This document shows, in pieces, positions 1 through 64,000 of a stretch of 64,000 nucleotides of DNA. The translations under genes and the position numbers were made by a program. Numbering within the stretch: position 1 is the first letter of the stretch; every line of letters starts with the position of its first letter. The notes beneath the pieces were generated by a model, which was given only the letters and a program-made list of their open reading frames with translations, searched no databases and had not been told where the DNA came from. The stretch covers positions 1 to 64,000 of the forward strand of contig CALKJW010000008.1 of NCBI GenBank assembly GCA_937995595.1. The letters run 5' to 3'. The DNA comes from an uncultured Phycisphaerales bacterium. GTDB taxonomy: Bacteria; Planctomycetota; Phycisphaerae; Phycisphaerales; UBA1924.

Positions 1-876
1 TTCCTCGGCCTGCTGCACATGGACATCGTGCAGGAGCGGCTCGAGCGCGAGGGCGGCGTCGAGATCGTGCAGACCGCGCCGACGGTGTCGTACCGCGTGC
101 TCATCCGCGGCACGGCGTCGCAGGCGATGAAGACCAGCGCCAAGGGCGGGGCGATGGGCATCGCGCCCACCGTGATCGAGGAGGGCGGCGTGGGCGGCTC
201 GACGCTCAAGCCCGGCCACACGCTCATCGAGGTCCACAACCCGGCGGACCTGCCTGACCCTTCTTATATCGAGGAGATCCGCGAGCCCATCTGCAGGGTG
301 GACATCATTCTGCCCAAGGAGTACATCGGCGACATCATGAAGTTATGTCTGGACCGGCGCGGGCAGTACAAGTCCCAGACGCACATCTCCGACACGCGCG
401 AGATGCTGCAGTTCGAGATCCCGCTGGCCGAGATCATCTACGACTTCTACGACAAACTCAAGGGGATGACCAGCGGCTACGGCACGATGGACTACGAACT
501 GCTCGGCTACCGCGCCGACAACCTCGTGAAGATGGACATCCTCGTCAACGGCGAGCCGGTCGAGGCGCTCAGCGTCATCGTCCACCGCGACAAGGCCGAG
601 TCCCGCGGTCGGCACCTGGTGAGCAGGCTGCGCGAGCAGATCCCGCGGCACCAGTTCGAGATCCCCGTCCAGGCCGCGATCGGCTCCAAGGTCATCGCGC
701 GCGAGACCATCAAGGCCTTCCGCAAGAACGTGCTGGCCAAGTGCTACGGCGGCGACGTGACCCGCAAGCGCAAACTGCTGGAGAAGCAGAAGGAAGGCAA
801 GAAGCGGATGAAGTCGATCGGGAGCGTGGAGATCCCCCAGGAGGCGTTCATGGCCGTGCTGGACCAGGGGGATTGA
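1..876 (+). CDS. lepA: Elongation factor 4 (LepA), C-terminal part, 5' end outside window
   Basis: The reading frame is open from base 1, and the first residues [14 protein letters not shown] match the junction between domains III and IV of LepA. About 291 residues are present out of the roughly 600 usual for the family, so the GTPase and beta-barrel domains lie upstream of the window. The visible part holds the EF-G domain V-like section ([19 protein letters not shown], residues about 95-115) and the LepA-specific C-terminal domain, ending in the basic stretch around [19 protein letters not shown]. In other bacteria LepA is a ribosome-dependent GTPase that acts on elongating or initiating ribosomes. 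The stop is followed two bases later by the TTG start of the next gene, so the two are probably co-transcribed. The assignment is firm. Confidence 0.95.
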
Positions 877-878
877 GC

Positions 879-1529
879 TTGGCCGAGCCCGGCTTTATCC
901 CGCCGCACGGCAACTACCGCGAGTTGGCCTCCTTCCAGCGGTCCGAGGCCATCTACGACCTGACCTTCATGTTCTGCCGGCGATTCCTGAGCCGTGGTGA
1001 CCGCACGGCCGACCAAATGGTGCAGGCCGCTCGCTCCGGCAAGCAGAACATCGTCGAGGGCTGCCCCGTCTCGGGCACGTCCAGGGAGATGGAGATCAAA
1101 CTCCTGGACGTTGCGCGTGCCAGCCTCGAAGAGCTCCTCAACGACTACCAGGATTTCCTGCGCGTCCGAGGCAAGACGCAGTGGGCCAAGGACTCAAGAG
1201 AAGCCCTGTTCGTTCGCCGGCTTGCCACCCGTTCCGATGGGTCCGATGGGTCTCATGGGTCCCATTTGACCCAGCGGACACACGCTCCCGCGCGGACACC
1301 TTTCGACCCCTACCGCCCGTTTGTTGAGACCCGCCGGGCGGAAGTTGTCGCCAACATCGCCATCTGCCTGATTCGCCAAGCCAACTATCTGCTCGACCGG
1401 CAGATCCGCGCCGCCGAGCAGGAGTTCATGCGCTGCGGTGGCATCCGCGAGCGCATGACCCGCGCGCGTCTGCAAGCCCGTACGAAGAGCCCGGCGAGCA
1501 CGGACCGTACGACAGCCTCCGAGCGATGA
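879..1529 (+). CDS. Four-helix-bundle suffix-domain protein (23S rRNA intervening-sequence protein relative)
   Basis: This is a protein of 216 residues starting at TTG 879, with a purine-rich AGGGGG about 8 bases upstream and only 2 bases after the lepA stop. The N-terminal block (PHGNYRELASF, FLSRGDRTADQMVQAARSGK, NIVEG) and the C-terminal block (IANIAICLIRQANYLLDRQI, GGIRERMTRARL) match the helical family known as four helix bundle suffix-domain proteins. The biochemical role of that family is not established. It is related to the four-helix bundle proteins encoded in 23S rRNA intervening sequences, which suggests an RNA-associated or oligomeric scaffold role. Between the two conserved blocks lies a low-complexity stretch made by four tandem 9-base units (1233-1268) encoding SDG/SHG repeats. 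The start choice relies on codon position and RBS; no ATG is available in that region. Confidence 0.85.
   Translation: MAEPGFIPPHGNYRELASFQRSEAIYDLTFMFCRRFLSRGDRTADQMVQAARSGKQNIVEGCPVSGTSREMEIKLLDVARASLEELLNDYQDFLRVRGKTQWAKDSREALFVRRLATRSDGSDGSHGSHLTQRTHAPARTPFDPYRPFVETRRAEVVANIAICLIRQANYLLDRQIRAAEQEFMRCGGIRERMTRARLQARTKSPASTDRTTASER
1233..1268 (+). repeat. Four tandem 9-bp units inside the four-helix-bundle gene
   Basis: The unit TCCGATGGG occurs twice exactly and is followed by two diverged copies (TCTCATGGG, TCCCATTTG). The unit length is a multiple of three and in register with the gene, giving S-D-G-S-D-G-S-H-G-S-H. Copy-number change would therefore lengthen or shorten the linker between the two conserved blocks without breaking the frame. 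Confidence 0.85.
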
Positions 1530-1774
1530 CCGCGACCAAACCTCACCGAGTTGGACCGGCAGGCCCCTGTTCTCCTGGCAAATCCTGTCGGTTGTCGATA
1601 CCCGGTGTGCAGGCCGGCTTCAGCCCCTTCCGCCCGCCTGAATGGCCTGAATCGGGCGGTCGGATCGGGTATGCTCTCCGGCCTTGTGGCCCTGCCTTGC
1701 CGCGGCACGGAACGCCCCTTTCTGCCTGACGCTGTCCAGGATGGACGACAGCGACACGGAGGTTGCTCACCGAC
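1530..1774 (+). other. Intergenic region upstream of smc
   Basis: This is a 245-base gap with no convincing gene on either strand. It holds the ribosome binding site of smc (GGAGG at 1758-1762). No hairpin followed by a T-run was seen after the four-helix gene. The smc promoter probably lies here, but no clear -35/-10 pair can be picked in this GC-rich sequence. Confidence 0.5.
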
Positions 1775-4700
1775 ATGCGTCTGGCCAAACTCACGCTGCA
1801 CGGGTTCAAGTCGTTCGCGGACCGGACCGAGTTCACGTTCGAGGAGCCGATCACGGCGATCGTCGGCCCCAACGGGTGCGGCAAGTCCAACGTCGTCGAC
1901 GCGATCAAGTGGGTACTCGGCGAGCGGTCCAGCAAGTCGCTGCGCGGCAAGGAGATGATCGACGTCATCTTCGCCGGCTCCGCCGCGCGAAAACCCATGG
2001 GCATGGCCGCGGTCACGCTGAGTTTCGAGAACCCGGTCATCCGCTCCGACGCCGCGGCGGCGGACGCGGCCGGCGCGCCCGGCGGGGTGAGCGACACGCC
2101 CGTCGCCGGCGAGGACGCGCCGCCGCACGAGGCCGCTTCCCCCGAGGGCGCCGAGCCGAGCGTCATCGACCGGCGCGTGGCCCGCACCCGCGCCCTGCCG
2201 TTCGACGCCGACGTGGTCGACGTCGAACGCCGCCTCTACCGCGACGGCACGAGCCAGTACCTGATCAACGGCAGGCGCTGCCGCCTCAAGGACATCGTCG
2301 ACCTGTTCCTCGACACCGGCATCGGGGCCGACGCGTACTCGATCATCGAGCAGGGCAAGGTCGACGCGATGCTGCTGGCCAGCCCGCAGGAGCGGCGGAC
2401 GATCTTCGAGGAGGCCGCGGGCGTCGCCAAGTACAAGGCCCGCCGCGTCGAGGCCGAGCGCAAACTCGAACGCGCCGAGCAGAACTTGACGCTGACGCGT
2501 GAGCAACTGGCCAGCACCGAGCGGCGGCTGCGCATCGTCAAGAGCCAGGCCGCCAAGGCGCGGGCGTTCAAGGCGCTGGACGCGGAGTTGCGCGCCCTGC
2601 GCGCCGTGGTCGCGCTCGACCAGTACGACGACCTGCAGCAGCGGCTGAGCGGGCTGACCAGCCAACTCTCCGATCTCGACGAGAAGCGCCGCCGCGCGCA
2701 GGAGATGCTCGGCGACCTCGAGCGCGCCAAGCAGGAAGCCGAGATCCGCAAGAGCGAACTCGGGGGCGTGCAGCGCCGCTGCGAGTCGGCCCTGCAGGCC
2801 GCGCAGCACGCCAAGGCGCAGGCCGAGCAGCGCCGCGAGATGACGCTCAAGGCCATCGAGGAGGCGCGCCGTCTGGCCGCCGAGGACGACCAGCAGATGG
2901 CGGCGGTCGAGCAGTGGATCGACGAGGTCCGCCGCGCCGTGGCCGAGCAGGCCCAGACCGTCGCGCGGCTCGAGGCCGACCAGGCCCGCGCCGAGTCGTC
3001 GCTGGGCGAACTGGCGCAGCAGCGGGCCGCGGCCCAGACCGCCGTCGCCGACGCACGCACGCGCCACGCGCAGGCGCGGACCGTCGCGGCGAACATCGAC
3101 CGCGAGCGCACCGCGCTGCTCGCGGCCGTCGAGAGCGACCGGCGGCGCGCCGCGCAGATGCGCGACCAGTTGGCCGCGCTGGCCGCCAAGGCCGCGAGCA
3201 ACAAGACCGAGCACCAGGCCCTCACCGAGCGCGAGCAGGAAGCGCTGGCGCTCTGCCGCGCCACGGGCGAGCGCATCGCCGCGCTCCGGGCCGATCTGGC
3301 CGCGGCGGCGCAGTCGCGCGAACGGCTCGCCGCCGACCGCAAGGGGCTGGCCGGTCGCGCCGACGAACTGCAGCAGGAACTGGTCCGCCTCGACACCCGC
3401 CGCGCCACGCTGCAGGAGATGCACGACCGGCACGCGGGGCTGGGCGAGGCGGCGCGGTTCGTGCTCGACGCCCGCGCCGCGGGGCGCGGCTTCGCCGGCG
3501 TGTCGGGCGTGCTGGCGGACCTTGTGCGGACCGAGCAACAGCACGCGGCGGGCGTGGAGGCCGCGCTGGGCGGGCTGCTTCAGGCGCTGGTGGTGCCGAC
3601 GCTGCTGGACGTGCCCTCGACGGATGAACTGGCCGCGCTGCCCGGACGCGCGACCTTCGTGCCCATGCAGACGTTGGGCGGGGCGCTTGGTGCAACCGCG
3701 GGTGCAGCGGACAACGGCGCGGCGGGAGGCGATGGCCCGGTCGTCGGCGTGATCGGCGGGGCGTACGGGTTTGTCTCGCGCGTGCGCGACATGGTCCGCC
3801 CCGCGCCCGGCGCGCCCGAGGGCGTCGGCTCGCTGCTGGACCGCCTGCTGTCGCGCACCTTCCTGGTTCGCGACCTCGACGCGGCGATGCTGCTCAAGGC
3901 CTCGCCCGAGGGCGCGGGCGCACGCTTCGTCACGGCCGACGGTCGCGTGCTGGAAACCGACGGGCGGGTTGTCGCCGGGCCGATGACCACCGACGCCGGC
4001 GGAGGGGGCGTGCTGCAGCGCGCCAGCGAACTGGATGCGCTCAACCAGCGCGTCGCCGAGGCTCGCACCCGCCTCGACGCCGAGCGCGCCGCGCTGGCGG
4101 AACTCGACGGGCAGGCCGCCGCGGCGTCGCAGCACGAGGGCGACCTCCGCACCTCCCTGGCTCGCCTCGAGCGCGAACTGGTCGGGCACGAATCGCAGGC
4201 CGAGCGCCTCGCGGCGGACCTTGCCCGCCTCGCACGCGAGCAGGGCGACCTCTCGCAGGAGATCGCCGACCTCACCACCCGCTGCGCCAAACTCGACGGC
4301 GAGCAGGCCCACACGGCCGAGAAGGCCGAGAGCCTGCGCCGGCTGTACGAGGAGCAGGCCGCGGAGGCCGCGCGGCTCGAAGCGGCGATCGACGTCGCGC
4401 AGCGCGAGGCCGACGCCGCGGGCGAGCGCCTGACCGCGGCGAAGGTCGAGGCCGGCCGCGCCGCCGAGGCGCTCTCGGCGGCCAAGCGCGAGAAGGCGCG
4501 GCTCGACGAGGCCGACGACGAGGCCCGGCGCCGCGCCCGCCGCCTGCGCTCGCAGATCGAGCAGCGGGCCGCGTCGCTCGCCGCCCACGAGAAGTCGCTG
4601 GCCGAGTGCGAGGAGGCCATCGCCCGCGGCACGCGCGACGCCCACGAGGCGCAGGAGCAGTTGCGCTCGGTCGGCGCGCAACTCGTGCAGGCCGTCAAAC

Positions 4701-5866
4701 TGACGCAGGAACTGGGCGAGAAGGTCGCCGCGGCGCGCCAGCACGCGCACGCCGTCGAGCGCGACTACAACAGCCTCGAGATCTCGCGGCGCGAGGTCGA
4801 GGTCAAGCGCGAGAACCTCGTCGAACGCTGCACGCAGGACCTCTCGCTCGACGTCGCCGCCGAGCACGCCGAGTACGGGGCGATGATCAACGGCGAACTG
4901 AGCGTCACCGTCGTCGGCGACGACGGCGCGGAACGCGCCGTGCCCGTGACGGTCGCCCGTCAGGATCCCGACGCCGCCGCGGCGTGCATCGCCGACCTCA
5001 AGAGGCAGATCAAGGAACTCGGCAACGTCAACCTCGACGCGATCGAGGAGGAGACGCTGCTGGCGGCGCGCAACGACGACCTGATCCGCCAGGTGGCCGA
5101 CCTCGACGCGGCGCGCGTCGCGCTCACCGACCTGATCGGCAGGCTCAACGTCGCCAGCGAGCAGCGCTTCAAGGAGACGTTCGAGACCATCCAGAGGCAC
5201 TTCGCCGGGCCCGACGGCATGTTCCGCCAACTCTTCGGCGGCGGCAAGGCCGAGGTGCGGCTCATGCCGATCGTCAGGGAAGGCCCCAACGGCGAGAAGA
5301 TCGAGACCGACGAGATCGACTGGCTCGAGAGCGGCGTCGAGGTCATCGCCAAGCCGCCGGGCAAGGAGCCGCGCTCGATCAGCCAACTCTCGGGCGGCGA
5401 GAAGACGATGACGGCCGTCGCGCTGCTGCTGTCGATCTTCAAGAGCAAGCCGAGTTGCTTCTGCGTGCTCGACGAGGTCGACGCCGCGCTCGACGAGGCC
5501 AACGTCGAGCGGTTCTGCCGCGTGATCCACCGCTTCCTCGACCACTCGCACTTCATCGTCATCACGCACCACAAGCGGACGATGGCCGCGGCGGACCGGC
5601 TGTACGGCGTGACGATGCAGGAGCGCGGCGTGTCGAAGCGCGTGAGCGTGAAACTCGACCAGGTGGGCGAGCAGGGCGAGATCGCGCACGAGCGGATCGA
5701 CGAGGGCGCGCGCGATCTGGGCCTCGACGCCGCGGGCCCGTCGCACGAGGAGTTCGTCGCCGCGCACGCGCACGAAGACGCCAACGCGAAGAAGCCGCAA
5801 CCCAGCGGCGTGCTGCGCAAGGCGCTGGCGGGCATGCGCGAGGGGAGCGAGGCGGTCAAGGTCTGA
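1775..5866 (+). CDS. smc: Chromosome partition/condensation ATPase SMC
   Basis: SMC is the ATPase core of the bacterial condensin complex and organises and segregates the chromosome with ScpA and ScpB. The 1363 residues show the N-terminal head ([14 protein letters not shown], Walker [10 protein letters not shown] at about 30-38), a long coiled coil, a hinge at about 550-740, a second coiled coil, and the C-terminal head with signature LSGGEK (about 1205) and Walker [17 protein letters not shown] (about 1228). It is longer than the usual 1150-1200 residues. Part of the excess is an Ala/Pro/Asp-rich insertion of about 50 residues in the N-terminal head (about 88-140) and an acidic C-terminal tail. 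The ATG at 1775 was chosen because it starts the conserved MRLxKL sequence and sits 12 bases after GGAGG. A TTG at 1763 lies too close to the RBS. Confidence 0.97.
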
Positions 5867-6389
5867 TGTCGGGCCCGCTCCGTCGCCACGCCGCGCCGCA
5901 CTCCGGGCACACCACGCACCCGTCGGCCTCGGGGTCCAGTGAATCCAGCGGGTACCCGCACGCCCCGCACAGGCCCGCGCCCGCGGCGGCACGCGAGATC
6001 GCGCCGGCGCGGCGGTCGGCCACCATCCGGCGCAGCACGCGCTGCACCGGCGCGTTCAACAGTCGCGCGATCAGCACCGCCACGAGCGTGCCGCCGACGA
6101 CCCAGTACCACGGGCCCGTGGCGACGTACGACCAACCCAGCAGCGCGATCAGCACCATGTGCACGGCGAACATCGTGCCCGCGTAGATCACGAACCCGAT
6201 CGCGGCGATCCACAGCGTGCGAACCTCCGAGTACGGATTCGCGACCGCCAGGTCGAGCATCACGCCCAGCAGCGGCCGGCCGTGCTCGGCGGCCGATCGG
6301 CGGATCGCCTCAAAGTCAAAGTGCGCCAGCGGCCGGCCGCGGTCGTCGTACCGCCCGCCGCGCAGGCTGTGCCGCCCCGGCCCGCTCAT
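5856..6389 (-). CDS. Membrane protein with C-terminal zinc ribbon
   Basis: This is a 177-residue protein of unknown function. The N-terminal third is soluble and is followed by two predicted membrane segments (about 60-85, [20 protein letters not shown], and about 88-110). The C-terminal end carries a four-Cys zinc ribbon, CGACGYPL...CVVCPECG (about 140-170). The ribbon follows the pattern CxxCGYxL...CPECG that also appears inside FeoB in this window. The start ATG overlaps the stop of the upstream hydrolase gene as ATGA, with GGAGGG as RBS, so the two are translationally coupled. The 3' end overlaps the convergent smc gene by 11 bases. No function can be named. Confidence 0.8.
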
Positions 6390-7603
6390 TCCCTCCGCCC
6401 GACCGTGTTGAGGTGATGCTGGATCATGGCCCACGCGGCCTCGTCGCACGCCCTGTCGCCGCGTTCGCCCTGGTTGCACATCACCAGCACGGCGAAGTCG
6501 CGCTCGGGCGCGAGCCACGTCACCGCGAACCACATGGTGTTGCTGCCGCTGTGCGTCAGCACGCGACCTGTCGCTTCCGCCCCCTCGCCGCGAGCCCACG
6601 GCCGCACCGACCGAACCCAGCCGAAGGCGTAGTCGCTGAGCGAGTCCGGCGGCGTGTGCAGGATGTCGAAAATCTCGGCCCTGAGCAGCGCGACAGCGCG
6701 GTTCGGGTTCCTCGCATCGCCGCGGAGATGCAGGCTCACGAAGCGCGACAAGTCCGCCAGCGTGCAGTGCAGCCGCCCAGCGGGCGAGATCGCGGCGGGG
6801 TTGTCGGCACGCACCGGGTGCGGCACGACCGGCTTGCCGTCGCGCCCGTGCCCGCGCGGCTGGTCGATGGCGTGCGCTGAACCCGGCGCGCCCCAGCCGC
6901 ATTCGGTCATGCCCAGGGGCGCGAAAACCAGTTCCTGCATCAGGTCCTCGTACGCTGTCCCCGCCGCGCACTCGGCCATGTGCCCGGCGATGGCGAACCC
7001 CGCGTTGGCGTAGAGGTCCCTGGTGCCCGGCGCGTGCGCCGGGCCGCGCCGCACGAGCCACTCCAGCAGCATGCGGCGCGCCTCGCGCGGCGTGCCGGTG
7101 TGGGCCGCGAGGCGCCCCCACAGGCCGCCGGGGCTCAGGTCGGCCGGCACGCCGGCGCGGTTGGTGAGCAGTTGCGCCAGCGTGACGCGCTGGTACTGCT
7201 CGTGCATGGTCTGGCGGAGTTCGGGGAACGCTTCGGCCAGTGTCGTGTCCCAGCGCAGCGCGCCGCGCTCGACGAGGACCGCGCACAAGGTTGCGGTCAT
7301 TGCTTTCGTGCACGATCCGATGTGGAACCGGTCGTCGAGCGTGACGCGCTCGGGCTCGCCGCGGGCGCGGACACCCGCCGCGCCGGCCGCGAAGAGCCTG
7401 TCGCCGACGACGATGCCGGCGACCATGCCCGGCACGTCGTGCTTCTCGATGATCGGCGCGAGCAGGGCGGAGACGTCGCGCACGCCCGACTGCGCGCTCA
7501 CGTCTGCCGCGTCGGCGCGGCCCGCATCCGCCTGCGCCCGCGCATCCGTGCCAAGGCACAGCCCGCACACCGCCGCCAACGCCGCGATCGTCGCCGCCCG
7601 CAT
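6386..7603 (-). CDS. Exported serine hydrolase of the beta-lactamase/penicillin-binding (class C) family
   Basis: This is a 405-residue protein with an N-terminal signal sequence (MRAATIAALAAVCGLCLG, probable cleavage after ARA). The active-site motifs of the class C beta-lactamase/DD-peptidase superfamily are present: SxxK as SCTK (about 95), YxN as YAN (about 205) and the HSG triad element in THSGSN (about 355). The family covers esterases, D-aminopeptidases and DD-peptidases as well as true beta-lactamases, so the substrate cannot be read from the sequence. ATG 7603 is preferred because GGAGGG lies 7 bases upstream. An alternative ATG at 7618, which overlaps the pyrD stop, would add five residues. 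It sits between pyrD and the zinc-ribbon membrane gene with coupled starts, probably one transcript without an obvious pathway link. Confidence 0.88.
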   Translation of the reverse strand: MRAATIAALAAVCGLCLGTDARAQADAGRADAADVSAQSGVRDVSALLAPIIEKHDVPGMVAGIVVGDRLFAAGAAGVRARGEPERVTLDDRFHIGSCTKAMTATLCAVLVERGALRWDTTLAEAFPELRQTMHEQYQRVTLAQLLTNRAGVPADLSPGGLWGRLAAHTGTPREARRMLLEWLVRRGPAHAPGTRDLYANAGFAIAGHMAECAAGTAYEDLMQELVFAPLGMTECGWGAPGSAHAIDQPRGHGRDGKPVVPHPVRADNPAAISPAGRLHCTLADLSRFVSLHLRGDARNPNRAVALLRAEIFDILHTPPDSLSDYAFGWVRSVRPWARGEGAEATGRVLTHSGSNTMWFAVTWLAPERDFAVLVMCNQGERGDRACDEAAWAMIQHHLNTVGRRE

Positions 7604-7617
7604 CTCGCGGCCCTCCA

Positions 7618-8562
7618 TCAGTCCACCTTCACCGCGCCGACCAGTTCGCGGATGCTGGCGCACCCCTGCGAGCGCACCCACTTCTCCAGCCCGCGCACGA
7701 CCGCGAGCGGGGCGCGCGGGTCGGCGAAGAGCGCGGCGCCGATCTGGACCGCCGTCGCCCCCGCGAGGACGAACTCCGCCGCGTCTTCCCACGTCGTCAC
7801 GCCCCCGGCGCCGATGATCGGCACGCCCGCGTCGCGCGCCACGCGGCGGTAGACCTCGTGCACCAGCCGCACCGACACCGGGTGCAGCGCGGGGCCGGAG
7901 AGCCCGCCGGTCACGTTCGCCAAACGCGGCGAGCGCGTGCGGACGTCGATCGCCATCGCGGGGATCGTGTTCGAGATGGTCAGCGCATCGACGCCCGCCT
8001 CGATCGCCGCGCGGGCGATGATCGGCAGATCGGGCGCGACGGGCGACAACTTGACGAACAGCGCCGCGCGCCGCACGACCGCCCGCGCAGCGCGCACCAC
8101 CTCGCCCGTCAGCGCGGGCGACATGCCGAACTCGGTGCCGGTCTTGACGTTCGGGCAGGAGATGTTGAGTTCGATCGCGGACACGCCCCTGCCGTGCCAC
8201 TCGTCCAGCACCGCCGCGACCTGCACGTAGTCGTCGATGCTGAACCCCGCGACCGAGCAGATCACCGCGCACGGCATCGCCGCGGCCCGCGGCAGGGAAT
8301 GCGCCTCGAACGCCCCGATCCCCGGGTTGGCCAGTCCGATCGCGTTGAGCATCCCCGCCCGCGCGGGCAGGATGCGCCAGGTCGGGTTGCCCTCGCGCGG
8401 CAGCGGCGTGATGGACTTGCTCACCACCCCGCCGATGCGCGACAGGTCCAGCACGTCGGCCATCTCGTCGAGCGTGCCGCACGTTCCCGCGGCGAGCAGC
8501 ACCGGGTTGCGCAGGGCGACGCCCGCGAGGTCGGTGGCGAGAGTTCCTGCCGCGGCGGTCAT
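7618..8562 (-). CDS. pyrD: Dihydroorotate dehydrogenase, class 1B catalytic subunit
   Basis: This enzyme oxidises dihydroorotate to orotate in pyrimidine synthesis, using FMN. The 314 residues show the cytosolic class 1 features: NPVLLAAGTCG at the N-terminus, the catalytic Cys in ELNISCPNVKTG (about 135), the Lys in LFVKLSPV, the FMN phosphate site IIGAGGV (about 255) and the NT in ISNTIPAMAID. No membrane-targeting N-terminal helix is present, which separates it from class 2. Class 1B enzymes work with an iron-sulfur/FAD subunit (PyrK), which is not in this window, so the 1B call rests on similarity alone. ATG 8562 is the first good start and leaves 116 bases to acnA upstream. Confidence 0.94.
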   Translation of the reverse strand: MTAAAGTLATDLAGVALRNPVLLAAGTCGTLDEMADVLDLSRIGGVVSKSITPLPREGNPTWRILPARAGMLNAIGLANPGIGAFEAHSLPRAAAMPCAVICSVAGFSIDDYVQVAAVLDEWHGRGVSAIELNISCPNVKTGTEFGMSPALTGEVVRAARAVVRRAALFVKLSPVAPDLPIIARAAIEAGVDALTISNTIPAMAIDVRTRSPRLANVTGGLSGPALHPVSVRLVHEVYRRVARDAGVPIIGAGGVTTWEDAAEFVLAGATAVQIGAALFADPRAPLAVVRGLEKWVRSQGCASIRELVGAVKVD

Positions 8563-8678
8563 CGGGGCGAGGATATGCGATCAGGCCCCGCCGCAGGGTC
8601 GCGGAGAACGCGCGGGGAAGAACCGCCCCCGGCGAACTCCGCGTGCGGCGCGGCGGAGCCTTCGCGACCGGAAAGAAC

Positions 8679-11528
<2,850 letters not shown>

Positions 11529-11609
11529 GGGGGTTCCTTTCGGGTTCGTCTCTGCCCCAAAGGTAGCGTCCGGGGGGCATGAGTCGAATCAATCGGAGAT
11601 GCTCGGGCG

Positions 11610-11624
11610 ATAAACGCGGTTTAT
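11610..11624. promoter_or_regulatory. Inverted repeat upstream of acnA (candidate operator)
   Basis: ATAAACGCGGTTTAT has perfect 6-base arms around GCG. It lies about 85 bases upstream of the acnA start, in an AT-rich patch unusual for this DNA, and overlaps the stop codon of the next gene upstream. It could be an operator for acnA or a small hairpin at the end of the upstream gene. No repressor family can be named. Confidence 0.35.
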
Positions 11625-11890
11625 GGATTGACCGGCCCGTCGTGCCTGGGCGAGGGCTTCCGCGCCGGGCGGTCGATGAACGCCCGGGTCTGGGCGCGCA
11701 GCCGTCGGCGGCCCAGGTACCACGCCGCCATGGCCACGCCCGCGACGAAGACCGCGGCCATCGACCAGAACACGAAATCAAAACCGCCGTCGAAGACGTG
11801 GGCCCGCACGAGGCCCGCGATCAGCGAGCCCGTGCCCATGATGATGCCGAAGAGCACGCGCGGGTCGGTCTTCCTCTTGTCCACGCGCAA
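11621..11890 (-). CDS. Small two-helix membrane protein
   Basis: This is a predicted protein of 87-89 residues with two hydrophobic segments (VLFGIIMGTGSLIAGLV and FVFWSMAAVFVAGVAMAAWY) and a basic, Arg-rich C-terminal tail, suggesting a helical hairpin with cytoplasmic ends. No known family is recognised. The start is uncertain: TTG at 11890 or GTG at 11884 are both possible and no clear RBS is seen. It lies between the LysR gene and acnA on the same strand. Confidence 0.65.
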   Translation of the reverse strand: MRVDKRKTDPRVLFGIIMGTGSLIAGLVRAHVFDGGFDFVFWSMAAVFVAGVAMAAWYLGRRRLRAQTRAFIDRPARKPSPRHDGPVNP

Positions 11891-11909
11891 GCGTATCGCG
11901 CCGGGTCGG

Positions 11910-12818
11910 TCACCGGCCCAGTCGCGGGTTGAGCGTCATCGTGCGGATGCACTCGGCGACCGCCGCGCTGGGTCTGCGGTCGCGCCGGCGCACGATCGCC
12001 AGCGCGCGGGAGAGTTTGCCGTCGCGGCAGGCCAGGCCCTCGCCCCTGCCCAGCGCGAAGCGCGACACGAACCCGACGCCGATGCCCGCCGCGACCATCT
12101 GCTTGATGGACTCGATCGAGCGCAGTTCCATCACGACGTTGAGCGAGACGCCCGCCGCGCCGGCGGCGCGGTCGAGCAGTTCGCGCACGGCGGTGCCGGC
12201 CTCGAAGGCGACGACCGGGGCGTGGGCGATCTCGGCCCAGTGGAAGCCGTCGTCGGGGGGGGTCGGACGCCGGCCGCGGCCCTTGGCGGGTTCGCGCCGC
12301 AGGCCGATGAGGCGGAGTTCGTCCTCGACCAGCGGGATGCGGAGCAGGTCGTCGGCGTCGGGGCCCTTGAGCGGGAGCGTGACGATGCCCAGGTCGAGTT
12401 CGCCGCTCTGCACCGCCGCGGCGACCGCGCTGCTGCCCGCCTCGCGCACGTAGAAGCGCAGTCCGGGGTGGTCGCGTCGCATGGCCGAGACGACCTGCGG
12501 CAGGAGGTAACTGGTCGCCGTCGCGCCGCCGCCGATGCGGATGGAGCCGCGCTCCAGGCCCATCAACTCGCGCACGGCCATGACCGCCGCGTCGGCGCGG
12601 CGGACGGCGTCCTCGGCGTGGGCGAGGAAGACCCGCCCGGCCTCGGTCAGGTCGATGCCGCGCCCGGTGCGGACGAGCAGTTCGACGCGGAGTTCGTCCT
12701 CGAGTTTGCGGATTGCGGCGGAGAGCGCGGGCTGTGTGAGCCCGAGTTGTCGGGCGGCGCGGGTCATGTGGCGCGTCCGCGCGACGGCGATGAACTGCCG
12801 GAGGGTGGTGAGTTCCAC
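11910..12818 (-). CDS. LysR-family transcriptional regulator
   Basis: This is a 302-residue protein with the standard LysR layout. A winged helix-turn-helix occupies about 1-60 (FIAVARTRHMTRAARQLGLT, QPALSAAIRKLEDELRVELL) and is followed by a periplasmic-binding-type effector domain (GSIRIGGGATATSYLLPQVV onwards). GTG 12818 gives the family-typical opening ELTTLRQF; TTG 12824 is an alternative. LysR regulators usually control a neighbouring divergent gene. Here the divergent neighbour, 158 bases away, is the TPR envelope protein. Downstream on the same strand are a small membrane gene and acnA, so the target and ligand are open. Confidence 0.92.
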   Translation of the reverse strand: MELTTLRQFIAVARTRHMTRAARQLGLTQPALSAAIRKLEDELRVELLVRTGRGIDLTEAGRVFLAHAEDAVRRADAAVMAVRELMGLERGSIRIGGGATATSYLLPQVVSAMRRDHPGLRFYVREAGSSAVAAAVQSGELDLGIVTLPLKGPDADDLLRIPLVEDELRLIGLRREPAKGRGRRPTPPDDGFHWAEIAHAPVVAFEAGTAVRELLDRAAGAAGVSLNVVMELRSIESIKQMVAAGIGVGFVSRFALGRGEGLACRDGKLSRALAIVRRRDRRPSAAVAECIRTMTLNPRLGR

Positions 12819-12975
12819 GCTCAAGAGATTACCGAGCCGGCGAGCAGCGCGAGGCAGACCGGGGCGTCGATGCAACCGTGCCTGTTCATCGCGAACGTGG
12901 AGTCCCACCGCCTCGCGCTGGTCGAACGCGCGACCCGGCCCCACCGGCACGGCTCAAGCCGTGTATCCTCTGCCC

Positions 12976-14079
12976 ATGCATCGACGGGTCACCACCTGCA
13001 TCGGCATGTCCGCCGCGCTGTTCTTGGCCTGTTGTGCGGCGCACGCGCAATCGACCGAACTGCGCCTCGACCCCTCGGGCACGTGGGAGCAGACCGATGC
13101 GCCAATCCCCGGCACGCCGGAGGCGGTGCTGGCCGAGGCGCGGCGGGCGCTGGCCAACGACCGTCCCGGCGCGGCCAAACTCGCGCTGGACCCGTGGATC
13201 AAGGCCAACGAGCGCACCGGCAGCCCGCTGCTGGCCGAGGCGATCCTGCTCCGCGGCGACGCGCACACCGCGCTGGGCGACGAGTACGAGGCGCTGTACG
13301 ACTACGAGCGGGTCATCCGCGAGTTCCCCTCCACCGAGTCCTACACCGTCGCGGTCGAGCGCGAACTGAACATCGGCGTCAAGTACGTCAACGGGATGAA
13401 GCGGCGGTTCTTCGGCTTCCGCGTGCTCGACGCCGAGGACGTCGGGGAGGAACTGCTCATCCGCGTGCAGGAGCGGCTGCCGGGCAGCCGCGTGGCGGAG
13501 CGCGCGGGCATCGAACTGGCCGACTACTACTTCCGGGCGCGGAAACTGGAACTGGCCTCCGACGCCTACGACCTGTTCGTGCAGTTGTACCCGCGGAGCC
13601 AGTACGTGCCCAAGGCGATGGAGCGGCGCATCTACGCGACCATCGCGGCCTACAAGGGCCCGAAGTACGACCCCGCGCCGCTGCTGGACGCGCAGGTGCT
13701 GGTGCGGCGGTTCACGGCGTTCTACCCCGCGCAGGCGCGGCAGGCCGGGCTCGACGACGCGCTGGTCGCGCGGCTGGACGACTCGGCGGCGCAGGAACTC
13801 ATCGAGTCGGCCCGGTGGTACCTGTCGCGCAACGACGAGGTCTCGGCGCGGTACGTGCTCAAGCGGCTGCTGCGGCAGCACCCGCGCTCGGGCGCGGCGC
13901 AGCAGGCGTACACGTTCATGGTGGAGAAGGGCTGGATCGAGCCGCCGCGCGAGGATCGCGACGCGCCGGCGAGCGACGCGCCGTCCGGCCGGACCCCCGG
14001 CGCGCGGGCCGGCGAGCCCGTTCGCGGCACGCCGCTGGGCGCCGGCGCGACGGCCGCTCGCGCGGAGGCCGAACCGTGA
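12976..14079 (+). CDS. TPR-containing envelope protein, BamD/YfiO-like
   Basis: This is a 367-residue exported protein. The N-terminus is a signal sequence (MHRRVTTCIGMSAALFLACC) with either a lipoprotein-type Cys (FLAC/CC) or a signal peptidase I site after AHA. Residues about 45-310 are helical with tetratricopeptide-like periodicity (DAHTALGDEYEALYDYERVI, YPRSQYVPKAMERR, LLRQHPRSGAAQQAY), as in BamD/YfiO, the lipoprotein of the outer-membrane barrel assembly machine. The C-terminus is a Pro/Ala/Arg tail. The stop overlaps the GTG of the LptE-like lipoprotein gene, which supports a joint role at the outer membrane. The BamD identity is an inference from fold pattern and neighbour. Confidence 0.75.
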   Translation: MHRRVTTCIGMSAALFLACCAAHAQSTELRLDPSGTWEQTDAPIPGTPEAVLAEARRALANDRPGAAKLALDPWIKANERTGSPLLAEAILLRGDAHTALGDEYEALYDYERVIREFPSTESYTVAVERELNIGVKYVNGMKRRFFGFRVLDAEDVGEELLIRVQERLPGSRVAERAGIELADYYFRARKLELASDAYDLFVQLYPRSQYVPKAMERRIYATIAAYKGPKYDPAPLLDAQVLVRRFTAFYPAQARQAGLDDALVARLDDSAAQELIESARWYLSRNDEVSARYVLKRLLRQHPRSGAAQQAYTFMVEKGWIEPPREDRDAPASDAPSGRTPGARAGEPVRGTPLGAGATAARAEAEP

Positions 14080-14606
14080 ACCGCCGCACTCGCAACGTCC
14101 TGTTCACGGGCGCGCTGCTGTCGTGCTGCGTTGCGGCGGGCTGCGCGTCGGACCCGACGCGCGGCTACTCGTTCGAGTCGTCGTACTCGACGGACGTGCG
14201 CACGGTGCACGTGCCGATCTTCGAGAACCCGACGTTTGCGCGCGGGGTGGAGATCGAACTGACGGACGCGATCATCAAGGAGATCCAGCGCGTGACGCCG
14301 TGGACGGTCGTCGCCGCGGAGAGCGCGCAGACGTCCCTGACGGGCCGGATCACGGAAGCGGAGTTGCGTCGGCTGTCGACCGGGCGGGGCACGGGGATCG
14401 CGCAGGAACTGGCGTACTCGGTCACGGTCGAGTTCGAGTGGAAGGACAACCGGACGGGGCGGGTGCTGACCTCGCGGCGGGGGTTCCGCGCGTCCGATAC
14501 GTTCGTGCCCGCGCGGGGCGTGGGGGAGCGGATCGAGCACGGGCAGCGGGGCGCGGTGCAGCGGCTGGCCCGGGACATCGTGGCCGAACTTCGGTCGAAC
14601 TGGTAA
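14076..14606 (+). CDS. lptE: LptE-like LPS-assembly lipoprotein
   Basis: This is a 176-residue lipoprotein candidate with a signal ending in CVAAGCASD, where the Cys would be lipidated. The mature part matches the LptE family pattern: an early strand with FENPTFARGVEIELTDAIIK, a central LTGRITEAELR, then AYSVTVEFEWKDNRTGRVL and a closing helix. LptE plugs the LptD barrel that inserts lipopolysaccharide in the outer membrane. The GTG start at 14076 overlaps the preceding TGA as GTGA, so translation is coupled. LptD is not in the window. The family call is reasonable but the sequence is short and divergent. Confidence 0.8.
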   Translation: MNRRTRNVLFTGALLSCCVAAGCASDPTRGYSFESSYSTDVRTVHVPIFENPTFARGVEIELTDAIIKEIQRVTPWTVVAAESAQTSLTGRITEAELRRLSTGRGTGIAQELAYSVTVEFEWKDNRTGRVLTSRRGFRASDTFVPARGVGERIEHGQRGAVQRLARDIVAELRSNW

Positions 14607-14725
14607 CGCTCCACGCCTAGCGTTGAGATGCCGATAGACCCGGTCGGGAGAGCCCTCAGAGGGCGCCCGGGGGAGATTCGGCGTGCATCGCCCGGCGATC
14701 CCCGTCGAACACCCGGACGTACCAG
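14607..14725 (+). other. Short gap between lptE-like gene and ftsH
   Basis: This is a 119-base gap. It contains a small perfect hairpin (GCCCTCAGAGGGC, 14652-14664) without a T-run, so it is not a classical terminator. No promoter or RBS is obvious before ftsH, whose start is uncertain between ATG 14726 and ATG 14744. Confidence 0.4.
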
Positions 14726-16858
14726 ATGGGGCACCGCAGACCCATGACCAACGCTGACCAACGGCCCATCACCAACGCCCGCGAGAGCGGCCTGCTGCGC
14801 GTCGAGTCGTCCGAACGCGATCGGAATCGGCCCGCGCGTCGCTCGCGCGAGGGCGACGAGGACGGCGGCGGCCCGGGCGGGGGGGGCGGGGGGGGCGGGG
14901 CGCGGCCGCCGCGGGGCATCATGTCGGCGGTGGTGGTGCTGCTGGTGGTGCTGATGGCGCTGGTGCTGACCAGCAGCATGTCGAGCCAGGCGCGGCCGCT
15001 GACGTCGTGGTCGGAGTTCAAGAACTACTACGCGAGCGACCCGACGATGCGCGAGGGCATCGTGGAGGTGCGAGACAACGGCATCCGCGCGGTGACCGAG
15101 CGGTTCCCCGGCCAGGAGGGCAAGCCGGTGGCGGTGGTGTTCCCGATCGGGGCGGGGGACCGGGAGTTCTACCTGAAGGAAGTGAACGAACTGACCGGCG
15201 GACGCTTCAAGCAGGTGCCGACCGGCGTGTGGCAGAGCGTGCTGATCTCGCTGCTGCCGTTCGTGATCATCATCGCGATCATCTGGTTCTTCATCTCGCG
15301 GGTGCTGCGGTCGGCCGGTGGCGCGGGGCCGGGCGGGATGCTGGGCAGTTTCGGCAAGTCGCGCCACCGGATGTTCACCAAGGAGAACACGGGCGTGACC
15401 TTCGCCGACGTCGCCGGGATCGACGAGGCCAAGGACGAGGTGACCGAGATCATCGAGTTCCTCAAGAACCCCAAGCGGTTCATGAAACTCGGCGGCCGGA
15501 TCCCGCGCGGCGTGCTGCTCATCGGCGAGCCGGGGTGCGGCAAGACGCTGCTGGCCAAGGCCATCGCGGGCGAGGCGGAGGTGCCGTTCTTCTCGATCTC
15601 CGGCTCGGACTTTGTCGAGATGTTCGTCGGCGTGGGCGCCTCGCGCGTGCGCGACCTGTTCAAGCAGGCCAAGGAGTCGGCGCCGTGCATCATCTTCCTC
15701 GACGAGATCGACGCGGTGGGTCGCCGGCGCGGCGGGGGGTACAGCCACGGCGGGCACGACGAGCGCGAGCAGACGCTCAACGCGATCCTGGTCGAGATGG
15801 ACGGCTTCGGCTCGGCGGACGGGGTGATCGTGATCGCCGCGACCAACCGGGCCGACGTGCTCGACCCCGCGCTGACGCGCCCGGGCCGGTTTGACCGGCA
15901 GATCGTGGTGCCTCGGCCGGACCTGAAGGGGCGCGTCGAGATCCTGAAGGTGCACGCCAAGAAGGTGAAACTGGGTCCCGACGTGGACCTGGAGCGCGTG
16001 GCCCGCGCGACGCCGATGTTCAGCGGCGCCGACCTGGCCGCGCTGATCAACGAAGCCGCGATCGCCGCGACGCTGCACAACAAGGAGTTCGTGGAGCAGG
16101 AGGACCTCGAGGAGGCGCGGGACAAGGTGAAGTTCGGGCGCGCCCGCAAGTCGGCCCGGCGCGAGAAGGACGACAACCGCCTGACGGCGTACCACGAGGC
16201 GGGGCACGCGGTGCTGCAGGCGATCCTGACCGACGCGGACCCGCTGCACAAGGTGACGATCATCCCGCGCGGCAACGCCGGCGGGGCGACCTTCAGCCTG
16301 CCGGAGAAGGACCGCATGGGCTACGGGGCCAAGTGGCTCAAGGCCACCATGCGCGTGCTGTGCGGCGGGCGCATCGCGGAGGAGAAGGCCATCGGCGACG
16401 TCTCGACGGGCGCCTCGATGGACATCGCGCAGGTGACGAACCTGGCGCGGATGATGGTGCTGGAGTGGGGCATGAGCCCGCGGCTGGGGTTCGTGCGCTA
16501 CGCCCCGGTGGACACGCGCGAGATGCTGCTGCCCGAGAAGGACTACTCGGAACAGACGGCGCGGATCATCGACGAGGAGATCCGCCGGCTGGTGGACGAG
16601 GCCTACAACGAGGCGCAGCGGCTGATCGAGGCCAACTGGGACAAGGTCGTGGCGGTGGCCGAGGCCCTGCTGAAGCACGAGACGCTGGGGGCCGACGACG
16701 TGCGCCGGCTGCTCAAGGGCGAGCCGCTGGGCAAGCCGACGGTGGGCGACCTGCTGGCGGCCGAGGCGCGTCGGGACGCGCCCCAGAACGCCCCGCCGCG
16801 TGCGACGCCCGATGCGCCGCCGGACCTCCCGCCCGGGATGATGCCGACGCCCGCCTGA
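14726..16858 (+). CDS. ftsH: ATP-dependent zinc metalloprotease FtsH
   Basis: FtsH is a membrane-anchored hexameric AAA+ protease that degrades misassembled membrane proteins and regulators. The 710 residues start with an unusual charged N-terminus and a Gly run (about 50-60). Then come TM1 ([19 protein letters not shown]), a periplasmic domain (about 90-165), TM2 ([19 protein letters not shown]), the AAA domain with Walker A GEPGCGKT (about 266) and Walker [12 protein letters not shown], the second region of homology ending RPGRFDRQ, and the protease domain with zinc site HEAGH (about 489). Walker A carries E-P-G-C in place of the common P-P-G-T. The C-terminus is Pro-rich. ATG 14726 is the longest start; ATG 14744 would remove six residues. 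Confidence 0.97.
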
Positions 16859-16927
16859 CGGGCGGCGCGTCGTCCCGCGTGGGCGGGGGCGGCGCGGTCG
16901 GGTATTCTGGGCGGCGGAGCGAGCCAC

Positions 16928-17542
16928 GTGCCGTCACCGCAGGACATCCCGGCGAACCGAACGACGACGAAACTGCTCGACGCGCTGCGCGACCACGGGA
17001 ACGAGCCCGCGTGGGCGCAGATCGACGCGCGCTACCGGCCGGTGATCCGCGGCCTGGCGCGGCAACTGGGGCTTGGCGGCAACGACGCCGAGGAGGTCGC
17101 GCAGCAGGCGCTGACGGAGTTTGTGCGGGCCTACCGGGAGGGGCGGTACGACCGGAGCAAGGGCCGGCTCAGTTCGTGGATCATGGGCATCGCGCACCAC
17201 ACGACGCTGCGGATGGTCCGCGCGGGGCGGATGGTCAACACGCCGGGCGCGACGGCGATGGCGGAGGTCGCCGACGAGCACACGCTGCGCAGCATCTGGA
17301 CCGACGAGCGCGACCGGGCGATCCTGGAGCGCGCGCTGAACATCATCCGCGACGAGTCCTCGGTCGACGACCGGACGCTTCGGGCGTTCGAACTGGTCGC
17401 GCTCCGCGGCGTTCCGGCCGAGGAGGTCGGCGCGCAGTGCGGGATGAGCGTGGACCAGGTCTACGTGGCGCGCAGCCGCGTCACCAAGCGGCTGCGGTCG
17501 CTGGTCGAATCGCTGACGGCGGCGTTCGAGGAGGACGCCTGA
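16928..17542 (+). CDS. ECF-type RNA polymerase sigma factor
   Basis: This is a 204-residue sigma-70 relative with only regions 2 and 4. Region 2 spans about 40-100 (DAEEVAQQALTEFVRAY, SSWIMGIAHHTTLRMVRAGR). Region 4 is at about 150-200 (VALRGVPAEEVGAQCGMS, VDQVYVARSRVTKRLRSL) with a helix-turn-helix. It starts at GTG 16928. The next gene begins one base after its stop and encodes a protein with an anti-sigma-type zinc finger joined to a Ser/Thr kinase. Planctomycetes have many ECF factors paired with protein kinases, so this sigma factor is probably controlled by its downstream partner. Its target promoters are unknown. Confidence 0.93.
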   Translation: MPSPQDIPANRTTTKLLDALRDHGNEPAWAQIDARYRPVIRGLARQLGLGGNDAEEVAQQALTEFVRAYREGRYDRSKGRLSSWIMGIAHHTTLRMVRAGRMVNTPGATAMAEVADEHTLRSIWTDERDRAILERALNIIRDESSVDDRTLRAFELVALRGVPAEEVGAQCGMSVDQVYVARSRVTKRLRSLVESLTAAFEEDA

Positions 17543-17543
17543 G

Positions 17544-20453
17544 ATGAGCGGCCCGCCGACACGCACGCCCGGGCCGACGGGCGACGCCGGCTGCCCGGAG
17601 ACCTGGCAGATCGAGCGGCTGGCCGAGGGGGGGACCGACCGTCCCGAGGTCTCGGCGCACGTCGAGCGCTGCGCCGCGTGCGCCCGGCGGCTGGCGCAGG
17701 CGCGCGCCGACGCGGCGTTCCTTTCCCGCGCGCGGTCGCTGGCGGGGGCGGGGCTTGGACCGGAGGGCTCGCCGCGGATCGCGGGCTACCGGGTGCTGGG
17801 GGTCGTGAGTTCGGGGGCGCAGGGCGTGGTGTACCGGGCGGTGCAGGAGTCGACGTCGCGCGTGGTGGCGATCAAGACGCTGGCCGCGGGGCTGACGCCG
17901 AGCACGCGCCAGCGCATGCGCGCCGAGCGCGAGGCGGAGATCGCGGCCCGGCTGCGTCACCAGAACATCGTGACGGTGTTCGAGTCGCGCACGCTGGCCG
18001 ACGACCGCATCGCGGTGATCATGGAGTTCGTGGACGGCGTGCCGCTGGACACGTGGAGGCCGGCGGGCGCGACGGCGGGCGAGCGGCGGCGCGAGATGCT
18101 GCGCGTGTTCATCCAGGTGTGCAACGCGATCCACCACGCGCACCTCAACGGCGTGATCCACCGAGACCTGAAGCCGGACAACATCCTCGTGACGCCCGAG
18201 GCGCGCCCGGTGGTGCTGGACTTCGGCATCGCGATGGCGCGCGGCATCCGCGGGACGCTCACGGGCGAGTTCGCCGGCACGCCCGCGTACGCCTCTCCCG
18301 AGCAGGCGTCGGGCAAGCCCGACGAGGTGGACGCGCTGACCGACGTGTACTCGCTGGGGGTGATCCTCTACCGCCTGCTGTGCGGCGAGATGCCGTACAC
18401 GGTAGAGGGGTCGATCTTCGACATCGCGCGGACGATCGGGACGGTCGAGCCCGTCCCGCCGCGGCAGCGCGACCCGGTCGTGCACGCCGACCTGGAGGCG
18501 GTGGTGCTGCGCGCCTTGCGGAAGGAGAAGGACCGGCGGTACCAGTCGGCGGCGAGCCTGGCGCGCGACCTGGAGCGGTACCTCTCGGGCGCGCCGGTCG
18601 AGGCGCGCAGCGGCTCGGGGTGGTACCTGCTGCGCAAGGCGCTGCTGCTGAACCGGCGACGGCTGGCGCTGGCGGGCGCGGCGGCTGCGCTGGTGCTGGG
18701 CGCGGGCGCGGCGGTGGCGTGGAGCGTGGCCAGCGCGGCCGACGCCGCGCGAAGCGCCGAGTTCCAGCGGGAGCAGGCGCACGCCGAGAACACCCGCGCC
18801 CGCGCGGTGACGGAACTGCTCCGCGAGGCGCTGCCCAACGCGGACCCGGCGCGCCCCGAACTGGCGATGATGTTCGGCTCGGGCATGAGCCGGCTGTACT
18901 ACCGGCTGGAGACGGGCGCGTTCGGCGACGACCCGGAACTGGACCAGGCGCTGCGGCGGATGTGGGCCAACGTCTACACCGAACTCGGCTCGGGCAAGGC
19001 GCTGTCGATGGTCGAGTACGCCGAGGTCGCGCTGCGCACGGGCCTGACGCAACTGCGCCTGCAGCACGCTGGCGACCACCCGGACATCGCCGCGACGCTG
19101 CACGAACTGGCGGGCGTGCTGCTGGTGCGGGCGCGGGCGGCGGAGGCCGAGCGCGTGTGCCGCGACGCGCTGGCGATGCGCGAGCGGCTGTTCGGTCGCG
19201 CGGCGGTGCAGACGGCCGACAGCCGTGCGCTGCTGGCGCGGAGCCTGATGGAACTGGGCCGGCCCGAGGAGGCGGTGCGCGAAGCGCACGGGGCGATGGC
19301 GGTGTTCCGCGGCCTGCCGGACCGGGACGCGGACCTGCGGATCGCGCAGATGTCCGCGCTCGTCGGGCGGCGCGCGCTGGAGCGTGGCGAGTGGCCGCTG
19401 GCCGAATCGGCCACGCGCGACGCCGCGACCCGCAGGCTGCGCCGCCTGCCGCCGGCCGACCCGGACGTGCTGGCGTCGCTGCACGCGGCGGCGGACCTTG
19501 CCGAGGCGCGGCCGCGCGGCGAGATGGCGGGCGTGCTGGGCGCGGCGTGGGGCGTGCCGCCGGAGTCCGCCGCGCGGGCCGTCCGCGCCGACGCGCCGGT
19601 GCTGCAGGGCTCGGACTCGGGCGACTGGTGCGCGCCGCGCACGAGCGGGCGCACAGCGGCGCTGGGGCGCATCCTGCGTCTGCAGGCCGCGCTGCTGGGC
19701 CCGGACGACCCGGCGCAGGTGCGCACGCTGATCGCGCAGATCTCGGCGGCGCAGGGCGAGCGGCTGCTGGCCGAGAAACGCACGGCGGCGCTGCGGGCGG
19801 TCGAGATTCTCTCGAACATCTACGGCCCGCTGCACCGCAAGGTGCTCGCGTGCCTGGAAGAGGCGGCGCTGGTGCTCGCCTACGAGGGCCGGCCCGACGA
19901 GGCCGCGGCGCTGACCGAGCGCGCCCAGCGCATCTGCGAGCAGGTGCCCGAGGACGTCCGCGACACGCTGGTGACGGCCAACTCTCGCCGGCATCTGGGC
20001 TGGTTTCTGTCGATGGCCGGGCGCGACGCCGAGGCGCTGCCGCACTACCGGCGGGCCTACGACGAGATCGCCGCGGCGCTGGGGCCCGATCACCACGTCG
20101 CCGCGCTCACGGAGGCGGGGCTGGCGCTGTGCCTTGCCCGCACGGGCGACCTGGAGGGCGCGGAGGATCGGTCTCGCCGCGCGCTGGAACTGGCCACGGC
20201 CTCGCGGGCCCGAGCGCAGGACCAGTTGGCGCACATCTCGTTCTACCGCGCCGAGGTGCTCCGCATGCAGGGCCGCTGGGCCGAGGCGCGGCCGCTGTAC
20301 GAGGACGCGTGGCGGGTCTTCTACCGCTGTCTTGCGCCCGGGTACGCGTGGCGGCAGAGCACCGTGCACGGCATGGTCGCGGTGTGCGAACACGTGGGCG
20401 ACATGAGCGGCGCGGCGGTGTGGCGCGGCCGGGTCGATCGGGACGGGGAATGA
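17544..20453 (+). CDS. Transmembrane Ser/Thr protein kinase with anti-sigma zinc finger and TPR sensor region
   Basis: This is a 969-residue multidomain protein. Residues about 30-55 hold a zinc-binding anti-sigma motif, H-x3-C-x2-C (HVERCAAC), before the kinase. The Hanks-type kinase domain (about 80-350) has a glycine loop GAQGVVYRA, VAIK, the catalytic HRDLKPDN (about 207), DFG and SPEQA, so it should be active. One membrane segment follows (about 373-395, LALAGAAAALVLGAGAAVAW). The outer part is helical with TPR repeats to the end (about 400-969; for example LHELAGVLLVRARAAEAERV, LGWFLSMAGRDAEALPHYRR). It begins one base after the sigma gene stop. The likely model is an external or periplasmic sensor that frees or phosphorylates the sigma factor. 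The zinc finger is seen, but its binding to this sigma factor is inferred. Confidence 0.93.
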   Translation: MSGPPTRTPGPTGDAGCPETWQIERLAEGGTDRPEVSAHVERCAACARRLAQARADAAFLSRARSLAGAGLGPEGSPRIAGYRVLGVVSSGAQGVVYRAVQESTSRVVAIKTLAAGLTPSTRQRMRAEREAEIAARLRHQNIVTVFESRTLADDRIAVIMEFVDGVPLDTWRPAGATAGERRREMLRVFIQVCNAIHHAHLNGVIHRDLKPDNILVTPEARPVVLDFGIAMARGIRGTLTGEFAGTPAYASPEQASGKPDEVDALTDVYSLGVILYRLLCGEMPYTVEGSIFDIARTIGTVEPVPPRQRDPVVHADLEAVVLRALRKEKDRRYQSAASLARDLERYLSGAPVEARSGSGWYLLRKALLLNRRRLALAGAAAALVLGAGAAVAWSVASAADAARSAEFQREQAHAENTRARAVTELLREALPNADPARPELAMMFGSGMSRLYYRLETGAFGDDPELDQALRRMWANVYTELGSGKALSMVEYAEVALRTGLTQLRLQHAGDHPDIAATLHELAGVLLVRARAAEAERVCRDALAMRERLFGRAAVQTADSRALLARSLMELGRPEEAVREAHGAMAVFRGLPDRDADLRIAQMSALVGRRALERGEWPLAESATRDAATRRLRRLPPADPDVLASLHAAADLAEARPRGEMAGVLGAAWGVPPESAARAVRADAPVLQGSDSGDWCAPRTSGRTAALGRILRLQAALLGPDDPAQVRTLIAQISAAQGERLLAEKRTAALRAVEILSNIYGPLHRKVLACLEEAALVLAYEGRPDEAAALTERAQRICEQVPEDVRDTLVTANSRRHLGWFLSMAGRDAEALPHYRRAYDEIAAALGPDHHVAALTEAGLALCLARTGDLEGAEDRSRRALELATASRARAQDQLAHISFYRAEVLRMQGRWAEARPLYEDAWRVFYRCLAPGYAWRQSTVHGMVAVCEHVGDMSGAAVWRGRVDRDGE

Positions 20454-20469
20454 CCGCCGCGCTGCACGA

Positions 20470-21405
20470 TCAGGGCTTGACGACGTGCAGGCCGGTCGCG
20501 TTGACGACCATCGCGTCGCCGCGGACATCCGCGACCGTGCCGACGACGATCAGTTCGCTGTGCTCCCTGATGCCCCAGCGGCCCTTGATGTCGGTCCGCA
20601 GGGGCGCGCCTCTGGCGTCGACGATCTGCACCGTCGCTGAGTGCAGCGTGATGTCCTCGCGCGGGATGCAGCAGTAGTCCCACGGCGCGGGGCAGTTGTC
20701 GCCGGGGATATCGTCGCAAGCCTTGATGCCGCGGCCGACGAGCGTCAAGACCGCGCGCTCCTTCACGAACGGTTCCTTGCTGCCGCCGACGCGCCCCTTG
20801 AGCACGATCTTGTCACCCTTCTGCAGGCCCTTCTTGGCGTCGACGACGTCGGGCGCGGGGTCGGGCGCCGTGTCGAGCAGCATGCCCGCGGGCAGGCCGA
20901 CGCGGGGAACGAAGACGCCGCCGGCCGCGATGGTCATGGGCGCGTCGTCGGTCGCGGCGGAGACGACCTTGCCGGTCACGAAGACCTCGGCGGCGGGCAC
21001 GAGCCCGGACCGGCCCTTGACCGAGTAGGAGAGCGGCTTGCCGGCGGAGTCGACCAGTTGCACGGCCGCGCGGTTCTCGGGTTTGAGCGGGCACGCGGCG
21101 ACGGTTTGGCCGCCGGTCTGGCGCATCACGCCCGCCGCGGCGGCGTCGTCCACCAGCACGAACTCGGCGCGCCCGGCGGCGAACGCGTCGTCGGCGTTGG
21201 CCACGCGGCCGCGCACGGTGATGGTGTCGCCCGCCCTGGCGGTCTTGGCGGCGGCGCTCAGTTCGATCGCGCCCGGCGGGATGGCCCTGAGACGGTGGCT
21301 CTCGGGGAGGTCCTGCGCGGCGGCGTGGAAGGGCGCCAAGCCGATCGCCGCGATCGCAAGCAGGCCGATGCGGAGGCCGCGGACAACAGAACGGTTGCGA
21401 TTCAT
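20470..21405 (-). CDS. Secreted protein with two copies of a beta-rich domain
   Basis: This is a 311-residue protein with a signal peptide (GLLAIAAIGLAPFHAAAQ). The mature part is an internal duplication, about 57-165 and about 193-308. Both copies run GDxIxxxGRV, then a strand containing VL, then a Cys block, then AAVQLVDSAGKPL / ATVQIVDARGAPL, then KGRSGL / KGRWGI and a final xVxGxV. The second copy has a Cys-rich loop (CDDIPGDNCPAPWDYCC), which suggests disulfides or metal binding. No family is recognised; the pattern resembles nucleic-acid-binding-like OB barrels only loosely. ATG 21405 has AGGAG 8 bases upstream. It lies 64 bases downstream of an ABC permease gene on the same strand. Confidence 0.8.
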   Translation of the reverse strand: MNRNRSVVRGLRIGLLAIAAIGLAPFHAAAQDLPESHRLRAIPPGAIELSAAAKTARAGDTITVRGRVANADDAFAAGRAEFVLVDDAAAAGVMRQTGGQTVAACPLKPENRAAVQLVDSAGKPLSYSVKGRSGLVPAAEVFVTGKVVSAATDDAPMTIAAGGVFVPRVGLPAGMLLDTAPDPAPDVVDAKKGLQKGDKIVLKGRVGGSKEPFVKERAVLTLVGRGIKACDDIPGDNCPAPWDYCCIPREDITLHSATVQIVDARGAPLRTDIKGRWGIREHSELIVVGTVADVRGDAMVVNATGLHVVKP

Positions 21406-21469
21406 GGTCGAACTCCTGTGTTTCATCGTTCGTCGGCGCGGGCTCGCACGGGGTCCCGGGCCGCGTGGT

Positions 21470-22642
21470 TCATACCGACTTGAGCGCGGTGGGGATGGGC
21501 ATTCGAAGACACCGCCACGCGGGCGGGAGCGCGCCGACCAGCCCGAGCGCGACGCCCGAGCCAAGGCCGATGAGCACAACGGTCGCGTCGACGACCAGCG
21601 CGAACGCGCCGGCGGAGAACCGCACCCCGACGCCGTCGAGCGCCAGCACGCCCGCCGCGCACGCGGCGAGCGCGCCCGCGGCGGTCGCGAGGCTCGACTC
21701 CTGCACGAGCGAGACGACGATCGCGCCGCGCCGGAACCCCAGCGACTGGAGCGTGCCCAACTCGCGCACGCGCGAAGCGAACGCGGCGTACATCGTGTTG
21801 AGCCCGCCGAACAGGCCGCCCACCGCGATGAGCGAGGCGGTGACCCACGCGACGGCGCGGATGGGCGCGAAGAACGCGGAGAGCTGGCGGTAGTACTCGC
21901 GCTCGGGCATGGCCGCCAGTTTCAGGTCGGGCCTCATGAGGGCGAACGCGGCGATGTCCTCGAACTCGGCCTGCTCCGGGTCGAGGGTCAGCACGACGCA
22001 CGAGATCGTCTCGCGTCTGGTCGCCGTCATGACGTCGGCCAGCGGCGCCCAGATCTCGCCGTCGAGCACCGACCCGGGCGCGGTGAACCGCCCGACGACC
22101 GTCCACGGGCGGTTGTCGATGCGCAGTTGCGCGCCGACCGCGAGGTCGATCTGGCGCACGCCGATCGTCGTCGCCGCCATCCGGCCCACGATCACTTCGT
22201 CGGCGCCGGCCCGCGGCAGTCGTCCTTCGATCAGCGACACGTCGCCGTGCACCAGCGTCGCCGCGGGCGTGACGCCGCGCAGGAAGGCGTTGCCGTGCCG
22301 TTCTCCCGCGGGACCGGCGCGGACGGGGAGCATCACGTGCACCTCGGGCGAGACGTACGCGACGCCCGCGCGGGTGCGGATGCCCGAGACCGACGCCTCG
22401 ATCAGCGACGCCGTCGCCGCGCTGATCTCGGACCGTTCGACGCTCTCCTCGCTGCCGACGCCCATGACGAGCACGTTGTGCTGATGGCCCGTGGCGCGCA
22501 GCGCGCCGTCCATGCCGCGGACGAACCCCCCCGCCACGATGACCAGCAGCACCACCAGCGCGCCGCCGAGCACCGACAGCGCCAGGCGCAGGGGCGACCT
22601 GCCCAGGTTTCTGACCGCGTAGTCGAACGGGAGCAGTCGCAC
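21470..22642 (-). CDS. ABC transporter permease, FtsX/MacB type (second permease)
   Basis: This is a 390-residue permease with the MacB/FtsX plan: one N-terminal membrane helix (LALSVLGGALVVLLVIVAGG), a large periplasmic domain (about 45-270) and three C-terminal helices (about 275-385). VRELGTLQSLGFRRGAIVVS is the typical cytoplasmic coupling loop. It starts at GTG 22642, 14 bases after the stop of the first permease. Together with the upstream permease, ATPase and adaptor it should form an efflux or lipoprotein/peptide export complex. The substrate is unknown. Confidence 0.9.
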   Translation of the reverse strand: MRLLPFDYAVRNLGRSPLRLALSVLGGALVVLLVIVAGGFVRGMDGALRATGHQHNVLVMGVGSEESVERSEISAATASLIEASVSGIRTRAGVAYVSPEVHVMLPVRAGPAGERHGNAFLRGVTPAATLVHGDVSLIEGRLPRAGADEVIVGRMAATTIGVRQIDLAVGAQLRIDNRPWTVVGRFTAPGSVLDGEIWAPLADVMTATRRETISCVVLTLDPEQAEFEDIAAFALMRPDLKLAAMPEREYYRQLSAFFAPIRAVAWVTASLIAVGGLFGGLNTMYAAFASRVRELGTLQSLGFRRGAIVVSLVQESSLATAAGALAACAAGVLALDGVGVRFSAGAFALVVDATVVLIGLGSGVALGLVGALPPAWRCLRMPIPTALKSV

Positions 22643-22656
22643 CGGTGGTCACTCCT

Positions 22657-23811
22657 TCAAACCGCGCGGAAGCCCTGCGCGATCTCGCGACGCCCGGCCT
22701 GCAGCGCCGGGACGAGGCCGGCGACCACGCCGACGCCCGCGGCGATCGCCAGCCCGATCGCGCTTGTGCGCAGGTCGGGCGAGACGTGGATGCTCAGCCC
22801 CTCGGTCGACAGGCTGAACCTGCCCCACGCCAGGAACGCCGCGGCCAGAGCCGTCCCCGCCGCGCCGCCGAGCACGCCGAGGACCACGCCCTCGGCGATG
22901 ATCAACCGGGCGATCAGCCCGCCGCGGAAGCCGAGCGTCTGCATGACGGCGTGCTCCCGCACACGGTCCTGCACGCCGAGGACGATGGCGTTGGCGACCA
23001 GCGCCAGGACCGCCGCGAGGCACCCCCAGCCGAGGTACCGCGTGAAGCCCACGATCTCGACCACGTCGGAGCCGACCTGCGCGACAAAGGCCTTCTCCGG
23101 GCGCGTCGTCGTCGGGTCCTGATCGGTCCTGAAGAGATCATCGATCATCGCCGCGGTTTCGCGCAGTCGCGCGGGATCATCCACGCGCACGTTGAACTGC
23201 GTCACCACGCCCAGGCCCGCGCCGGTCGCCGCGGCCTGCTGCAGGAAGGGCAGGTGCACGTAGGCGACGTTCTGGTCCTGCGGTTCGCCGGACGCGATGA
23301 CCCCGGCGATCGTGACCGCGACGCCCGCCGCGTCGAAGGACATGCCGGGGCGGAGCCGGCGCCGCTCGGCCATGCGTTCGCCGATGAGCGCGGCGTCGGA
23401 CCGCTTGTGCCAGTCGTCCAGAGAGCCGGCGACGATGCGCCACTTCGCCGCCATCGGCGCAACCTGCTCGGCCGGCACGCCGCGGAAGGTCACGACGTCG
23501 AGGCTCGCGCGGCAGTTGTTCACGACGACCTTCATGGGCGTGACCGACACGACGCCGGGGACGAGCGCGATCCGCTCGGCGTACCTCTCGGGCAGGCGGC
23601 TTGTCGCCGGGCAGAAGCGGTTCTCGCGGTAGACGATCAGCGTCGTGTCCGCCGCGGTGACCTCGGTCGCGGCGCGGACCCCCTGCTGCAACGACTGCAC
23701 TGTGACGAACAGGAACATCGCCACCGCCACGCCCGCGGCGGTGAGGAGCGTGCGCGTGCGGTGCCGGAACACCTGGCGCAGGACGGTTGGGAGGAGGCGC
23801 GGCGCGATCAT
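22657..23811 (-). CDS. ABC transporter permease, FtsX/MacB type (first permease)
   Basis: This is a 384-residue protein with an N-terminal helix ([20 protein letters not shown]), a MacB-like periplasmic domain, and a C-terminal helical core including [20 protein letters not shown]. The start ATG overlaps the ATPase stop as ATGA, so the genes are coupled. Its periplasmic domain differs clearly from that of the second permease, which suggests an asymmetric heterodimer instead of the MacB homodimer. Confidence 0.9.
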
Positions 23812-24521
23812 GCGGCGGCCTCCCGGCTTTCGAGCCGGCCCGGCTCGATGAGTTGTCCCTTCTCGAGGTGCAGCGTCCGCCGGGCGCGTGCCGCGCACCG
23901 CGCGTCGTGGGTCACCATGACCAGCGTCTTGCCCAGTTCGTCGCACAGGCGCGAGAGCAGGTCCATGATGGCCGCGGCCGACTCGGCGTCGAGGTCGCCG
24001 GTCGGCTCGTCGGCGACGATGATCTTCGGATCGGTGACGATCGCGCGGGCGATGGCCACGCGCTGCTCCTGCCCGCCGGAGAGTTGGCGCGGGTAGTGGT
24101 CGTGCCGGTCGGCGATGCCGACCAGTTGCAGCGCGGCGGCGACGCGGGCGTGCCGCTCGCGCCGGCTCAACCTGTGCAGCAGCAGGGGCAGTTCGACGTT
24201 CTCGTAGGCCGTCAGCACCGGCACGAGGTTGTACAACTGGAAGATGTAGCCGACGTTGTCGCTCCGCCAGTCGGCCAGCCTTGAGCGCGAGAGCCGCGCG
24301 ATGTCCTGCCCGCCGATGCGCAGTTCGCCCGCCGTCGGCGAGTCGATCCCGGCGATGAGGTTCAGCAGCGTGGTCTTGCCGCTGCCCGACGGGCCCATGA
24401 GCGCGAGGAACTCGCCGGCGGCGACGTCGAGATCGAGCGACCGCAGCGGCGTGATGAGCGTGTCGCCCTTGCGGTACGACTTGGTCAGTCCGCGGCATTG
24501 GATCAGGGGCTGCACGGTCAT
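23808..24521 (-). CDS. ABC transporter ATP-binding protein, LolD/MacB type
   Basis: This is a 237-residue nucleotide-binding subunit. It has Walker [10 protein letters not shown] (about 43), Q-loop IFQLYNLVP, signature LSGGQEQR (about 145), Walker [13 protein letters not shown] and the H-loop VTHD. The sequence resembles the LolD/MacB/FtsE group, which drive mechanotransmission permeases. The ATG overlaps the stop of the adaptor gene as ATGA, and its own stop overlaps the first permease start. The four genes are therefore one tightly coupled operon. Confidence 0.95.
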
Positions 24522-25927
24522 TGCCCGTCCTCCTTGGCTCCCTCGGCCTCGCGCGCGACGCGCACGCGCGCGCCCTCGTGGAGCGACGACGGCGGGTCGG
24601 CGATGGCGCGGTCGGTCGGCCCCGCGCCCGAGACGATCTCGACGTACCCGCCCTCGTGCCTCGCCCCCAGCGCGAGCGACCGGCGGGCCGCGACCGAGCG
24701 CCCGCGCGCGTCGCGCACGACGAACCACGCCGCGGCGGAACCCTCGCGCACGTCGGACAGGACCGACTCGGGCAGGAGCAGCACGAGCCCGGCGTCCGCG
24801 CCGGCTGAGCCGGCGGTCGTGTCGTGCTCGCCGCCGCCGCCGAGGATCCGCACGCGCACGAGCATCTCGGGCTTGAGCGCGGGCTCCGGGTTCTCGATCC
24901 AGACCTTGAACTGCACCGTGTTCCGCTGGATGTTGGCCTCGTGCACCGCGCGGGTCACCGTGCCGAGGAACGGTCGATCGGGCAACGCCTCGCTCACGAT
25001 GCGCGCGGCGGCGCCGACCTGCACCCTCGCCGCGTCGGCGAGCGGCACGTCCACGCGCGCCTGCAGGCTCTCTGGGTCGTAGACGCGCATCACGCCCGGC
25101 CCGTGCGCCTCGCCCGGGCCTGGGCTGGTCATCGCCAGGCGCGTGCCCGGCTCGATCGAGCGCGACAGCACGACGCCGGCCGCCGGCGTGCGAATCTCGG
25201 TGCGCGACAGCGCGAGCGCGGCCTGCTCGACCGCGACCTGTTGCGTCGCCCGCGCGGCCTCCGCCGCGGCGAGCCCGGCCGAGGCCGAGTCGACCTCTGC
25301 CTCCATGGCGCGGAGTTGGAGCGTGAGCCGGGCCAGGTCGGCGGCGGAGACCGAGCCGTCCGCGGCGAGCGGGCGCTTGCGCTCGAGTTCATCGCGGAGG
25401 ACCGCGGCACGTGCCGCGGCGCCGTCAAGGTCGGCACGCGCCCGCGCCGCGGCGGCGTCGCGCTCGGCCAGTTCGGCCTCGGCGCGCCGCAGCGCAAGCC
25501 GCGCGTCGGTGTCGATGAGCCGCGCGACCACCTGGCCCGCTTCGACCCGCTGGCCCTCGAGCGCGAGCACCTCGGCCACGACGCCGTCGGTGAGCGCGGG
25601 CACGATGACCGCGAACGGCGCGGGCTCGATCCAGCCCGGGGCCTGCACCAGCGTCCGCTCGCGCGTCGCGGCCGAAGCGTCGCCGCCGGCTTGTTCCGCT
25701 TCGCCGCCGCGCGGCTTGGCGACAACGGGCACCACGGGAACCTCGACCGCGGGCCAGAGCGCGTCGCGCGCGGCCCGCGCCAAGAGCGCCGCCACGGCCG
25801 CGAGCACCAGCACGGGCAACAGGAAGCGCGTGCGCCAGCGGAACGCGGGCCACGGCACGGGATGATCGTTTGGATGTTCGGCGGACGCCCGCCGCGAAAG
25901 CGCGGCAAGGCCCGGGGGAGCGGTCAT
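24518..25927 (-). CDS. Periplasmic adaptor (HlyD/MacA family) of the ABC export operon
   Basis: This is a 469-residue membrane-fusion protein. It has an N-terminal anchor helix ([19 protein letters not shown]), a lipoyl-like half ([20 protein letters not shown], about 110-135), a long Ala/Glu/Arg coiled-coil hairpin (about 140-235), the second lipoyl half ([20 protein letters not shown]) and a beta-barrel domain ([20 protein letters not shown]). The C-terminal domain is followed by a charged tail. It starts the four-gene export operon. The upstream gap holds a Cys-rich secreted protein gene candidate. The coiled coil implies contact with an outer-membrane channel, not seen in this window. Confidence 0.92.
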
Positions 25928-26021
25928 GCAGGTTCTCGCCGGTGGTGGGCGTGCGAAGCGGAACACGGTGCGCGGGAGGCCGCGGAGCGCACGACCGCGC
26001 GCCGCGGCGGTTCGCGCCGTG

Positions 26022-26531
26022 CTACACCTGCAGGACCACCGGCCCGACGATACTGCGCGCACGGTCGCTCAGGACGTCCGGCGGCGGCCGACCCCGATGT
26101 TCGCGCGAGCCGAACCGCTCGCCGCCGGAGTCGAGCGCCGGCTCGGCCGCGACCGCCCACTCCACCGGGCAAGAGTCGCCATGCGATGCGCAACGGCCCG
26201 GCAACACCATGTCCGGAGCGGACACGCAAAGGAGGCACTTCGGATTGCGGCAGGGCGCACGGTCCGACGGGCTCTTCCGCTCTCCGGCCGGTGGATCGGC
26301 CCGGCAGCAGGCAGAGGGCGGCTCGGCGGCGAGATCACGTGCGTCTTCGCAGCAGCATCCGCCGCAATCCCCGGACGGCGAAGTCGGGGCGGCGACGCTC
26401 GATTGGGCCCGGCTCTCCCACGTCAGGAGCGAGCGAACGCAGATGGGGGCACGGCTCGGCAGCGCGGTGCACAGCACCTGCGCAAGCAGGCAAAGGGGCA
26501 GCAACGCGATGTGCACAGGGCACTTCGGCAC
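26022..26531 (-). CDS. Candidate Cys-rich secreted protein upstream of the ABC export operon
   Basis: This is a 169-residue predicted protein starting at GTG 26531 with a signal-like N-terminus (HIALLPLCLLAQVLCTALPS). It is notable for clustered Cys residues: GDCGGCCCED, SACCRAD, CRNPKCLLC and two more, which points to metal binding or disulfides. The gene ends 94 bases before the adaptor start on the same strand. Small Cys-rich exported proteins are common next to heavy-metal export genes, so a metal role is possible but not shown. No close family is recognised. The opposite frames look like shadows, and this frame has the more natural amino-acid composition. Confidence 0.5.
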   Translation of the reverse strand: MPKCPVHIALLPLCLLAQVLCTALPSRAPICVRSLLTWESRAQSSVAAPTSPSGDCGGCCCEDARDLAAEPPSACCRADPPAGERKSPSDRAPCRNPKCLLCVSAPDMVLPGRCASHGDSCPVEWAVAAEPALDSGGERFGSREHRGRPPPDVLSDRARSIVGPVVLQV

Positions 26532-26712
26532 AACACAAGTCTACACGACCGTGGAGGAAATGTTGCACGTTATTGAGACGTGCCGGCAGATTGGCGCTTC
26601 GTTTCAGCGGGGCGGCCAGTCGGAGCGGGCAGCCCGGTCGGCCGCCAAGGGCACGGGGGGCTTGCAGTAGCGTGTTGCCCGGCTCACGGCCGCTCGGCCG
26701 CGGCGGCGAAAG

Positions 26713-26787
26713 TGACCCCGATGGGATTCGAACCCATGTTCTCACCGTGAAAGGGTGATGTCCTGGACCGGGCTAGACGACGGGGCC
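26713..26787 (-). tRNA. tRNA-Glu (anticodon UUC)
   Basis: On the minus strand the sequence folds as a standard 75-base cloverleaf. It has a 7-bp acceptor stem (GGCCCCG pairing with CGGGGTC, one G-U), an anticodon stem TCACC/GGTGA with loop CTTTCAC giving anticodon TTC, and a T arm ATGGG/CCCAT with loop TTCGAAT. The discriminator is A and no CCA is encoded. It is a single tRNA with no neighbouring tRNA genes in the window. Confidence 0.96.
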
Positions 26788-27244
26788 GGGAGGAGGCGGA
26801 TCGTAGGAGCCTTCGCCGCGTTTGGCACGCCGCGAGCACGCGTTGCCGCCGCGGCGGAGCGAGACCGGAAGGATGGTCCCCGGAAGAGTCCGCTTCGCGG
26901 GCTGGCCCGCCCGGAGCGTTTGGAACGACGGATACCACGGGGGGCGATGGCTGCTTTCTTCCGCCGCGGCGGCGCATCCTAAAGGCCCATACGCCTCCGG
27001 CCCCCCTATCTCCGACGCTCGTCTCGCCGCTCCACGGTGCTGTCTGCCTACGCCCCCCCGCCTCCGCTCGCCGCCCCGCTCGCTCCTCCTCCCAGACCGC
27101 CGCCGCGGCATGGGCCGCAGCGTGGCCGGGGTTATCGGCCGGGTCCGGAGTGTGCGCATCGATTGCGCTGCGCGGGATGCCGATACACGTGAGATGCACG
27201 AACGCTCGCATTCGTCCGTCGGGTCTGCGCCGGGCACTGCCGCG
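26788..27244. other. Intergenic region between tRNA-Glu and the next gene
   Basis: This 457-base stretch has no convincing coding sequence; frames that stay open have shadow-like composition rich in Arg, Pro and Ala. The pyrimidine-rich stretch at about 27000-27100 is unusual. The minus strand has GGAAGAAAGCAGC (about 26950), which resembles the signal-recognition-particle RNA core, but the rest does not fold that way. An upstream ATG at 27194 could extend the next gene. Confidence 0.4.
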
Positions 27245-27778
27245 ATGAACGCTCCTTCGCCGGCCTTGCAAGAGCGAAGCGAGGCGAGCGTTGCTGCTAC
27301 GCCCCCGGCAACGTCAGACAATCGGACGGACCGATGGCTGCACCGTGCGTTGCTGGTGTGCGCCGGGGCCGCGCTGTTCGCGGTCGCGGGGAGTGTCTTC
27401 GACCCCAGCGAGTCGGAGGCCGACACGCACAGGCACGAACACGGCGCGGCGCGAGTGGGGCCGTGGACGGGCAGCGCGACCGGGCACGCCGGTGCGCTGG
27501 TTCTCGGCGATGCCGACGAACTCTGGCCGCGGGGGCTGCTGCGGATGCCCGCGCTGCTGGGCGTGCTGGAGTCGCCGGACTTCCGGATCCTGATCCACGC
27601 GGGCGACCCGGAGCCGCTGTACACGGTGTGCACGCCGGCGGGGCGCGTGCTCGCGGCGGAGTTGCGCGCCGACGAGGTGTACCGCGAGTTCCCGATGATC
27701 GACCCGACGCGGCTGCGCGTCGACCCGCCCGACGCGGCGGAAGACCCGCCCCTGATGCTGGCCTGGCCGATGGACTGA
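27245..27778 (+). CDS. Single-span membrane protein of unknown function
   Basis: This is a 177-residue protein with a short N-terminal region, one membrane segment (LLVCAGAALFAVAGSVF, about 33-50), a His/Glu-rich stretch (ADTHRHEHGAA) and an outer domain of about 110 residues ending PPLMLAWPMD. No family is recognised. The start is uncertain. ATG 27245 gives a compact protein; ATG 27194 adds 17 residues. It is 51 bases upstream of the phosphorylase-NadD fusion gene on the same strand. Confidence 0.7.
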   Translation: MNAPSPALQERSEASVAATPPATSDNRTDRWLHRALLVCAGAALFAVAGSVFDPSESEADTHRHEHGAARVGPWTGSATGHAGALVLGDADELWPRGLLRMPALLGVLESPDFRILIHAGDPEPLYTVCTPAGRVLAAELRADEVYREFPMIDPTRLRVDPPDAAEDPPLMLAWPMD

Positions 27779-27829
27779 GCCGGGCGGCCTGACCACGCCC
27801 GCGGGGCGCCCGGCTGTTACGCTGTGCGC

Positions 27830-29242
27830 ATGAGCGTCGTGGTCCTGTGCCCCATGTCGATCGAGCACAAGGCGGTGTCGCGCGAGTTGCGGCGCGCGGG
27901 GTTGTCGCGCGTGCCGGTGGTGCAGACGGGCATCGGTCGCGAGGCGGTCGTGCGCGCGTTCGAGCGCGAGTTCGCGCGGCACGGGCCGGGCGCGCTGTAC
28001 GTGCTGGCGGGCGCGTGCGGGGGCCTGCGCGCAACGGACGACGTGCCGCCGATCGCGCGCGTGATCGACGAGCACGGGCGGTGCCGGCGGCCGTTCGGCG
28101 CGGCCGACGAGCACGCGGGCGTCACGCTGGTGGGTGTTGACCGGATCGTCGCGACGCCGGCGGACAAGCGCGCGCTGGCCGAGGCGACCGGCGCGGCGAT
28201 CGTGGACATGGAGACGCACGCCTTCGCCGCGGCGTGCGAGCAGCGCGGCGCGGCGTGGTCGGTGGTCCGCGGCGTGAGCGACACGCCCGAGCAGACGCTG
28301 CCGCCGGAGGTGCTCGGGTGGGTCACGCCCGAGGGCGGGACGCGCGGCGCGCAGGCCGCGGCGGACCTGGCACGGAATCCGTCGCTGGTGCCGCACGTCG
28401 TGGGCGTGGTGCGTCGGGCCAACCGCGTGCTTCCCAAGGTCGGCAGGCGGGTCGTGGCGCTGGCGCGGGAGTGGGTGGAGCGGTGCGCGGCCGCGCCGAC
28501 GAGCCAAGGGTGCGCGAGCAGGCCCCGCGCTGCGCCGATCCCGATCGGGGCCGACGCGACCGCGGCGATCTTCTTCGGCGGGACGTTCGACCCGCCGCAC
28601 ATCGGCCACGTCGAACTGCCGCGGCAGGTGCGGGCGTGGTACGAGCAGCGGTTCGACGCTCGCGGCACGGCGTGGCTGGTGTACGTGCCCGCGGCGCGGT
28701 CGCCGCACAAGGACGGACCGCCCGTGGCGAGCGGCGCGGACCGGGTGGCGATGCTGCGCGCCGCGCTGGGCGAGGGCGGGGAGTCGGGCGGACCGGTGGA
28801 GCGCGCCGTGGTGTGGGAGGACGAGTTGGGGCGATGCGACGCGGGGCCGAGTTACACCGTGGACACGATGGAGCGGGCCCGGGCGTGGCTGGATGCGCAC
28901 GGGCGCGTGGGCGTGCGGATGCGGCTGCTGATCGGCGCCGATCAGGCGGCGCAGTTTCACCGGTGGCGGTCGGCGCGGCGGGTGATCGAACTGGCCGAGC
29001 CGCTGGTGATGGCGCGGGAGGGCGACGCGGGGGCGGCGCTGTCGGCCGTGCGCGAGTCGGGCTTCTGGACGACCGATGAGCTGGCGGCGTGGCGGGAGCG
29101 CGTCGTGCCCGTGGGGACGGTCGAGGCGAGTTCGACGGCGGTGCGGGCCGCGCTGCGGGAGGGGCGGTCGGCCGATGCGGCGCGGGTGCTGCCCGCGTCG
29201 GTTGCGCGGTACATCGAAGAGCGGAGGTTGTACCGGCCGTGA
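27830..29242 (+). CDS. nadD: Fusion of a nucleoside-phosphorylase-like domain with nicotinate-nucleotide adenylyltransferase (NadD)
   Basis: This is a 470-residue two-domain protein. Residues about 1-215 match the purine-nucleoside phosphorylase/MTA-SAH nucleosidase superfamily, especially the hopanoid-associated phosphorylase group: VVVLCPMSIEHKAV at the N-terminus, a Gly-rich VLAGACGGL, and the substrate-site DMETHAFAAACEQRG followed by VVRGVSDTPEQTLP. Residues about 240-470 are NadD. They show the nucleotidyltransferase motif GGTFDPPHIGH (about 248), VPAARSPHK, and the C-terminal ASSTAVRAALREG (ISSTxIR type). NadD makes deamido-NAD from nicotinate mononucleotide. The fusion could couple nucleoside cleavage to NAD synthesis, which is an inference. 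ATG 27830 is preferred over GTG 27824. It ends 16 bases from convergent sdhB. Confidence 0.88.
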   Translation: MSVVVLCPMSIEHKAVSRELRRAGLSRVPVVQTGIGREAVVRAFEREFARHGPGALYVLAGACGGLRATDDVPPIARVIDEHGRCRRPFGAADEHAGVTLVGVDRIVATPADKRALAEATGAAIVDMETHAFAAACEQRGAAWSVVRGVSDTPEQTLPPEVLGWVTPEGGTRGAQAAADLARNPSLVPHVVGVVRRANRVLPKVGRRVVALAREWVERCAAAPTSQGCASRPRAAPIPIGADATAAIFFGGTFDPPHIGHVELPRQVRAWYEQRFDARGTAWLVYVPAARSPHKDGPPVASGADRVAMLRAALGEGGESGGPVERAVVWEDELGRCDAGPSYTVDTMERARAWLDAHGRVGVRMRLLIGADQAAQFHRWRSARRVIELAEPLVMAREGDAGAALSAVRESGFWTTDELAAWRERVVPVGTVEASSTAVRAALREGRSADAARVLPASVARYIEERRLYRP

Positions 29243-29258
29243 CGGGGCCGCGCCGCGG

Positions 29259-30050
29259 TCACTTCCCCGGCTTGAAGATCCGGAAGAGTTTGGTGAGCGG
29301 GTCGTAGAACTCGTCGACCACGCGCTCCTTGAGCGGGATGATCGAGTTGTCGGTGATGGTGATGTGCTCGGGGCACACCTTGGTGCAGCACTTGGTGATG
29401 TTGCAGTAGCCGATGCCGTGCCTGTTCTTCAGGTCGGCCAGCCGGTTCTCGGTGTCGAGCGGGTGCATCTCGAGGGCCGCGGCGTAGACGAGCAGGCGCG
29501 GGCCGACGAACTCGTCGTGCTTGTGGTGGTCGCGCAGGACGTGGCAGACGTCCTGGCACAGGAAGCACTCGATGCACTTGCGGAACTCCTGCACGCGGTC
29601 GACGTCGGCCTGCTGCATGCGCCAGGTGCCGTCGGGCGCGTCGGGCTTTCGTGGCGTGAACTTCTTGATGCTCTTCTTGGCGCGGAAGTTGTGCGAGACG
29701 TCGGTCACCAGGTCGCGGACGGGCGGGAAGGCGCGCATGGGCTCGACAGTCACCGGGCCGTCGGGGGGCAACTGGTCCATGCGGGTCATGCACATCAGTC
29801 GCGGCGTGCCGTTGATCTCGGCCGAGCACGAGCCGCACTTGCCGGCCTTGCAGTTCCAGCGGCAGGCCAGGTCGGGCGCGCTCTCGGCCTGGATCTGGTG
29901 GATGGCGTCGAGCACGACCATGCCCTCGCCGACCTGGGTGGTGTAGTCGTGGAACTGACCGCCCCGGGCGTCGCCGCGCCAGACGCGGAAGGTGCGCGGG
30001 GCGCGCTCGGATGAGCCGCCGGATGAAGTGCTGTTGTGCTGGCCCGCCAT
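29259..30050 (-). CDS. sdhB: Succinate dehydrogenase/fumarate reductase iron-sulfur subunit
   Basis: SdhB passes electrons from the flavin to the quinone site through three Fe-S clusters. The 263 residues contain the [2Fe-2S] ligands in the ferredoxin-like N-domain (CRWNCKAGKCGSC with a later CMTR) and the C-terminal ligands for [4Fe-4S] and [3Fe-4S] (CIECFLCQDVCHVL; YCNITKCCTKVCPEH). There is an N-terminal Ser/Gly-rich extension (about 1-20). AAGGAG lies upstream of ATG 30050. It is the last gene of the sdh operon and follows sdhA with a 37-base gap. Confidence 0.97.
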   Translation of the reverse strand: MAGQHNSTSSGGSSERAPRTFRVWRGDARGGQFHDYTTQVGEGMVVLDAIHQIQAESAPDLACRWNCKAGKCGSCSAEINGTPRLMCMTRMDQLPPDGPVTVEPMRAFPPVRDLVTDVSHNFRAKKSIKKFTPRKPDAPDGTWRMQQADVDRVQEFRKCIECFLCQDVCHVLRDHHKHDEFVGPRLLVYAAALEMHPLDTENRLADLKNRHGIGYCNITKCCTKVCPEHITITDNSIIPLKERVVDEFYDPLTKLFRIFKPGK

Positions 30051-30087
30051 GTCGGCTGACTCCTTGTCGCGTGCCCGGTCCGACCGG

Positions 30088-31902
30088 TTACTTGTTCTCT
30101 TCGATGATCTGCTGCAACTCCGCCGGCAGGGGCCGGACGGGCTCGCGGACGACCTGCATCCGCCCGTCCGCGCCCTTGCGCAGCACGAGGTTGAACTTGG
30201 CGCACTCCGCGCTCTTGTCGGGGTAGTCTTCGCGGAACTGCGCGCCGCGGCTTTCCTTGCGCTCGATCGCCGCGCGGGTGATCGCCTCGGACACCGTCAG
30301 CAGGTTGTGCAGGTCGATCGACGTGTGCCAGCCGGGGTTGTACTCGCGGTGGCCGCTGACGCCGACCTTGGCCGCGCGGGCCTTGAGTCTGCCGATCTCC
30401 TCGAGCGCGCGGAGCATCTCGTTCTCGGTGCGGACGATGCCGACCAGGTCCTGCATGGTGCCCTGCAGGTCGCTCTGCACGGCGAAGGCGTTCTCGCCGG
30501 CGTCGCCGCGGTCGAACGGGGCGAGCGCCCGGCGAATCGCGTCCTCGACCTGCGCGGGGTTGACGGCGCCGGCGCCGTGCTCCTTGGCGAACTTCGCGGC
30601 GTGCTCGCCGGCGCGCTTGCCGAAGACCACCAGGTCCGACAGCGAGTTGCCGCCCAGGCGGTTGGCCCCGTGCAGGCCCGCGGCGACCTCGCCGGCGGCG
30701 AACAGGCCCGGCACCGTGCTCATCTGCGTGTCGCCGTCGACGCGGACGCCGCCCATGATGTAGTGCGTGGTCGGCCCGACCTCCATCGGCACCTTGGTGA
30801 TGTCGATGTTCGCCAGCGTGATGAACTGGTGGTACATGCTGGGCAGTTTCTTCCTGATGTGCTCCTCGCTGTTGGGGATCTTCTCCTTGATCCACGCGAT
30901 GTCGAGGAACACGCCGCCGTGCGGGCTGCCGCGCCCGGCCTTGACCTCGCGGTTGATGCACCGCGCGACGTGGTCGCGCGTGAGCAGTTCGGGCGGGCGG
31001 TTGGCGTTCTTGTCGCCGCAGACGTAGCGCCAGCCTTCCTCCTCGTCCTTGGCGGTCTGGTTCCTGTAGTTGTCGGGGATGTCGTCGAACATGAAGCGGC
31101 GGCCGTCCTTGTTGCGCAGCACGCCGCCCTCGCCGCGGACGCCCTCGGTGACGAGGATGCCGCGCACGCTGGGCGGCCAGACCATGCCGGTGGGGTGGAA
31201 CTGCACGAACTCCATGTCGAGGAGGTCTGCGCCGGCCTCGTAGGCCAGCGCGTGGCCGTCGCCGGTGTACTCCCACGAGTTGCTGGTGATGCGGAAGGCC
31301 TTTCCGACGCCGCCGGTGGCGAGGACGACGGCCTTGGCCTTCCACACGCGGAAGCGGCCGCGTTCGCGGTCGTAGCCCAGCGCGCCGACGACGCGGTCGC
31401 CGTCCTTGAGCAGCGAGACGACGGTCATCTCCATGAAGACGTCGATGCCCTGATGGATGCCGTGGTCCTGCAGCGTGCGGATCATCTCCAGCCCGGTGCG
31501 GTCGCCGACGTGGGCCAGTCGCGGGTAGCGGTGGCCGCCGAAGTTGCGCTGCAGGATGCGGCCGTCCCTGGTGCGGTCGAAGACGGCGCCCCAGGCTTCG
31601 AGTTCGCGGACGCGCGCTGGGGCCTCCTGCGCGTGCAACTGGGCCATGCGCCAGTTGTTGAGGTACTGCCCGCCGCGCATCGTGTCGGCGAAGTGCACCT
31701 TCCACGAATCGCGGTCGTCGACGTTGGCCATCGCCGCGGCCATGCCGCCCTCGGCCATGACGGTGTGGGCCTTGCCGAGCAGCGACTTGCAGACCAGCGC
31801 GACCGAGCAGCCCATCGCGGAGGCCTCGATCGCCGCGCGAAGGCCGGCGCCGCCGGCGCCGATCACCACCACGTCGTGCTCGAGCGTTTGATAGTGTTCC
31901 AT
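30088..31902 (-). CDS. sdhA: Succinate dehydrogenase/fumarate reductase flavoprotein subunit
   Basis: SdhA oxidises succinate to fumarate using covalent FAD. The 604 residues show the FAD fold DVVVIGAGGAGLRAA (about 9-23), AEGGMAAAMAN, the active-site GMVWPPSVRGILVTEGVRGE, and VPGLFAAGEVAAGLHGANRL (about 390). The residues around HTVMAEGG are where the flavin-linked His is expected. The C-terminal helical region carries HREYNPGWHTSIDLHNLL. It starts 1 base after the stop of the membrane subunit gene, so the operon order is membrane anchor, sdhA, sdhB. Confidence 0.97.
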   Translation of the reverse strand: MEHYQTLEHDVVVIGAGGAGLRAAIEASAMGCSVALVCKSLLGKAHTVMAEGGMAAAMANVDDRDSWKVHFADTMRGGQYLNNWRMAQLHAQEAPARVRELEAWGAVFDRTRDGRILQRNFGGHRYPRLAHVGDRTGLEMIRTLQDHGIHQGIDVFMEMTVVSLLKDGDRVVGALGYDRERGRFRVWKAKAVVLATGGVGKAFRITSNSWEYTGDGHALAYEAGADLLDMEFVQFHPTGMVWPPSVRGILVTEGVRGEGGVLRNKDGRRFMFDDIPDNYRNQTAKDEEEGWRYVCGDKNANRPPELLTRDHVARCINREVKAGRGSPHGGVFLDIAWIKEKIPNSEEHIRKKLPSMYHQFITLANIDITKVPMEVGPTTHYIMGGVRVDGDTQMSTVPGLFAAGEVAAGLHGANRLGGNSLSDLVVFGKRAGEHAAKFAKEHGAGAVNPAQVEDAIRRALAPFDRGDAGENAFAVQSDLQGTMQDLVGIVRTENEMLRALEEIGRLKARAAKVGVSGHREYNPGWHTSIDLHNLLTVSEAITRAAIERKESRGAQFREDYPDKSAECAKFNLVLRKGADGRMQVVREPVRPLPAELQQIIEENK

Positions 31903-31903
31903 C

Positions 31904-32755
31904 TCAGATGATCCTGAAGTCGGTGAAGTACCCCATCGAGCACATCCGCACGTAGAAGTCGGTGAAGCCGACCCAGAACAGGCTCAGCCACGCCCACACC
32001 ATGTGCCCGCGGTTCAGGCACGAAACGCAGTCGTACGCCGTGCGCCGGGCGTTGCCGCTGCCGATGCAGTCCTTGCGGCCGCCGACCAGGTGCCGCAGCG
32101 AGTGGCAGCCGAAGGTGTAGCCCCCGAGCAGGATGGGGTTGATCGTCAGGATGAGCGAGCCGACGCCGACCCCGAAGGTCCAGCCGCCGTCGGGGGTGGC
32201 GAACCTGTACGAGATGATCGCGTCGTAGGCGAGGATGAAGATAAACGCGATGGCCAGATACAGGAAGTAGCGGTGGATGTTCTGGATGATGAGGGGGAAC
32301 TTCGCCTCGCCGCGGTAGTTCCTGCCGCGGAAGGACGGCTCGCCGACGGCGCACGAGAGCGGGTCGGCCCAGAAGGCCTTGTAGTAGGCCCCGCGGTAGT
32401 AGTAGCAGGTGAAGCGGAAGCCGCCGGGCGCCCAGAGGATGAGCAGCGCGGGCGAGAAGGGGATGAAACTCGGCCAGATGCTCAGCAGCCACGAGGGCGG
32501 GTCGCCGAACCACGCGTGGCCGGTGGGCGTCTGCCCGGGAATGTTGAACAACTGCGGGGAGTAGAAGGGCGAGAGGTAGTTCGCGCCGCCGGCGCTGAGG
32601 AAGAAGTGCTCGCCCTGCAGCGCGGCCCAAGTCGAGTAGACAATGAACGCCATGAACCCGGAGAACACGGCCAGGGGCTGGAGCCACCAGGCGTCCTTTC
32701 GCTGGGTCTGCGCCAGGGCTCGCGGCTGCGGGAGTGGGACGTCCGCTCGGCTCAT
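31904..32755 (-). CDS. sdhC: Succinate dehydrogenase membrane anchor subunit
   Basis: This is a 283-residue protein with at least four hydrophobic segments (WLQPLAVFSGFMAFIVYSTW; ALLILWAPGG; FLYLAIAFIFILAYDAII; GHMVWAWLSLFWVGFTDFYV). The residue sets FTCYYYRGAYYKAFWADPLS and GGYTFGCHSLRHLVGG are the hallmarks of the large single-polypeptide anchor found next to sdhAB in several diderm and actinobacterial lineages. It should carry the quinone site and haem ligands (His in HRYFLY and CHSLRH are candidates). ATG 32755 has GGAG about 9 bases upstream. The gene symbol is by position and family; it is not a classic short SdhC. Confidence 0.88.
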   Translation of the reverse strand: MSRADVPLPQPRALAQTQRKDAWWLQPLAVFSGFMAFIVYSTWAALQGEHFFLSAGGANYLSPFYSPQLFNIPGQTPTGHAWFGDPPSWLLSIWPSFIPFSPALLILWAPGGFRFTCYYYRGAYYKAFWADPLSCAVGEPSFRGRNYRGEAKFPLIIQNIHRYFLYLAIAFIFILAYDAIISYRFATPDGGWTFGVGVGSLILTINPILLGGYTFGCHSLRHLVGGRKDCIGSGNARRTAYDCVSCLNRGHMVWAWLSLFWVGFTDFYVRMCSMGYFTDFRII

Positions 32756-32959
32756 CGGTTCGCTCCGTTGCAGGGCCGCGCGACCCGGCCCGTGTGAGAC
32801 TTCGCAGGGGGGACAGCGTAGGACGCAAAACGGGTGCAGCATACAGCGGGGACGCCGGCGCGGCGCGGCGCCGCTTGCCGGCGGAAATCCCCAAGAACCG
32901 ACGCATTTCGGGCGTGTTCGCGGGCGGGTCCGCCCGCGATGAACGATCCCGGTCGCGGC
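32756..32959 (-). other. Gap between sdh operon and the feo operon
   Basis: This 204-base region is upstream of the sdh anchor gene and downstream of the small Feo membrane gene. It should hold the sdh promoter, but no strong -35/-10 pair was found. No hairpin-T-run terminator was identified for the feo operon. Confidence 0.4.
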
Positions 32960-33190
32960 TCAGCCGCCGCGGCCGGCGTGCTTGGCTTCGCGGTCCGGCG
33001 CGTCGGCGCCTCCCGAGGCGGGGCGCTGGCCCTCGACGGTGAGCGTCACGCGGCGTTCGCGGCGGCTGCGCCTGAGGCGCGCGGTGAGGAACGGGATCGG
33101 CAGCACGCCGCGCAGCAGGTACGCGGCGGCGAAGAGGGCGACGGCGCTCGCGACCCAGAACTCCCAGTCGTGGATCGGGAACGCGGGCAT
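32960..33190 (-). CDS. Small membrane protein at the end of the feo operon
   Basis: This is a 76-residue protein with one N-terminal membrane segment (FWVASAVALFAAAYLLRGVL) and a charged, Arg-rich C-terminal tail. Its ATG overlaps the feoB stop as TGATG, so it is translationally coupled to feoB. Small proteins such as FeoC or Cys-rich FeoB-associated membrane proteins occupy this position in other bacteria, but this one has no Cys and no HTH. It is only placed by context. Confidence 0.78.
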   Translation of the reverse strand: MPAFPIHDWEFWVASAVALFAAAYLLRGVLPIPFLTARLRRSRRERRVTLTVEGQRPASGGADAPDREAKHAGRGG

Positions 33191-35439
33191 CAGGCCAGCA
33201 CCTGGTAGACGGTCATAGCGGCGACGTACGCGAGCCCGCTCATCCACGCCAGTTGCACGCCCGCCCACTTCCACGAGCCGCTCTCGCGCGCGGTGACGGC
33301 GAGCGTCGGGAGGCACTGCATCGCGAGGACGTAGTAGATGAGCAGGCTCCACGCCGTGGCACGGGTGAACACGGGCGTCACACCGTCGTCGCGCCTGGCG
33401 CCGGCGATCTGCGCCCGCACGCCCTCATCCTCGGCATCATCGGAGCCCGCGACGACGACGGCCATGGTGGAGACGAAGACCTCGCGCGCGGCGAAACTCG
33501 ACAGCACACCGATCGAGAGCTGCCAGTCGTAGCCCAGCGGCGCGAACACGGGCTGGATGAACCTGCCGAGACGCCCCGCGAACGAGTTCGCGGCCTGATG
33601 GCGGGCTTCGAGCTGGTCGGCGAACCGAGTTGCGTGCTCGACCGTGAGCACGGGAATGTGAACGAGCACGCGGCCCGGTCCGTTGCCCTCGTCACCCGGG
33701 ATTGAAACATGCCTGCCCGTGTCCGGGCCACCCCGCAGCGGGAGTTCGTCCGCGCCCGCGCTCTGCGCGAGAGCGACTTGCTGCCGGACTCGCTCGGCCT
33801 CCGCCGGCGGCTCCACCTTCGGGTAACTGCTCAGCCACCACAGCGCGATACAGATCATCAGGATGTTCGTGCCCGCGTTCTTCAGGAACACCCAGCCGCG
33901 GTGGTAGGTCGTGATGAGCGCGGTGCGCAGGCTCGGCAGTTTGTAACTGGGCAGTTCCATCACCATCGGGCGGCCCCTGCCCCGCAGGATCGTCCGGCGC
34001 GCGATCAGCGCGCTGAACACCGCCGCCGTGATGCCCAGCGCGTAGCAGCCGACGAACGCGAGCGCGGCCAGCGCGGGCCGGCCCGCGAAGAGCAGCCCGG
34101 TCAGCAGCACGTACACCGGCAGTCGGGCGGAGCAGGTCATGAACGGCGCGACGAGGATCGTCGCGAGGCGCTCCCGGCGGTCCGGGATCGCGCGCGTGGC
34201 CATGATCCCCGGCAGCGCGCACGCGTGGCTGGAGAGCAGCGGCACGAACGCATGGCCCGGCAGGCCGAAGGGGCGCAGCACGCGGTCCATCAGGAGCGCG
34301 GCCCGCGCGAGGTACCCCGTGTCCTCCAGCAGCGAGATCAGGAAGAACAGCAGGCAGATCTGCGGCAGGAAGATGACGGTGGCGCCGATGCCCGCGACCA
34401 CGCCGTCGGTGAGCAGGTCGCCGAGGATGCTGCCCTCGGGCAGCACGCCGTGCAGCGCGCCGGTCGTCCACCCGAAGATCGCGTCGATCCAGTCCATCGG
34501 GTACGCCGCGAGCGAGAAGAGCGACCAGAACAGGCCGGTCATGACCGCCGCGAAGACGAGGACGCCGAGCACCGGGTGCATCAGCACGCGGTCGATGCGG
34601 TCGGTGGTGGCCTCGCTCGCGCTGATGTCGGTGCGCACGTAGGGCGTGCCGCACTCCGGGCATTTGCCCTTTCGGCCCGGCAGCGCCGAGACGTCGTACC
34701 CGCACCTGGTGCAATGGCCGGTGTTCTCCGCCGCGGCTAGGGCGAAGACTTCTTCGGCCCAGACGCGCAGCGCCGTCGCGCCATCCCCCCCACCGCCGCC
34801 GGGAACGGCCCGGACCGGCGTGGGGATTCTGGCCTCCCGGATACCGATGCGGACCTGGTCGATGCCCTCGCCCGTGCGCGCGTTGGTCAGCACCACGCCG
34901 CAGCCCAGCGCCTCGCCGAGTTTGTGCGCGTCGATGGTCAGGCCCTGTCGCTGCGCCAGGTCGATCATGTTGACGACGACCAGCGTCGGCAGTCGGCGGC
35001 GGATGACCTCGGCGACGAGGGTGAGGTTGCGCGCGAGGTTGGTGGCATCGACAACGACGACGCAGACCTCGGGCACGCCGATGGCGTGGCCCCTTGGGGC
35101 GAGTTGCCCCGCGAGCACCTCGCGCACGATGCGCGACTCGAGTTGCTCGAGTTCGATCGAGTACACGCCGGGGAGGTCGATGAGGTCGCCGTCGCGCCCG
35201 CCCTCGATGCCCGCCTTGACGCGCGCGATGCGCGCCTCGAGCGTGGTGCCCGCGAAGTTGCTGGTCTTGTGGTTCAGCCCGCTGATGCGGTTGAACAGGG
35301 TGGTCTTGCCCGTGTTGGGGTTGCCGATCAGGGCGATGATGCGCGCATCGCCCGCGTCGCCCGTTCGGACCGGCCCGCGCACGACCGCCTCCGGTTCACG
35401 GTGCGGGTTCGCGGCGGGGGTTGGAGCGGGTGTCGCCAT
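33190..35439 (-). CDS. feoB: Ferrous iron transporter FeoB with inserted zinc ribbon
   Basis: FeoB imports Fe2+ through the inner membrane. The 749 residues contain the N-terminal G domain (G1 GNPNTGKTT at about 39; G3 DLPGVYS; G4 NMID), the helical spacer and the C-terminal membrane core with the two gate repeats (LLSSHACALPGIMATR; FTRATAWSLLIYYVLAMQCL). An unusual zinc ribbon, HCTRCGYDV...KCPECG (about 245-263), sits between the G-protein module and the first membrane helix. A charged loop of about 70 residues (about 530-610) interrupts the second half. It follows feoA, 51 bases between stop and start. Confidence 0.96.
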   Translation of the reverse strand: MATPAPTPAANPHREPEAVVRGPVRTGDAGDARIIALIGNPNTGKTTLFNRISGLNHKTSNFAGTTLEARIARVKAGIEGGRDGDLIDLPGVYSIELEQLESRIVREVLAGQLAPRGHAIGVPEVCVVVVDATNLARNLTLVAEVIRRRLPTLVVVNMIDLAQRQGLTIDAHKLGEALGCGVVLTNARTGEGIDQVRIGIREARIPTPVRAVPGGGGGDGATALRVWAEEVFALAAAENTGHCTRCGYDVSALPGRKGKCPECGTPYVRTDISASEATTDRIDRVLMHPVLGVLVFAAVMTGLFWSLFSLAAYPMDWIDAIFGWTTGALHGVLPEGSILGDLLTDGVVAGIGATVIFLPQICLLFFLISLLEDTGYLARAALLMDRVLRPFGLPGHAFVPLLSSHACALPGIMATRAIPDRRERLATILVAPFMTCSARLPVYVLLTGLLFAGRPALAALAFVGCYALGITAAVFSALIARRTILRGRGRPMVMELPSYKLPSLRTALITTYHRGWVFLKNAGTNILMICIALWWLSSYPKVEPPAEAERVRQQVALAQSAGADELPLRGGPDTGRHVSIPGDEGNGPGRVLVHIPVLTVEHATRFADQLEARHQAANSFAGRLGRFIQPVFAPLGYDWQLSIGVLSSFAAREVFVSTMAVVVAGSDDAEDEGVRAQIAGARRDDGVTPVFTRATAWSLLIYYVLAMQCLPTLAVTARESGSWKWAGVQLAWMSGLAYVAAMTVYQVLA

Positions 35440-35490
35440 GGGTTGCCGTCGGGCCGCGGCGGTGGTTCGCAGCGCGCCGGGCCGCGCGAC

Positions 35491-35811
35491 TCACGAGATG
35501 ATGGACACGAACAGGCGCTGGGCCATGGCCCGAGAGAGACCGATCCGGCAGCCGCCGACGCGGTGGCACCTGCACGTCGCGCCGTCGACGCCGGTCACCG
35601 TGACCACGCACGGCTCGCCCGTCCGCACGACCGTGACCAGCGCGCAGTCGCACAGGCCCATGGCCCGGAGGAGCGCGGCGTCGTCGGCGGGCATCCGCGC
35701 CTCGCGGACCACCGCGCGCTGGCCGCGGGCGAGCGTCGAGAGCGCAACCGCGGGCTCGCCGGGCACGGCGGGCGCGTGGGATTCGGGAGATTCGAGCGTG
35801 GTGGTGGGCAT
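35491..35811 (-). CDS. feoA: FeoA-domain protein
   Basis: FeoA is the small SH3-like partner of FeoB and is needed for Fe2+ uptake. The 106 residues have a non-conserved N-terminus, then LARGQRAVV, LLRAMGLCDCALVTVVRTGE and CRCHRVGGCRIGLSRAMAQRL, matching the FeoA core. Several Cys (CDC, CRCH, GGC) are present in the core, which is unusual and may bind metal. ATG 35811 was chosen; the RBS is weak. The gene is preceded by the promoter and inverted repeats described separately. Confidence 0.9.
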   Translation of the reverse strand: MPTTTLESPESHAPAVPGEPAVALSTLARGQRAVVREARMPADDAALLRAMGLCDCALVTVVRTGEPCVVTVTGVDGATCRCHRVGGCRIGLSRAMAQRLFVSIIS

Positions 35812-35893
35812 GGTGGCGATGGGTGCGGGAGACGGCGGATCGACGACACGGGAGGGTAGGGTTGTTGAGACTGAATCGCAACAAGCGAACGCC

Positions 35894-35915
35894 CGTTTGT
35901 ATTCGGATACGAACG
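35894..35915. promoter_or_regulatory. 22-bp imperfect inverted repeat at the feo promoter (candidate operator)
   Basis: The site has core GTATTCGGATAC flanked by CGTT/AACG-type arms, and 9 of 11 base pairs match the symmetry. It lies just downstream of the -10 element, so it would cover the transcription start. This placement is what a repressor of iron-uptake genes would use. The sequence does not match the Fur consensus, so the regulator cannot be named. Confidence 0.6.
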
Positions 35916-35919
35916 TCAG

Positions 35920-35947
35920 AATATACGCTCGGCTTGCCTTCCTGCAA
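35920..35947 (-). promoter_or_regulatory. Predicted feoA promoter
   Basis: On the minus strand TTGCAG (35942-35947) and TATATT (35920-35925) are separated by 16 bases, a close match to a sigma-70 promoter in otherwise GC-rich DNA. A perfect inverted repeat TGCAACGGGTTGCA (35943-35956) overlaps the -35 box and could be a second operator half or a hairpin. Confidence 0.6.
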
Positions 35948-35962
35948 CGGGTTGCAAAAGGA

Positions 35963-36017
35963 CACATCCCCTTGCCACGCACGCAGGGCGGGAGCCCCGG
36001 GGCGGCAAGGGGATGTG
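35963..36017 (-). terminator. Hairpin terminator of the secreted-protein gene upstream of feo
   Basis: There is a perfect 14-bp inverted repeat (CACATCCCCTTGCC / GGCAAGGGGATGTG) with a 27-base GC-rich loop. On the minus strand it is followed by TCCTTTTGC, a short T-run. It begins 46 bases after the stop of the 36063-36572 gene, so it should end that transcript before the feo promoter. Confidence 0.7.
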
Positions 36018-36062
36018 GGAGGCCGGATCGGACGCGAGTTGAGGCGATCGGCCTCGCGAGGG

Positions 36063-36572
36063 TCACTGGCGAGAGAGGGTGCCGCTCATGGAGCCGACGG
36101 TGACGACGGCACCGGCACGGAGTTTCGGGAAGTCGGAGGGGATCGGCAGTTCACCGGGGCTGTCGGGCGTGCGTCGGAGTTCGAGTTTGCCCGTGCCGAG
36201 GGCGTCGGCCGTGACCGTGCCGACGACGCGGCCGTCGACACGGACCTCGAACTGCTCACCGGGCTGGGCGAACTTGAGCTCGACGTCGAAGCGCTGGCGC
36301 AGGGCTTGGCCGTTTCGGTTGCGCTCCTGGTAGCGAACGCGGGCGACCGTGCCGTCGCCGTCGCGCATCCGGGCGACGAACCGCAGTTCGCGAACGTTCC
36401 CCTGCTGCGCGCGGCTCGATGACCGGCTGTCGGCACCGTCATCGGAGCGACGGTCATCGATCTGGCGATCGTCCGATCCGCGGCCGCGATCGGCGATCGC
36501 TGGCTGCGGTAGCGCGGCGACCAGGGTTAGGGAAGCAAGCAGTGCGAGGACGGGAGTCGAACGCAGGTACAT
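36063..36572 (-). CDS. Secreted beta-rich protein of unknown function
   Basis: This is a 169-residue protein with a signal peptide (LALLASLTLVAALPQPAIA), an Arg/Asp/Ser-rich spacer (about 29-57) and a domain with alternating charged strands (VRELRFVARMRDGDGTVARV, RFDVELKFAQPGEQFEVRVD, GRVVGTVTAD). A Pro/Gly segment and a last strand (AGAVVTVGSMSGTLSRQ) follow. No known family is recognised. ATG 36572 is preceded by AGGAAA. It has its own terminator and a long upstream region. Confidence 0.78.
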   Translation of the reverse strand: MYLRSTPVLALLASLTLVAALPQPAIADRGRGSDDRQIDDRRSDDGADSRSSSRAQQGNVRELRFVARMRDGDGTVARVRYQERNRNGQALRQRFDVELKFAQPGEQFEVRVDGRVVGTVTADALGTGKLELRRTPDSPGELPIPSDFPKLRAGAVVTVGSMSGTLSRQ

Positions 36573-37246
36573 GGTGAGTTTCCTTGGATTTCAGACGCTG
36601 CGGATCGCATCGACATGGTGCGACCGCGGTGGAGGGAGTGAGAGGGCAAAGACCGTGCCGCGCAGCGGCAACGGGCTCGGCGCGCACTGAACAGCGCTCG
36701 CCGAGGAGCCGCACGATCCGGCTGGTCACTTTCAGCCGAACATGGCGGCTGCCACCAGACGCAAACAACGGATCCGTTTTACGGATATTCGGGTGGTTTT
36801 ACCATCGGGCCGATGGGTGCAGCCGCTCACCGGATGCAACTGAGTATTCAGTTTTGTCTTGCTTCAATCAGAACCGCGTGCTATGTTCAGCGTACCTGTT
36901 TCGGGGATTGAGAGAGACGCAATCCCGACATGTCGGTTGCTGTCCGTTCGCCGCGAGGTGTTCGTACGGTGGAGCGGCGCTCGCGCAGGCCAAGGGGCTG
37001 AGCGAGAGAGGGGTTGGATGCGCCCAGGAAGGGTCGATCGGCCAGCCAGGGAGCGGCTGGGGTGTTTGTACGCGCGATGGTGGGTCCGATTCGAGCCAGT
37101 GATTGATGGGGGTGGGGCGGTACTCTCTCTCGCCGGGGTGGCGAAAGCCCCCCGGCGGGAATCTCGGTAAGTGGCGGGCGACGGAAACTCGCGGGTTTTC
37201 CTGTGGTATTTCGTTGATTTTTCCCACTTATCGGGTATTCTTCGAC
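36573..37246. other. Long, less GC-rich intergenic region
   Basis: About 670 bases without a convincing gene. Open frames exist on both strands but lack RBS and natural composition. The stretch 36760-36900 is clearly less GC-rich than the rest of the window. It contains the palindrome AACGGATCCGTT (36767-36778) followed by another ACGGAT (36781-36786), which may be a regulatory site for the divergent or following transcripts. The promoter of the secreted-protein gene (minus strand) should be in its left part. The right end holds the small-RNA promoter at 37214-37241. Confidence 0.4.
37214..37241 (+). promoter_or_regulatory. Predicted promoter of a candidate small RNA
   Basis: TTGATT (37214-37219) and TATTCT (37236-37241) are separated by 16 bases on the plus strand. 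Transcription would start near 37248 and run into a strong terminator hairpin at 37299-37320. There is no open frame between them. Confidence 0.5.
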
Positions 37247-37247
37247 C

Positions 37248-37328
37248 GTCTCCTTGCAAGGGAGACGCGCCCACAACGCGACAGAGAGAGGCAGTCACAG
37301 GCCAGCGGAAGCGCTGGCCTGCGGCTTT
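37248..37328 (+). ncRNA. Candidate small RNA (two hairpins, unknown family)
   Basis: The predicted transcript is about 80 bases. The first hairpin is CGTCTCC / GGAGACG (37247-37253 and 37261-37267; loop TTGCAAG). A single-stranded purine-rich middle follows, and then the terminator hairpin AGGCCAGCG / CGCTGGCCT (37299-37307 and 37312-37320) with GAAG loop and a GCGGCTTTT tail. It does not match tmRNA, RNase P, SRP or 6S RNA features. It lies on the plus strand opposite the end of the ROK gene. Confidence 0.45.
37299..37328 (+). terminator. Intrinsic terminator of the candidate small RNA
   Basis: There is a perfect 9-bp stem AGGCCAGCG / CGCTGGCCT with a GAAG tetraloop, followed by GCGGCTTTT on the plus strand. 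A second inverted repeat, GCGGCTT / AAGCCGC (37321-37327 and 37343-37349), could act in the other direction for the ROK gene. Confidence 0.7.
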
Positions 37329-37362
37329 TCTGCGAGGCGGTGAAGCCGCCGCGACGGGCGTT

Positions 37363-38328
37363 TCAGCGCTTGAGCGATTCGCGCGCCAGAAGCGCGGCAC
37401 CGAGCAGGCCGGCGTCGTCCTCCAGCGCGCTGGCGACGACCTGCACCGCCTGGCACCGCTCGGGGAAGGCGTACTCGCGCGCGGCCTTGCGGATCTTCTT
37501 CACCCACACTTCGCCCAGGGCCTCGGTCAGGCCGCCGCCGATCACCACCTTGGGGATCGAAAGCAGCGTGACGACGTTGGCCACGGCGATGCCGAGGAAG
37601 AGCGCGGCCTCGTCGAGCACCTCGGAGACGAGTTTGTCGCCGTCGGCGTACGCCGCGGCGATCATCTTGGACTTGATCTGCGTCAGGTCGCCGCCGCAGA
37701 GTTGCGAGATGACGGACTTGCGGTTGGCGCGGATGAGGGAGACGATGCGGTCGGCGATGGCGGTGCGCGAGCAGGTCTGCTCGAGGCTGCGTCGGCCGAG
37801 CGGGGCGTTGGGCAGGAAGGTGGTGTGGCCGATCTCGCCTGCGGTGAAGAACCCGCCCGCGAAGAGGTGGTTGTTCAGCACCAGACCGCCGCCGATGCCG
37901 GTGCCGACCCAGACGCCCAGCACGTCGCGGTCGCTCTTGGCCGCGCCGGCCTTCCACTCGCCGTAGACGGCGACGTTCACGTCGTTATCGACGAGCACGG
38001 GCACCTTGAGTCTGGCCTGCAGGATGCGGGCCAGGGGGACGTTGTTCCAGCGGAGGTTGACGGCCTCGAGCACGACGCCGGCGGCCGGGTCGATCGCGCC
38101 CGGCGCGCCGATGCCCACGCCGCCGAGTTGCGCGACGGTGATGCCCGCCTTCTCGCACGCGCCGTGCACGCCCTCGACGACGCGCGCGATGACGCTCGCC
38201 TGGCCCTTCTCGGCCATGGTCTTCTTGCGTGCGCGGCCGGTGATCTGGTTCCCCGGCGCGACCACGCCGATCTGCATGTTGGTGCCGCCGAGGTCGATGC
38301 CGACAAAGGGCTTGGCGCGTGTGGGCAT
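37363..38328 (-). CDS. ROK-family sugar kinase (glucokinase-like)
   Basis: This is a 321-residue ROK protein. It has the ATP phosphate loop GIDLGGTNMQIGV (about 10-22), GVGIGAPGAID, the catalytic VDNDVNVAVYGEW (Asp about 113), GVWVGTGIGGGLVLNNHLF and EIGHTTFLPNAP. The usual ROK zinc site (CxCGxxGC after EIGH) is missing: the segment reads GRRSLEQTCSRTAI. Many ROK kinases need that zinc for sugar binding, so substrate or stability may differ. Glucokinase activity is likely by family but not proven. The stop lies next to the small-RNA terminator. Confidence 0.9.
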   Translation of the reverse strand: MPTRAKPFVGIDLGGTNMQIGVVAPGNQITGRARKKTMAEKGQASVIARVVEGVHGACEKAGITVAQLGGVGIGAPGAIDPAAGVVLEAVNLRWNNVPLARILQARLKVPVLVDNDVNVAVYGEWKAGAAKSDRDVLGVWVGTGIGGGLVLNNHLFAGGFFTAGEIGHTTFLPNAPLGRRSLEQTCSRTAIADRIVSLIRANRKSVISQLCGGDLTQIKSKMIAAAYADGDKLVSEVLDEAALFLGIAVANVVTLLSIPKVVIGGGLTEALGEVWVKKIRKAAREYAFPERCQAVQVVASALEDDAGLLGAALLARESLKR

Positions 38329-38429
38329 GGCGGTGGCCGGGTGTGGGAGGTGGTGAGCGGGAGGAAGGACGAGATGTTATCGGCGCGCGCGGGCAGCGCG
38401 CCAAGCGCGGTACGGCCGCGGCGGCCGGA

Positions 38430-38873
38430 TCAACCCGCGTTGTTCGGCAGGATCGACGGCACGTCGTACACGCCGCCGGGCAGACCGATGGCGGCCAGCA
38501 GTGGGGTTTGGGCGTAGACGATCTCCGGGGCGCCATCGGGCCCGGTGCGCAGGCAGAGCGCCACGGCCCCGGCGAGTTCGACGTGGGTGAGCCCCCGCGC
38601 CTCGTCTTGCTCGATCACGGGCGCGCCTGCGCCGAGGGGCAGGTCGTGCTCGGCCCGGTCGCCGCGCGCATAGGTGAGCACCAGCGCGGCGCGCGGCGGG
38701 TGGAGTTCGACCCGCAGTTCGGCCGCGGCAAGTTCGCTGGCGTGCCCGTTGACGATCGCCGGGGCGTAGGCGCGGAGCGCGTCGGGGCTGATGGCCCATC
38801 GCACGGCGCGCACGAGCGGACCGCCGGCCGCTGGCCGGGCGTGGTCGTGGGCGATGGTCGCGTGACGGGTCAT
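38430..38873 (-). CDS. Hypothetical protein
   Basis: This is a 147-residue soluble protein with a start at ATG 38873. It lies 25 bases after the stop of the GbsR-like regulator gene and about 100 bases before the ROK gene, so it may be in one transcript. The sequence has alternating hydrophobic and charged residues without a signal peptide or membrane helix, and no known motif. The middle (AELRVELHPPRAALVLTYAR) looks like paired strands. No function can be given. Confidence 0.65.
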   Translation of the reverse strand: MTRHATIAHDHARPAAGGPLVRAVRWAISPDALRAYAPAIVNGHASELAAAELRVELHPPRAALVLTYARGDRAEHDLPLGAGAPVIEQDEARGLTHVELAGAVALCLRTGPDGAPEIVYAQTPLLAAIGLPGGVYDVPSILPNNAG

Positions 38874-38898
38874 GGCCGTGAGCGCCGGGGAAGAGCGG

Positions 38899-39516
38899 TC
38901 AGACGATCCTGCTGAGGACGTTGGCGGCCAGGCGCAGGCCCTTGCCGTCGGAGCCGACGAAGCGCTCGCCGAGGCGGTCGATGGTCTGCACCAGTTCGAG
39001 GAGTGCGTCGATCCGGTCGTTGAGTTGCCGGACCTCCGCGGGGTTGACTGGCCTGTGCGCGTCGGCGGGGGCGGGCTCGTCGTCGGAGGCCAGTCGCAGG
39101 GGCGTGCCGGGGGGCTGCTCGGCGCGCCGCTCGGTGACGTCGCGGAGTTCGTGGAGCGTGGTCAACAGCGGCAGCACCTCGCGCCGCAGGCGCTCGCGCA
39201 TCACCTTGCGCGACAAAGCCCAGACGTCCTGCTCGGCGATGAAGTACTCCTTGCGGTCGCCGCGCTTGTGGGCGCGCGAGACCAGCCCCCACTCGGCCAG
39301 AGCGCGGAGGGACATCGACGCGTTGCCGCGGCTGATGCGGAGGCGGTCCATCACGTCGTCGGTGTTCATGGGCCGGGCGGTGATGTAGAGCAGGGCGAAG
39401 ACCTCTGCCATGGTGCGCGAGACGCCCCACGCCGCGCCCATCTGCCCCCACGCGGCGATGAAGCGGTCCTCGACGTTGGCGACCTGCCAGCGCGGGATGG
39501 ACTGTTGCCGGGCCAT
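38899..39516 (-). CDS. GbsR/MarR-type HTH transcriptional regulator
   Basis: This is a 205-residue protein with a winged helix-turn-helix (about 20-110). The region RTMAEVFALLYITARPMNTD then VMDRLRISRGNASMSLRALA is the recognition part and matches GbsR-type proteins, which sense small solutes such as choline or sugars in other bacteria. After a Pro-rich linker (about 128-150), a C-terminal helix (ALLELVQTIDRLGER) could mediate dimerisation. It heads the group of three minus-strand genes that ends with the ROK kinase, so it may regulate that group. Confidence 0.9.
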   Translation of the reverse strand: MARQQSIPRWQVANVEDRFIAAWGQMGAAWGVSRTMAEVFALLYITARPMNTDDVMDRLRISRGNASMSLRALAEWGLVSRAHKRGDRKEYFIAEQDVWALSRKVMRERLRREVLPLLTTLHELRDVTERRAEQPPGTPLRLASDDEPAPADAHRPVNPAEVRQLNDRIDALLELVQTIDRLGERFVGSDGKGLRLAANVLSRIV

Positions 39517-39609
39517 CGGGGAAGGCTACGGCGCGGGCGTTTTGTGGGCAACTGGATTTTCAATAATCTCTGAAAGATCGTCCTGCCGGAACCCGAACGG
39601 CCGGGCCGG

Positions 39610-40566
39610 TCAGGCCCATGCAAGGTCCAGCACGCCCGCCGCGCCCAGCACGCACGAGACGACGCCGTTGATGGTGAAGAAGGCCATGTCGAGCCCGGCC
39701 TTGCCGCGCCGCGCCAGCACGACGTGCTCGACGACCAGCAGGCCCCCCACCGCGATGACCGCGGCGGCGAACACGGGGCCGAATCGTGTCTCGGCCCGTG
39801 CTGACAGGCACAGCAGCGCGAACGCGCCGGCGTGCAGGATGCGGGAGACCCGGATCGCCCCGACCGGTCCGAGGCGCGCGGGGACCGAGTGCAGGCCCGT
39901 GGCGCGGTCGAACTCGACGTCCTGCAGCGCGTAGATGACGTCGAACCCGGCGACCCACAGCAGCACCATGCCCGCCAGCAGCCAGAGCGCGGGGCTGGCG
40001 GCGACGAACGCGGGGTCGATGGCGACCGCCGCGGCCAGCGGCGACGCCGCGAGCGCACCGCCGAGAAACACGTGGCACAGCGCGGTGAAGCGCTTGGTGA
40101 ACGAGTAGAAGGCGATCCACGCGAGCACGGGCACGCCGAGCGCCAGCGGCCAGTGGTTGGTGAAGAAGAGCCAGAACAGCGCGGCGCAGGCGATGAACCC
40201 CGCCGCGGCGGCGAGGGCGATGAGCAGGCCGTCGCGCGATGAGAGACGCCCGGACGCGATGACGCGGCGCTGCGTGCGCGGGTTCGCGGCGTCGATGTCG
40301 CGGTCGGCCAGACGGTTCACGAGCATCGCCCACGTGCGGGCGAGCACCATGCACGCGACGACGAGGGCGAGTTGCGCGGCGAAGCGCGACCACGGCGAGC
40401 CCTCGGGGCGGGCCATGAACGCTGCGAGCACGGCAAAGGGCAGCGCGAAGACCGAGTGCGCGAGTTTGATGTCCGCCGCGGCGAGGGAGAGGCGTGCGGG
40501 CAGCGAAGGGCGCGGCGGGGCGGCCTGCGCGGCGGGTTCGGGCGATGGTGCGTCGATGGCCTGCAC
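39610..40566 (-). CDS. UbiA-family prenyltransferase (MqnP/UbiA-like)
   Basis: This is an integral membrane protein of about 318 residues that should transfer a polyprenyl group to an aromatic acid in quinone synthesis. The first Asp-rich motif NRLADRDIDAANPRTQRR (about 80-97) and the second motif ALQDVEFDRATGLHSVPARL (about 205-224) are both present. Around them are about eight hydrophobic helices (KLAHSVFALPFAVLAAFM; LIALAAAAGFIACAALFWLF; LWLLAGMVLLWVAGFDVIYA). The second motif type is frequent in 4-hydroxybenzoate or MqnP enzymes. The start is uncertain: GTG 40566 is used; TTG 40575 is possible. It follows purK by about 17 bases. Confidence 0.88.
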   Translation of the reverse strand: MQAIDAPSPEPAAQAAPPRPSLPARLSLAAADIKLAHSVFALPFAVLAAFMARPEGSPWSRFAAQLALVVACMVLARTWAMLVNRLADRDIDAANPRTQRRVIASGRLSSRDGLLIALAAAAGFIACAALFWLFFTNHWPLALGVPVLAWIAFYSFTKRFTALCHVFLGGALAASPLAAAVAIDPAFVAASPALWLLAGMVLLWVAGFDVIYALQDVEFDRATGLHSVPARLGPVGAIRVSRILHAGAFALLCLSARAETRFGPVFAAAVIAVGGLLVVEHVVLARRGKAGLDMAFFTINGVVSCVLGAAGVLDLAWA

Positions 40567-40583
40567 GCGGGGCAAGGGTATGG

Positions 40584-41774
40584 TCAGCCCGGCAGCGCGG
40601 CCTGGACGCGCGCGACCGCCGCGGCGACGGCCGCGGGCGTGTCGGCGACGACGGTGACGTGGCCGATCTTGCGGCCGGGACGCTCGGCCTTGCCGTAGTG
40701 GTGGAAGTGCGCGCCGGGGATCGCGAGGATGTCCTCGCGCCGCGGGAAGCGGCCGAGGATGTTGATCATGGCAGAGACGGGGCCGCAGGGTGCCGACCGC
40801 TCGGAGCAGCAATCGGTGGCACCGGTGTCGCCGAGTGGCCAGCCGAGAATGGCGCGGAGGTGGTTCTCGAACTGACTTGTCGGCGCGCCCTCGATGGTCC
40901 AGTGGCCGGAGTTGTGGACGCGCGGGGCCATCTCGTTGCCGAGCAGGGTCGGCGCTCCGGACTCGTCGCGCGACTCGAAGAACTCGATGGCGAGGACGCC
41001 GACGTAATCGAGTTTCTGCATGATCGCGCGGGCGCGGTCCTCGGCGTGCTGTTGCAGGCCGGGCGCAAGGCCCGGCGCGGGGGCGATCGTGGTGCGCAGC
41101 ACGCCGCCCTCGTGGTGGTTCTGCACCAGCGGGTAGAAGCGCGTGCCGCCGTCGCGGGCGCGCACGCCGATGAGCGACAGTTCCCGCGTGAAGGGGACGA
41201 AGCGCTCGACGATCAGCCCGCCCGCCGCGGCGCGTGGGGCGAGGTCGGGCCACGCGGCGTCGATCTGCTGCTGCACGGGCGGGAGGCCCGCGCCGCGCCT
41301 CAGGACGGCCTGCCCCTTGCCGTCGTAGCCCATGCGGCGCGACTTGACAACCAGCCCCGGCGCGCGGCCGTCGAGCAGGCCGAGTTGCTCCGCCGCGGCG
41401 AGCAGGTCGTCGCGCGTCGAGGCGTGCACGAACTCCGGCACGGCGACGCCGCACTCAACGAACAACCGCTTCTCGAGCAGGCGGTCCTGGAGTGTCGCGA
41501 GCGCGAGCGCGGGGGGATGGACACTGGCGTGTGCCTCCAGACGCTGCGCCACCGCGGCGGGAACGTTCTCGAACTCGTAGGTCACGACCCGTGCGCCCGC
41601 GGTGAGCTGGTCGAGCGCGGCCGGGTCGTCGTAGGGCGCGACGATCTGCTCGGCGACCTGCGCGCTGGGCGCGTGCGGGTCGGGGTCGAGGAAACGGAAG
41701 CGCAGGCCCATCGGGATGCCCGCCAGCGCGAGCATGCGGCCCAGTTGCCCGCCGCCGAGGACGCCGACGGTCAC
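40584..41774 (-). CDS. purK: N5-carboxyaminoimidazole ribonucleotide synthetase
   Basis: PurK uses ATP and bicarbonate to carboxylate AIR in purine synthesis. The 396 residues contain [17 protein letters not shown] at the N-terminus, an ATP-grasp core ([19 protein letters not shown], about 150; [18 protein letters not shown]) and the catalytic [20 protein letters not shown] (about 290). It ends with [20 protein letters not shown] 41774 overlaps the purE stop as GTGA and has a [12 protein letters not shown] short Cys-containing insertion ([14 protein letters not shown], about 322-335) is not typical. Confidence 0.96.
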
Positions 41775-42331
41775 GCCTTCCCCTTTGCGCGTCGGGCGCG
41801 TGGGGCCGCGGGCTCCGGCGCGGGCCTGCGCGGGTCGGGGTCGGCCAGCACCCTGCGCGTCTGCGCGACGCGGAAGGCGCGGTAGGCCTCGCGGAAGCGC
41901 GGGAACTCGGCCCCCAGCACCGCCGCGGCGAGGAGCGCGGCGTTGACCGCGCCGGCCTTGCCGACGGCGAGCGTGCCGACGGGCACGCCCGCGGGCATCT
42001 GCACGATAGACAGCAGCGAGTCCGCTCCCTTGAGCGCCTTGGACTCGACGGGCACGCCGAGCACGGGCAGCACGGTCTTGCTGGCGCACATGCCGGGAAG
42101 GTGCGCCGCGCCGCCCGCGCCGGCGATGATGATGCGCAGGCCGCGCGACTCAGCGGTCGCGGCGTACTCAAAGAGCAGGTCCGGCGTGCGGTGGGCCGAG
42201 ACGACACGGACCTCGTGCGGGATGCCGAAGTCGGTGAGCGTCGCCGCGGCGTGCTGCATGGTCTCCCAGTCGGACCGAGAGCCCATGATAATGCCGACGA
42301 GGGGCGAGGAAGTGGCGGCGCGTGCGGGCAT
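41771..42331 (-). CDS. purE: N5-carboxyaminoimidazole ribonucleotide mutase
   Basis: PurE converts N5-CAIR to CAIR. The 186 residues have [16 protein letters not shown] (about 13), [14 protein letters not shown] (about 43), [15 protein letters not shown] (about 66), [20 protein letters not shown] and [14 protein letters not shown], the normal class I pattern. A basic C-terminal tail of about 25 residues ([15 protein letters not shown]) is extra. It leads the purEK pair and is followed by the UbiA gene. Confidence 0.96.
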
Positions 42332-42429
42332 TGGGGTGAATGGTAACGGGCCGGAGGATGCGCGGGGGGATCGGCATGTGGGGTGACCGTCCGACCGCGA
42401 CCCCTCATCCCCCTCGCTGCGCTCGGGTA

Positions 42430-42454
42430 CTTCTCCCCGCGGTGCGGGGAGAAG
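42430..42454. repeat. Hairpin repeat element (CTTCTCCCCGC family)
   Basis: There is a perfect 11-bp stem CTTCTCCCCGC / GCGGGGAGAAG with loop GGT. The preceding CCTCATCCCCCTCGCTGCGC segment gives the layout of short interspersed repeats seen in many GC-rich genomes. It is in the gap between purE and the DUF3299-type gene. Confidence 0.7.
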
Positions 42455-42471
42455 GGAACTGGCTCACTGCA

Positions 42472-42490
42472 CATGGCCGGGACGGCCATG
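42472..42490. repeat. Second hairpin repeat (CATGGCCG / CGGCCATG)
   Basis: There is a perfect 8-bp stem CATGGCCG / CGGCCATG with loop GGA, followed by CCACG. The arrangement resembles a short repeated intergenic element common in planctomycete genomes. Together with the hairpin before it, it fills the end of the gap. Confidence 0.6.
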
Positions 42491-42498
42491 CCACGAGT

Positions 42499-43563
42499 TC
42501 ACGGCGCGAGGTGCTCCTGTCGCACTTCGCTCTCGCGCAGCGGCGCGCCGGTCTGCTTGGTCACCACGGTGTCGTCCATCAGGTACAGGCTCACCAGCCA
42601 GTCCTTGACGAGGTAGGGATCGACCTGGAGTTTGCCGGTGACGGTGCCCATGATGAGCAGGCGCGTCTCGCCCTCGGCGGGCTTGTTCAGTTTCACTTCG
42701 ATCGCGTCGTAGGGCGTGGGCGGGACGCCGATGCAGCAGCCGTCCCACTGGTTGAGCATCATCAGCATCTCGTCGAGCCCCTCGGCCATGACGGGGAACG
42801 CGACGTAGCCGGAGATCTTCACCCACTTGTTGTGGAGCATCTGCACGCGGTCGGGGATGACCTTCAGGCCCATGCGCGGCTTGTAGGTCTCCTGCACCGA
42901 CATCAGGTGCTCCCACGTCACCTCGTAGGGTCGTTCGCGCGAACCGTCGCCGCGCATCACGAAACGACCATCGACCAGCACGGTGCCGTCTGGCTGGGGC
43001 TCGAGTCTGGCCGGTCCGTGTGCCGCGGCGGCGGCCGCGGCGGAATCGGGCGCGGCCGGCGTGGCCGCCAACGGCGCGCCGGGCGCGGAACCGTTGGCGG
43101 CGGCCGCGCTCGGCGCGGGGGCGATCTCGGGCTGGTCGGGCGCGGCTGTCGTCTGGGCGGCGTCGTCCGCAGCGCCGGGGGCGCCGGGGGGAGGCGGTCC
43201 GACAAAGCCGGGGCGAAGGTGGTCGGTCGCCGCCGCGGCGTCGCGTGCGGGCACGACGGGCAGTTCGACCGCGGGCGCGGGGTTGGGGTCCTCCGGGGGC
43301 GCGGGCGTTTCGGCCACCTGCGGCGCGCGCGGCGCAGGCGCGGGAGCCGGGTCGGGCGGGGTCGGCGGCCGCTCGGCGCTCGGCGGCGCGGGCGTTGGCG
43401 TTGGCGCGGGACGCTCGACAGGCGGCGCGGGGGGGGGCGCGTCGGCGGCCTGCACGGGCGCGGGTGCGGGGGCCGGCGCGGGGGGCTTGGCGCGCCCCCG
43501 CACGAAGAGCATCGCCGCCGTGGCGAGAACGAGCAGCGCGATGATGGACCAGAAGATGCGCAT
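42499..43563 (-). CDS. Membrane-anchored protein with DUF3299-type domain
   Basis: This is a 354-residue protein. It starts with a membrane anchor (FWSIIALLVLATAAMLFVRG) and then a long, low-complexity Pro/Ala linker (about 28-190). The C-terminal domain (about 200-345) has EVTWEHLMSV, VKISGYVAFPVMAEGLDEML and NQWDGCCIGVPPTPYDAIEV, which are the hallmarks of the DUF3299 family of exported proteins of unknown function. The linker would hold the domain away from the membrane. The gene follows the second ABC permease by 86 bases, and ABC transporter loci with DUF3299-type proteins are known, so a joint role is plausible. Confidence 0.85.
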   Translation of the reverse strand: MRIFWSIIALLVLATAAMLFVRGRAKPPAPAPAPAPVQAADAPPPAPPVERPAPTPTPAPPSAERPPTPPDPAPAPAPRAPQVAETPAPPEDPNPAPAVELPVVPARDAAAATDHLRPGFVGPPPPGAPGAADDAAQTTAAPDQPEIAPAPSAAAANGSAPGAPLAATPAAPDSAAAAAAAHGPARLEPQPDGTVLVDGRFVMRGDGSRERPYEVTWEHLMSVQETYKPRMGLKVIPDRVQMLHNKWVKISGYVAFPVMAEGLDEMLMMLNQWDGCCIGVPPTPYDAIEVKLNKPAEGETRLLIMGTVTGKLQVDPYLVKDWLVSLYLMDDTVVTKQTGAPLRESEVRQEHLAP

Positions 43564-43649
43564 GAGCGATCGAGACCAATCGTAGACGAGGGGCGGCGGA
43601 GGGTTGCACAGCGCCGGCGCGGCGTGCCGGCCCGACGGGAGCCACCGGG

Positions 43650-44948
43650 TCAGCCCAGCGGCTTGAGATGGTCGGCGACGGACGAGCGGTAGGCCATGAC
43701 GCCGGGGACGATCCCCGCCAGCGCGCTGAGCAGGATCGCGCCGGTCAGCACGGCGAGCGTGACCTCGGGCGCGAAGACGGGCGTGACGACCAGGCCGATC
43801 GCGTTTTTCAGCGCGCCCGCGGCGACCAGCGCGCCGCCGACCGCCAGCGCCAGCCCGGCCGCCGCGCCCAGCACGCCGATGATGGTGGCCTCGGTGACGA
43901 GCAGGCCGAAGACGCGCGGGCGCGAGCAGCCCAGCACGCGCAGCACGGCGACCTGCCTGCGGCGCTGCTCCATGGAGTTGTAGAGCGCGAGCATGATGGA
44001 GATCGCGCTGGAGACCATGACCACGCCCGCCATGGCCAGGACGATCACGTCGATGTTGGAGACGATGCGGAACAGCGCGTCGATCTGCTGCACGGGCTGG
44101 GCGACGGTGATCGTCGGGTCGCGGCGGAGCGCGTCGAACGCCGCGGGCAGGAGCGCGGTCGCGTCGCGCCCCGGGCGCGAGGCGACGCGGAGGTAGATGC
44201 CGGTGATGAGGCGGTCGGTCTCGAGCAGGTCGTCCGCGGTGGTGGTGCGGATCGAGGGGTCGGTGAGTTTGCGGCGGTCGTGGGCGTGGATGATCCACGA
44301 ACTGGTGAGGTCGGTGAACAGGGCGCGGTCGTGCGCGCTGCCGGTGGGCTCGAGGACGCCGACGACGGTGTAGGCGAACTCTCTGTGCACGTGCGGGGCG
44401 ACGGCGTCGGCCTGCCCGAGTTGGCGCGACTGCGCGATGCCGTGGGTGAGGAAGATCTCCGAGCCGACGCGGAGGCCGGTCTCGCGCGCGGCGCGTGCGC
44501 CGACGACGACCTCGAAGGGCTTTTCGAACGCGCGGCCCGCGGCGAACCGCCACGGCTCGCCGAGGTTGGGCTCGAAGTCGGAGAAGAACTCGGGCGCGGT
44601 GGCCAGGACCGGGAAGCCGCGGTACGAGTCGCCCTGCTGGGTGGGGATGGCGAAGGCGAAGGGCATGGACGCGGCGATCTGCTGGTACTTGGCCCACTCG
44701 ATAGGTCGCGCCGGCGGGTTGGCGTAGTAGATGCCGTTGAGCACGGCGACCATCGGGCTCGCGTCGCGCGAGACGAGCAGGTGCATGTTGCCCGAGCCGC
44801 GCGCGAAGGCCTGCCGGCCGGCGTCGCGCATCGAGAAGAGCACGAGCATGAGCGCGACGGCGACGCCGACCGTGAGCGCGGTGACGCACGTGGAGAACAG
44901 GCGCGCGCGGAGCGAGCGGCGGACGATGGCCAGGTCGGTCAGCGCCAC
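43650..44948 (-). CDS. ABC transporter permease, FtsX type
   Basis: This is a 432-residue permease. It has an N-terminal helix (FSTCVTALTVGVAVALMLVL), a large periplasmic domain (about 45-300) and three C-terminal helices (VIVLAMAGVVMVSSAISIML; VTEATIIGVLGAAAGLALAV; VLTGAILLSALAGIVPGVMA). MEQRRRQVAVLRVLGCSRPR is the usual coupling loop. GTG 44948 overlaps the ATPase gene by 10 bases and has GGGAGG upstream. It should pair with the ATPase as a homodimeric transporter. The substrate is unknown. Confidence 0.9.
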   Translation of the reverse strand: MALTDLAIVRRSLRARLFSTCVTALTVGVAVALMLVLFSMRDAGRQAFARGSGNMHLLVSRDASPMVAVLNGIYYANPPARPIEWAKYQQIAASMPFAFAIPTQQGDSYRGFPVLATAPEFFSDFEPNLGEPWRFAAGRAFEKPFEVVVGARAARETGLRVGSEIFLTHGIAQSRQLGQADAVAPHVHREFAYTVVGVLEPTGSAHDRALFTDLTSSWIIHAHDRRKLTDPSIRTTTADDLLETDRLITGIYLRVASRPGRDATALLPAAFDALRRDPTITVAQPVQQIDALFRIVSNIDVIVLAMAGVVMVSSAISIMLALYNSMEQRRRQVAVLRVLGCSRPRVFGLLVTEATIIGVLGAAAGLALAVGGALVAAGALKNAIGLVVTPVFAPEVTLAVLTGAILLSALAGIVPGVMAYRSSVADHLKPLG

Positions 44949-45712
44949 GCCCCGCCTCCCTTCGCCGGCCCGTGCGCCGCGAGGCCCGGCGCGGCGGCGC
45001 GCAGGTGGGCCGCGTGGAGTTCGTCGAGCCGAGCGCGGCGCGGGAAGCGCTCGGCCATGGCGGGGTCGTGGGAGACGCAGAGCAGCGCGGCGCCGCGCGT
45101 GCGGCAGGCGTTCTGGATCAGGTCCATGGCGACGGCGGCGTTCTCGGGGTCGAGGCTGGCGGTGGGCTCGTCGGCCAGGACCAGTTCGGGCGAGCAGGCC
45201 AGCGCGCGGGCGACGGCGACGCGCTGCTGCTGGCCGACGCTCAGCCGCTCGGGCGCGGCGTCGGTGCGCTCGATGCCCAGCGAGGCGAGCAGGTCGGCGG
45301 CGCGGGCGCGGTGCTCGCGCGCCGGGATGTCGCTGAACATCAGCGCGGCCATGACGTTCTCCAGCGCCGAGAAGCCGTGCAGGAGGTTGAAGGTCTGGAA
45401 GATCATGCCGATGTGCCGGGCGCGGAAGGCGTCGCGCGCCGGGCCGCGGAGCGCGTGGATGCTTCGGCCCGCGACCTCGATGCGCCCGGCGTTGGGCGGG
45501 AGCAGGTCGATCACGCCGGCGACCAGGTGCAGCAGGGTGGACTTGCCGCGCCCCGAGCCGCCGGTGAGGAGCGCCTGCTCGGCGGGGGCGAGTTCGAGCG
45601 CGGCGATGTCGATGACCCAGGGGTCGGTGGGGCGCGCGCCGGGGTAGCGGAAGCGCAGGTCGGCGATGCGCAGCGCGGGCGTCGCGTCCTGGCCTGCGGG
45701 CGTGTCCGGCAC
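44939..45712 (-). CDS. ABC transporter ATP-binding protein
   Basis: This is a 257-residue nucleotide-binding subunit. Walker A is GGSGRGKST (about 51), and the Q-loop is IFQTFNLLHG. The signature is LSVGQQQR instead of LSGGQ. Walker B is LVLADEPTASLD and the H-loop is VSHD. The C-terminal end is a short Ala/Gly tail. It starts at GTG 45712 and overlaps the permease gene. The G-to-V change in the signature is also seen in some FtsE/LolD relatives and should not stop ATP binding. Confidence 0.93.
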   Translation of the reverse strand: MPDTPAGQDATPALRIADLRFRYPGARPTDPWVIDIAALELAPAEQALLTGGSGRGKSTLLHLVAGVIDLLPPNAGRIEVAGRSIHALRGPARDAFRARHIGMIFQTFNLLHGFSALENVMAALMFSDIPAREHRARAADLLASLGIERTDAAPERLSVGQQQRVAVARALACSPELVLADEPTASLDPENAAVAMDLIQNACRTRGAALLCVSHDPAMAERFPRRARLDELHAAHLRAAAPGLAAHGPAKGGGAWR

Positions 45713-45786
45713 TGCGCAACCCTCCGGGCCGGCACGCGCCGGCGCGGCGGATTGTTGCCCGGCGCGGGGCCGGAGTCACGTGCAAC

Positions 45787-47916
45787 TCAGTTGCACGGCG
45801 GCGGACGCGAGAACCAGCAGTCCAGGAACGCGAAGATGTCGGCGACCTGCACGCCGTTGTGCCCGTCGAAGTCGGCCTGCGGCGAGTTGGAGAACCACAG
45901 CGAGAGGAAGGCGAAGATGTCGTTCACCACGACCGCTCCGTCGCCGTCGGCGTCGCACGGGCAGGTGGGCTGGCCGCCCTCGCAGGAATCGATCACGCCG
46001 TTGCCGTTGGCGTCGAGCCCGGGGTTCGCGGCCAGTTGCACGCCGTCGGGCACGCCGTCGGCGTCGCAGTCGGCGTCGATGGTGAACTGGTAGCCTCCGG
46101 GGGTCGGCCAGGCGACGGGCGGCTCGCCGGGCACGTCGGCGCAAACCAGCGCGACGGGTCGCACGCGGTACTGGCCCGGCGGCGGCTCGGCGCCCGTGCC
46201 CCACAGGCCGATAATGTGCGAGGTCTGCGCGCCGGGCGGGAAGAGCGCAGGCGCGAAGTACGACGAGGCGTTGACCCACGAGCCGTTGTGGAAGCGCTCG
46301 ACGGCGACCGCGCCGCCCCAGCCGCCGCCGCCCGCGCTCACCGCGTGGTCGACCGGGCCGTAGGAGCGGATCAGCACCGCGGGCTGTGGCGTGGTGAAGG
46401 CGGTCGAGGCGACGACGCCGCCCTGCGGGGGCGTGCAGTCCATCGCGTGCAGGCCGAAGGGAACCAGGCCCGCGCTCCCGCCGCCGGTGATCGACGACAG
46501 GGCGTCGTAGTAGGGCGCGGGTTCGAGTTGCATCAGCCCGCCGAGCGAGACCGGCCCCTCCCACGCCGCGCCGTTGTTGTTGGCGTTGATGACGATGTGG
46601 CCCATCAGCCCGCCGGGGGGCAGCACGATCGTGCCCTGCAGCGCGTCGCCGATGCGGAGCGACGCCCCGCCCTCGAGCCCCGTGCCGCCGATGGAGATCA
46701 TGCGGCCCGGCAGGACGGAGCGGCCGACGGTGATGCCGCCGAGCACCGGGCCGTTGAAGGACACGTTGGCGTTGAGGTGGTGGTCCATGATGATCTCGCC
46801 CAGCACCGCGCCGCCGACGACCAGGTCGCGGTTGAACGAGCCGCGCGCGGGGTTGAGCGGCGTGCCCATGTGGACGACGCCCTCGAGGTTCCCGACGACC
46901 GCGAAACTGCCCTGCGGGTAGGAGATGTTGGTGTCGAAGTAGCCGCGTGCAGACCAGACGACGTTGGGCACCTGCACGCCCCCCACCGTCCGCGACGCCC
47001 TGAAGTGCCGGCCGACGGTGACCGGCACGCGGATCGACGCGGCGAGCGAGAGGCTCGCGTCCAGGTCGCGCGCGACGATGAAGCGCGGCGAGCCGGAGGT
47101 GCCGAACTCGTAGAGGTAGGTCGCTTCGAGGCTGCCGCGGAAGTCGCCGCCGGTGGTCTCGAAGTGGTGCACGACGCCTCCGGGCCCGAGCACGATGTTG
47201 GCCGCGATGCCGGCCGCCTTGAGGCGGCCGATGTGCCCGCCGGGGACGCTGATCGAGACGGGCTCGCCGTCGGGCCTGCGGATGTCGCCCATCACGTCGA
47301 GGTGGTCGATGCTCGCGCTGTTGCCGACGCTGACCCCGCCGAGCAGGTTTCCGGCGATGAAGACGTTGCCCATGCTCCGGCCCGCGGCGGTGCTGACCAT
47401 GTCGCCGAGCATGCTGCCGCCGATGTCGAGGTTGTAGATCATGTCGGCGCGGATTGCCGGCCCGCCGGGCGTGCCGTGGGGCGGGGCCTCGCGGTCGTAG
47501 CCGACGTCGCCGGCGGTGTAGAGTTGCAGGAGCAGGACCTTGTCGGTGCCGCTGGTGCCCTTGTCGAACGCGCCCAGGCCGCCGATGCGGCCCAGCGCGG
47601 AGGTGCCGCGGATGTTCACGCGGCAGTCGATGGCGGTGTTGTTCTGCACGCGCACGCGCCCGAGCATGACGTTGGACCCGCCGGTGATGGTGATCGTCGG
47701 GTTCGAGGTGGGGTTGCCGGTGAGCGTGACGGTGATGTCCCATCGCCCGGTCGTCGCGTTGAGCGAGCACGACTTGGTGAACGCGCCGCTGGTGGTGACG
47801 GCGACGGTGACGCCGGGCGGGTCGCACTGCGCGCCGGCGCGCGACGGCGCGAGCAGCACGACGAGCAGGGACAGGGCGGCCATCGCCAACGAACGCCGGG
47901 TCTTGAAATGGAACAT
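45787..47916 (-). CDS. Large secreted protein with dockerin-like C-terminal motifs
   Basis: This is a 709-residue exported protein. The signal is RSLAMAALSLLVVLLAPSRA, followed by a long beta-rich region made of short repeated strands (for example GNLLGGVSVGNSASIDHLDV, GGAVLGEIIMDHHLNANVSF, GGITVGRSVLPGRMISIGGT), which suggests a right-handed beta-helix. The C-terminus has a Ca-binding-type segment (DADCDADGVPDG) and then two dockerin-like modules, DADGDGAVVVNDIFAFLSLW and ADFDGHNGVQVADIFAFLDC. Such C-terminal modules are shared by many secreted planctomycete proteins and may be a sorting signal. The ligand is unknown. ATG 47916 is the first residue of the signal. Confidence 0.88.
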   Translation of the reverse strand: MFHFKTRRSLAMAALSLLVVLLAPSRAGAQCDPPGVTVAVTTSGAFTKSCSLNATTGRWDITVTLTGNPTSNPTITITGGSNVMLGRVRVQNNTAIDCRVNIRGTSALGRIGGLGAFDKGTSGTDKVLLLQLYTAGDVGYDREAPPHGTPGGPAIRADMIYNLDIGGSMLGDMVSTAAGRSMGNVFIAGNLLGGVSVGNSASIDHLDVMGDIRRPDGEPVSISVPGGHIGRLKAAGIAANIVLGPGGVVHHFETTGGDFRGSLEATYLYEFGTSGSPRFIVARDLDASLSLAASIRVPVTVGRHFRASRTVGGVQVPNVVWSARGYFDTNISYPQGSFAVVGNLEGVVHMGTPLNPARGSFNRDLVVGGAVLGEIIMDHHLNANVSFNGPVLGGITVGRSVLPGRMISIGGTGLEGGASLRIGDALQGTIVLPPGGLMGHIVINANNNGAAWEGPVSLGGLMQLEPAPYYDALSSITGGGSAGLVPFGLHAMDCTPPQGGVVASTAFTTPQPAVLIRSYGPVDHAVSAGGGGWGGAVAVERFHNGSWVNASSYFAPALFPPGAQTSHIIGLWGTGAEPPPGQYRVRPVALVCADVPGEPPVAWPTPGGYQFTIDADCDADGVPDGVQLAANPGLDANGNGVIDSCEGGQPTCPCDADGDGAVVVNDIFAFLSLWFSNSPQADFDGHNGVQVADIFAFLDCWFSRPPPCN

Positions 47917-48135
47917 GCGGAGTCTCCCGGTTCGGGAGATCGGCGTGCGCGGCGCGTGCGCCAAGCCGCACGCGCCGGGGGCGGTCCGGCCGCGCGGACC
48001 GGTGCGGGGTGCGCGGGCCGCGCCGGGCGTGCGCCGGCCCCGCGAAGACCGGGGGCGGCGCGCACCAGACCGACCGAGGCGCGTCGGAACTCGCGTGTCG
48101 GGCTCAAGCCGGCCGCGCCGGGCGTTGGGCCCGCG

Positions 48136-49503
48136 CTACGGGCAGCCGGCGAACCACGCCGCGAGGAACGCGAAGATGTCGGGCACGTTGAGCGTGCCGT
48201 TGCCGTCGAAGTCGGCCGGGCAGGTGCTGCCGACGCCCAGCGCGATCGGGTCGCTCCGCAGTTGGCCGCAGGCGGTGGTGACGACGCAGTCGTACGCCCC
48301 GTTGTCGTCGGCGAGGGCGAGCGGTCCGAGTGTGAGCGTGTCGGAGGTCGCGCCCTGCACGGTCGGGCCGTCGGAGATCGGCGCGCCGTTGCGCCGCCAC
48401 TGGTACGAGAGCGGACCCGGCGCGCCCGTCGAGACGGCGAACGTCGCCATGCCGTTGATCGGCGAGACCGCCGCGGCGGGCACGCGCGTCACCGTCAGGT
48501 CGGGCGCGACAAACTCGATGACGTCGCCGTAGAAGATGCCGCCGAAGCCCGAGAACACGACGTGCCGCCCGCGGGCCGAGTCGAAGGTTGCGGGCGCGCT
48601 GGCGCGCTGGCCGGCCCAGCCGGGGATGCCCACGCCCACGACCTTGCGCCACGTGCTCGCGTCGAGGTTGTTCCGCGGCTCGAAGACCCAGGAATCGAAC
48701 TTGAAGTTCACGCCGTCGAACCCGCCGTTGAGGAGCATGACGTTGCGCGCCGGGTCGTACGAGAGGCTCGCCCCGCTGAGCGGGCCGGGCGAGCAGATCG
48801 TGTTGACGTTGATCCACGATACGCCGAAGATGATCCACGTGTCGCCCACCCAGCCCGCGTTGGTGAAGCCACCGTAGAGCACGATCGCCTGGAACTGGTC
48901 GTGGTAGGCCATTGCGTGCTGCGAACGTTCGCCGGGCGGCTGGCTGAAGGGCATGATTTGCGTCCACGTGGAACCGTTGAAGGCCCACGTGTCGTTGAGG
49001 AGCCCGCTGGAGTTCTGGCCGCCGAAGAGGACGAGTTGGTCGCTGGGGAACGGCCTGCGCGCCATGCCCGCGTAGGCCCTCCCGGGCGGGGCCGCGCCGG
49101 CGATCTGCGTCCACGTGGCGCCGTCCCACGTCCACGTTTCGTTCGAGTAGTTGGGCGAAGAGAATCCGCCGAAGAGCACCACCCGACCGATCGCGGGCAG
49201 GAACGCCATCACCGGCCCGAATCGCGCCGAGGGCGAGCCCGCGCCGCCGGGGTGGACCTGCGTCCACGACGCGCCGTTCCACTCCCACGTCGCGCCGTCC
49301 ATCGAGCCGCCCGCTCCCGAACCGCCGAACATCACGGTGCGGTTGCGCACAGGGTCGTAGGCGATCGCATGGCCCGAACGCGGCGCGGGCCAGCCCCCGC
49401 CCGCCGGAGTCGTGACCCATTGCCCTTCGCACTGGGCGGTGGCGTGCGGGGCGGCGAGTGCTGCAAGGACCGGCGCGAACAGAAAAAACCTGAAGCGGAA
49501 CAT
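48136..49503 (-). CDS. Secreted kelch-repeat protein with dockerin-like C-terminal motif
   Basis: This is a 455-residue exported protein with a signal (FFLFAPVLAALAAPHATA). There are about five kelch-type repeats in about 25-300 (RSGHAIAYDPVRNRTVMFGG; ARFGPVMAFLPAIGRVVLFG; RSQHAMAYHDQFQAIVLYGG), each ending in TWxWxGxxWTQ. Next comes an Ig-like domain (about 335-420; GPLSYQWRRNGAPI, DNGAYDCVVTTACGQ) and one dockerin-like module ADFDGNGTLNVPDIFAFLAA ending WFAGCP. Kelch and Ig domains bind proteins or sugars at the cell surface. It is divergent from the carboxypeptidase gene, sharing a 254-base upstream region. Confidence 0.9.
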   Translation of the reverse strand: MFRFRFFLFAPVLAALAAPHATAQCEGQWVTTPAGGGWPAPRSGHAIAYDPVRNRTVMFGGSGAGGSMDGATWEWNGASWTQVHPGGAGSPSARFGPVMAFLPAIGRVVLFGGFSSPNYSNETWTWDGATWTQIAGAAPPGRAYAGMARRPFPSDQLVLFGGQNSSGLLNDTWAFNGSTWTQIMPFSQPPGERSQHAMAYHDQFQAIVLYGGFTNAGWVGDTWIIFGVSWINVNTICSPGPLSGASLSYDPARNVMLLNGGFDGVNFKFDSWVFEPRNNLDASTWRKVVGVGIPGWAGQRASAPATFDSARGRHVVFSGFGGIFYGDVIEFVAPDLTVTRVPAAAVSPINGMATFAVSTGAPGPLSYQWRRNGAPISDGPTVQGATSDTLTLGPLALADDNGAYDCVVTTACGQLRSDPIALGVGSTCPADFDGNGTLNVPDIFAFLAAWFAGCP

Positions 49504-49757
49504 GTGGGGAACTCCGCCGCGGCAGACGGCGAACCTTCGATCGCGGCCGGGCGGACCGTTGTGCCTGCCTCGCCGCTCCCCAACCCCCCGCCTTGCCGTC
49601 GCCCGGTTGGTTCAGAGTACCACGAGTTGACGAGAACGCGCTCAAAACGAACGACAGGCGGCAGTCGGAACGGGGAGATGTTTGGTGGTCCGGCGGGTGA
49701 ACGGGCCGCATACTTCGAGAACAGGCCTCGCAGGTACAGCATCCACGCGGAGCGATC
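49504..49757. other. Divergent promoter region
   Basis: This is 254 bases between the kelch gene (minus) and the carboxypeptidase gene (plus). It contains no gene. It should hold both promoters, but a reliable -35/-10 pair was not found in this GC-rich stretch. Confidence 0.4.
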
Positions 49758-52148
49758 ATGAAGCACACGACCCCGGGCACGTGCGGGTGGCGGCGTTGGA
49801 CCCTTGGGCTGGCCGTCGCGGCGGCTGCTTCGATGGCGCTTTCGGGCGCCGCGCACGCGCTGGACGGCCCCGGCCCGCAACAGGCCGCGGCCGAGCAGGG
49901 CGGGAGCGAAGCCCGACGGTTTGACGGCTACAGGGCCGTGCGCGTGCGGTTCGGCTCGACCCGCGAGTACCTGGCGGCGATGGCGCTGGCCGAGACGACG
50001 TGGTCGTGCGAGGCCCGCGGCGACGTCGTGGACCTGGTCGTTTCGCCCGAGAACCTCGGCGCGCTGCGCGACCTGGGGATCGAGCACGCGGTGCTGGTCG
50101 AGAACGTGCAGGCGCTGATCGACGCCGAGCGGGCGCAGATCGAGCGCACCAACGCGCTGCGCGGCGGTGGGTACTTCGACACGTTCCGGACGTACGAGGA
50201 GGTGAACGCGCGGATCGACCTGCTGCTGCAGAACCACCCCGGCGTGGTCGCCGACGCGCCGGTGGGCACGTCGCGGTTTGCCCGCGCGATCCGCGGCTTT
50301 GCCGTCTCGGCGCCGGACTCGCCGGGCAACCCGCGCGACCAGCGCGTGCAGGTGCTCTTCAACGGCACGCAGCACGCGCGCGAGTGGATCAGCCCGACGA
50401 CGGTGATGTTCATCGCCGACCGGCTGCTGGCCGACTACAGCGCGGGCGACCCGCGCGTGGTCGCGCTGCTCCAGCGCGCCGAGGTGATCTTCGTCCCGAT
50501 CGTGAACCCGGACGGGTACGTGTTCAGTTGGACCACCAACCGCATGTGGCGCAAGACGCGCACGAACAACGGCAACGGCACGTTCGGCGTTGATCCGAAC
50601 CGCAACTGGGGCTACGAGTGGGGCGGCGAGGGCTCGAGCGGCAACAGCGGCAGCGAGACGTACCGCGGGCCGTCGCCGTTCAGCGAGCCCGAGACCGCCG
50701 CGCTGCGCGACTTCATCGTCGCCCGCCCGCGGATCGCCGCGCACATCGACTTCCACAGTTACGGGCAGTTGATCCTCTCGCCGTGGGGCTACACGTCGGC
50801 GCTGCCGCCCGAGCCTGCGCAGTCGGTCTTTGTGCGGCTCAACGGGGACATGGCGCGGGAGGTCCGGTCCGAGACCGGGATGACGTACGTCGGCGGCCCG
50901 GCGTACACGACGATCTACCCCGCCGCGGGCACGATCCCCGACTGGGTCTTCGGCGACCAGAACCGCCTGAGTTGGACCATCGAACTGCGCGACGCGGGGG
51001 CCAACGGGTTTGTGCTGACGGCGGACCAGATCGAGCCGACGGGGCGCGAGGCGTACCGCGCGGTCCTGACGCTCCTGGATTACGTCGCGCTGCCGCTGCG
51101 GTTCACGTTCCCCGACGGGCTGCCCTCGGTCGTCGAGGAGGGCCAGACGACGGACGTGCTGGTGGTGATCGACTCGAACACGCGGACGGTGAACGCCTCG
51201 ACCGCCGTGCTGCTGTGGCGCACGTCGCCGGGCGCGACGCCGAACCAGACGCCGCTGGCGCCGCTGGGCGCGGACCGATTCCTCGCGACGCTGCCCGCGG
51301 GCGCGTGCGGCGGCGCGGTGGAGTTCGCCTTCCGTGCGCAGAACGACGCGGGAGAGTGGTCGGCCTTCCCGATCGACGCGCCGGCCTCGCTGCTGTCGTC
51401 CGACGTTGTCAAGACGCTCGTGAGCATGCGCGACCCGTGCGAGGTGAACCTGGGCTGGACCGTCGGCGCGCCGACCGACACGGCGACCACGGGCATCTGG
51501 GAACTGGCCGAACCGCAGCAGACCGCGGCCCAGCCGGGGCAGGACGTCTCGCCCGACGGCACGCGGTGCTGGATCACCGGTGCCGCGGCGGGCTCGGGCG
51601 TGGGCTCGTTCGACGTCGACGGCGGCGCGACGACGCTGACCAGTTACGCGTTCAGCGCGGTCGACCCCGGCGGCGCGCCGGTGCAGTCGGCGGTGCTGTC
51701 GTACTACCTCTGGTATTCCAACGACCGCGGGGCCAACCCCGCGCAGGACCCGTTCTACGTCTTCATCTCCAACGACGACGGGCAGACGTGGATGCCGCTG
51801 CAGGTCATCCCCGCCAACGGCAGCACCAACGCGTGGGTCCGGTTCGACTTCGAACTCGTCGGGTTGATCGAACCGACCGACCGGATGCGCGTGCGCTTCG
51901 TCGCCGACGACGCGGGCGCTGGCTCGATCGTCGAGGCCGCGGTGGACGAACTCACGCTCGTGGTGCGCGGGTGCCCGCCCGCGCCCTGCGCGGCGGACTT
52001 TGACGGGCAGAACGGCGTGGACGTGGGCGATATCTTCGCCTTCCTTGCGGCGTGGTTCGCCGGGCAGTCGGGCGCGTACGACTTCGGCGGCACGCCGGGC
52101 GTGCCGGCGATCTTCGCGTTCCTGTCGGCGTGGTTCGCGGGGTGCTGA
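49758..52148 (+). CDS. Secreted M14 zinc carboxypeptidase with C-terminal dockerin-like motifs
   Basis: This is a 796-residue exported enzyme with a signal (LAVAAAASMALSGAAHA) and a propeptide-like part (about 50-135). The M14 catalytic domain (about 140-450) has zinc ligands in QHAREW (about 206) and HIDFHSYGQ (about 330), substrate-binding VDPNRNWGYEWGG, and the catalytic Glu in TIELRDAG (about 409). A beta-sandwich region follows. The end holds one good dockerin-like module, ADFDGQNGVDVGDIFAFLAA, and a degenerate second one, DFGGTPGVPAIFAFLSAW, that has lost acidic metal ligands. It probably digests peptides at the cell surface. It ends 16 bases before convergent galK. Confidence 0.93.
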   Translation: MKHTTPGTCGWRRWTLGLAVAAAASMALSGAAHALDGPGPQQAAAEQGGSEARRFDGYRAVRVRFGSTREYLAAMALAETTWSCEARGDVVDLVVSPENLGALRDLGIEHAVLVENVQALIDAERAQIERTNALRGGGYFDTFRTYEEVNARIDLLLQNHPGVVADAPVGTSRFARAIRGFAVSAPDSPGNPRDQRVQVLFNGTQHAREWISPTTVMFIADRLLADYSAGDPRVVALLQRAEVIFVPIVNPDGYVFSWTTNRMWRKTRTNNGNGTFGVDPNRNWGYEWGGEGSSGNSGSETYRGPSPFSEPETAALRDFIVARPRIAAHIDFHSYGQLILSPWGYTSALPPEPAQSVFVRLNGDMAREVRSETGMTYVGGPAYTTIYPAAGTIPDWVFGDQNRLSWTIELRDAGANGFVLTADQIEPTGREAYRAVLTLLDYVALPLRFTFPDGLPSVVEEGQTTDVLVVIDSNTRTVNASTAVLLWRTSPGATPNQTPLAPLGADRFLATLPAGACGGAVEFAFRAQNDAGEWSAFPIDAPASLLSSDVVKTLVSMRDPCEVNLGWTVGAPTDTATTGIWELAEPQQTAAQPGQDVSPDGTRCWITGAAAGSGVGSFDVDGGATTLTSYAFSAVDPGGAPVQSAVLSYYLWYSNDRGANPAQDPFYVFISNDDGQTWMPLQVIPANGSTNAWVRFDFELVGLIEPTDRMRVRFVADDAGAGSIVEAAVDELTLVVRGCPPAPCAADFDGQNGVDVGDIFAFLAAWFAGQSGAYDFGGTPGVPAIFAFLSAWFAGC

Positions 52149-52164
52149 GCGGGCGCGCGGGGCG

Positions 52165-53370
<1,206 letters not shown>

Positions 53371-53384
53371 GCGTGCCGGCCCGT

Positions 53385-56300
53385 TCAGTTCACGGCCATC
53401 GCCGAGCCGCGGATCACCGCCTCGAACTGCTGGATGGTGGTGATGCCGCGCGGCCGCACGGGCGCGAGGAGGACGTTCTTGGACAGCGCCAGTTCGCGCT
53501 CGGTCAGGCCGATGAGTTCCAGGCGGCGGATGAACCCGGCGAGTTCCTCGATGTACCCGCGGCTCTGCGCCTCGGACTCGTTGGTGTCGAGGAACTCGCG
53601 GAAGCGCACCGGGTCGATGCTGGTGGTGCCGGGGTTGGCCGCGAGGAAGCGGCGGACCGACTGGTAGAGCGTTTCCTGGATCTCCGACGCGCGGGAGACG
53701 CGCCGGACCTTGCCGGCCTCGTCGAGCACGGGGTTGCCGTCGTCGTCGACCAGGTCGCGGTTGAACAGCGCGTCGTAGTCGCGGAGCAGGCGCGTGACCT
53801 GATCCCCGGGCAGGCGGTTGACGGCGGTGGTGTAGCCCTGCGCGCCCGGGCCGCCGGCGGGGTAGTCGTTGTAGAGGCCCCAGCCGACGAGCAGTTGGAG
53901 CAGTTCGGGCAGTTCGAGCGTGCGTGGGATGATGCCCAGTTGGCGGAGGTCCTCGATCTGGGCCTGGCCGACGGTCGGGTTCTCGCCCACGTCGTTGAAG
54001 CGTGTCTCGCGCGGGATCGCGCCGGCCAGCGCGTCGGAGACGTTGGTGTTGGTGGGGCCCTGCGCGCGGAGGTCGAGCGTGACGATGTTGGGCGCGGTGC
54101 CGGCGTTGAGCATCGAGGGCATGACGGGGCCGAACGCCTGGAAGAGGAACGAGACGAGGTTGCCGTTGGCGTCGCCGGTGCCGTCGGGCGTGGCGAACGA
54201 CACGGCCCGCGTGCCGATGCGCGTGGGCACGACCGAGAAGGCGAACCGCCCGCCGGAGACGAAGTCCAGCCCGGCGTCGAGCCCGATGGTGTTGTTCGGC
54301 CCGAGGATGGTGCCCGGCAGGCGGGTGTTGAGCGCGATGCTCGACGCGTTGACGTTCACGTCTCCCAGCGCGGTGATGTCGCCCAGGACGGCCGTCGCGG
54401 CGTTGATCGTCACCGTTCCGGCGACGGTCAGTTTCTCGTTGCGGCCCATGTGGAACGCGCCGTCGGTGTTGAACGTGATCGAGAACGGCGAGGTCGGCGC
54501 GGTGACGATCTGGCCGCTGGCGTTGCGCGGGCGGGCGATGATGGTCGCGATGCGGGCGGTGTTCACGCGCCCGTCGATGCCCAGTCCCTCGTCGAAGTTG
54601 AACAGGAGGTGCCGCAGCGCCTTGGAGCCGCCGACGTCGCGCGCGAAACTCACGATGGGCAGCGCGTTGTCGCCGGGCAGGTTGTTGTTCCGCCACAGCA
54701 GCAGCAGGCCCGCGTTCTGGCCGGCGGCGGCGTCGAGCGTGCCGTTGAAGAAGATGCCCGTGCCGCCCGAGTCGGTCAGCGTGACGTCGCGCAGCAGGCG
54801 GACCGAGTCGTTGAAGGTCATGGTGCCGCCGGAGGTGGTGATGTCGGCGCCGATGCGGGTGACGCCGTCGGCGTTGGTCGTCAGCGCGGCCAGCGGGCGG
54901 TCGCCGCCGCCGACGCGGCCCTCGAAGAGGGTCACGCCGTTGTTGGCGGTGTTGACGGTGAGCGAGCGGGCGGTGGAGGTCTGCGAGCGGACGGTGCCGC
55001 GGAAGCGGACGTTGTTGCCCGAGACCACGGCGTTCTGGGCCAGCCGCACGTTGCCGTTGAAGTTCACGTCGTGGGTGTTGGAGGCGGCGACGTCGTCGGA
55101 GAGGACGACGGCGTCGAGCCCGTCGGCCATGCCGTCGGCGTTGGGGTTGAAGTTCAGGTCGCCGGTCTGGGTCGCGACGCGCGAGAGGACGCGGATGCCG
55201 TTGTCGGCGAAGACGTCCAGGGCGTTGAAGGTGGAGGCCGCGCCGCTGAACTCGACCTGCCCGCCGTTGGCCAGCGCCTCGAGCGTGACGGGCCCGGCGA
55301 TGGAACTGACGTTGGCCGTGGTGATCCCGCCGACGGTGATGCGCGTGGTGCGGTCGCCGCCGATGACCAGCCCGGTGGCGGTGATGCGCTGGAGCGCGGC
55401 GGAGTTGATGTTCATGTCGCCGCCGGTGGCGGTGCCCAGCGCGATGGTGCCGCTGGTCGATCGGCGGATGCGCGTCTGGCCGGCGCCCGAGTTGAGGCTG
55501 CCGTCGAGTTGGATCGTCGAGGCGGTGATGGTCAGCGACGAGTTGGCCGAGGAGAGCGTCGAGCCGGTCGCGAGCGTGAACCCGCCGCCGTTGTTGTCGG
55601 TGTCGGCGTTCATCACGACCGCGCCGTCAACGGCCAGCGTGTTGAGGATCGAGATGCCGTTGGCGGCGCGGAGCGTGAGCGGGCCCGCGGCGGACATGTT
55701 GCCGCCCGAGGCCGCCAGCGAGATCGAGCCGGCGGAGGTGAGCGTGCGGTTGGCCGCGAAGAGGATGTTGTTGGGCCCGTCGCCGCCGACGTTGGCGTCG
55801 CCGTTGAGGGCGAGGTTGCCGCGGTCGGTGGTGATGTTGGCGTTGACGCGGATGCCCTTGTCGGCGTTGGCCTCCAGCGCGTTGAAGGTCGAGGCGCCGG
55901 CGTTGAAGGTGATCAGGTCGTTGGAGCGGAGCGTGAGGACGCCGGAGATGCCGTCGCTGGCCGCGGCGGAGACGGCCGAGACGGTGATCGCCCCCGTTGG
56001 GCCGCCGCCGATGCGCATGTTGGTGCAGGAGATGCGGCCCAGTTCGTCGTTGTCGATGGTCAGGTCGCCGGTGGCGTTGCCCAGGCCGATGGTGCCGGCG
56101 GCGTTGCGGCGGATGACGAGGTTGCGCGCCGAGACGTTGAACGGCCCGTCGATGTCGATGTCGCCGGTGATGAGTTCGAGTTCGGCCTGTATGCCGGCGG
56201 TCGCCGCGGAGGTGACGTTGCCGATGTTGATCTGGTTCACCGTGCTCCCGCCGATGCGGAGGGCCTCGGCGGAGATGCGCGAGAGTTCGTCGGAGGTGAG

Positions 56301-59300
56301 TTCCATGTCGCCGGTCGCGCCGCCCAGGCCGACGCTGCCGGCGGTGGAGCGGAAGATGAACACCTCGCCGCCGACGGTCGAGAGCGAGCCGGCCAGGTCG
56401 ATGTCCGCGGCGGTGACGCGGATGTCGTTGCCGCCGCTGGCGCTGACGGTCGCGCCCATGCCGACGGTGAGCGTGCCGACGCCGTCGTCGTCGGTGTCGG
56501 CGTCGATGCGGAGCTCGCCGTCGCTGGCGTTGACGCTCTGGTTGATCGTGATCCCGTTGTTGGCCTCGAGGACGACCTGCGCGCCCGCGGCCGAGCCGTT
56601 GAGAGTCAGCGCGCCGCCGGCCAGCAGGTTGAGCACGCCGGGGGTGTTGACGGCGTGGTTGATCGTCAGGTCGTTGAGCGAGTCGATGGTCAGGTCCGAC
56701 TCGCCGACGATGCCGCCGGTGAAGGCCGAGAGGACGATGCTCCCGCCGCCGGGGCGCGTGGTGATCAGCACGCCGGTGCCGATGACGATGTTGTCCAGCG
56801 TGTCGGCGGCGTTGTCGAAGTCTCCGTTGAGGACCAGGTCGCCCGCGTCGGTCGTGAGGTCGGCCTGCACGTCGATGCCGTCGTCGGCGTTGACGGTCAG
56901 CGCGTTGAAGACCGACGCGCCGCCGCTGAAGACCGCGCGCGCGCCGTTGCCGGTCGCGTCGATGACGAACTCGCCGATGTTGTCGGTCTGCGCGGCGGTC
57001 AGGCCGTCGGTGGTGATGAGCGTCGCGTTGGCGCCGCCGACCGAGAGGACCGCGGCGGTGATCCGCGAGATCTCGTTGCCGTCGATGGTCAGGTCGCCGG
57101 TGGCGTTGCCCAGGCCGATGGTGCCGGGCGAGGCGATCTCGATGGCGGTGTTGCCCGCGCCGCTGTCGAGGTTGCCGCGGAGGTCGAGGTCGCCGACGGT
57201 GAGCGAGAGCGGGTGGCCCGTCGTGGAGATGGTGACGCCGGTGTCGACCGAGAGCGTGCCGCCGCAGATGATGCTCGTGCCCATCGCGCCCGCCGAGGCG
57301 AGGCTGGTGAACACGTCGATGTTGTTGCCGGCGTTGAACTGGAACGAATCGGCCGAGACCGTGCCGCGGACGGCCATGTTGCCGCCGGCGTTCATCGTCA
57401 GCACGGTCGCGGCGGAGACGGACGAACTGGCGTTCAGGTCGATGCTGCCGCCGTCGAAGGGGCCGCCCGAACTCATCGCGTCGGCGTCGGCGGTGATGGT
57501 GATTGCGCCGGCCGACGAGGCCAGCGAGCCGGTAGCGCCGAGCGTGAAGTCGTTGTCGGCCGCGAGCGAGATGTCGGCGTCGGCGGCGATCGCGGCGTTG
57601 ACGGTCATGTTGCCGCCGTCGCCGCCGGCGGCGCTCAGGCGCACCGCGCCGGTGCCGGAGGCGTTGACGGCGAAGTTGACGGTCAGGCTTCCGGCGGCGG
57701 TGACCTGGATGTCCTCGTTGGCGGCGACGGTGATGCCGGTGACGCCGAGCAGGTCGGCGATGCGGACGTCGCCCTCGTTGAACAGCAGGAACGGGCCGGC
57801 GGCGACGTCGGCCGAGATGCGGCGCAGGTTGGTGCGGATGTCCACGCCGCCGGAGGTCTCGAAGACCGCCGAGCCGTTGATGCCGCCGATCGTCAGGTCG
57901 GTGCTCGTGCCGGAGCCGAGCACCGCGCCGGTGACGAAGTGCGCAAAGGCGTTGTCGGCGAGGGTGATGCCGTTGAAGAAGGCCACCTGCCCGCCTCGGA
58001 GGTTGAGCCGGTTGAACCCGCCCGACGAGAGGTCGATCGCGCCGTCGTTGCCGATGAACAGGTCGCCGGCGGTGGCGGAGCCGATGGTGAGCGTGCCGTT
58101 GCTCTGGAGGAGGGCGAGTTCGGCCAGCGAGAGCGAGACGCCCGCGCCGCCGCCGCCGATGTGGAAGTCGGTCCCCGCGTTGAGGTTCACCAGCGTGACG
58201 GCGTTGTCGCCGCGGAGCGTGCCGGAGATGTCGAAGTCGTCGGCGGTGAGCGTGAGGTCGCCGGTGGTCTCGGCCGAACTCACCGCGAGCGTGCCCATCG
58301 AAACGATGTTGACGTTGCCCGCGCCGACGTCGGAGTCGTCGCCCAGGCGCGAGCGGGCCTCGACCGCGCCCTGGAAGGCGTTGAGCGGGTCGGCAAGGAG
58401 AATCTCGCCGCCGGCGCCGTTCGCGGCGACAATCGTCGACGTGCCGGTCACCACCAGGGCGCCCCCCTGCGTGATGTCGCCGCCCGTCGCGCGTGCCTCG
58501 AGGTTGCCGCCGATGGTCGCAGGGCCGAGGTGGATCCCGCCGTTGGCCGTGGTGATCGAGGCGTCGTTGATGATGTTCAGCCCGGTCGGGCCCTGGCCCT
58601 CGTAGGACCCGCCGGCGACGACGGTGAGCGAGCCCGCCGAGACCGCGCCGAGCGTCACGGGCCCGCCGACCAGCACGTCGATCACGCCCGTGCCCGCGGC
58701 GATGGTCGAGGTCGCGTCGGCCGAGAGGCCCATGCCGCGGACGATCAGGTCGCCGCCGAAGGTGTCGATCGTGACGCCGACGGCGATGGAGACCGACCCC
58801 TGCATCGGTTCGGGGTCGTCGTTGCCGCTGGTGGAGTCGTTGGCGAGCAGTTCGACGGTCAGCAGGCCGGAGGTCGAGATGATGTCGGCGTTGACGTTGA
58901 CGTCGTTGGCGGCGCGGAGGGTCAGCGTCGCGTCGCCGCCGGCGGACTTGTTGATCGCGGCGTTGACGTTGATGTCGCCGTCCTGCGCGCCGGTGTTGCC
59001 GGTGAGGATCTGGACGTTGGTGCCGCCGTCGAGGGCCGATTCGATGTCGCTCACGTCCACGACGGCGTCGTCGGCGTTGGGCGTGAAGGTGTCGGGGTTG
59101 CCGGCGTCGAACGAGCCGCCGGTGGACGCGGCGTTGTCGATGGTCACGTTGCGCGGGTCGAGCAGCCAGACGCCGCCCTTGCCGCCCTCGGCGCGTGCCG
59201 CGGCCGAGACGCGCGCCCCGCGGACGTCGAGCGTCTCCTTGCCGGAGGTCTCGATCAGGCCGCCGTCGCCGGCGGTCGCGCCGCCGCGGGCGCTGGCCGC

Positions 59301-60431
59301 GCCGTAGAAGCCGGTGTGGCCGTCGGACCAGACGATGACGCGTCCGCCGTCGCCGGACACCAGCGCGTCGGCGCGGATGTCGGCCTCGCGCGAGACGATG
59401 GTGGTCTCGGCGGTGCGGAGCGTGCCGCCGCCCTGCAGTTCGCCGCCGATGTGGACGGCGCCGCCGCCGCTCCTGCCCGAGGCGTCGATGCGGGCATCGG
59501 TGACGTGGACGCGCCGGCCGGTGATCTCGACGGTGCCGCCGCGGTCGCCGGGCGCGGCGTTGCGCGCGTCGATCGTGCCGCCGACCTTGACCATCGCGTC
59601 GCCATGGCCCTCGATGGTGGTGTGGCGCGCCTGCACGCGCCCGGTGTTGTTGACCGCCAGCGAGTACATGTCGCCGGCGACCATGAGCGCGCGGCCGCGC
59701 CGGGCGGAGACCTGCCCGCTGTTCTCGACGGCGGTCCCCTGCTGCTGGGCTCCCTCGGACCGGGCCATGCCCTCGACGCGCACGGAGAAGTTGGACCCGC
59801 GCTCCTGCAGGACCACGTCCTCGCCGGCGACCATCGCGACCACGCCCTTGTCGGCGGCGATGACGCCGCGGTTGGCGACCTCGCGCCCGATGAGCGCGGC
59901 GACGCCGCCGTCGGCGGCGCGGATGGTCCCCTCGTTGACGACCGGGCCGACCAGGCCGGTGAAGCGGTTGACGTTGTTGATGAAGTCGCGGTCGGTGATG
60001 CTGCCGGCGGCGGCGTAGAGGCCGCCGACGTCGACCACGGCGCCGTTGCCGAACATGACGCCGGCGGGGTTGACGAAGTAGACGGCGCCGTTGGCGCGGA
60101 GGACGCCGTCGATGCGCGTGGGGGCCTCGCCGGAGATGCGGTTGAGCACGCGGGCCGAGGCGTCGGGCTGGATGAACCGCACGCGCTCGCCGGCGGCGAT
60201 GTTGAACCGGTCGTAGTTGATGATCGCGCCGTCGGTGGCGCGGATGCGCGTGATGTTGCCGTTCTGGCGGATGCTCGCGTCGCCGCGGACCACCTTGGCG
60301 CCCTCGGGCCCGGCCATGGCCGGCCCGGCCAGCAGCAGCGCGACGCCCGCGCCGACGAACGCGAACCGACCGAGGGACAGACCGATGACCCCACCACGAC
60401 CGACGGGGCGCGCGTGACCTTGCGTGTACAT
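53385..60431 (-). CDS. Filamentous-haemagglutinin-like exoprotein, TpsA of a two-partner secretion system
   Basis: This is a 2348-residue secreted giant. ATG 60431 is preceded by AGGAG, which excludes the longer start at 60470. The signal is FAFVGAGVALLLAGPAMAG. Residues about 35-160 are the TPS secretion domain (ITRIRATDGAIINYDRFNIA, VLNRISGEAPTRIDG, AVYFVNPAGVMFGNG). The bulk is a repetitive beta-helix; five modules around [ST]IxLGxATGD...RI recur near 780, 1110, 1370, 1452 and 1667. Further repeats have STFNALxxxAD. The last 350 residues are a non-repetitive helical region (LELPELLQLLVGWGLYNDYP, ETLYQSVRRFLAANPGTTSI). It is preceded by tpsB. Likely a surface adhesin or an outer-layer protein; its target is not visible. 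Confidence 0.92.
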   Translation of the reverse strand: MYTQGHARPVGRGGVIGLSLGRFAFVGAGVALLLAGPAMAGPEGAKVVRGDASIRQNGNITRIRATDGAIINYDRFNIAAGERVRFIQPDASARVLNRISGEAPTRIDGVLRANGAVYFVNPAGVMFGNGAVVDVGGLYAAAGSITDRDFINNVNRFTGLVGPVVNEGTIRAADGGVAALIGREVANRGVIAADKGVVAMVAGEDVVLQERGSNFSVRVEGMARSEGAQQQGTAVENSGQVSARRGRALMVAGDMYSLAVNNTGRVQARHTTIEGHGDAMVKVGGTIDARNAAPGDRGGTVEITGRRVHVTDARIDASGRSGGGAVHIGGELQGGGTLRTAETTIVSREADIRADALVSGDGGRVIVWSDGHTGFYGAASARGGATAGDGGLIETSGKETLDVRGARVSAAARAEGGKGGVWLLDPRNVTIDNAASTGGSFDAGNPDTFTPNADDAVVDVSDIESALDGGTNVQILTGNTGAQDGDINVNAAINKSAGGDATLTLRAANDVNVNADIISTSGLLTVELLANDSTSGNDDPEPMQGSVSIAVGVTIDTFGGDLIVRGMGLSADATSTIAAGTGVIDVLVGGPVTLGAVSAGSLTVVAGGSYEGQGPTGLNIINDASITTANGGIHLGPATIGGNLEARATGGDITQGGALVVTGTSTIVAANGAGGEILLADPLNAFQGAVEARSRLGDDSDVGAGNVNIVSMGTLAVSSAETTGDLTLTADDFDISGTLRGDNAVTLVNLNAGTDFHIGGGGAGVSLSLAELALLQSNGTLTIGSATAGDLFIGNDGAIDLSSGGFNRLNLRGGQVAFFNGITLADNAFAHFVTGAVLGSGTSTDLTIGGINGSAVFETSGGVDIRTNLRRISADVAAGPFLLFNEGDVRIADLLGVTGITVAANEDIQVTAAGSLTVNFAVNASGTGAVRLSAAGGDGGNMTVNAAIAADADISLAADNDFTLGATGSLASSAGAITITADADAMSSGGPFDGGSIDLNASSSVSAATVLTMNAGGNMAVRGTVSADSFQFNAGNNIDVFTSLASAGAMGTSIICGGTLSVDTGVTISTTGHPLSLTVGDLDLRGNLDSGAGNTAIEIASPGTIGLGNATGDLTIDGNEISRITAAVLSVGGANATLITTDGLTAAQTDNIGEFVIDATGNGARAVFSGGASVFNALTVNADDGIDVQADLTTDAGDLVLNGDFDNAADTLDNIVIGTGVLITTRPGGGSIVLSAFTGGIVGESDLTIDSLNDLTINHAVNTPGVLNLLAGGALTLNGSAAGAQVVLEANNGITINQSVNASDGELRIDADTDDDGVGTLTVGMGATVSASGGNDIRVTAADIDLAGSLSTVGGEVFIFRSTAGSVGLGGATGDMELTSDELSRISAEALRIGGSTVNQINIGNVTSAATAGIQAELELITGDIDIDGPFNVSARNLVIRRNAAGTIGLGNATGDLTIDNDELGRISCTNMRIGGGPTGAITVSAVSAAASDGISGVLTLRSNDLITFNAGASTFNALEANADKGIRVNANITTDRGNLALNGDANVGGDGPNNILFAANRTLTSAGSISLAASGGNMSAAGPLTLRAANGISILNTLAVDGAVVMNADTDNNGGGFTLATGSTLSSANSSLTITASTIQLDGSLNSGAGQTRIRRSTSGTIALGTATGGDMNINSAALQRITATGLVIGGDRTTRITVGGITTANVSSIAGPVTLEALANGGQVEFSGAASTFNALDVFADNGIRVLSRVATQTGDLNFNPNADGMADGLDAVVLSDDVAASNTHDVNFNGNVRLAQNAVVSGNNVRFRGTVRSQTSTARSLTVNTANNGVTLFEGRVGGGDRPLAALTTNADGVTRIGADITTSGGTMTFNDSVRLLRDVTLTDSGGTGIFFNGTLDAAAGQNAGLLLLWRNNNLPGDNALPIVSFARDVGGSKALRHLLFNFDEGLGIDGRVNTARIATIIARPRNASGQIVTAPTSPFSITFNTDGAFHMGRNEKLTVAGTVTINAATAVLGDITALGDVNVNASSIALNTRLPGTILGPNNTIGLDAGLDFVSGGRFAFSVVPTRIGTRAVSFATPDGTGDANGNLVSFLFQAFGPVMPSMLNAGTAPNIVTLDLRAQGPTNTNVSDALAGAIPRETRFNDVGENPTVGQAQIEDLRQLGIIPRTLELPELLQLLVGWGLYNDYPAGGPGAQGYTTAVNRLPGDQVTRLLRDYDALFNRDLVDDDGNPVLDEAGKVRRVSRASEIQETLYQSVRRFLAANPGTTSIDPVRFREFLDTNESEAQSRGYIEELAGFIRRLELIGLTERELALSKNVLLAPVRPRGITTIQQFEAVIRGSAMAVN

Positions 60432-60639
60432 CCGAATCTCCTGTCGTGCTTCCGGCGTGCGAGCGTCCATGCCGCCCCCCTGCCATCCCCGACCCGCCCC
60501 GGCCGCGCCCTGTGTGGGCGTCGGCCCCCGGGCTTGTCGCCTCGCGGCCGCGCTTGGGGGCCGGGCGTCGGGGTTCGCGCTCGCAGGGGGCTATGCGAGC
60601 GCCGGGGCTTCCGGGTTCCGCGGAGTGCGCGGCCCGGTG
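60432..60639 (-). other. Gap between tpsB and tpsA
   Basis: This 208-base region carries the AGGAG site of tpsA. It is GC-rich with several short inverted repeats, such as GCCCCCGG/CCGGGGGC-type segments, but no clear terminator with T-run. tpsA may be read from the tpsB promoter or from its own. Confidence 0.4.
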
Positions 60640-62691
60640 TCAGAACAGAATCGTGCCGACAAAGTGCAAGCGGTTATCGCCCGCGTCGGCCTTGTTCTCG
60701 ATCTCGTCGAGCACAAAGCCCCAGTCCAGGCGGAGGGTCAGGTTCCGGCGGAAGAGGAACTCGACGCCGACACCGGCGCCGATGAGCGTCTCGTCGCTCT
60801 CGAAACTCTTGCGGTCCGAGTTGATGGTCCGCCCGATGTCGAAGAAGCCCTTGAGCACCAGGTCCCAGTCGGCCCGGCCGTAGGGCTGCTGCGGCCGGTA
60901 GCGGAACGGCTTGCCCCAGAACTCGCCGGGGTTGGGGTCAAAGCCCAGGGCCTGCGGCAGGTGGAAGCGGTACTCGGCGCTGGCGACGACCACCGTGTCG
61001 CCGGCCACCACCGACTCGTCGTACCCGCGGACCGTGTACATGCCGCCGACCACCTGCTCGAAGTTGGGGATCAGGCGGTGGTCGAAGGCGTGCTGCCCGC
61101 GGCAGGACAGGGCGATCTCGTGGGCCAGCGTGGGCATGCCGCCGGGGCCGGTGTCCTCCCAGCGGCTGCGGAAGAAGACCGGCTCGAGATAGAACGAGTG
61201 CGACAGGTCCCAGCGGAAGGTGTACCAGTCGTCGTCGGGGTCGAGGCGGCCCAGCCGGTCCAGGTCGTTCTTGTCGGTGTCGGCGATGGAGGGAACGTTG
61301 AACTCCACGCCCACCTCCAGGCGCGTCGAGGCGATCTCGGTCACCCGGTCGAGCCGGACGCCGACGGAGGGGATGAAGAAGTTGTTCTCGCCCTTGATGT
61401 CGACGGAGGTGTTGTTGACCTCGATGCGTTCGTAGCGCGCGCCCAGGACGACGTCGACAAACGTCTCGGCCCGCTGGAAGACGTTGATCGCCGACTCGAC
61501 GCCGATCGACCAACTGTCGCCCTCGAAGGTCTCGCTGGCGAAGCCCACGTCCGACGCCTCGTAGGTGCTCCACGAGGCGAAGGGCCGCAGGCGGATCCAG
61601 TCGCCGACGATCGGGAAGTCGTACGACGCGACGACCGCGTGCGAGGAATCGAACCCGGCGGTCACGTAGTCGATGCTGAGGATGTCGTCGTTGTTGGTGA
61701 GCTGGTTGTGCACAAAGCCGAAGCGCTCGCGCCACTCCGAGGTCTGCTCGGTGCCGGTGTTGCTGATCTGGAAGTACACCAGCCACGGCTTGTTCTCGGT
61801 GACGAGGAAGTCCAGCGCGGCGGTGCCGGGCTCGGCGCCGACGGCCAGCGCGACGTCGACGCGCCGGCCGGGGTGGCGGTTGAGGCGGAAGACGTACTGG
61901 TCGAGCAGGTCCTTGCGGAGCAGGTCGCGGCGGGTCTGGTCGTCGGGCGAGTAGGGCGCGACGGGCGCGTTCTCGCGGATGCGCCGGTGCAGCGGGTTGT
62001 TGATGCGCTCCTCGAAGGGCACGCGCTCGCCCGAGGCCAGCGTGCGCACCTCCGACACCACGCCGGCGCGGATGATGAGCGTGAGCGTCGTCTGCCCCGG
62101 CCGGCGCAGGTCCCTGCCCCACTCCGGGTCCTCGTCGCCGCCGGGCTCGAACTCGCGCTCCGACGGGCTGACCGTCACGCCGATGATGCCGAAGGCGTTC
62201 ATCTCCTCGACGACCGCGCGCTGCACCGCGGCGAGGGCGCGCGACGAGTACCGCATCGCGGGCTGGAGCGGGATGTCCATCAGCGACAGCGTGACCGTCT
62301 CGACGCCGCCGCCGGGCGCGACGTAGCCGTCGTCGGTCAGGCCGAGCGTCACCTGGGCCTGCAGCAGGTCGTCGATCGACGGGAAGCCGGGGTGCGGGCG
62401 CTCGAACTCCAGCAGGAACACGCCGACGAGGAACGAGGGCTTCTCGGTGTCGGCGCCGGCGTCCTCCGCCCCGCCGCGCAGACGGGCGCCGTCCGCGGCG
62501 GGCGGGGCGACGCGCGGCTGGCCGGGCGCGGGCTCGCCGGGCGACTGGCCGGGCTGGGTCTGCGCCGACGCGGGGGCGCACAACCCCGCGGCCAGACCCG
62601 CCACCGCGACCAACGCACACACCATGGAAAAGCTTCGTCCCTGCCGACGGCTCGACACCGCCGACGGCCAACGCCCAGACTGCTCGCGCAT
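60640..62691 (-). CDS. BamA/FhaC-type outer-membrane transporter, TpsB of a two-partner secretion system
   Basis: This is a 683-residue protein with a signal (SMVCALVAVAGLAAGLCAPA). The N-terminal third has POTRA-like sections (MRYSSRALAAVQRAVVEEMN with GVTVSP; DQYVFRLNRHPGRRVDVALA). The barrel spans about 290-683 with strand pairs such as ENKPWLVYFQISNTGTEQTS. The conserved loop-6 motif is VRGYDESV (about 554), as in Omp85 proteins, and the last strands end in a terminal aromatic Phe. TpsB proteins export the TpsA exoprotein through the barrel. The tpsA gene follows, 208 bases downstream on the same strand. ATG 62691 has AGGAGG 4 bases upstream. Confidence 0.92.
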   Translation of the reverse strand: MREQSGRWPSAVSSRRQGRSFSMVCALVAVAGLAAGLCAPASAQTQPGQSPGEPAPGQPRVAPPAADGARLRGGAEDAGADTEKPSFLVGVFLLEFERPHPGFPSIDDLLQAQVTLGLTDDGYVAPGGGVETVTLSLMDIPLQPAMRYSSRALAAVQRAVVEEMNAFGIIGVTVSPSEREFEPGGDEDPEWGRDLRRPGQTTLTLIIRAGVVSEVRTLASGERVPFEERINNPLHRRIRENAPVAPYSPDDQTRRDLLRKDLLDQYVFRLNRHPGRRVDVALAVGAEPGTAALDFLVTENKPWLVYFQISNTGTEQTSEWRERFGFVHNQLTNNDDILSIDYVTAGFDSSHAVVASYDFPIVGDWIRLRPFASWSTYEASDVGFASETFEGDSWSIGVESAINVFQRAETFVDVVLGARYERIEVNNTSVDIKGENNFFIPSVGVRLDRVTEIASTRLEVGVEFNVPSIADTDKNDLDRLGRLDPDDDWYTFRWDLSHSFYLEPVFFRSRWEDTGPGGMPTLAHEIALSCRGQHAFDHRLIPNFEQVVGGMYTVRGYDESVVAGDTVVVASAEYRFHLPQALGFDPNPGEFWGKPFRYRPQQPYGRADWDLVLKGFFDIGRTINSDRKSFESDETLIGAGVGVEFLFRRNLTLRLDWGFVLDEIENKADAGDNRLHFVGTILF

Positions 62692-62804
62692 GCCGCCTCC
62701 TGCTTTCGCGCCGGCCGAACACTGCGGCTCGGCACGCACATCACCCGTGCGCGGCCGCGCTCCGCGGGCCGTCCACGCTCCGAGTGGACCACATATTCGG
62801 CGAC

Positions 62805-62834
62805 ACCCTACCGGACGGCTTGCAAATCCGTCAA
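62805..62834 (-). promoter_or_regulatory. Predicted tpsB promoter
   Basis: On the minus strand TTGACG (62829-62834) is followed after 18 bases by TAGGGT (62805-62810), in a 163-base gap that is less GC-rich than its surroundings. The -35 match is good and the -10 match is weak. It would drive tpsB and possibly tpsA. Confidence 0.4.
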
Positions 62835-62854
62835 GTCCGCGTTCATGTGGGCAT

Positions 62855-64000
62855 CTATCGCGGCTTGAGGTAGGGTGTGGGCGTCAGCGCGCGCTGCACG
62901 GCGCGGGCGACGCCGTCGTCCCTCGGCAGGTCCGGCGCCGAGAACGCCAAGCGGAAACCCACGTCCGCGTACCCCTCGCCCGCGTCGATCGGGTCTATCT
63001 CGTACGGGACGAACGGGTCGATCTGCAGGTGCGACAGCGCGGACGACCCGATCACGCGCAGTTGTTGCGCGTGGCCCTTGGCTCTTTGAATGGCCTGCGC
63101 GGGGTTCTGGGGTGCCGGCCATACGTCGGTCGTGACCAACTCTGCGACATTCCCCAGAATATGTGGTGCGTCATCCTGAAGCCCCGCGCCGGCGGGCGCG
63201 AAGAACAGCCAACCGTCGTCCCACCGGAGCGCTTCGCCGCATTCGAACGCGAAGGGGAAACCTTGCGGGATGAACGCCCCGGCCGCGGCTGGTTCGACCA
63301 ATCGTCCCGACGCCGCCTTGGCGGCGATGTGGTCGCGGTAGCGCGCCCAGCGTGCGTCGCGCAGGTTTGTGCGGCCGGGCAGCACCTCGGGTTCCAGCGC
63401 GCGGGCCAGCGCGGTCCACTCGGCGACTGTCGGCAGGCGGCAGTTCAGCAGCGAGGCGATGTACGCCGCGGCGGCGGGCCGGACGTGCTGCATCGGCGAA
63501 TCGGGCCCGGGCTTGGCGGGCGCCTGGCCGGGCGGGTAGTCGGCGCCGGCGAGGATCGCGGCGGGGGAGAGCCAACTGGGCGCGGGCTGAACGACGGGGA
63601 GTCCGTGCGCATCGGCGCCCCAGACCCATGAGCGAGGACCGGCGCGGGTGTCGTTGAGCGGCGTGAAGTGCGGCTGCACCTCGACGAGGGCACGCTCCGC
63701 GCCGCGCGCGGCGACGATCGCGCCCACCTGACCGACGGTGACCTCGTGCGTGGTGACGAACGCGTCGCCTGAATCGGCCGAGACGCGGACGAACTCGACG
63801 CTCACGCCGCCCGCGCCGTTGGCACCGGGGAGCGTGAAGAGCACGCGCCCGTCGCGCTCGACGGCCTGCAGGCCGACGCCCGCGGGGCCGTGGAGGTTGG
63901 GGTCTGCTTGCGCTGCGCCGGGCTGGGCGCCGTCGGCGATGGCTTCGAGCGTCCGCACGGTGGGGAGCGAGCCGGCGAGGTAGCCGACGCCGCCGGGGAG
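62855..64000 (-). CDS. SUMF1/formylglycine-generating-enzyme-fold protein, C-terminal part, 5' end outside window
   Basis: The frame is open through the window edge (LPGGVGYLAGSLPTVRTLEA at the visible N-terminus), with about 381 residues present. A SUMF1-type domain starts near HEVTVGQVGAIV, which corresponds to the family EVTNAQY motif. It continues with LLNCRLPTVAEWTALARALE (LPTEAEWE) and NVAELVTTDVW (GNVWEWT), and ends with DVGFRLAF (VGFRL). The active-site cysteine region (typically RGGSW...C) is missing, so this is probably a non-enzymatic binding or substrate protein. The upstream domain may be a kinase or a signal-bearing region. It is 163 bases upstream of tpsB on the same strand. 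Confidence 0.75.
   Translation of the reverse strand, partial: LPGGVGYLAGSLPTVRTLEAIADGAQPGAAQADPNLHGPAGVGLQAVERDGRVLFTLPGANGAGGVSVEFVRVSADSGDAFVTTHEVTVGQVGAIVAARGAERALVEVQPHFTPLNDTRAGPRSWVWGADAHGLPVVQPAPSWLSPAAILAGADYPPGQAPAKPGPDSPMQHVRPAAAAYIASLLNCRLPTVAEWTALARALEPEVLPGRTNLRDARWARYRDHIAAKAASGRLVEPAAAGAFIPQGFPFAFECGEALRWDDGWLFFAPAGAGLQDDAPHILGNVAELVTTDVWPAPQNPAQAIQRAKGHAQQLRVIGSSALSHLQIDPFVPYEIDPIDAGEGYADVGFRLAFSAPDLPRDDGVARAVQRALTPTPYLKPR

Follow-up and report, generated by a model that had tools for sequence, protein, structure and literature searches.

A putative zinc-binding, anti-sigma-like module at the N-terminus of a membrane Ser/Thr kinase encoded beside its ECF sigma factor in Phycisphaerales

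The window, a 64,000-nucleotide stretch of DNA from contig C8 of a 3.1-Mb Phycisphaerales genome, contains two genes separated by a single base (the first ending at 17542 and the second starting at 17544), which an original prediction made from the sequence had described as a sigma factor gene coupled to a kinase with an anti-sigma zinc finger, a membrane helix and an outer TPR domain. Our reanalysis returned the same gene coordinates, the same one-base gap and the same HxxxCxxC motif, to which we add an upstream Cys (C17) that was absent from that description. The features are as follows.

16928..17542, + strand: ECF-type sigma factor gene (sigma2 and sigma4), 204 aa, GTG start, TGA stop at 17540-17542.
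16961..16969, + strand: Thr triplet T12-T13-T14 of the sigma factor, a candidate phosphoacceptor or contact site.
17084..17095, + strand: DAED-type core-binding motif of the sigma factor, here D53-A-E-E56, from alignment conservation.
17544..20453, + strand: gene for a 969-aa protein with zinc module, Ser/Thr kinase, membrane helix and TPR region, ATG start.
17592..17741, + strand: zinc anti-sigma-like module, residues 17-66, putative ligands C17, H39, C43 and C46.
17787..18608, + strand: protein kinase domain, about residues 82-355 (Pkinase, 5.6e-40).
18663..18722, + strand: single predicted membrane helix, residues 374-393, from a hydropathy scan.
18723..20450, + strand: C-terminal TPR region, predicted extracytoplasmic (TPR_12 in five stretches, 1.4e-26, Pfam).

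The first product matched Sigma70_r2 in Pfam (3.1e-9) and, above its cut-off, the sigma70-ECF model TIGR02937 (6.1e-12), and a search with it gave matches in 93 of 101 genomes, its own included; the closest named relative, a Phycisphaeraceae MAG (L225), encodes a sigma factor 92% identical to that of the window. The acidic core-binding motif is well kept, with D or E at position 53 in 96 of 101 aligned rows and E or D at position 56 in 100 of 101. The Thr triplet is Ser or Thr in 61, 62 and 62 of 62 zinc-family rows at its three positions, and its second and third Thr are not retained in 21 rows of other ECFs. In the second product the zinc motif reads C17-x21-H39-x3-C43-x2-C46 (locally H39-V-E-R-C43-A-A-C46), and behind it the residues expected of an active kinase, as the original prediction had supposed, are all present: K111 of VAIK, D208 of HRD and DFG at 226-228. 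The one hydrophobic segment (~374-393) is preceded by six K/R in 20 residues and followed by two, a bias which predicts that the kinase lies inside and the TPRs outside.

We assembled sigma-kinase pairs through searches with the sigma factor rather than with the module. The first survey, of 101 genomes (the window's own and 100 relatives), gave 80 sigma loci with downstream DNA; adding the window and three earlier loci, we obtained a first set of 78 pairs and 59 zinc motifs, one duplicate (L018 = L075) included. With the duplicate removed, HxxxCxxC was present in 56 of 60 pairs with a close sigma (E < 1e-27) and in 2 of 17 with a distant ECF. A scan of named genomes then contributed 73 loci, five of them remote (L293-L297); the other 68 gave 62 co-directional pairs, every one with the motif and 46 of them new relative to the first set, so that adjacency, for which the original prediction had proposed a check in other genomes, is the rule at 62 of 68 family loci. 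The 60 close-sigma pairs and the 46 new ones make 106 distinct pairs. As controls we took the best 40 kinases, in rank order, that did not adjoin a found sigma, together with the 14 kinase matches of the window's own genome; these 54 loci were reduced to 51 (one had no kinase, one was the window and two were the same gene), of which 19 have another ECF gene of weaker match on the same strand and two (L162, L189) are clipped by contig ends.

The motif was found in 102 of 106 kinases paired with a sigma of the window's family, in 2 of 17 paired with other ECF types and in none of the 51 other kinases (Fisher p = 7e-14 and 5e-37, respectively, values that overstate certainty as the sequences are related). 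These frequencies argue that the motif is not a product of chance, and by sequence comparison it tracks the sigma class and not the kinase class. The His and the two following Cys served as the selection criterion and are invariant in our alignments by construction; the first Cys, which was not used for selection, is retained by 99 of the 101 modules in the alignment. Most members have a Cys-to-His spacing of 22. Conservation of the zinc residues, on which the original prediction had staked its case, is thus borne out. The four pairs that lack the motif (L092, L099, L102 and L118) all retain the kinase catalytic residues. By eye, L099 and L102 seemingly keep the same helices minus the ligands, which recalls the mixture of zinc and non-zinc members within known anti-sigma groups (PMC7406223).

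The Hanks-type Ser/Thr kinase signature is a property of the whole family, with the catalytic Lys and the HRD Asp in 106 of 106 pairs and the DFG Asp in 105 of 106, the remaining residue being an X. A membrane helix was found by hydropathy scan in 104 of 106; the two other proteins end shortly after the kinase domain, one at a contig end (L009) and one in a 273-aa frame (L284). Outside the membrane the family is less uniform: among 56 C-terminal regions scanned (56 of 100), TPR_12 occurs in 33 and WD40 in 22. The sensors are interchanged on a constant arrangement of module, kinase and membrane helix.

The pair itself is also more constant than its surroundings. The upstream genes for FtsH, LptE-like and BamD-like proteins and the downstream gene accompany it only in the same-genus L225 among the 73 loci searched, and we therefore reject a conserved operon context and regard sigma and kinase as the unit. 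A promoter and terminator scan found no promoter-like site and one terminator-like site, which lies within a gene and is not clearly above shuffled sequences. The pair survives rearrangement: in L276 the sigma and kinase genes converge and the kinase still carries the motif, and in L320 the order is reversed, with the sigma gene directly downstream of the zinc-module kinase. L320 comes from a phylum-wide sample of 20 matches from 149 genomes, picked mostly for alignments that reach the N-terminus and so not a sample of frequency, in which nine of the 20 have the zinc motif. Among these nine, five (three of the window's family) have sigma directly upstream, L320 has it directly downstream and L300 has it 1.7 kb upstream, and two kinases from outside the order (L318, L319) have no sigma gene within 14-15 kb of locus. 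Conversely, the orphan sigmas L266 and L288 have no kinase alongside. The architecture thus extends beyond the order, although some copies stand alone.

Pfam did not report the zinc module in the window protein itself, and its assignment needed homologues: 20 of 56 members matched zf-HC2 (1.7e-6 at best). Searched against 177,635 PDB sequences, the module profile gave as its top three matches 3hug_B (RslA), 5wuq_C (RsiW) and 8rlz_A (DdvA), at modest E-values of 0.001-0.003; 3hug, which we take to be RslA, bears the record title 'probable conserved membrane protein'. In a folded model (described below) the Hx3Cx2C residues lie across helices 2 and 3 (helices at 234-241, 248-256 and 258-281) with an additional ligand upstream; the third helix is long (258-281) and there is no separate fourth helix, the element that class I domains place on sigma2. 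We consider it very probable that the module belongs to the class I (ZAS-type) anti-sigma domains. Mirror-tree analysis of 101 of the 102 zinc pairs (92 after removal of near-identical ones) gave partial correlations of 0.24 between module and sigma given the kinase and 0.17 between module and kinase given sigma, a coupling that is not specific to either partner.

For prediction of docking we made use of relatives in which sigma and kinase share one reading frame and are separated by a single stop; there were 8 of these in the first set and 13 in the second. The chain we folded, L068, whose sigma is 69% identical to that of the window, is an artificial read-through: the stop is read as Trp and a linker of ~32 residues joins the parts into a single chain. 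The alignment comprised 21 fused and 42 sigma-only rows, module-only rows having been dropped as they misplaced the module under sigma columns. AF2 gave a mean pLDDT of 87.0 and a pTM of 0.81 for the sigma-module chain, in which 241 of the 294 residues (0.82) reached a pLDDT of at least 70, module blocks lying at ~95 and linker blocks at 45-67; the fold is judged by these confidence numbers alone. By arithmetic, a chain whose module was not placed would be expected to reach a pTM of ~0.63, and the observed 0.81 equals the ceiling set by the ordered residues, so the module appears to be docked on sigma. A cruder estimate that assumed a 2.5 A error in sigma gave at most 0.72 in every case, below the observed value, and is uninformative. 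The window module folded with its own kinase domain reached a pTM of 0.78 with 311 of 348 residues ordered, near the ~0.75 calculated for an undocked module and below the ~0.89 docked ceiling. Together the two models suggest a module that docks on sigma and has, at most, a loose placement on the kinase domain of its own chain. The interface that the original prediction had put at risk is therefore confidently predicted by summary scores, for one read-through chain and not for two chains.

Searched whole against the Foldseek libraries, the L068 model had no match at E <= 0.001, a result that is no evidence either way since the libraries hold single chains. The predicted arrangement of sigma2 and sigma4 is near no known complex (TM at most 0.29 of the query), and several other rows of the structure comparison aligned sigma2 alone. 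Superposition of the model sigma gave 11.3-12.3 A on ECFs bound to RseA, MucA or RsbN and 20-26 A on polymerase-bound ones over similar lengths, as illustrated by 1or7 (anti-sigma-bound, 11.3 A over 155 residues) and 6jbq (RNAP-bound, 26.0 A over 164). In the model, then, sigma is compact and nearer the held form, and identical to no known complex.

These results lead us to a reading that we consider rather likely, in which one protein combines a membrane anti-sigma factor with its own sensor-kinase, holding sigma and freeing it by phosphorylation. The protein probably holds the neighboring sigma. The N-terminal zinc module would tether the ECF sigma to the inner side of the membrane and so keep it from RNA polymerase; the TPR domain outside would sense a signal (a ligand or clustering) and turn on the kinase of the same chain; and phosphorylation would disrupt the contact between sigma and module, freeing sigma to bind polymerase. 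We infer that sigma is inhibited, which way the switch works and which residue accepts the phosphate. As the acidic core-binding motif is kept, sigma should bind polymerase unmodified and hence need restraint, and the intactness of the kinase in 106 of 106 pairs suggests that catalysis probably matters. Kinase-triggered release would be the most economical mechanism, and a working model for it exists in the two-protein precedent of M. tuberculosis, where PknB phosphorylates ZAS anti-sigma factors and so releases SigH or SigE (PMC8999054, section 2.1). We set aside phosphorylation of the DAED motif as a default switch, the motif being acidic in nearly all rows, and rejected a conserved Ser/Thr of the module as acceptor, no column of the module core reaching 70% Ser/Thr in an alignment of 101 rows. 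Since the module core has no such residue, our leading candidate for the acceptor is the Thr triplet of sigma, with the variable linkers as the alternative.

The same Thr triplet, being specific to the sigma family, would also suit a zinc module that is a docking arm and nothing else, recruiting sigma for an activating phosphorylation without inhibiting it, in the manner of PknT and EcfP. We think this unlikely, though STPKs that act positively on a paired ECF have been described (PMC8103513, section 5; PMC13147305) and PknS likewise has an N-terminal extension ahead of its kinase (PMC13147305). In ECF43 sigmas the acidic motif is missing and phosphorylation at that site is needed for activity (PMC8999054), whereas the motif is intact here; moreover, the module resembles sigma inhibitors in its PDB profile matches and the model sigma is nearer to anti-sigma-bound conformations. 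A plain redox anti-sigma factor, which would free sigma through Cys oxidation and zinc loss while the kinase served other targets, seems improbable to us: ZAS proteins such as RshA do respond to oxidation (PMC8999054, section 2.1) and the four zinc ligands are all conserved, but the catalytic residues of the kinase are intact in every pair, the four motif-less ones included, and zinc has been argued to be structural rather than sensory in membrane-bound anti-sigma factors (PMC7406223). An ordinary role of the module in kinase regulation or dimerisation, unrelated to sigma, we regard as very improbable, since the module-kinase correlation given sigma (0.17) and the two zinc-module kinases with no nearby sigma (L318, L319) are set against a motif that tracks the sigma family and occurs in 0 of 51 other kinases, and AF2 gives the module no firm placement on its own kinase domain.

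If restraint and kinase-driven release by one protein is true, the sigma of this family is competent and held back, not inactive and then turned on, and sensor, clamp and release enzyme reside in a single gene. ECF59, ECF61, ECF62 and ECF217 are published ECF groups with STPKs. Some 'kinase-only' ECF groups may conceal an anti-sigma domain. A more general reading, possible although we lean against it, is that each class of planctomycete ECF-kinase pair has its own sigma-docking element, here a zinc anti-sigma domain and elsewhere perhaps short class-specific helices, within a general architecture of interchangeable TPR or WD40 sensors and a kinase that would restrain sigma and release it through phosphorylation of the sigma Thr triplet.

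Compared with the class I (ZAS) membrane anti-sigma factors RsiW and RslA (and also ChrR and RseA), the window protein shares the Hx3Cx2C motif and upstream Cys of the zinc members, the helical bundle, the N-terminal position and a gene adjoining the ECF gene; it differs in the Ser/Thr kinase with intact active site behind the module, and in the missing helix 4 of the model and the usual spacing of 22. With the ECF43 systems EcfP/PknT and EcfK/PknS it has in common an adjacent ECF and transmembrane kinase, and PknS has the same layout of kinase inside, TPRs outside and N-terminal extension (PMC13147305). ECF43 sigmas, however, have uncharged residues and a phosphorylatable Thr or Ser in place of DAED (PMC8103513, section 5; PMC8999054, section 3.4); the window sigma is acidic there (DAEE), and the window family shows the STPK neighbor of ECF43 (62 of 68 loci) without the motif replacement. 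The M. tuberculosis pathways of PknB with RshA/SigH or RseA/SigE likewise join a kinase, a ZAS protein and an ECF, but kinase and anti-sigma factor are there separate proteins (PMC8999054) and here one chain. Planctomycetota kinases in the main text of PMC11032199 share the kinase, the single membrane helix and a C-terminal TPR or WD40 region, and the word 'zinc' does not occur in that text or in the main text of PMC13147305. The portions covered of PMC7406223, PMC8103513, PMC11032199, PMC8567305, PMC13147305 and PMC8999054 do not describe a kinase that carries a zinc anti-sigma domain, and a prior mention elsewhere is possible. The ECF/kinase and ZAS themes are both known; here clamp, kinase and sensor appear on one chain.

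Eleven zinc-less kinases (loci L126-L131, L133-L135, L137 and L138), each adjoining an ECF gene of another class, have in common a short N-terminal element that begins with W(Y/F) and ends in a Leu-/Arg-rich helix placed immediately N-terminal of the kinase domain. By this count, which was judged by eye, the element occurs in 11 of the 17 other pairs, the sigma-kinase pairs with more distant ECF types, and it may be a sigma-docking peptide of a different kind. In a third group of kinases (L147-L169), many of them close to yet other ECF genes, the shared feature is a short helix resembling 'ERDLIEAAL' followed by 'FPGYEIVRE'. Ahead of the kinase domain in L144, L146 and a kinase from the window's own genome (G000:C20:85538, L193) lies an acidic stretch with Trp and then Arg, and these three kinases adjoin an ECF gene of a further type.

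The zinc-module kinases L318 (G115:C56) and L319 (G194:C34) had no detectable sigma gene within the fetched 14-15 kb, and each is immediately preceded by a long ORF of a different kind on the same strand. Orphan paralogues of the window sigma factor, which retain the Thr triplet and lack a neighbouring kinase gene, were seen at L266 and L288 (around 4500-5100).

Upstream of the window sigma gene lie the following, named by eye:

12535-16858, BamD-, LptE- and FtsH-like genes

Of the 73 loci scanned, only the same-genus locus L225 shares this neighbourhood. A sigma-kinase pair of Phycisphaerales type was present in L252, whose public record is titled Leptolyngbya sp. PLA1 and looks like a mislabelled bin.

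Among proteins of known structure, the N-terminus of a 991-aa CHAT-domain protein (PDB 8rot_B) weakly matches the zinc module (E 0.044), a sequence resemblance which hints that anti-sigma modules may be carried by other effectors as well.

What the first reader, a model, noticed from the sequence alone, without database searches (positions are those of the whole stretch)
53385..62691. Two-partner secretion pair with a 2348-residue filamentous-haemagglutinin-like protein in a planctomycete-type genome
The sequence shows a TpsB-type barrel with VRGYDE loop-6 motif followed by a TpsA with a recognisable TPS secretion domain and a very long repeat region. TPS systems are well known in Proteobacteria, and FHA-like genes are reported in planctomycetes, but their function there is unclear. 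The C-terminal 350 residues are non-repetitive and helical (unlike the beta-helix), and galK follows only 14 bases after the stop. The helical end could be the functional tip or an anchor.
Basis: partly seen in the sequence, partly recalled or inferred. Interest (0 to 1): 0.8.

Follow-up and report, generated by a model that had tools for sequence, protein, structure and literature searches.

The report
Secretion pair inside T6SS gene cluster
The window holds a genuine two-partner secretion pair that exports a giant surface protein, and in these planctomycetes the pair is built into the gene cluster of a type VI secretion system (a contractile bacterial harpoon), surviving together with the harpoon's membrane anchor even in lineages, including this one, that have lost the harpoon itself.

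Summary
In detail: tpsB (62691-60640, minus) and tpsA (60431-53385, minus) encode an FhaC-type transporter and a 2348-residue TpsA with a strong TPS domain. The C-terminal ~210 residues (not 350) form a helical domain (CTD), absent from Pfam and PDB, conserved at the C-terminus of TpsAs across Phycisphaerales (142 of 301 genomes), under the strongest purifying selection in the protein. That favours an anchor over a variable tip.

Immediately upstream lie an FGE-domain protein, TagF, TssM and TssL. In tail-bearing relatives tpsB-tpsA sits inside the type VI secretion (T6SS) cluster, between tagF and tssA. All 51 T6SS-sheath genomes have TssM, and all 70 TssM genomes have TPS or CTD. In 19 genomes, including this one, the contractile tail is gone but tssL-tssM-tagF-tpsB-tpsA remain; trees need at least six changes of this state. 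galK is adjacent only in this genus.

Best reading: TpsA is an anchored surface filament working with the T6SS membrane complex, a contact adhesin when the tail exists and a separate TssLM-coupled adhesin module when it does not. Linkage is shown; mechanism is inferred.

The parts
60640..62739 (-). tpsB, FhaC/ShlB-type transporter, 699 aa from GTG 62739 (or 683 aa from ATG 62691)
   Evidence: PF03865 2.6e-12; VRGY loop motif; low-confidence AF2 model with POTRA-like folds then many beta strands
53385..60470 (-). tpsA, TPS exoprotein, 2361 aa (2348 aa from ATG 60431)
59613..60311 (-). TPS secretion domain of TpsA (residues ~54-286) with NPAG motif
   Evidence: PF05860 1.1e-23; EtpA structures
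54045..59229 (-). repetitive beta-type region of TpsA (DUF5649 repeat near residues 636-704)
   Evidence: PF18886 1.3e-11; faster evolving than both ends
53388..54044 (-). CTD: conserved helical C-terminal domain of TpsA
   Evidence: AF2 pLDDT mostly 76-94 over residues 101-230 of the 240-aa fragment, nearly all helical; homologues at the C-terminus of TpsAs in 142/301 order genomes; no Pfam or PDB match
62855..64000 (-). FGE-sulfatase-domain protein cut by the window edge (TagR-like domain type); on the contig 62855-65116
   Evidence: PF03781 4e-6; found as one frame with TagF in 31 related genomes. On the same contig beyond the window: tagF 65120-66121, tssM ~66125-70400, tssL ~70372-71067, p308, an FGE-domain protein 72104-76519, a lipoprotein 76523-77083, all minus strand

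Best explanation
tpsB-tpsA is a fixed part of a T6SS-derived locus of Phycisphaerales. TpsB exports TpsA, a long beta-solenoid filament, through the outer membrane N-terminus first. The helical CTD leaves last, folds in the periplasm or at the cell surface, and keeps the filament attached. The filament holds neighbouring cells or surfaces. The neighbouring inner-membrane complex TssL-TssM and the regulators TagF and FGE-domain protein(s) share the site with it and probably sense or brace the loaded filament across the envelope. In tail-bearing species this gives a contact adhesin co-expressed and co-localised with the T6SS harpoon. In the window's genus and several other lineages the harpoon (sheath, tube, baseplate, TssK, ClpV, TssA) was lost and the membrane complex plus TPS adhesin was kept as a working unit. 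Shown: families, synteny, order-wide co-occurrence, tail loss, purifying selection (in the window's genus), CTD conservation. Inferred: surface location, anchoring by the CTD, physical contact between TssLM and TpsBA, adhesion as the function.
For: TPS and ShlB families. Gene order in tail-bearing genomes: lipoprotein - FGE protein - p308 - tssK - tssL - tssM - tagF - tpsB - tpsA - tssA - tssB - tssC - (hcp) - tagJ - tssE - tssF - clpV; tail-less genomes keep only lipoprotein/FGE/p308 - tssL - tssM - tagF - tpsB - tpsA. TssM and TpsB share the fetched stretch in 56 of 68 genomes; six of the other twelve stretches are short and stop at a contig end. TssK is present in 45/47 tail-bearing and 0/19 tail-less stretches that hold TssL. 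Order-wide sets: VipB 51, all within TssM 70; TssM with TPS 69/70, Fisher p 7e-22, the 70th has the CTD. G000 and G589 lack VipB, TssK, Hcp and TssF, which the same searches find in G368. The tail label needs 7 changes on the TssM tree, at least 6 forced by supported branches. dN/dS between G000 and G589: TpsB 0.13, TpsA 0.22 (TPS domain 0.14, repeats 0.24, CTD 0.10), TssM 0.23, TagF 0.20, TssL 0.16. CTD and TPS domain persist as the two ends while total open-frame length varies from 553 to 11,087 aa. Precedent for a T6SS-linked contact factor: TasL of Vibrio fischeri (PMC9040878). TagQ-TagR envelope sensors and anchoring by TssM are needed for T6SS assembly in Pseudomonas (PMC6657622).
Against: No expression, localisation or interaction data. 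The CTD also occurs in genomes without TssM (76 of the 142 CTD genomes), so it cannot depend on TssM. A few T6SS clusters lack tpsBA (G408, G596). The CTD model rests on two close sequences and only one of five models is confident. TagF matches are below curated cut-offs. The lipoprotein could not be shown to be TssJ.
Confidence: 0.5

Rival explanations
1. TpsA is mainly a sensor: tension or binding on the filament is passed through the periplasmic FGE-domain part to TagF and so controls TssLM (and the tail where present), a TPS replacement for the TagQRST trigger.
For: TagF and FGE domain lie in one frame in 31 genomes; in the window's genus they are adjacent genes; in Pseudomonas TagR acts upstream of T6SS assembly.
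Against: No kinase or phosphatase was identified in the locus; the FGE match is weak (4e-6); it does not explain by itself why TssLM is kept without a tail.
Confidence: 0.2
2. An ordinary stand-alone TPS adhesin that happens to lie beside T6SS genes.
For: Many TPS genomes in the order have no TssM (91 of 160), so TPS can work alone.
Against: Every TssM genome has TPS or CTD, the order tagF-tpsB-tpsA is held across many genera, and tpsBA stays with TssLM when the tail is lost. Related arrangements occur in another class (G145) and another order (G311).
Confidence: 0.15
3. TpsB and/or the CTD form the outer-membrane docking part of the Tss membrane complex, so that TssLM-TpsB is one trans-envelope channel.
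For: TssLM and TpsB are the parts retained together in tail-less genomes.
Against: A lipoprotein gene at the place expected for TssJ is still present in several loci; unlinked TpsBs work without TssM; no structural data.
Confidence: 0.1
4. The tail-less loci are decaying remnants of a lost T6SS.
For: Sheath missing in 19 genomes and TssK missing at all 19 loci.
Against: Intact frames, dN/dS 0.10-0.25 in the window's genus, the same gene set kept after repeated independent losses.
Confidence: 0.05

Closest known systems
Type Vb (two-partner) secretion: EtpA/EtpB, HMW1A/HMW1B, FhaB/FhaC
   Same: TpsB upstream of TpsA, TPS domain, ShlB/FhaC barrel, long beta-helical exoprotein
   Different: Helical CTD without cysteines instead of the HMW1 cysteine loop or the FHA prodomain (both recalled, not tested beyond the cysteine count); genes lie inside a T6SS cluster
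T6SS with threonine-phosphorylation regulators (P. aeruginosa H1-T6SS: TssLM, TagF, TagR)
   Same: TssL, TssM, TagF and FGE-domain proteins, plus the full tail in relatives
   Different: TPS pair between tagF and tssA; no tail genes in the window's genus
TasL-dependent contact for T6SS killing (Vibrio fischeri, PMC9040878)
   Same: A T6SS-associated surface factor that brings about cell contact
   Different: TasL is a large predicted lipoprotein, not a TPS exoprotein; functional analogy only
CdiA/CdiB contact-dependent inhibition
   Same: TPS-type pair
   Different: No VENN motif; C-terminus is a conserved domain, not a polymorphic toxin with an immunity gene

Membership tests
Two-partner secretion (type Vb) | TPS domain at the N-terminus of the exoprotein | tested here: met
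   PF05860 1.1e-23, NPAG motif, EtpA 4.6e-64
Two-partner secretion (type Vb) | FhaC/ShlB-type transporter, distinct from BamA | tested here: met
   PF03865 2.6e-12 vs PF01103 4e-4; VRGY
Two-partner secretion (type Vb) | two POTRA domains and 16-stranded barrel | tested here: inconclusive
   AF2 mean pLDDT 49; N-terminal beta-alpha-beta regions and about 18 strands
Two-partner secretion (type Vb) | TpsB and TpsA genes adjacent, same strand | tested here: met
Two-partner secretion (type Vb) | secretion of TpsA depends on TpsB | not testable with these tools
   needs a culture experiment
Type VI secretion system (window's genome) | membrane complex TssM and TssL | tested here: met
   IcmF-related_N 2.6e-56; TIGR03348 1.5e-81 for the congeneric copy; DotU TIGR03349 2e-11, both NCBIfam scores below their curated cut-offs
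Type VI secretion system (window's genome) | sheath TssC, tube Hcp, baseplate TssK and TssF | tested here: not met
   absent from G000 and G589 while the same searches find them in G368; the window's locus is therefore not filed as a T6SS
HMW1-type anchoring | C-terminal disulphide-bonded cysteine loop | tested here: not met
   only Cys1069 and Cys1482 in TpsA, none in the CTD
CDI (CdiA) | VENN motif and variable C-terminal toxin with immunity gene | tested here: not met
   no VENN; C-terminus conserved; next gene is galK

The most novel reading that the evidence does not exclude
TssL-TssM-TagF-TpsB-TpsA is a new kind of trans-envelope machine: a T6SS membrane complex repurposed, without any contractile tail, to display, brace or gate a two-partner-secreted filament.
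Probability: 0.3. Interest if true: 0.92.

Novelty: new variant of a known kind. Interest (0 to 1): 0.8.

Why it matters
No paper found here reports a two-partner secretion pair as a standing part of T6SS gene clusters. If the two work together, it offers a concrete answer to how a free-living bacterium holds a target long enough to fire a contact-dependent weapon. The repeated loss of the tail with retention of TssLM-TpsBA makes a question testable: can the T6SS membrane complex have a job of its own? It also supplies a functional context for FHA-like genes of planctomycetes, whose role has been unclear, and defines a conserved TpsA C-terminal domain absent from Pfam.

Tried and rejected
C-terminal domain as a known family: no Pfam match above cut-off, PDB profile hits at E>=0.02 to unrelated proteins, Foldseek best E 0.8 and VIA-align best Z 4.3, which may be chance for helical bundles. 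Stand-alone CTD genes suggested were mostly contig ends; one real case remains (L148). galK as a system component: neighbour only in G000/G589. A first sign that TssL evolves fast (dN/dS 0.60) was an artefact of an over-long frame; corrected 0.16. Lipoprotein as TssJ, and TagF, against solved structures: no support from PDB profiles. CTD search of viral contigs not possible; TpsB search of viral contigs found nothing. CDI toxin reading: rejected. Searches of the paper library for TPS-T6SS linkage gave no report, but that library lacks most subscription journals.

Full report
Observation. The window carries, on the minus strand, tpsB (62739 or 62691 to 60640) and tpsA (60470 or 60431 to 53385). 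TpsA has a TPS domain (PF05860, E=1.1e-23; NCBIfam adhes_NPXG 3.4e-18) and aligns with the solved EtpA structure over residues 44-577 (E=4.6e-64) and with the adhesin secretion domain 2odl (E=2e-33). TpsB matches ShlB/FhaC (2.6e-12) better than Omp85 (4e-4) and has the VRGY motif. The 96%-complete genome (G000, 3.1 Mb, 55 contigs) has exactly one TPS and one ShlB match. galK begins 14 bases after the tpsA stop.

C-terminal domain (CTD). The last 240 residues gave an AlphaFold model with mean pLDDT 69, most of residues 101-230 at 76-94, nearly all helical. Only one of the five models was confident and the alignment had two close sequences. Profile searches found homologues at or near the extreme C-terminus of TpsAs in the same order and in three genomes of other classes. 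In 301 genomes of the order the CTD occurs in 142 and the TPS domain in 160, 136 shared against 75 expected. Pfam and PDB have no such family. The length between the fixed ends varies widely: open frames range from 553 aa (G440) to 11,087 aa (G404), and the 553-616 aa forms are little more than TPS plus CTD. Between G000 and G589 the CTD has the lowest dN/dS of the protein (0.10, against 0.14 for the TPS domain and 0.24 for the repeats). A domain tied to the secretion domain and slower than the repeats fits an anchor or export-stop better than a variable tip. This is inference.

Surroundings. The window ends inside an FGE-sulfatase-domain gene. On the same contig beyond it follow TagF (Pfam 2e-4 and NCBIfam 4e-4, both below cut-off), TssM (IcmF-related_N 2.6e-56), TssL (DotU TIGR03349 2e-11, below its cut-off), a conserved gene p308, another FGE-domain protein and a small lipoprotein. 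The same locus is in a second genome of the genus, G589 (contig JAHBXL010000006.1, Phycisphaeraceae ACE_PLA19).

T6SS cluster. In relatives with a tail (G368, G545, G438, G095) the order is lipoprotein, FGE protein, p308, tssK, tssL, tssM, tagF, tpsB, tpsA, tssA, tssB, tssC, (hcp), tagJ, tssE, tssF, clpV. Pfam names the tail and membrane genes: VipA 9e-59, ImpE 9e-48, gp25 7e-22, DotU 1e-23, ImpA_N 3e-25; TssK 2.7e-66, Hcp 5e-24, TssF 8e-235. Across the order VipB occurs in 51 genomes, all among the 70 with TssM; 69 of these 70 have TPS and the other has the CTD. In 68 fetched TssM regions, TssM and TpsB share the stretch in 56; of the twelve exceptions six are short stretches that end at a contig edge, and G408 and G596 carry divergent T6SS types without the pair in the cluster. 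Outside the order, G145 (another class) has a CTD protein followed by tssA-tssB-tssC (VipB 3e-134), and G311 (another order of the class) has clpV-tpsA-tpsB-tagF (TagF there by our own profile only).

Tail loss. Nineteen genomes have TssM but no VipB. At the locus TssK is missing in 19 of 19, against 2 of 47 in tail-bearing stretches that hold TssL, which does not depend on genome completeness. G525 is a single contig and G420 has four. The window's genus lacks VipB, TssK, Hcp and TssF genome-wide; the other tail-less genomes were tested genome-wide for VipB only. On the TssM tree the tail state needs 7 changes, at least 6 forced by well-supported branches; on the TpsB tree the tail-less group needs 8, at least 5 forced. 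These are quick trees. Parallel loss from one conserved arrangement is simpler than repeated insertion at two fixed points. In the window's genus the retained genes are under purifying selection (dN/dS 0.13-0.25), so the tail-less locus is not a remnant in decay.

Mechanism. Shown: families, synteny, co-occurrence, repeated tail loss, selection, CTD conservation. Inferred: TpsB exports TpsA; the CTD keeps the filament attached; TpsA serves as a contact adhesin whose site is shared with TssLM and whose state may be read by the FGE-domain and TagF proteins, which lie in one frame in 31 genomes. TagQ-TagR and TssM are required for contact-triggered T6SS assembly in Pseudomonas (PMC6657622) and a T6SS-linked contact factor, TasL, exists in Vibrio fischeri (PMC9040878). 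The CTD also occurs in genomes without TssM (76 of 142), so anchoring by the CTD would be general and the coupling to TssLM an addition.

Novelty. The TPS pair by itself is a new member of a known kind. Its place inside T6SS clusters and its survival with the membrane complex after tail loss is a new variant; no report was found in the library searched, which is incomplete.

Noticed in passing
G404:C12 ~36573-69596; G473:C135 25870-58860: TpsA open frames of 11,087 and 11,068 aa with TPS at one end and CTD at the other.
   Followed up: no
L151, L152, L153, L154, L159: Mini-TpsAs of 553-616 aa: TPS domain plus CTD with only a short linker, no long repeat region; in L152 the linker looks like a dockerin-type calcium motif.
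   Followed up: partly
L148:8517-9470 (+): Signal-peptide protein of 318 aa with a CTD but no TPS domain, between tpsB and a mini-tpsA.
   Followed up: partly
L057:5602-8394 (-), also L061 and L047: TpsBs with two or three copies of the N-terminal POTRA-like module (model positions 1-117).
   Followed up: no
L068, L070, L071, L072 (class family f8): TpsAs with a different, conserved, cysteine-bearing C-terminal domain (CP..M, PC.AC); pattern suggests a helical end is general in planctomycete TpsAs.
   Followed up: partly
L048: Related TPS pair (TpsB 43-45% identical) in a MAG labelled Myxococcales; possibly a binning error or transfer.
   Followed up: no
window 49758-52148 (+): M14 zinc carboxypeptidase, with a weak GC-type dockerin-like C-terminus (below cut-off).
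   Followed up: no
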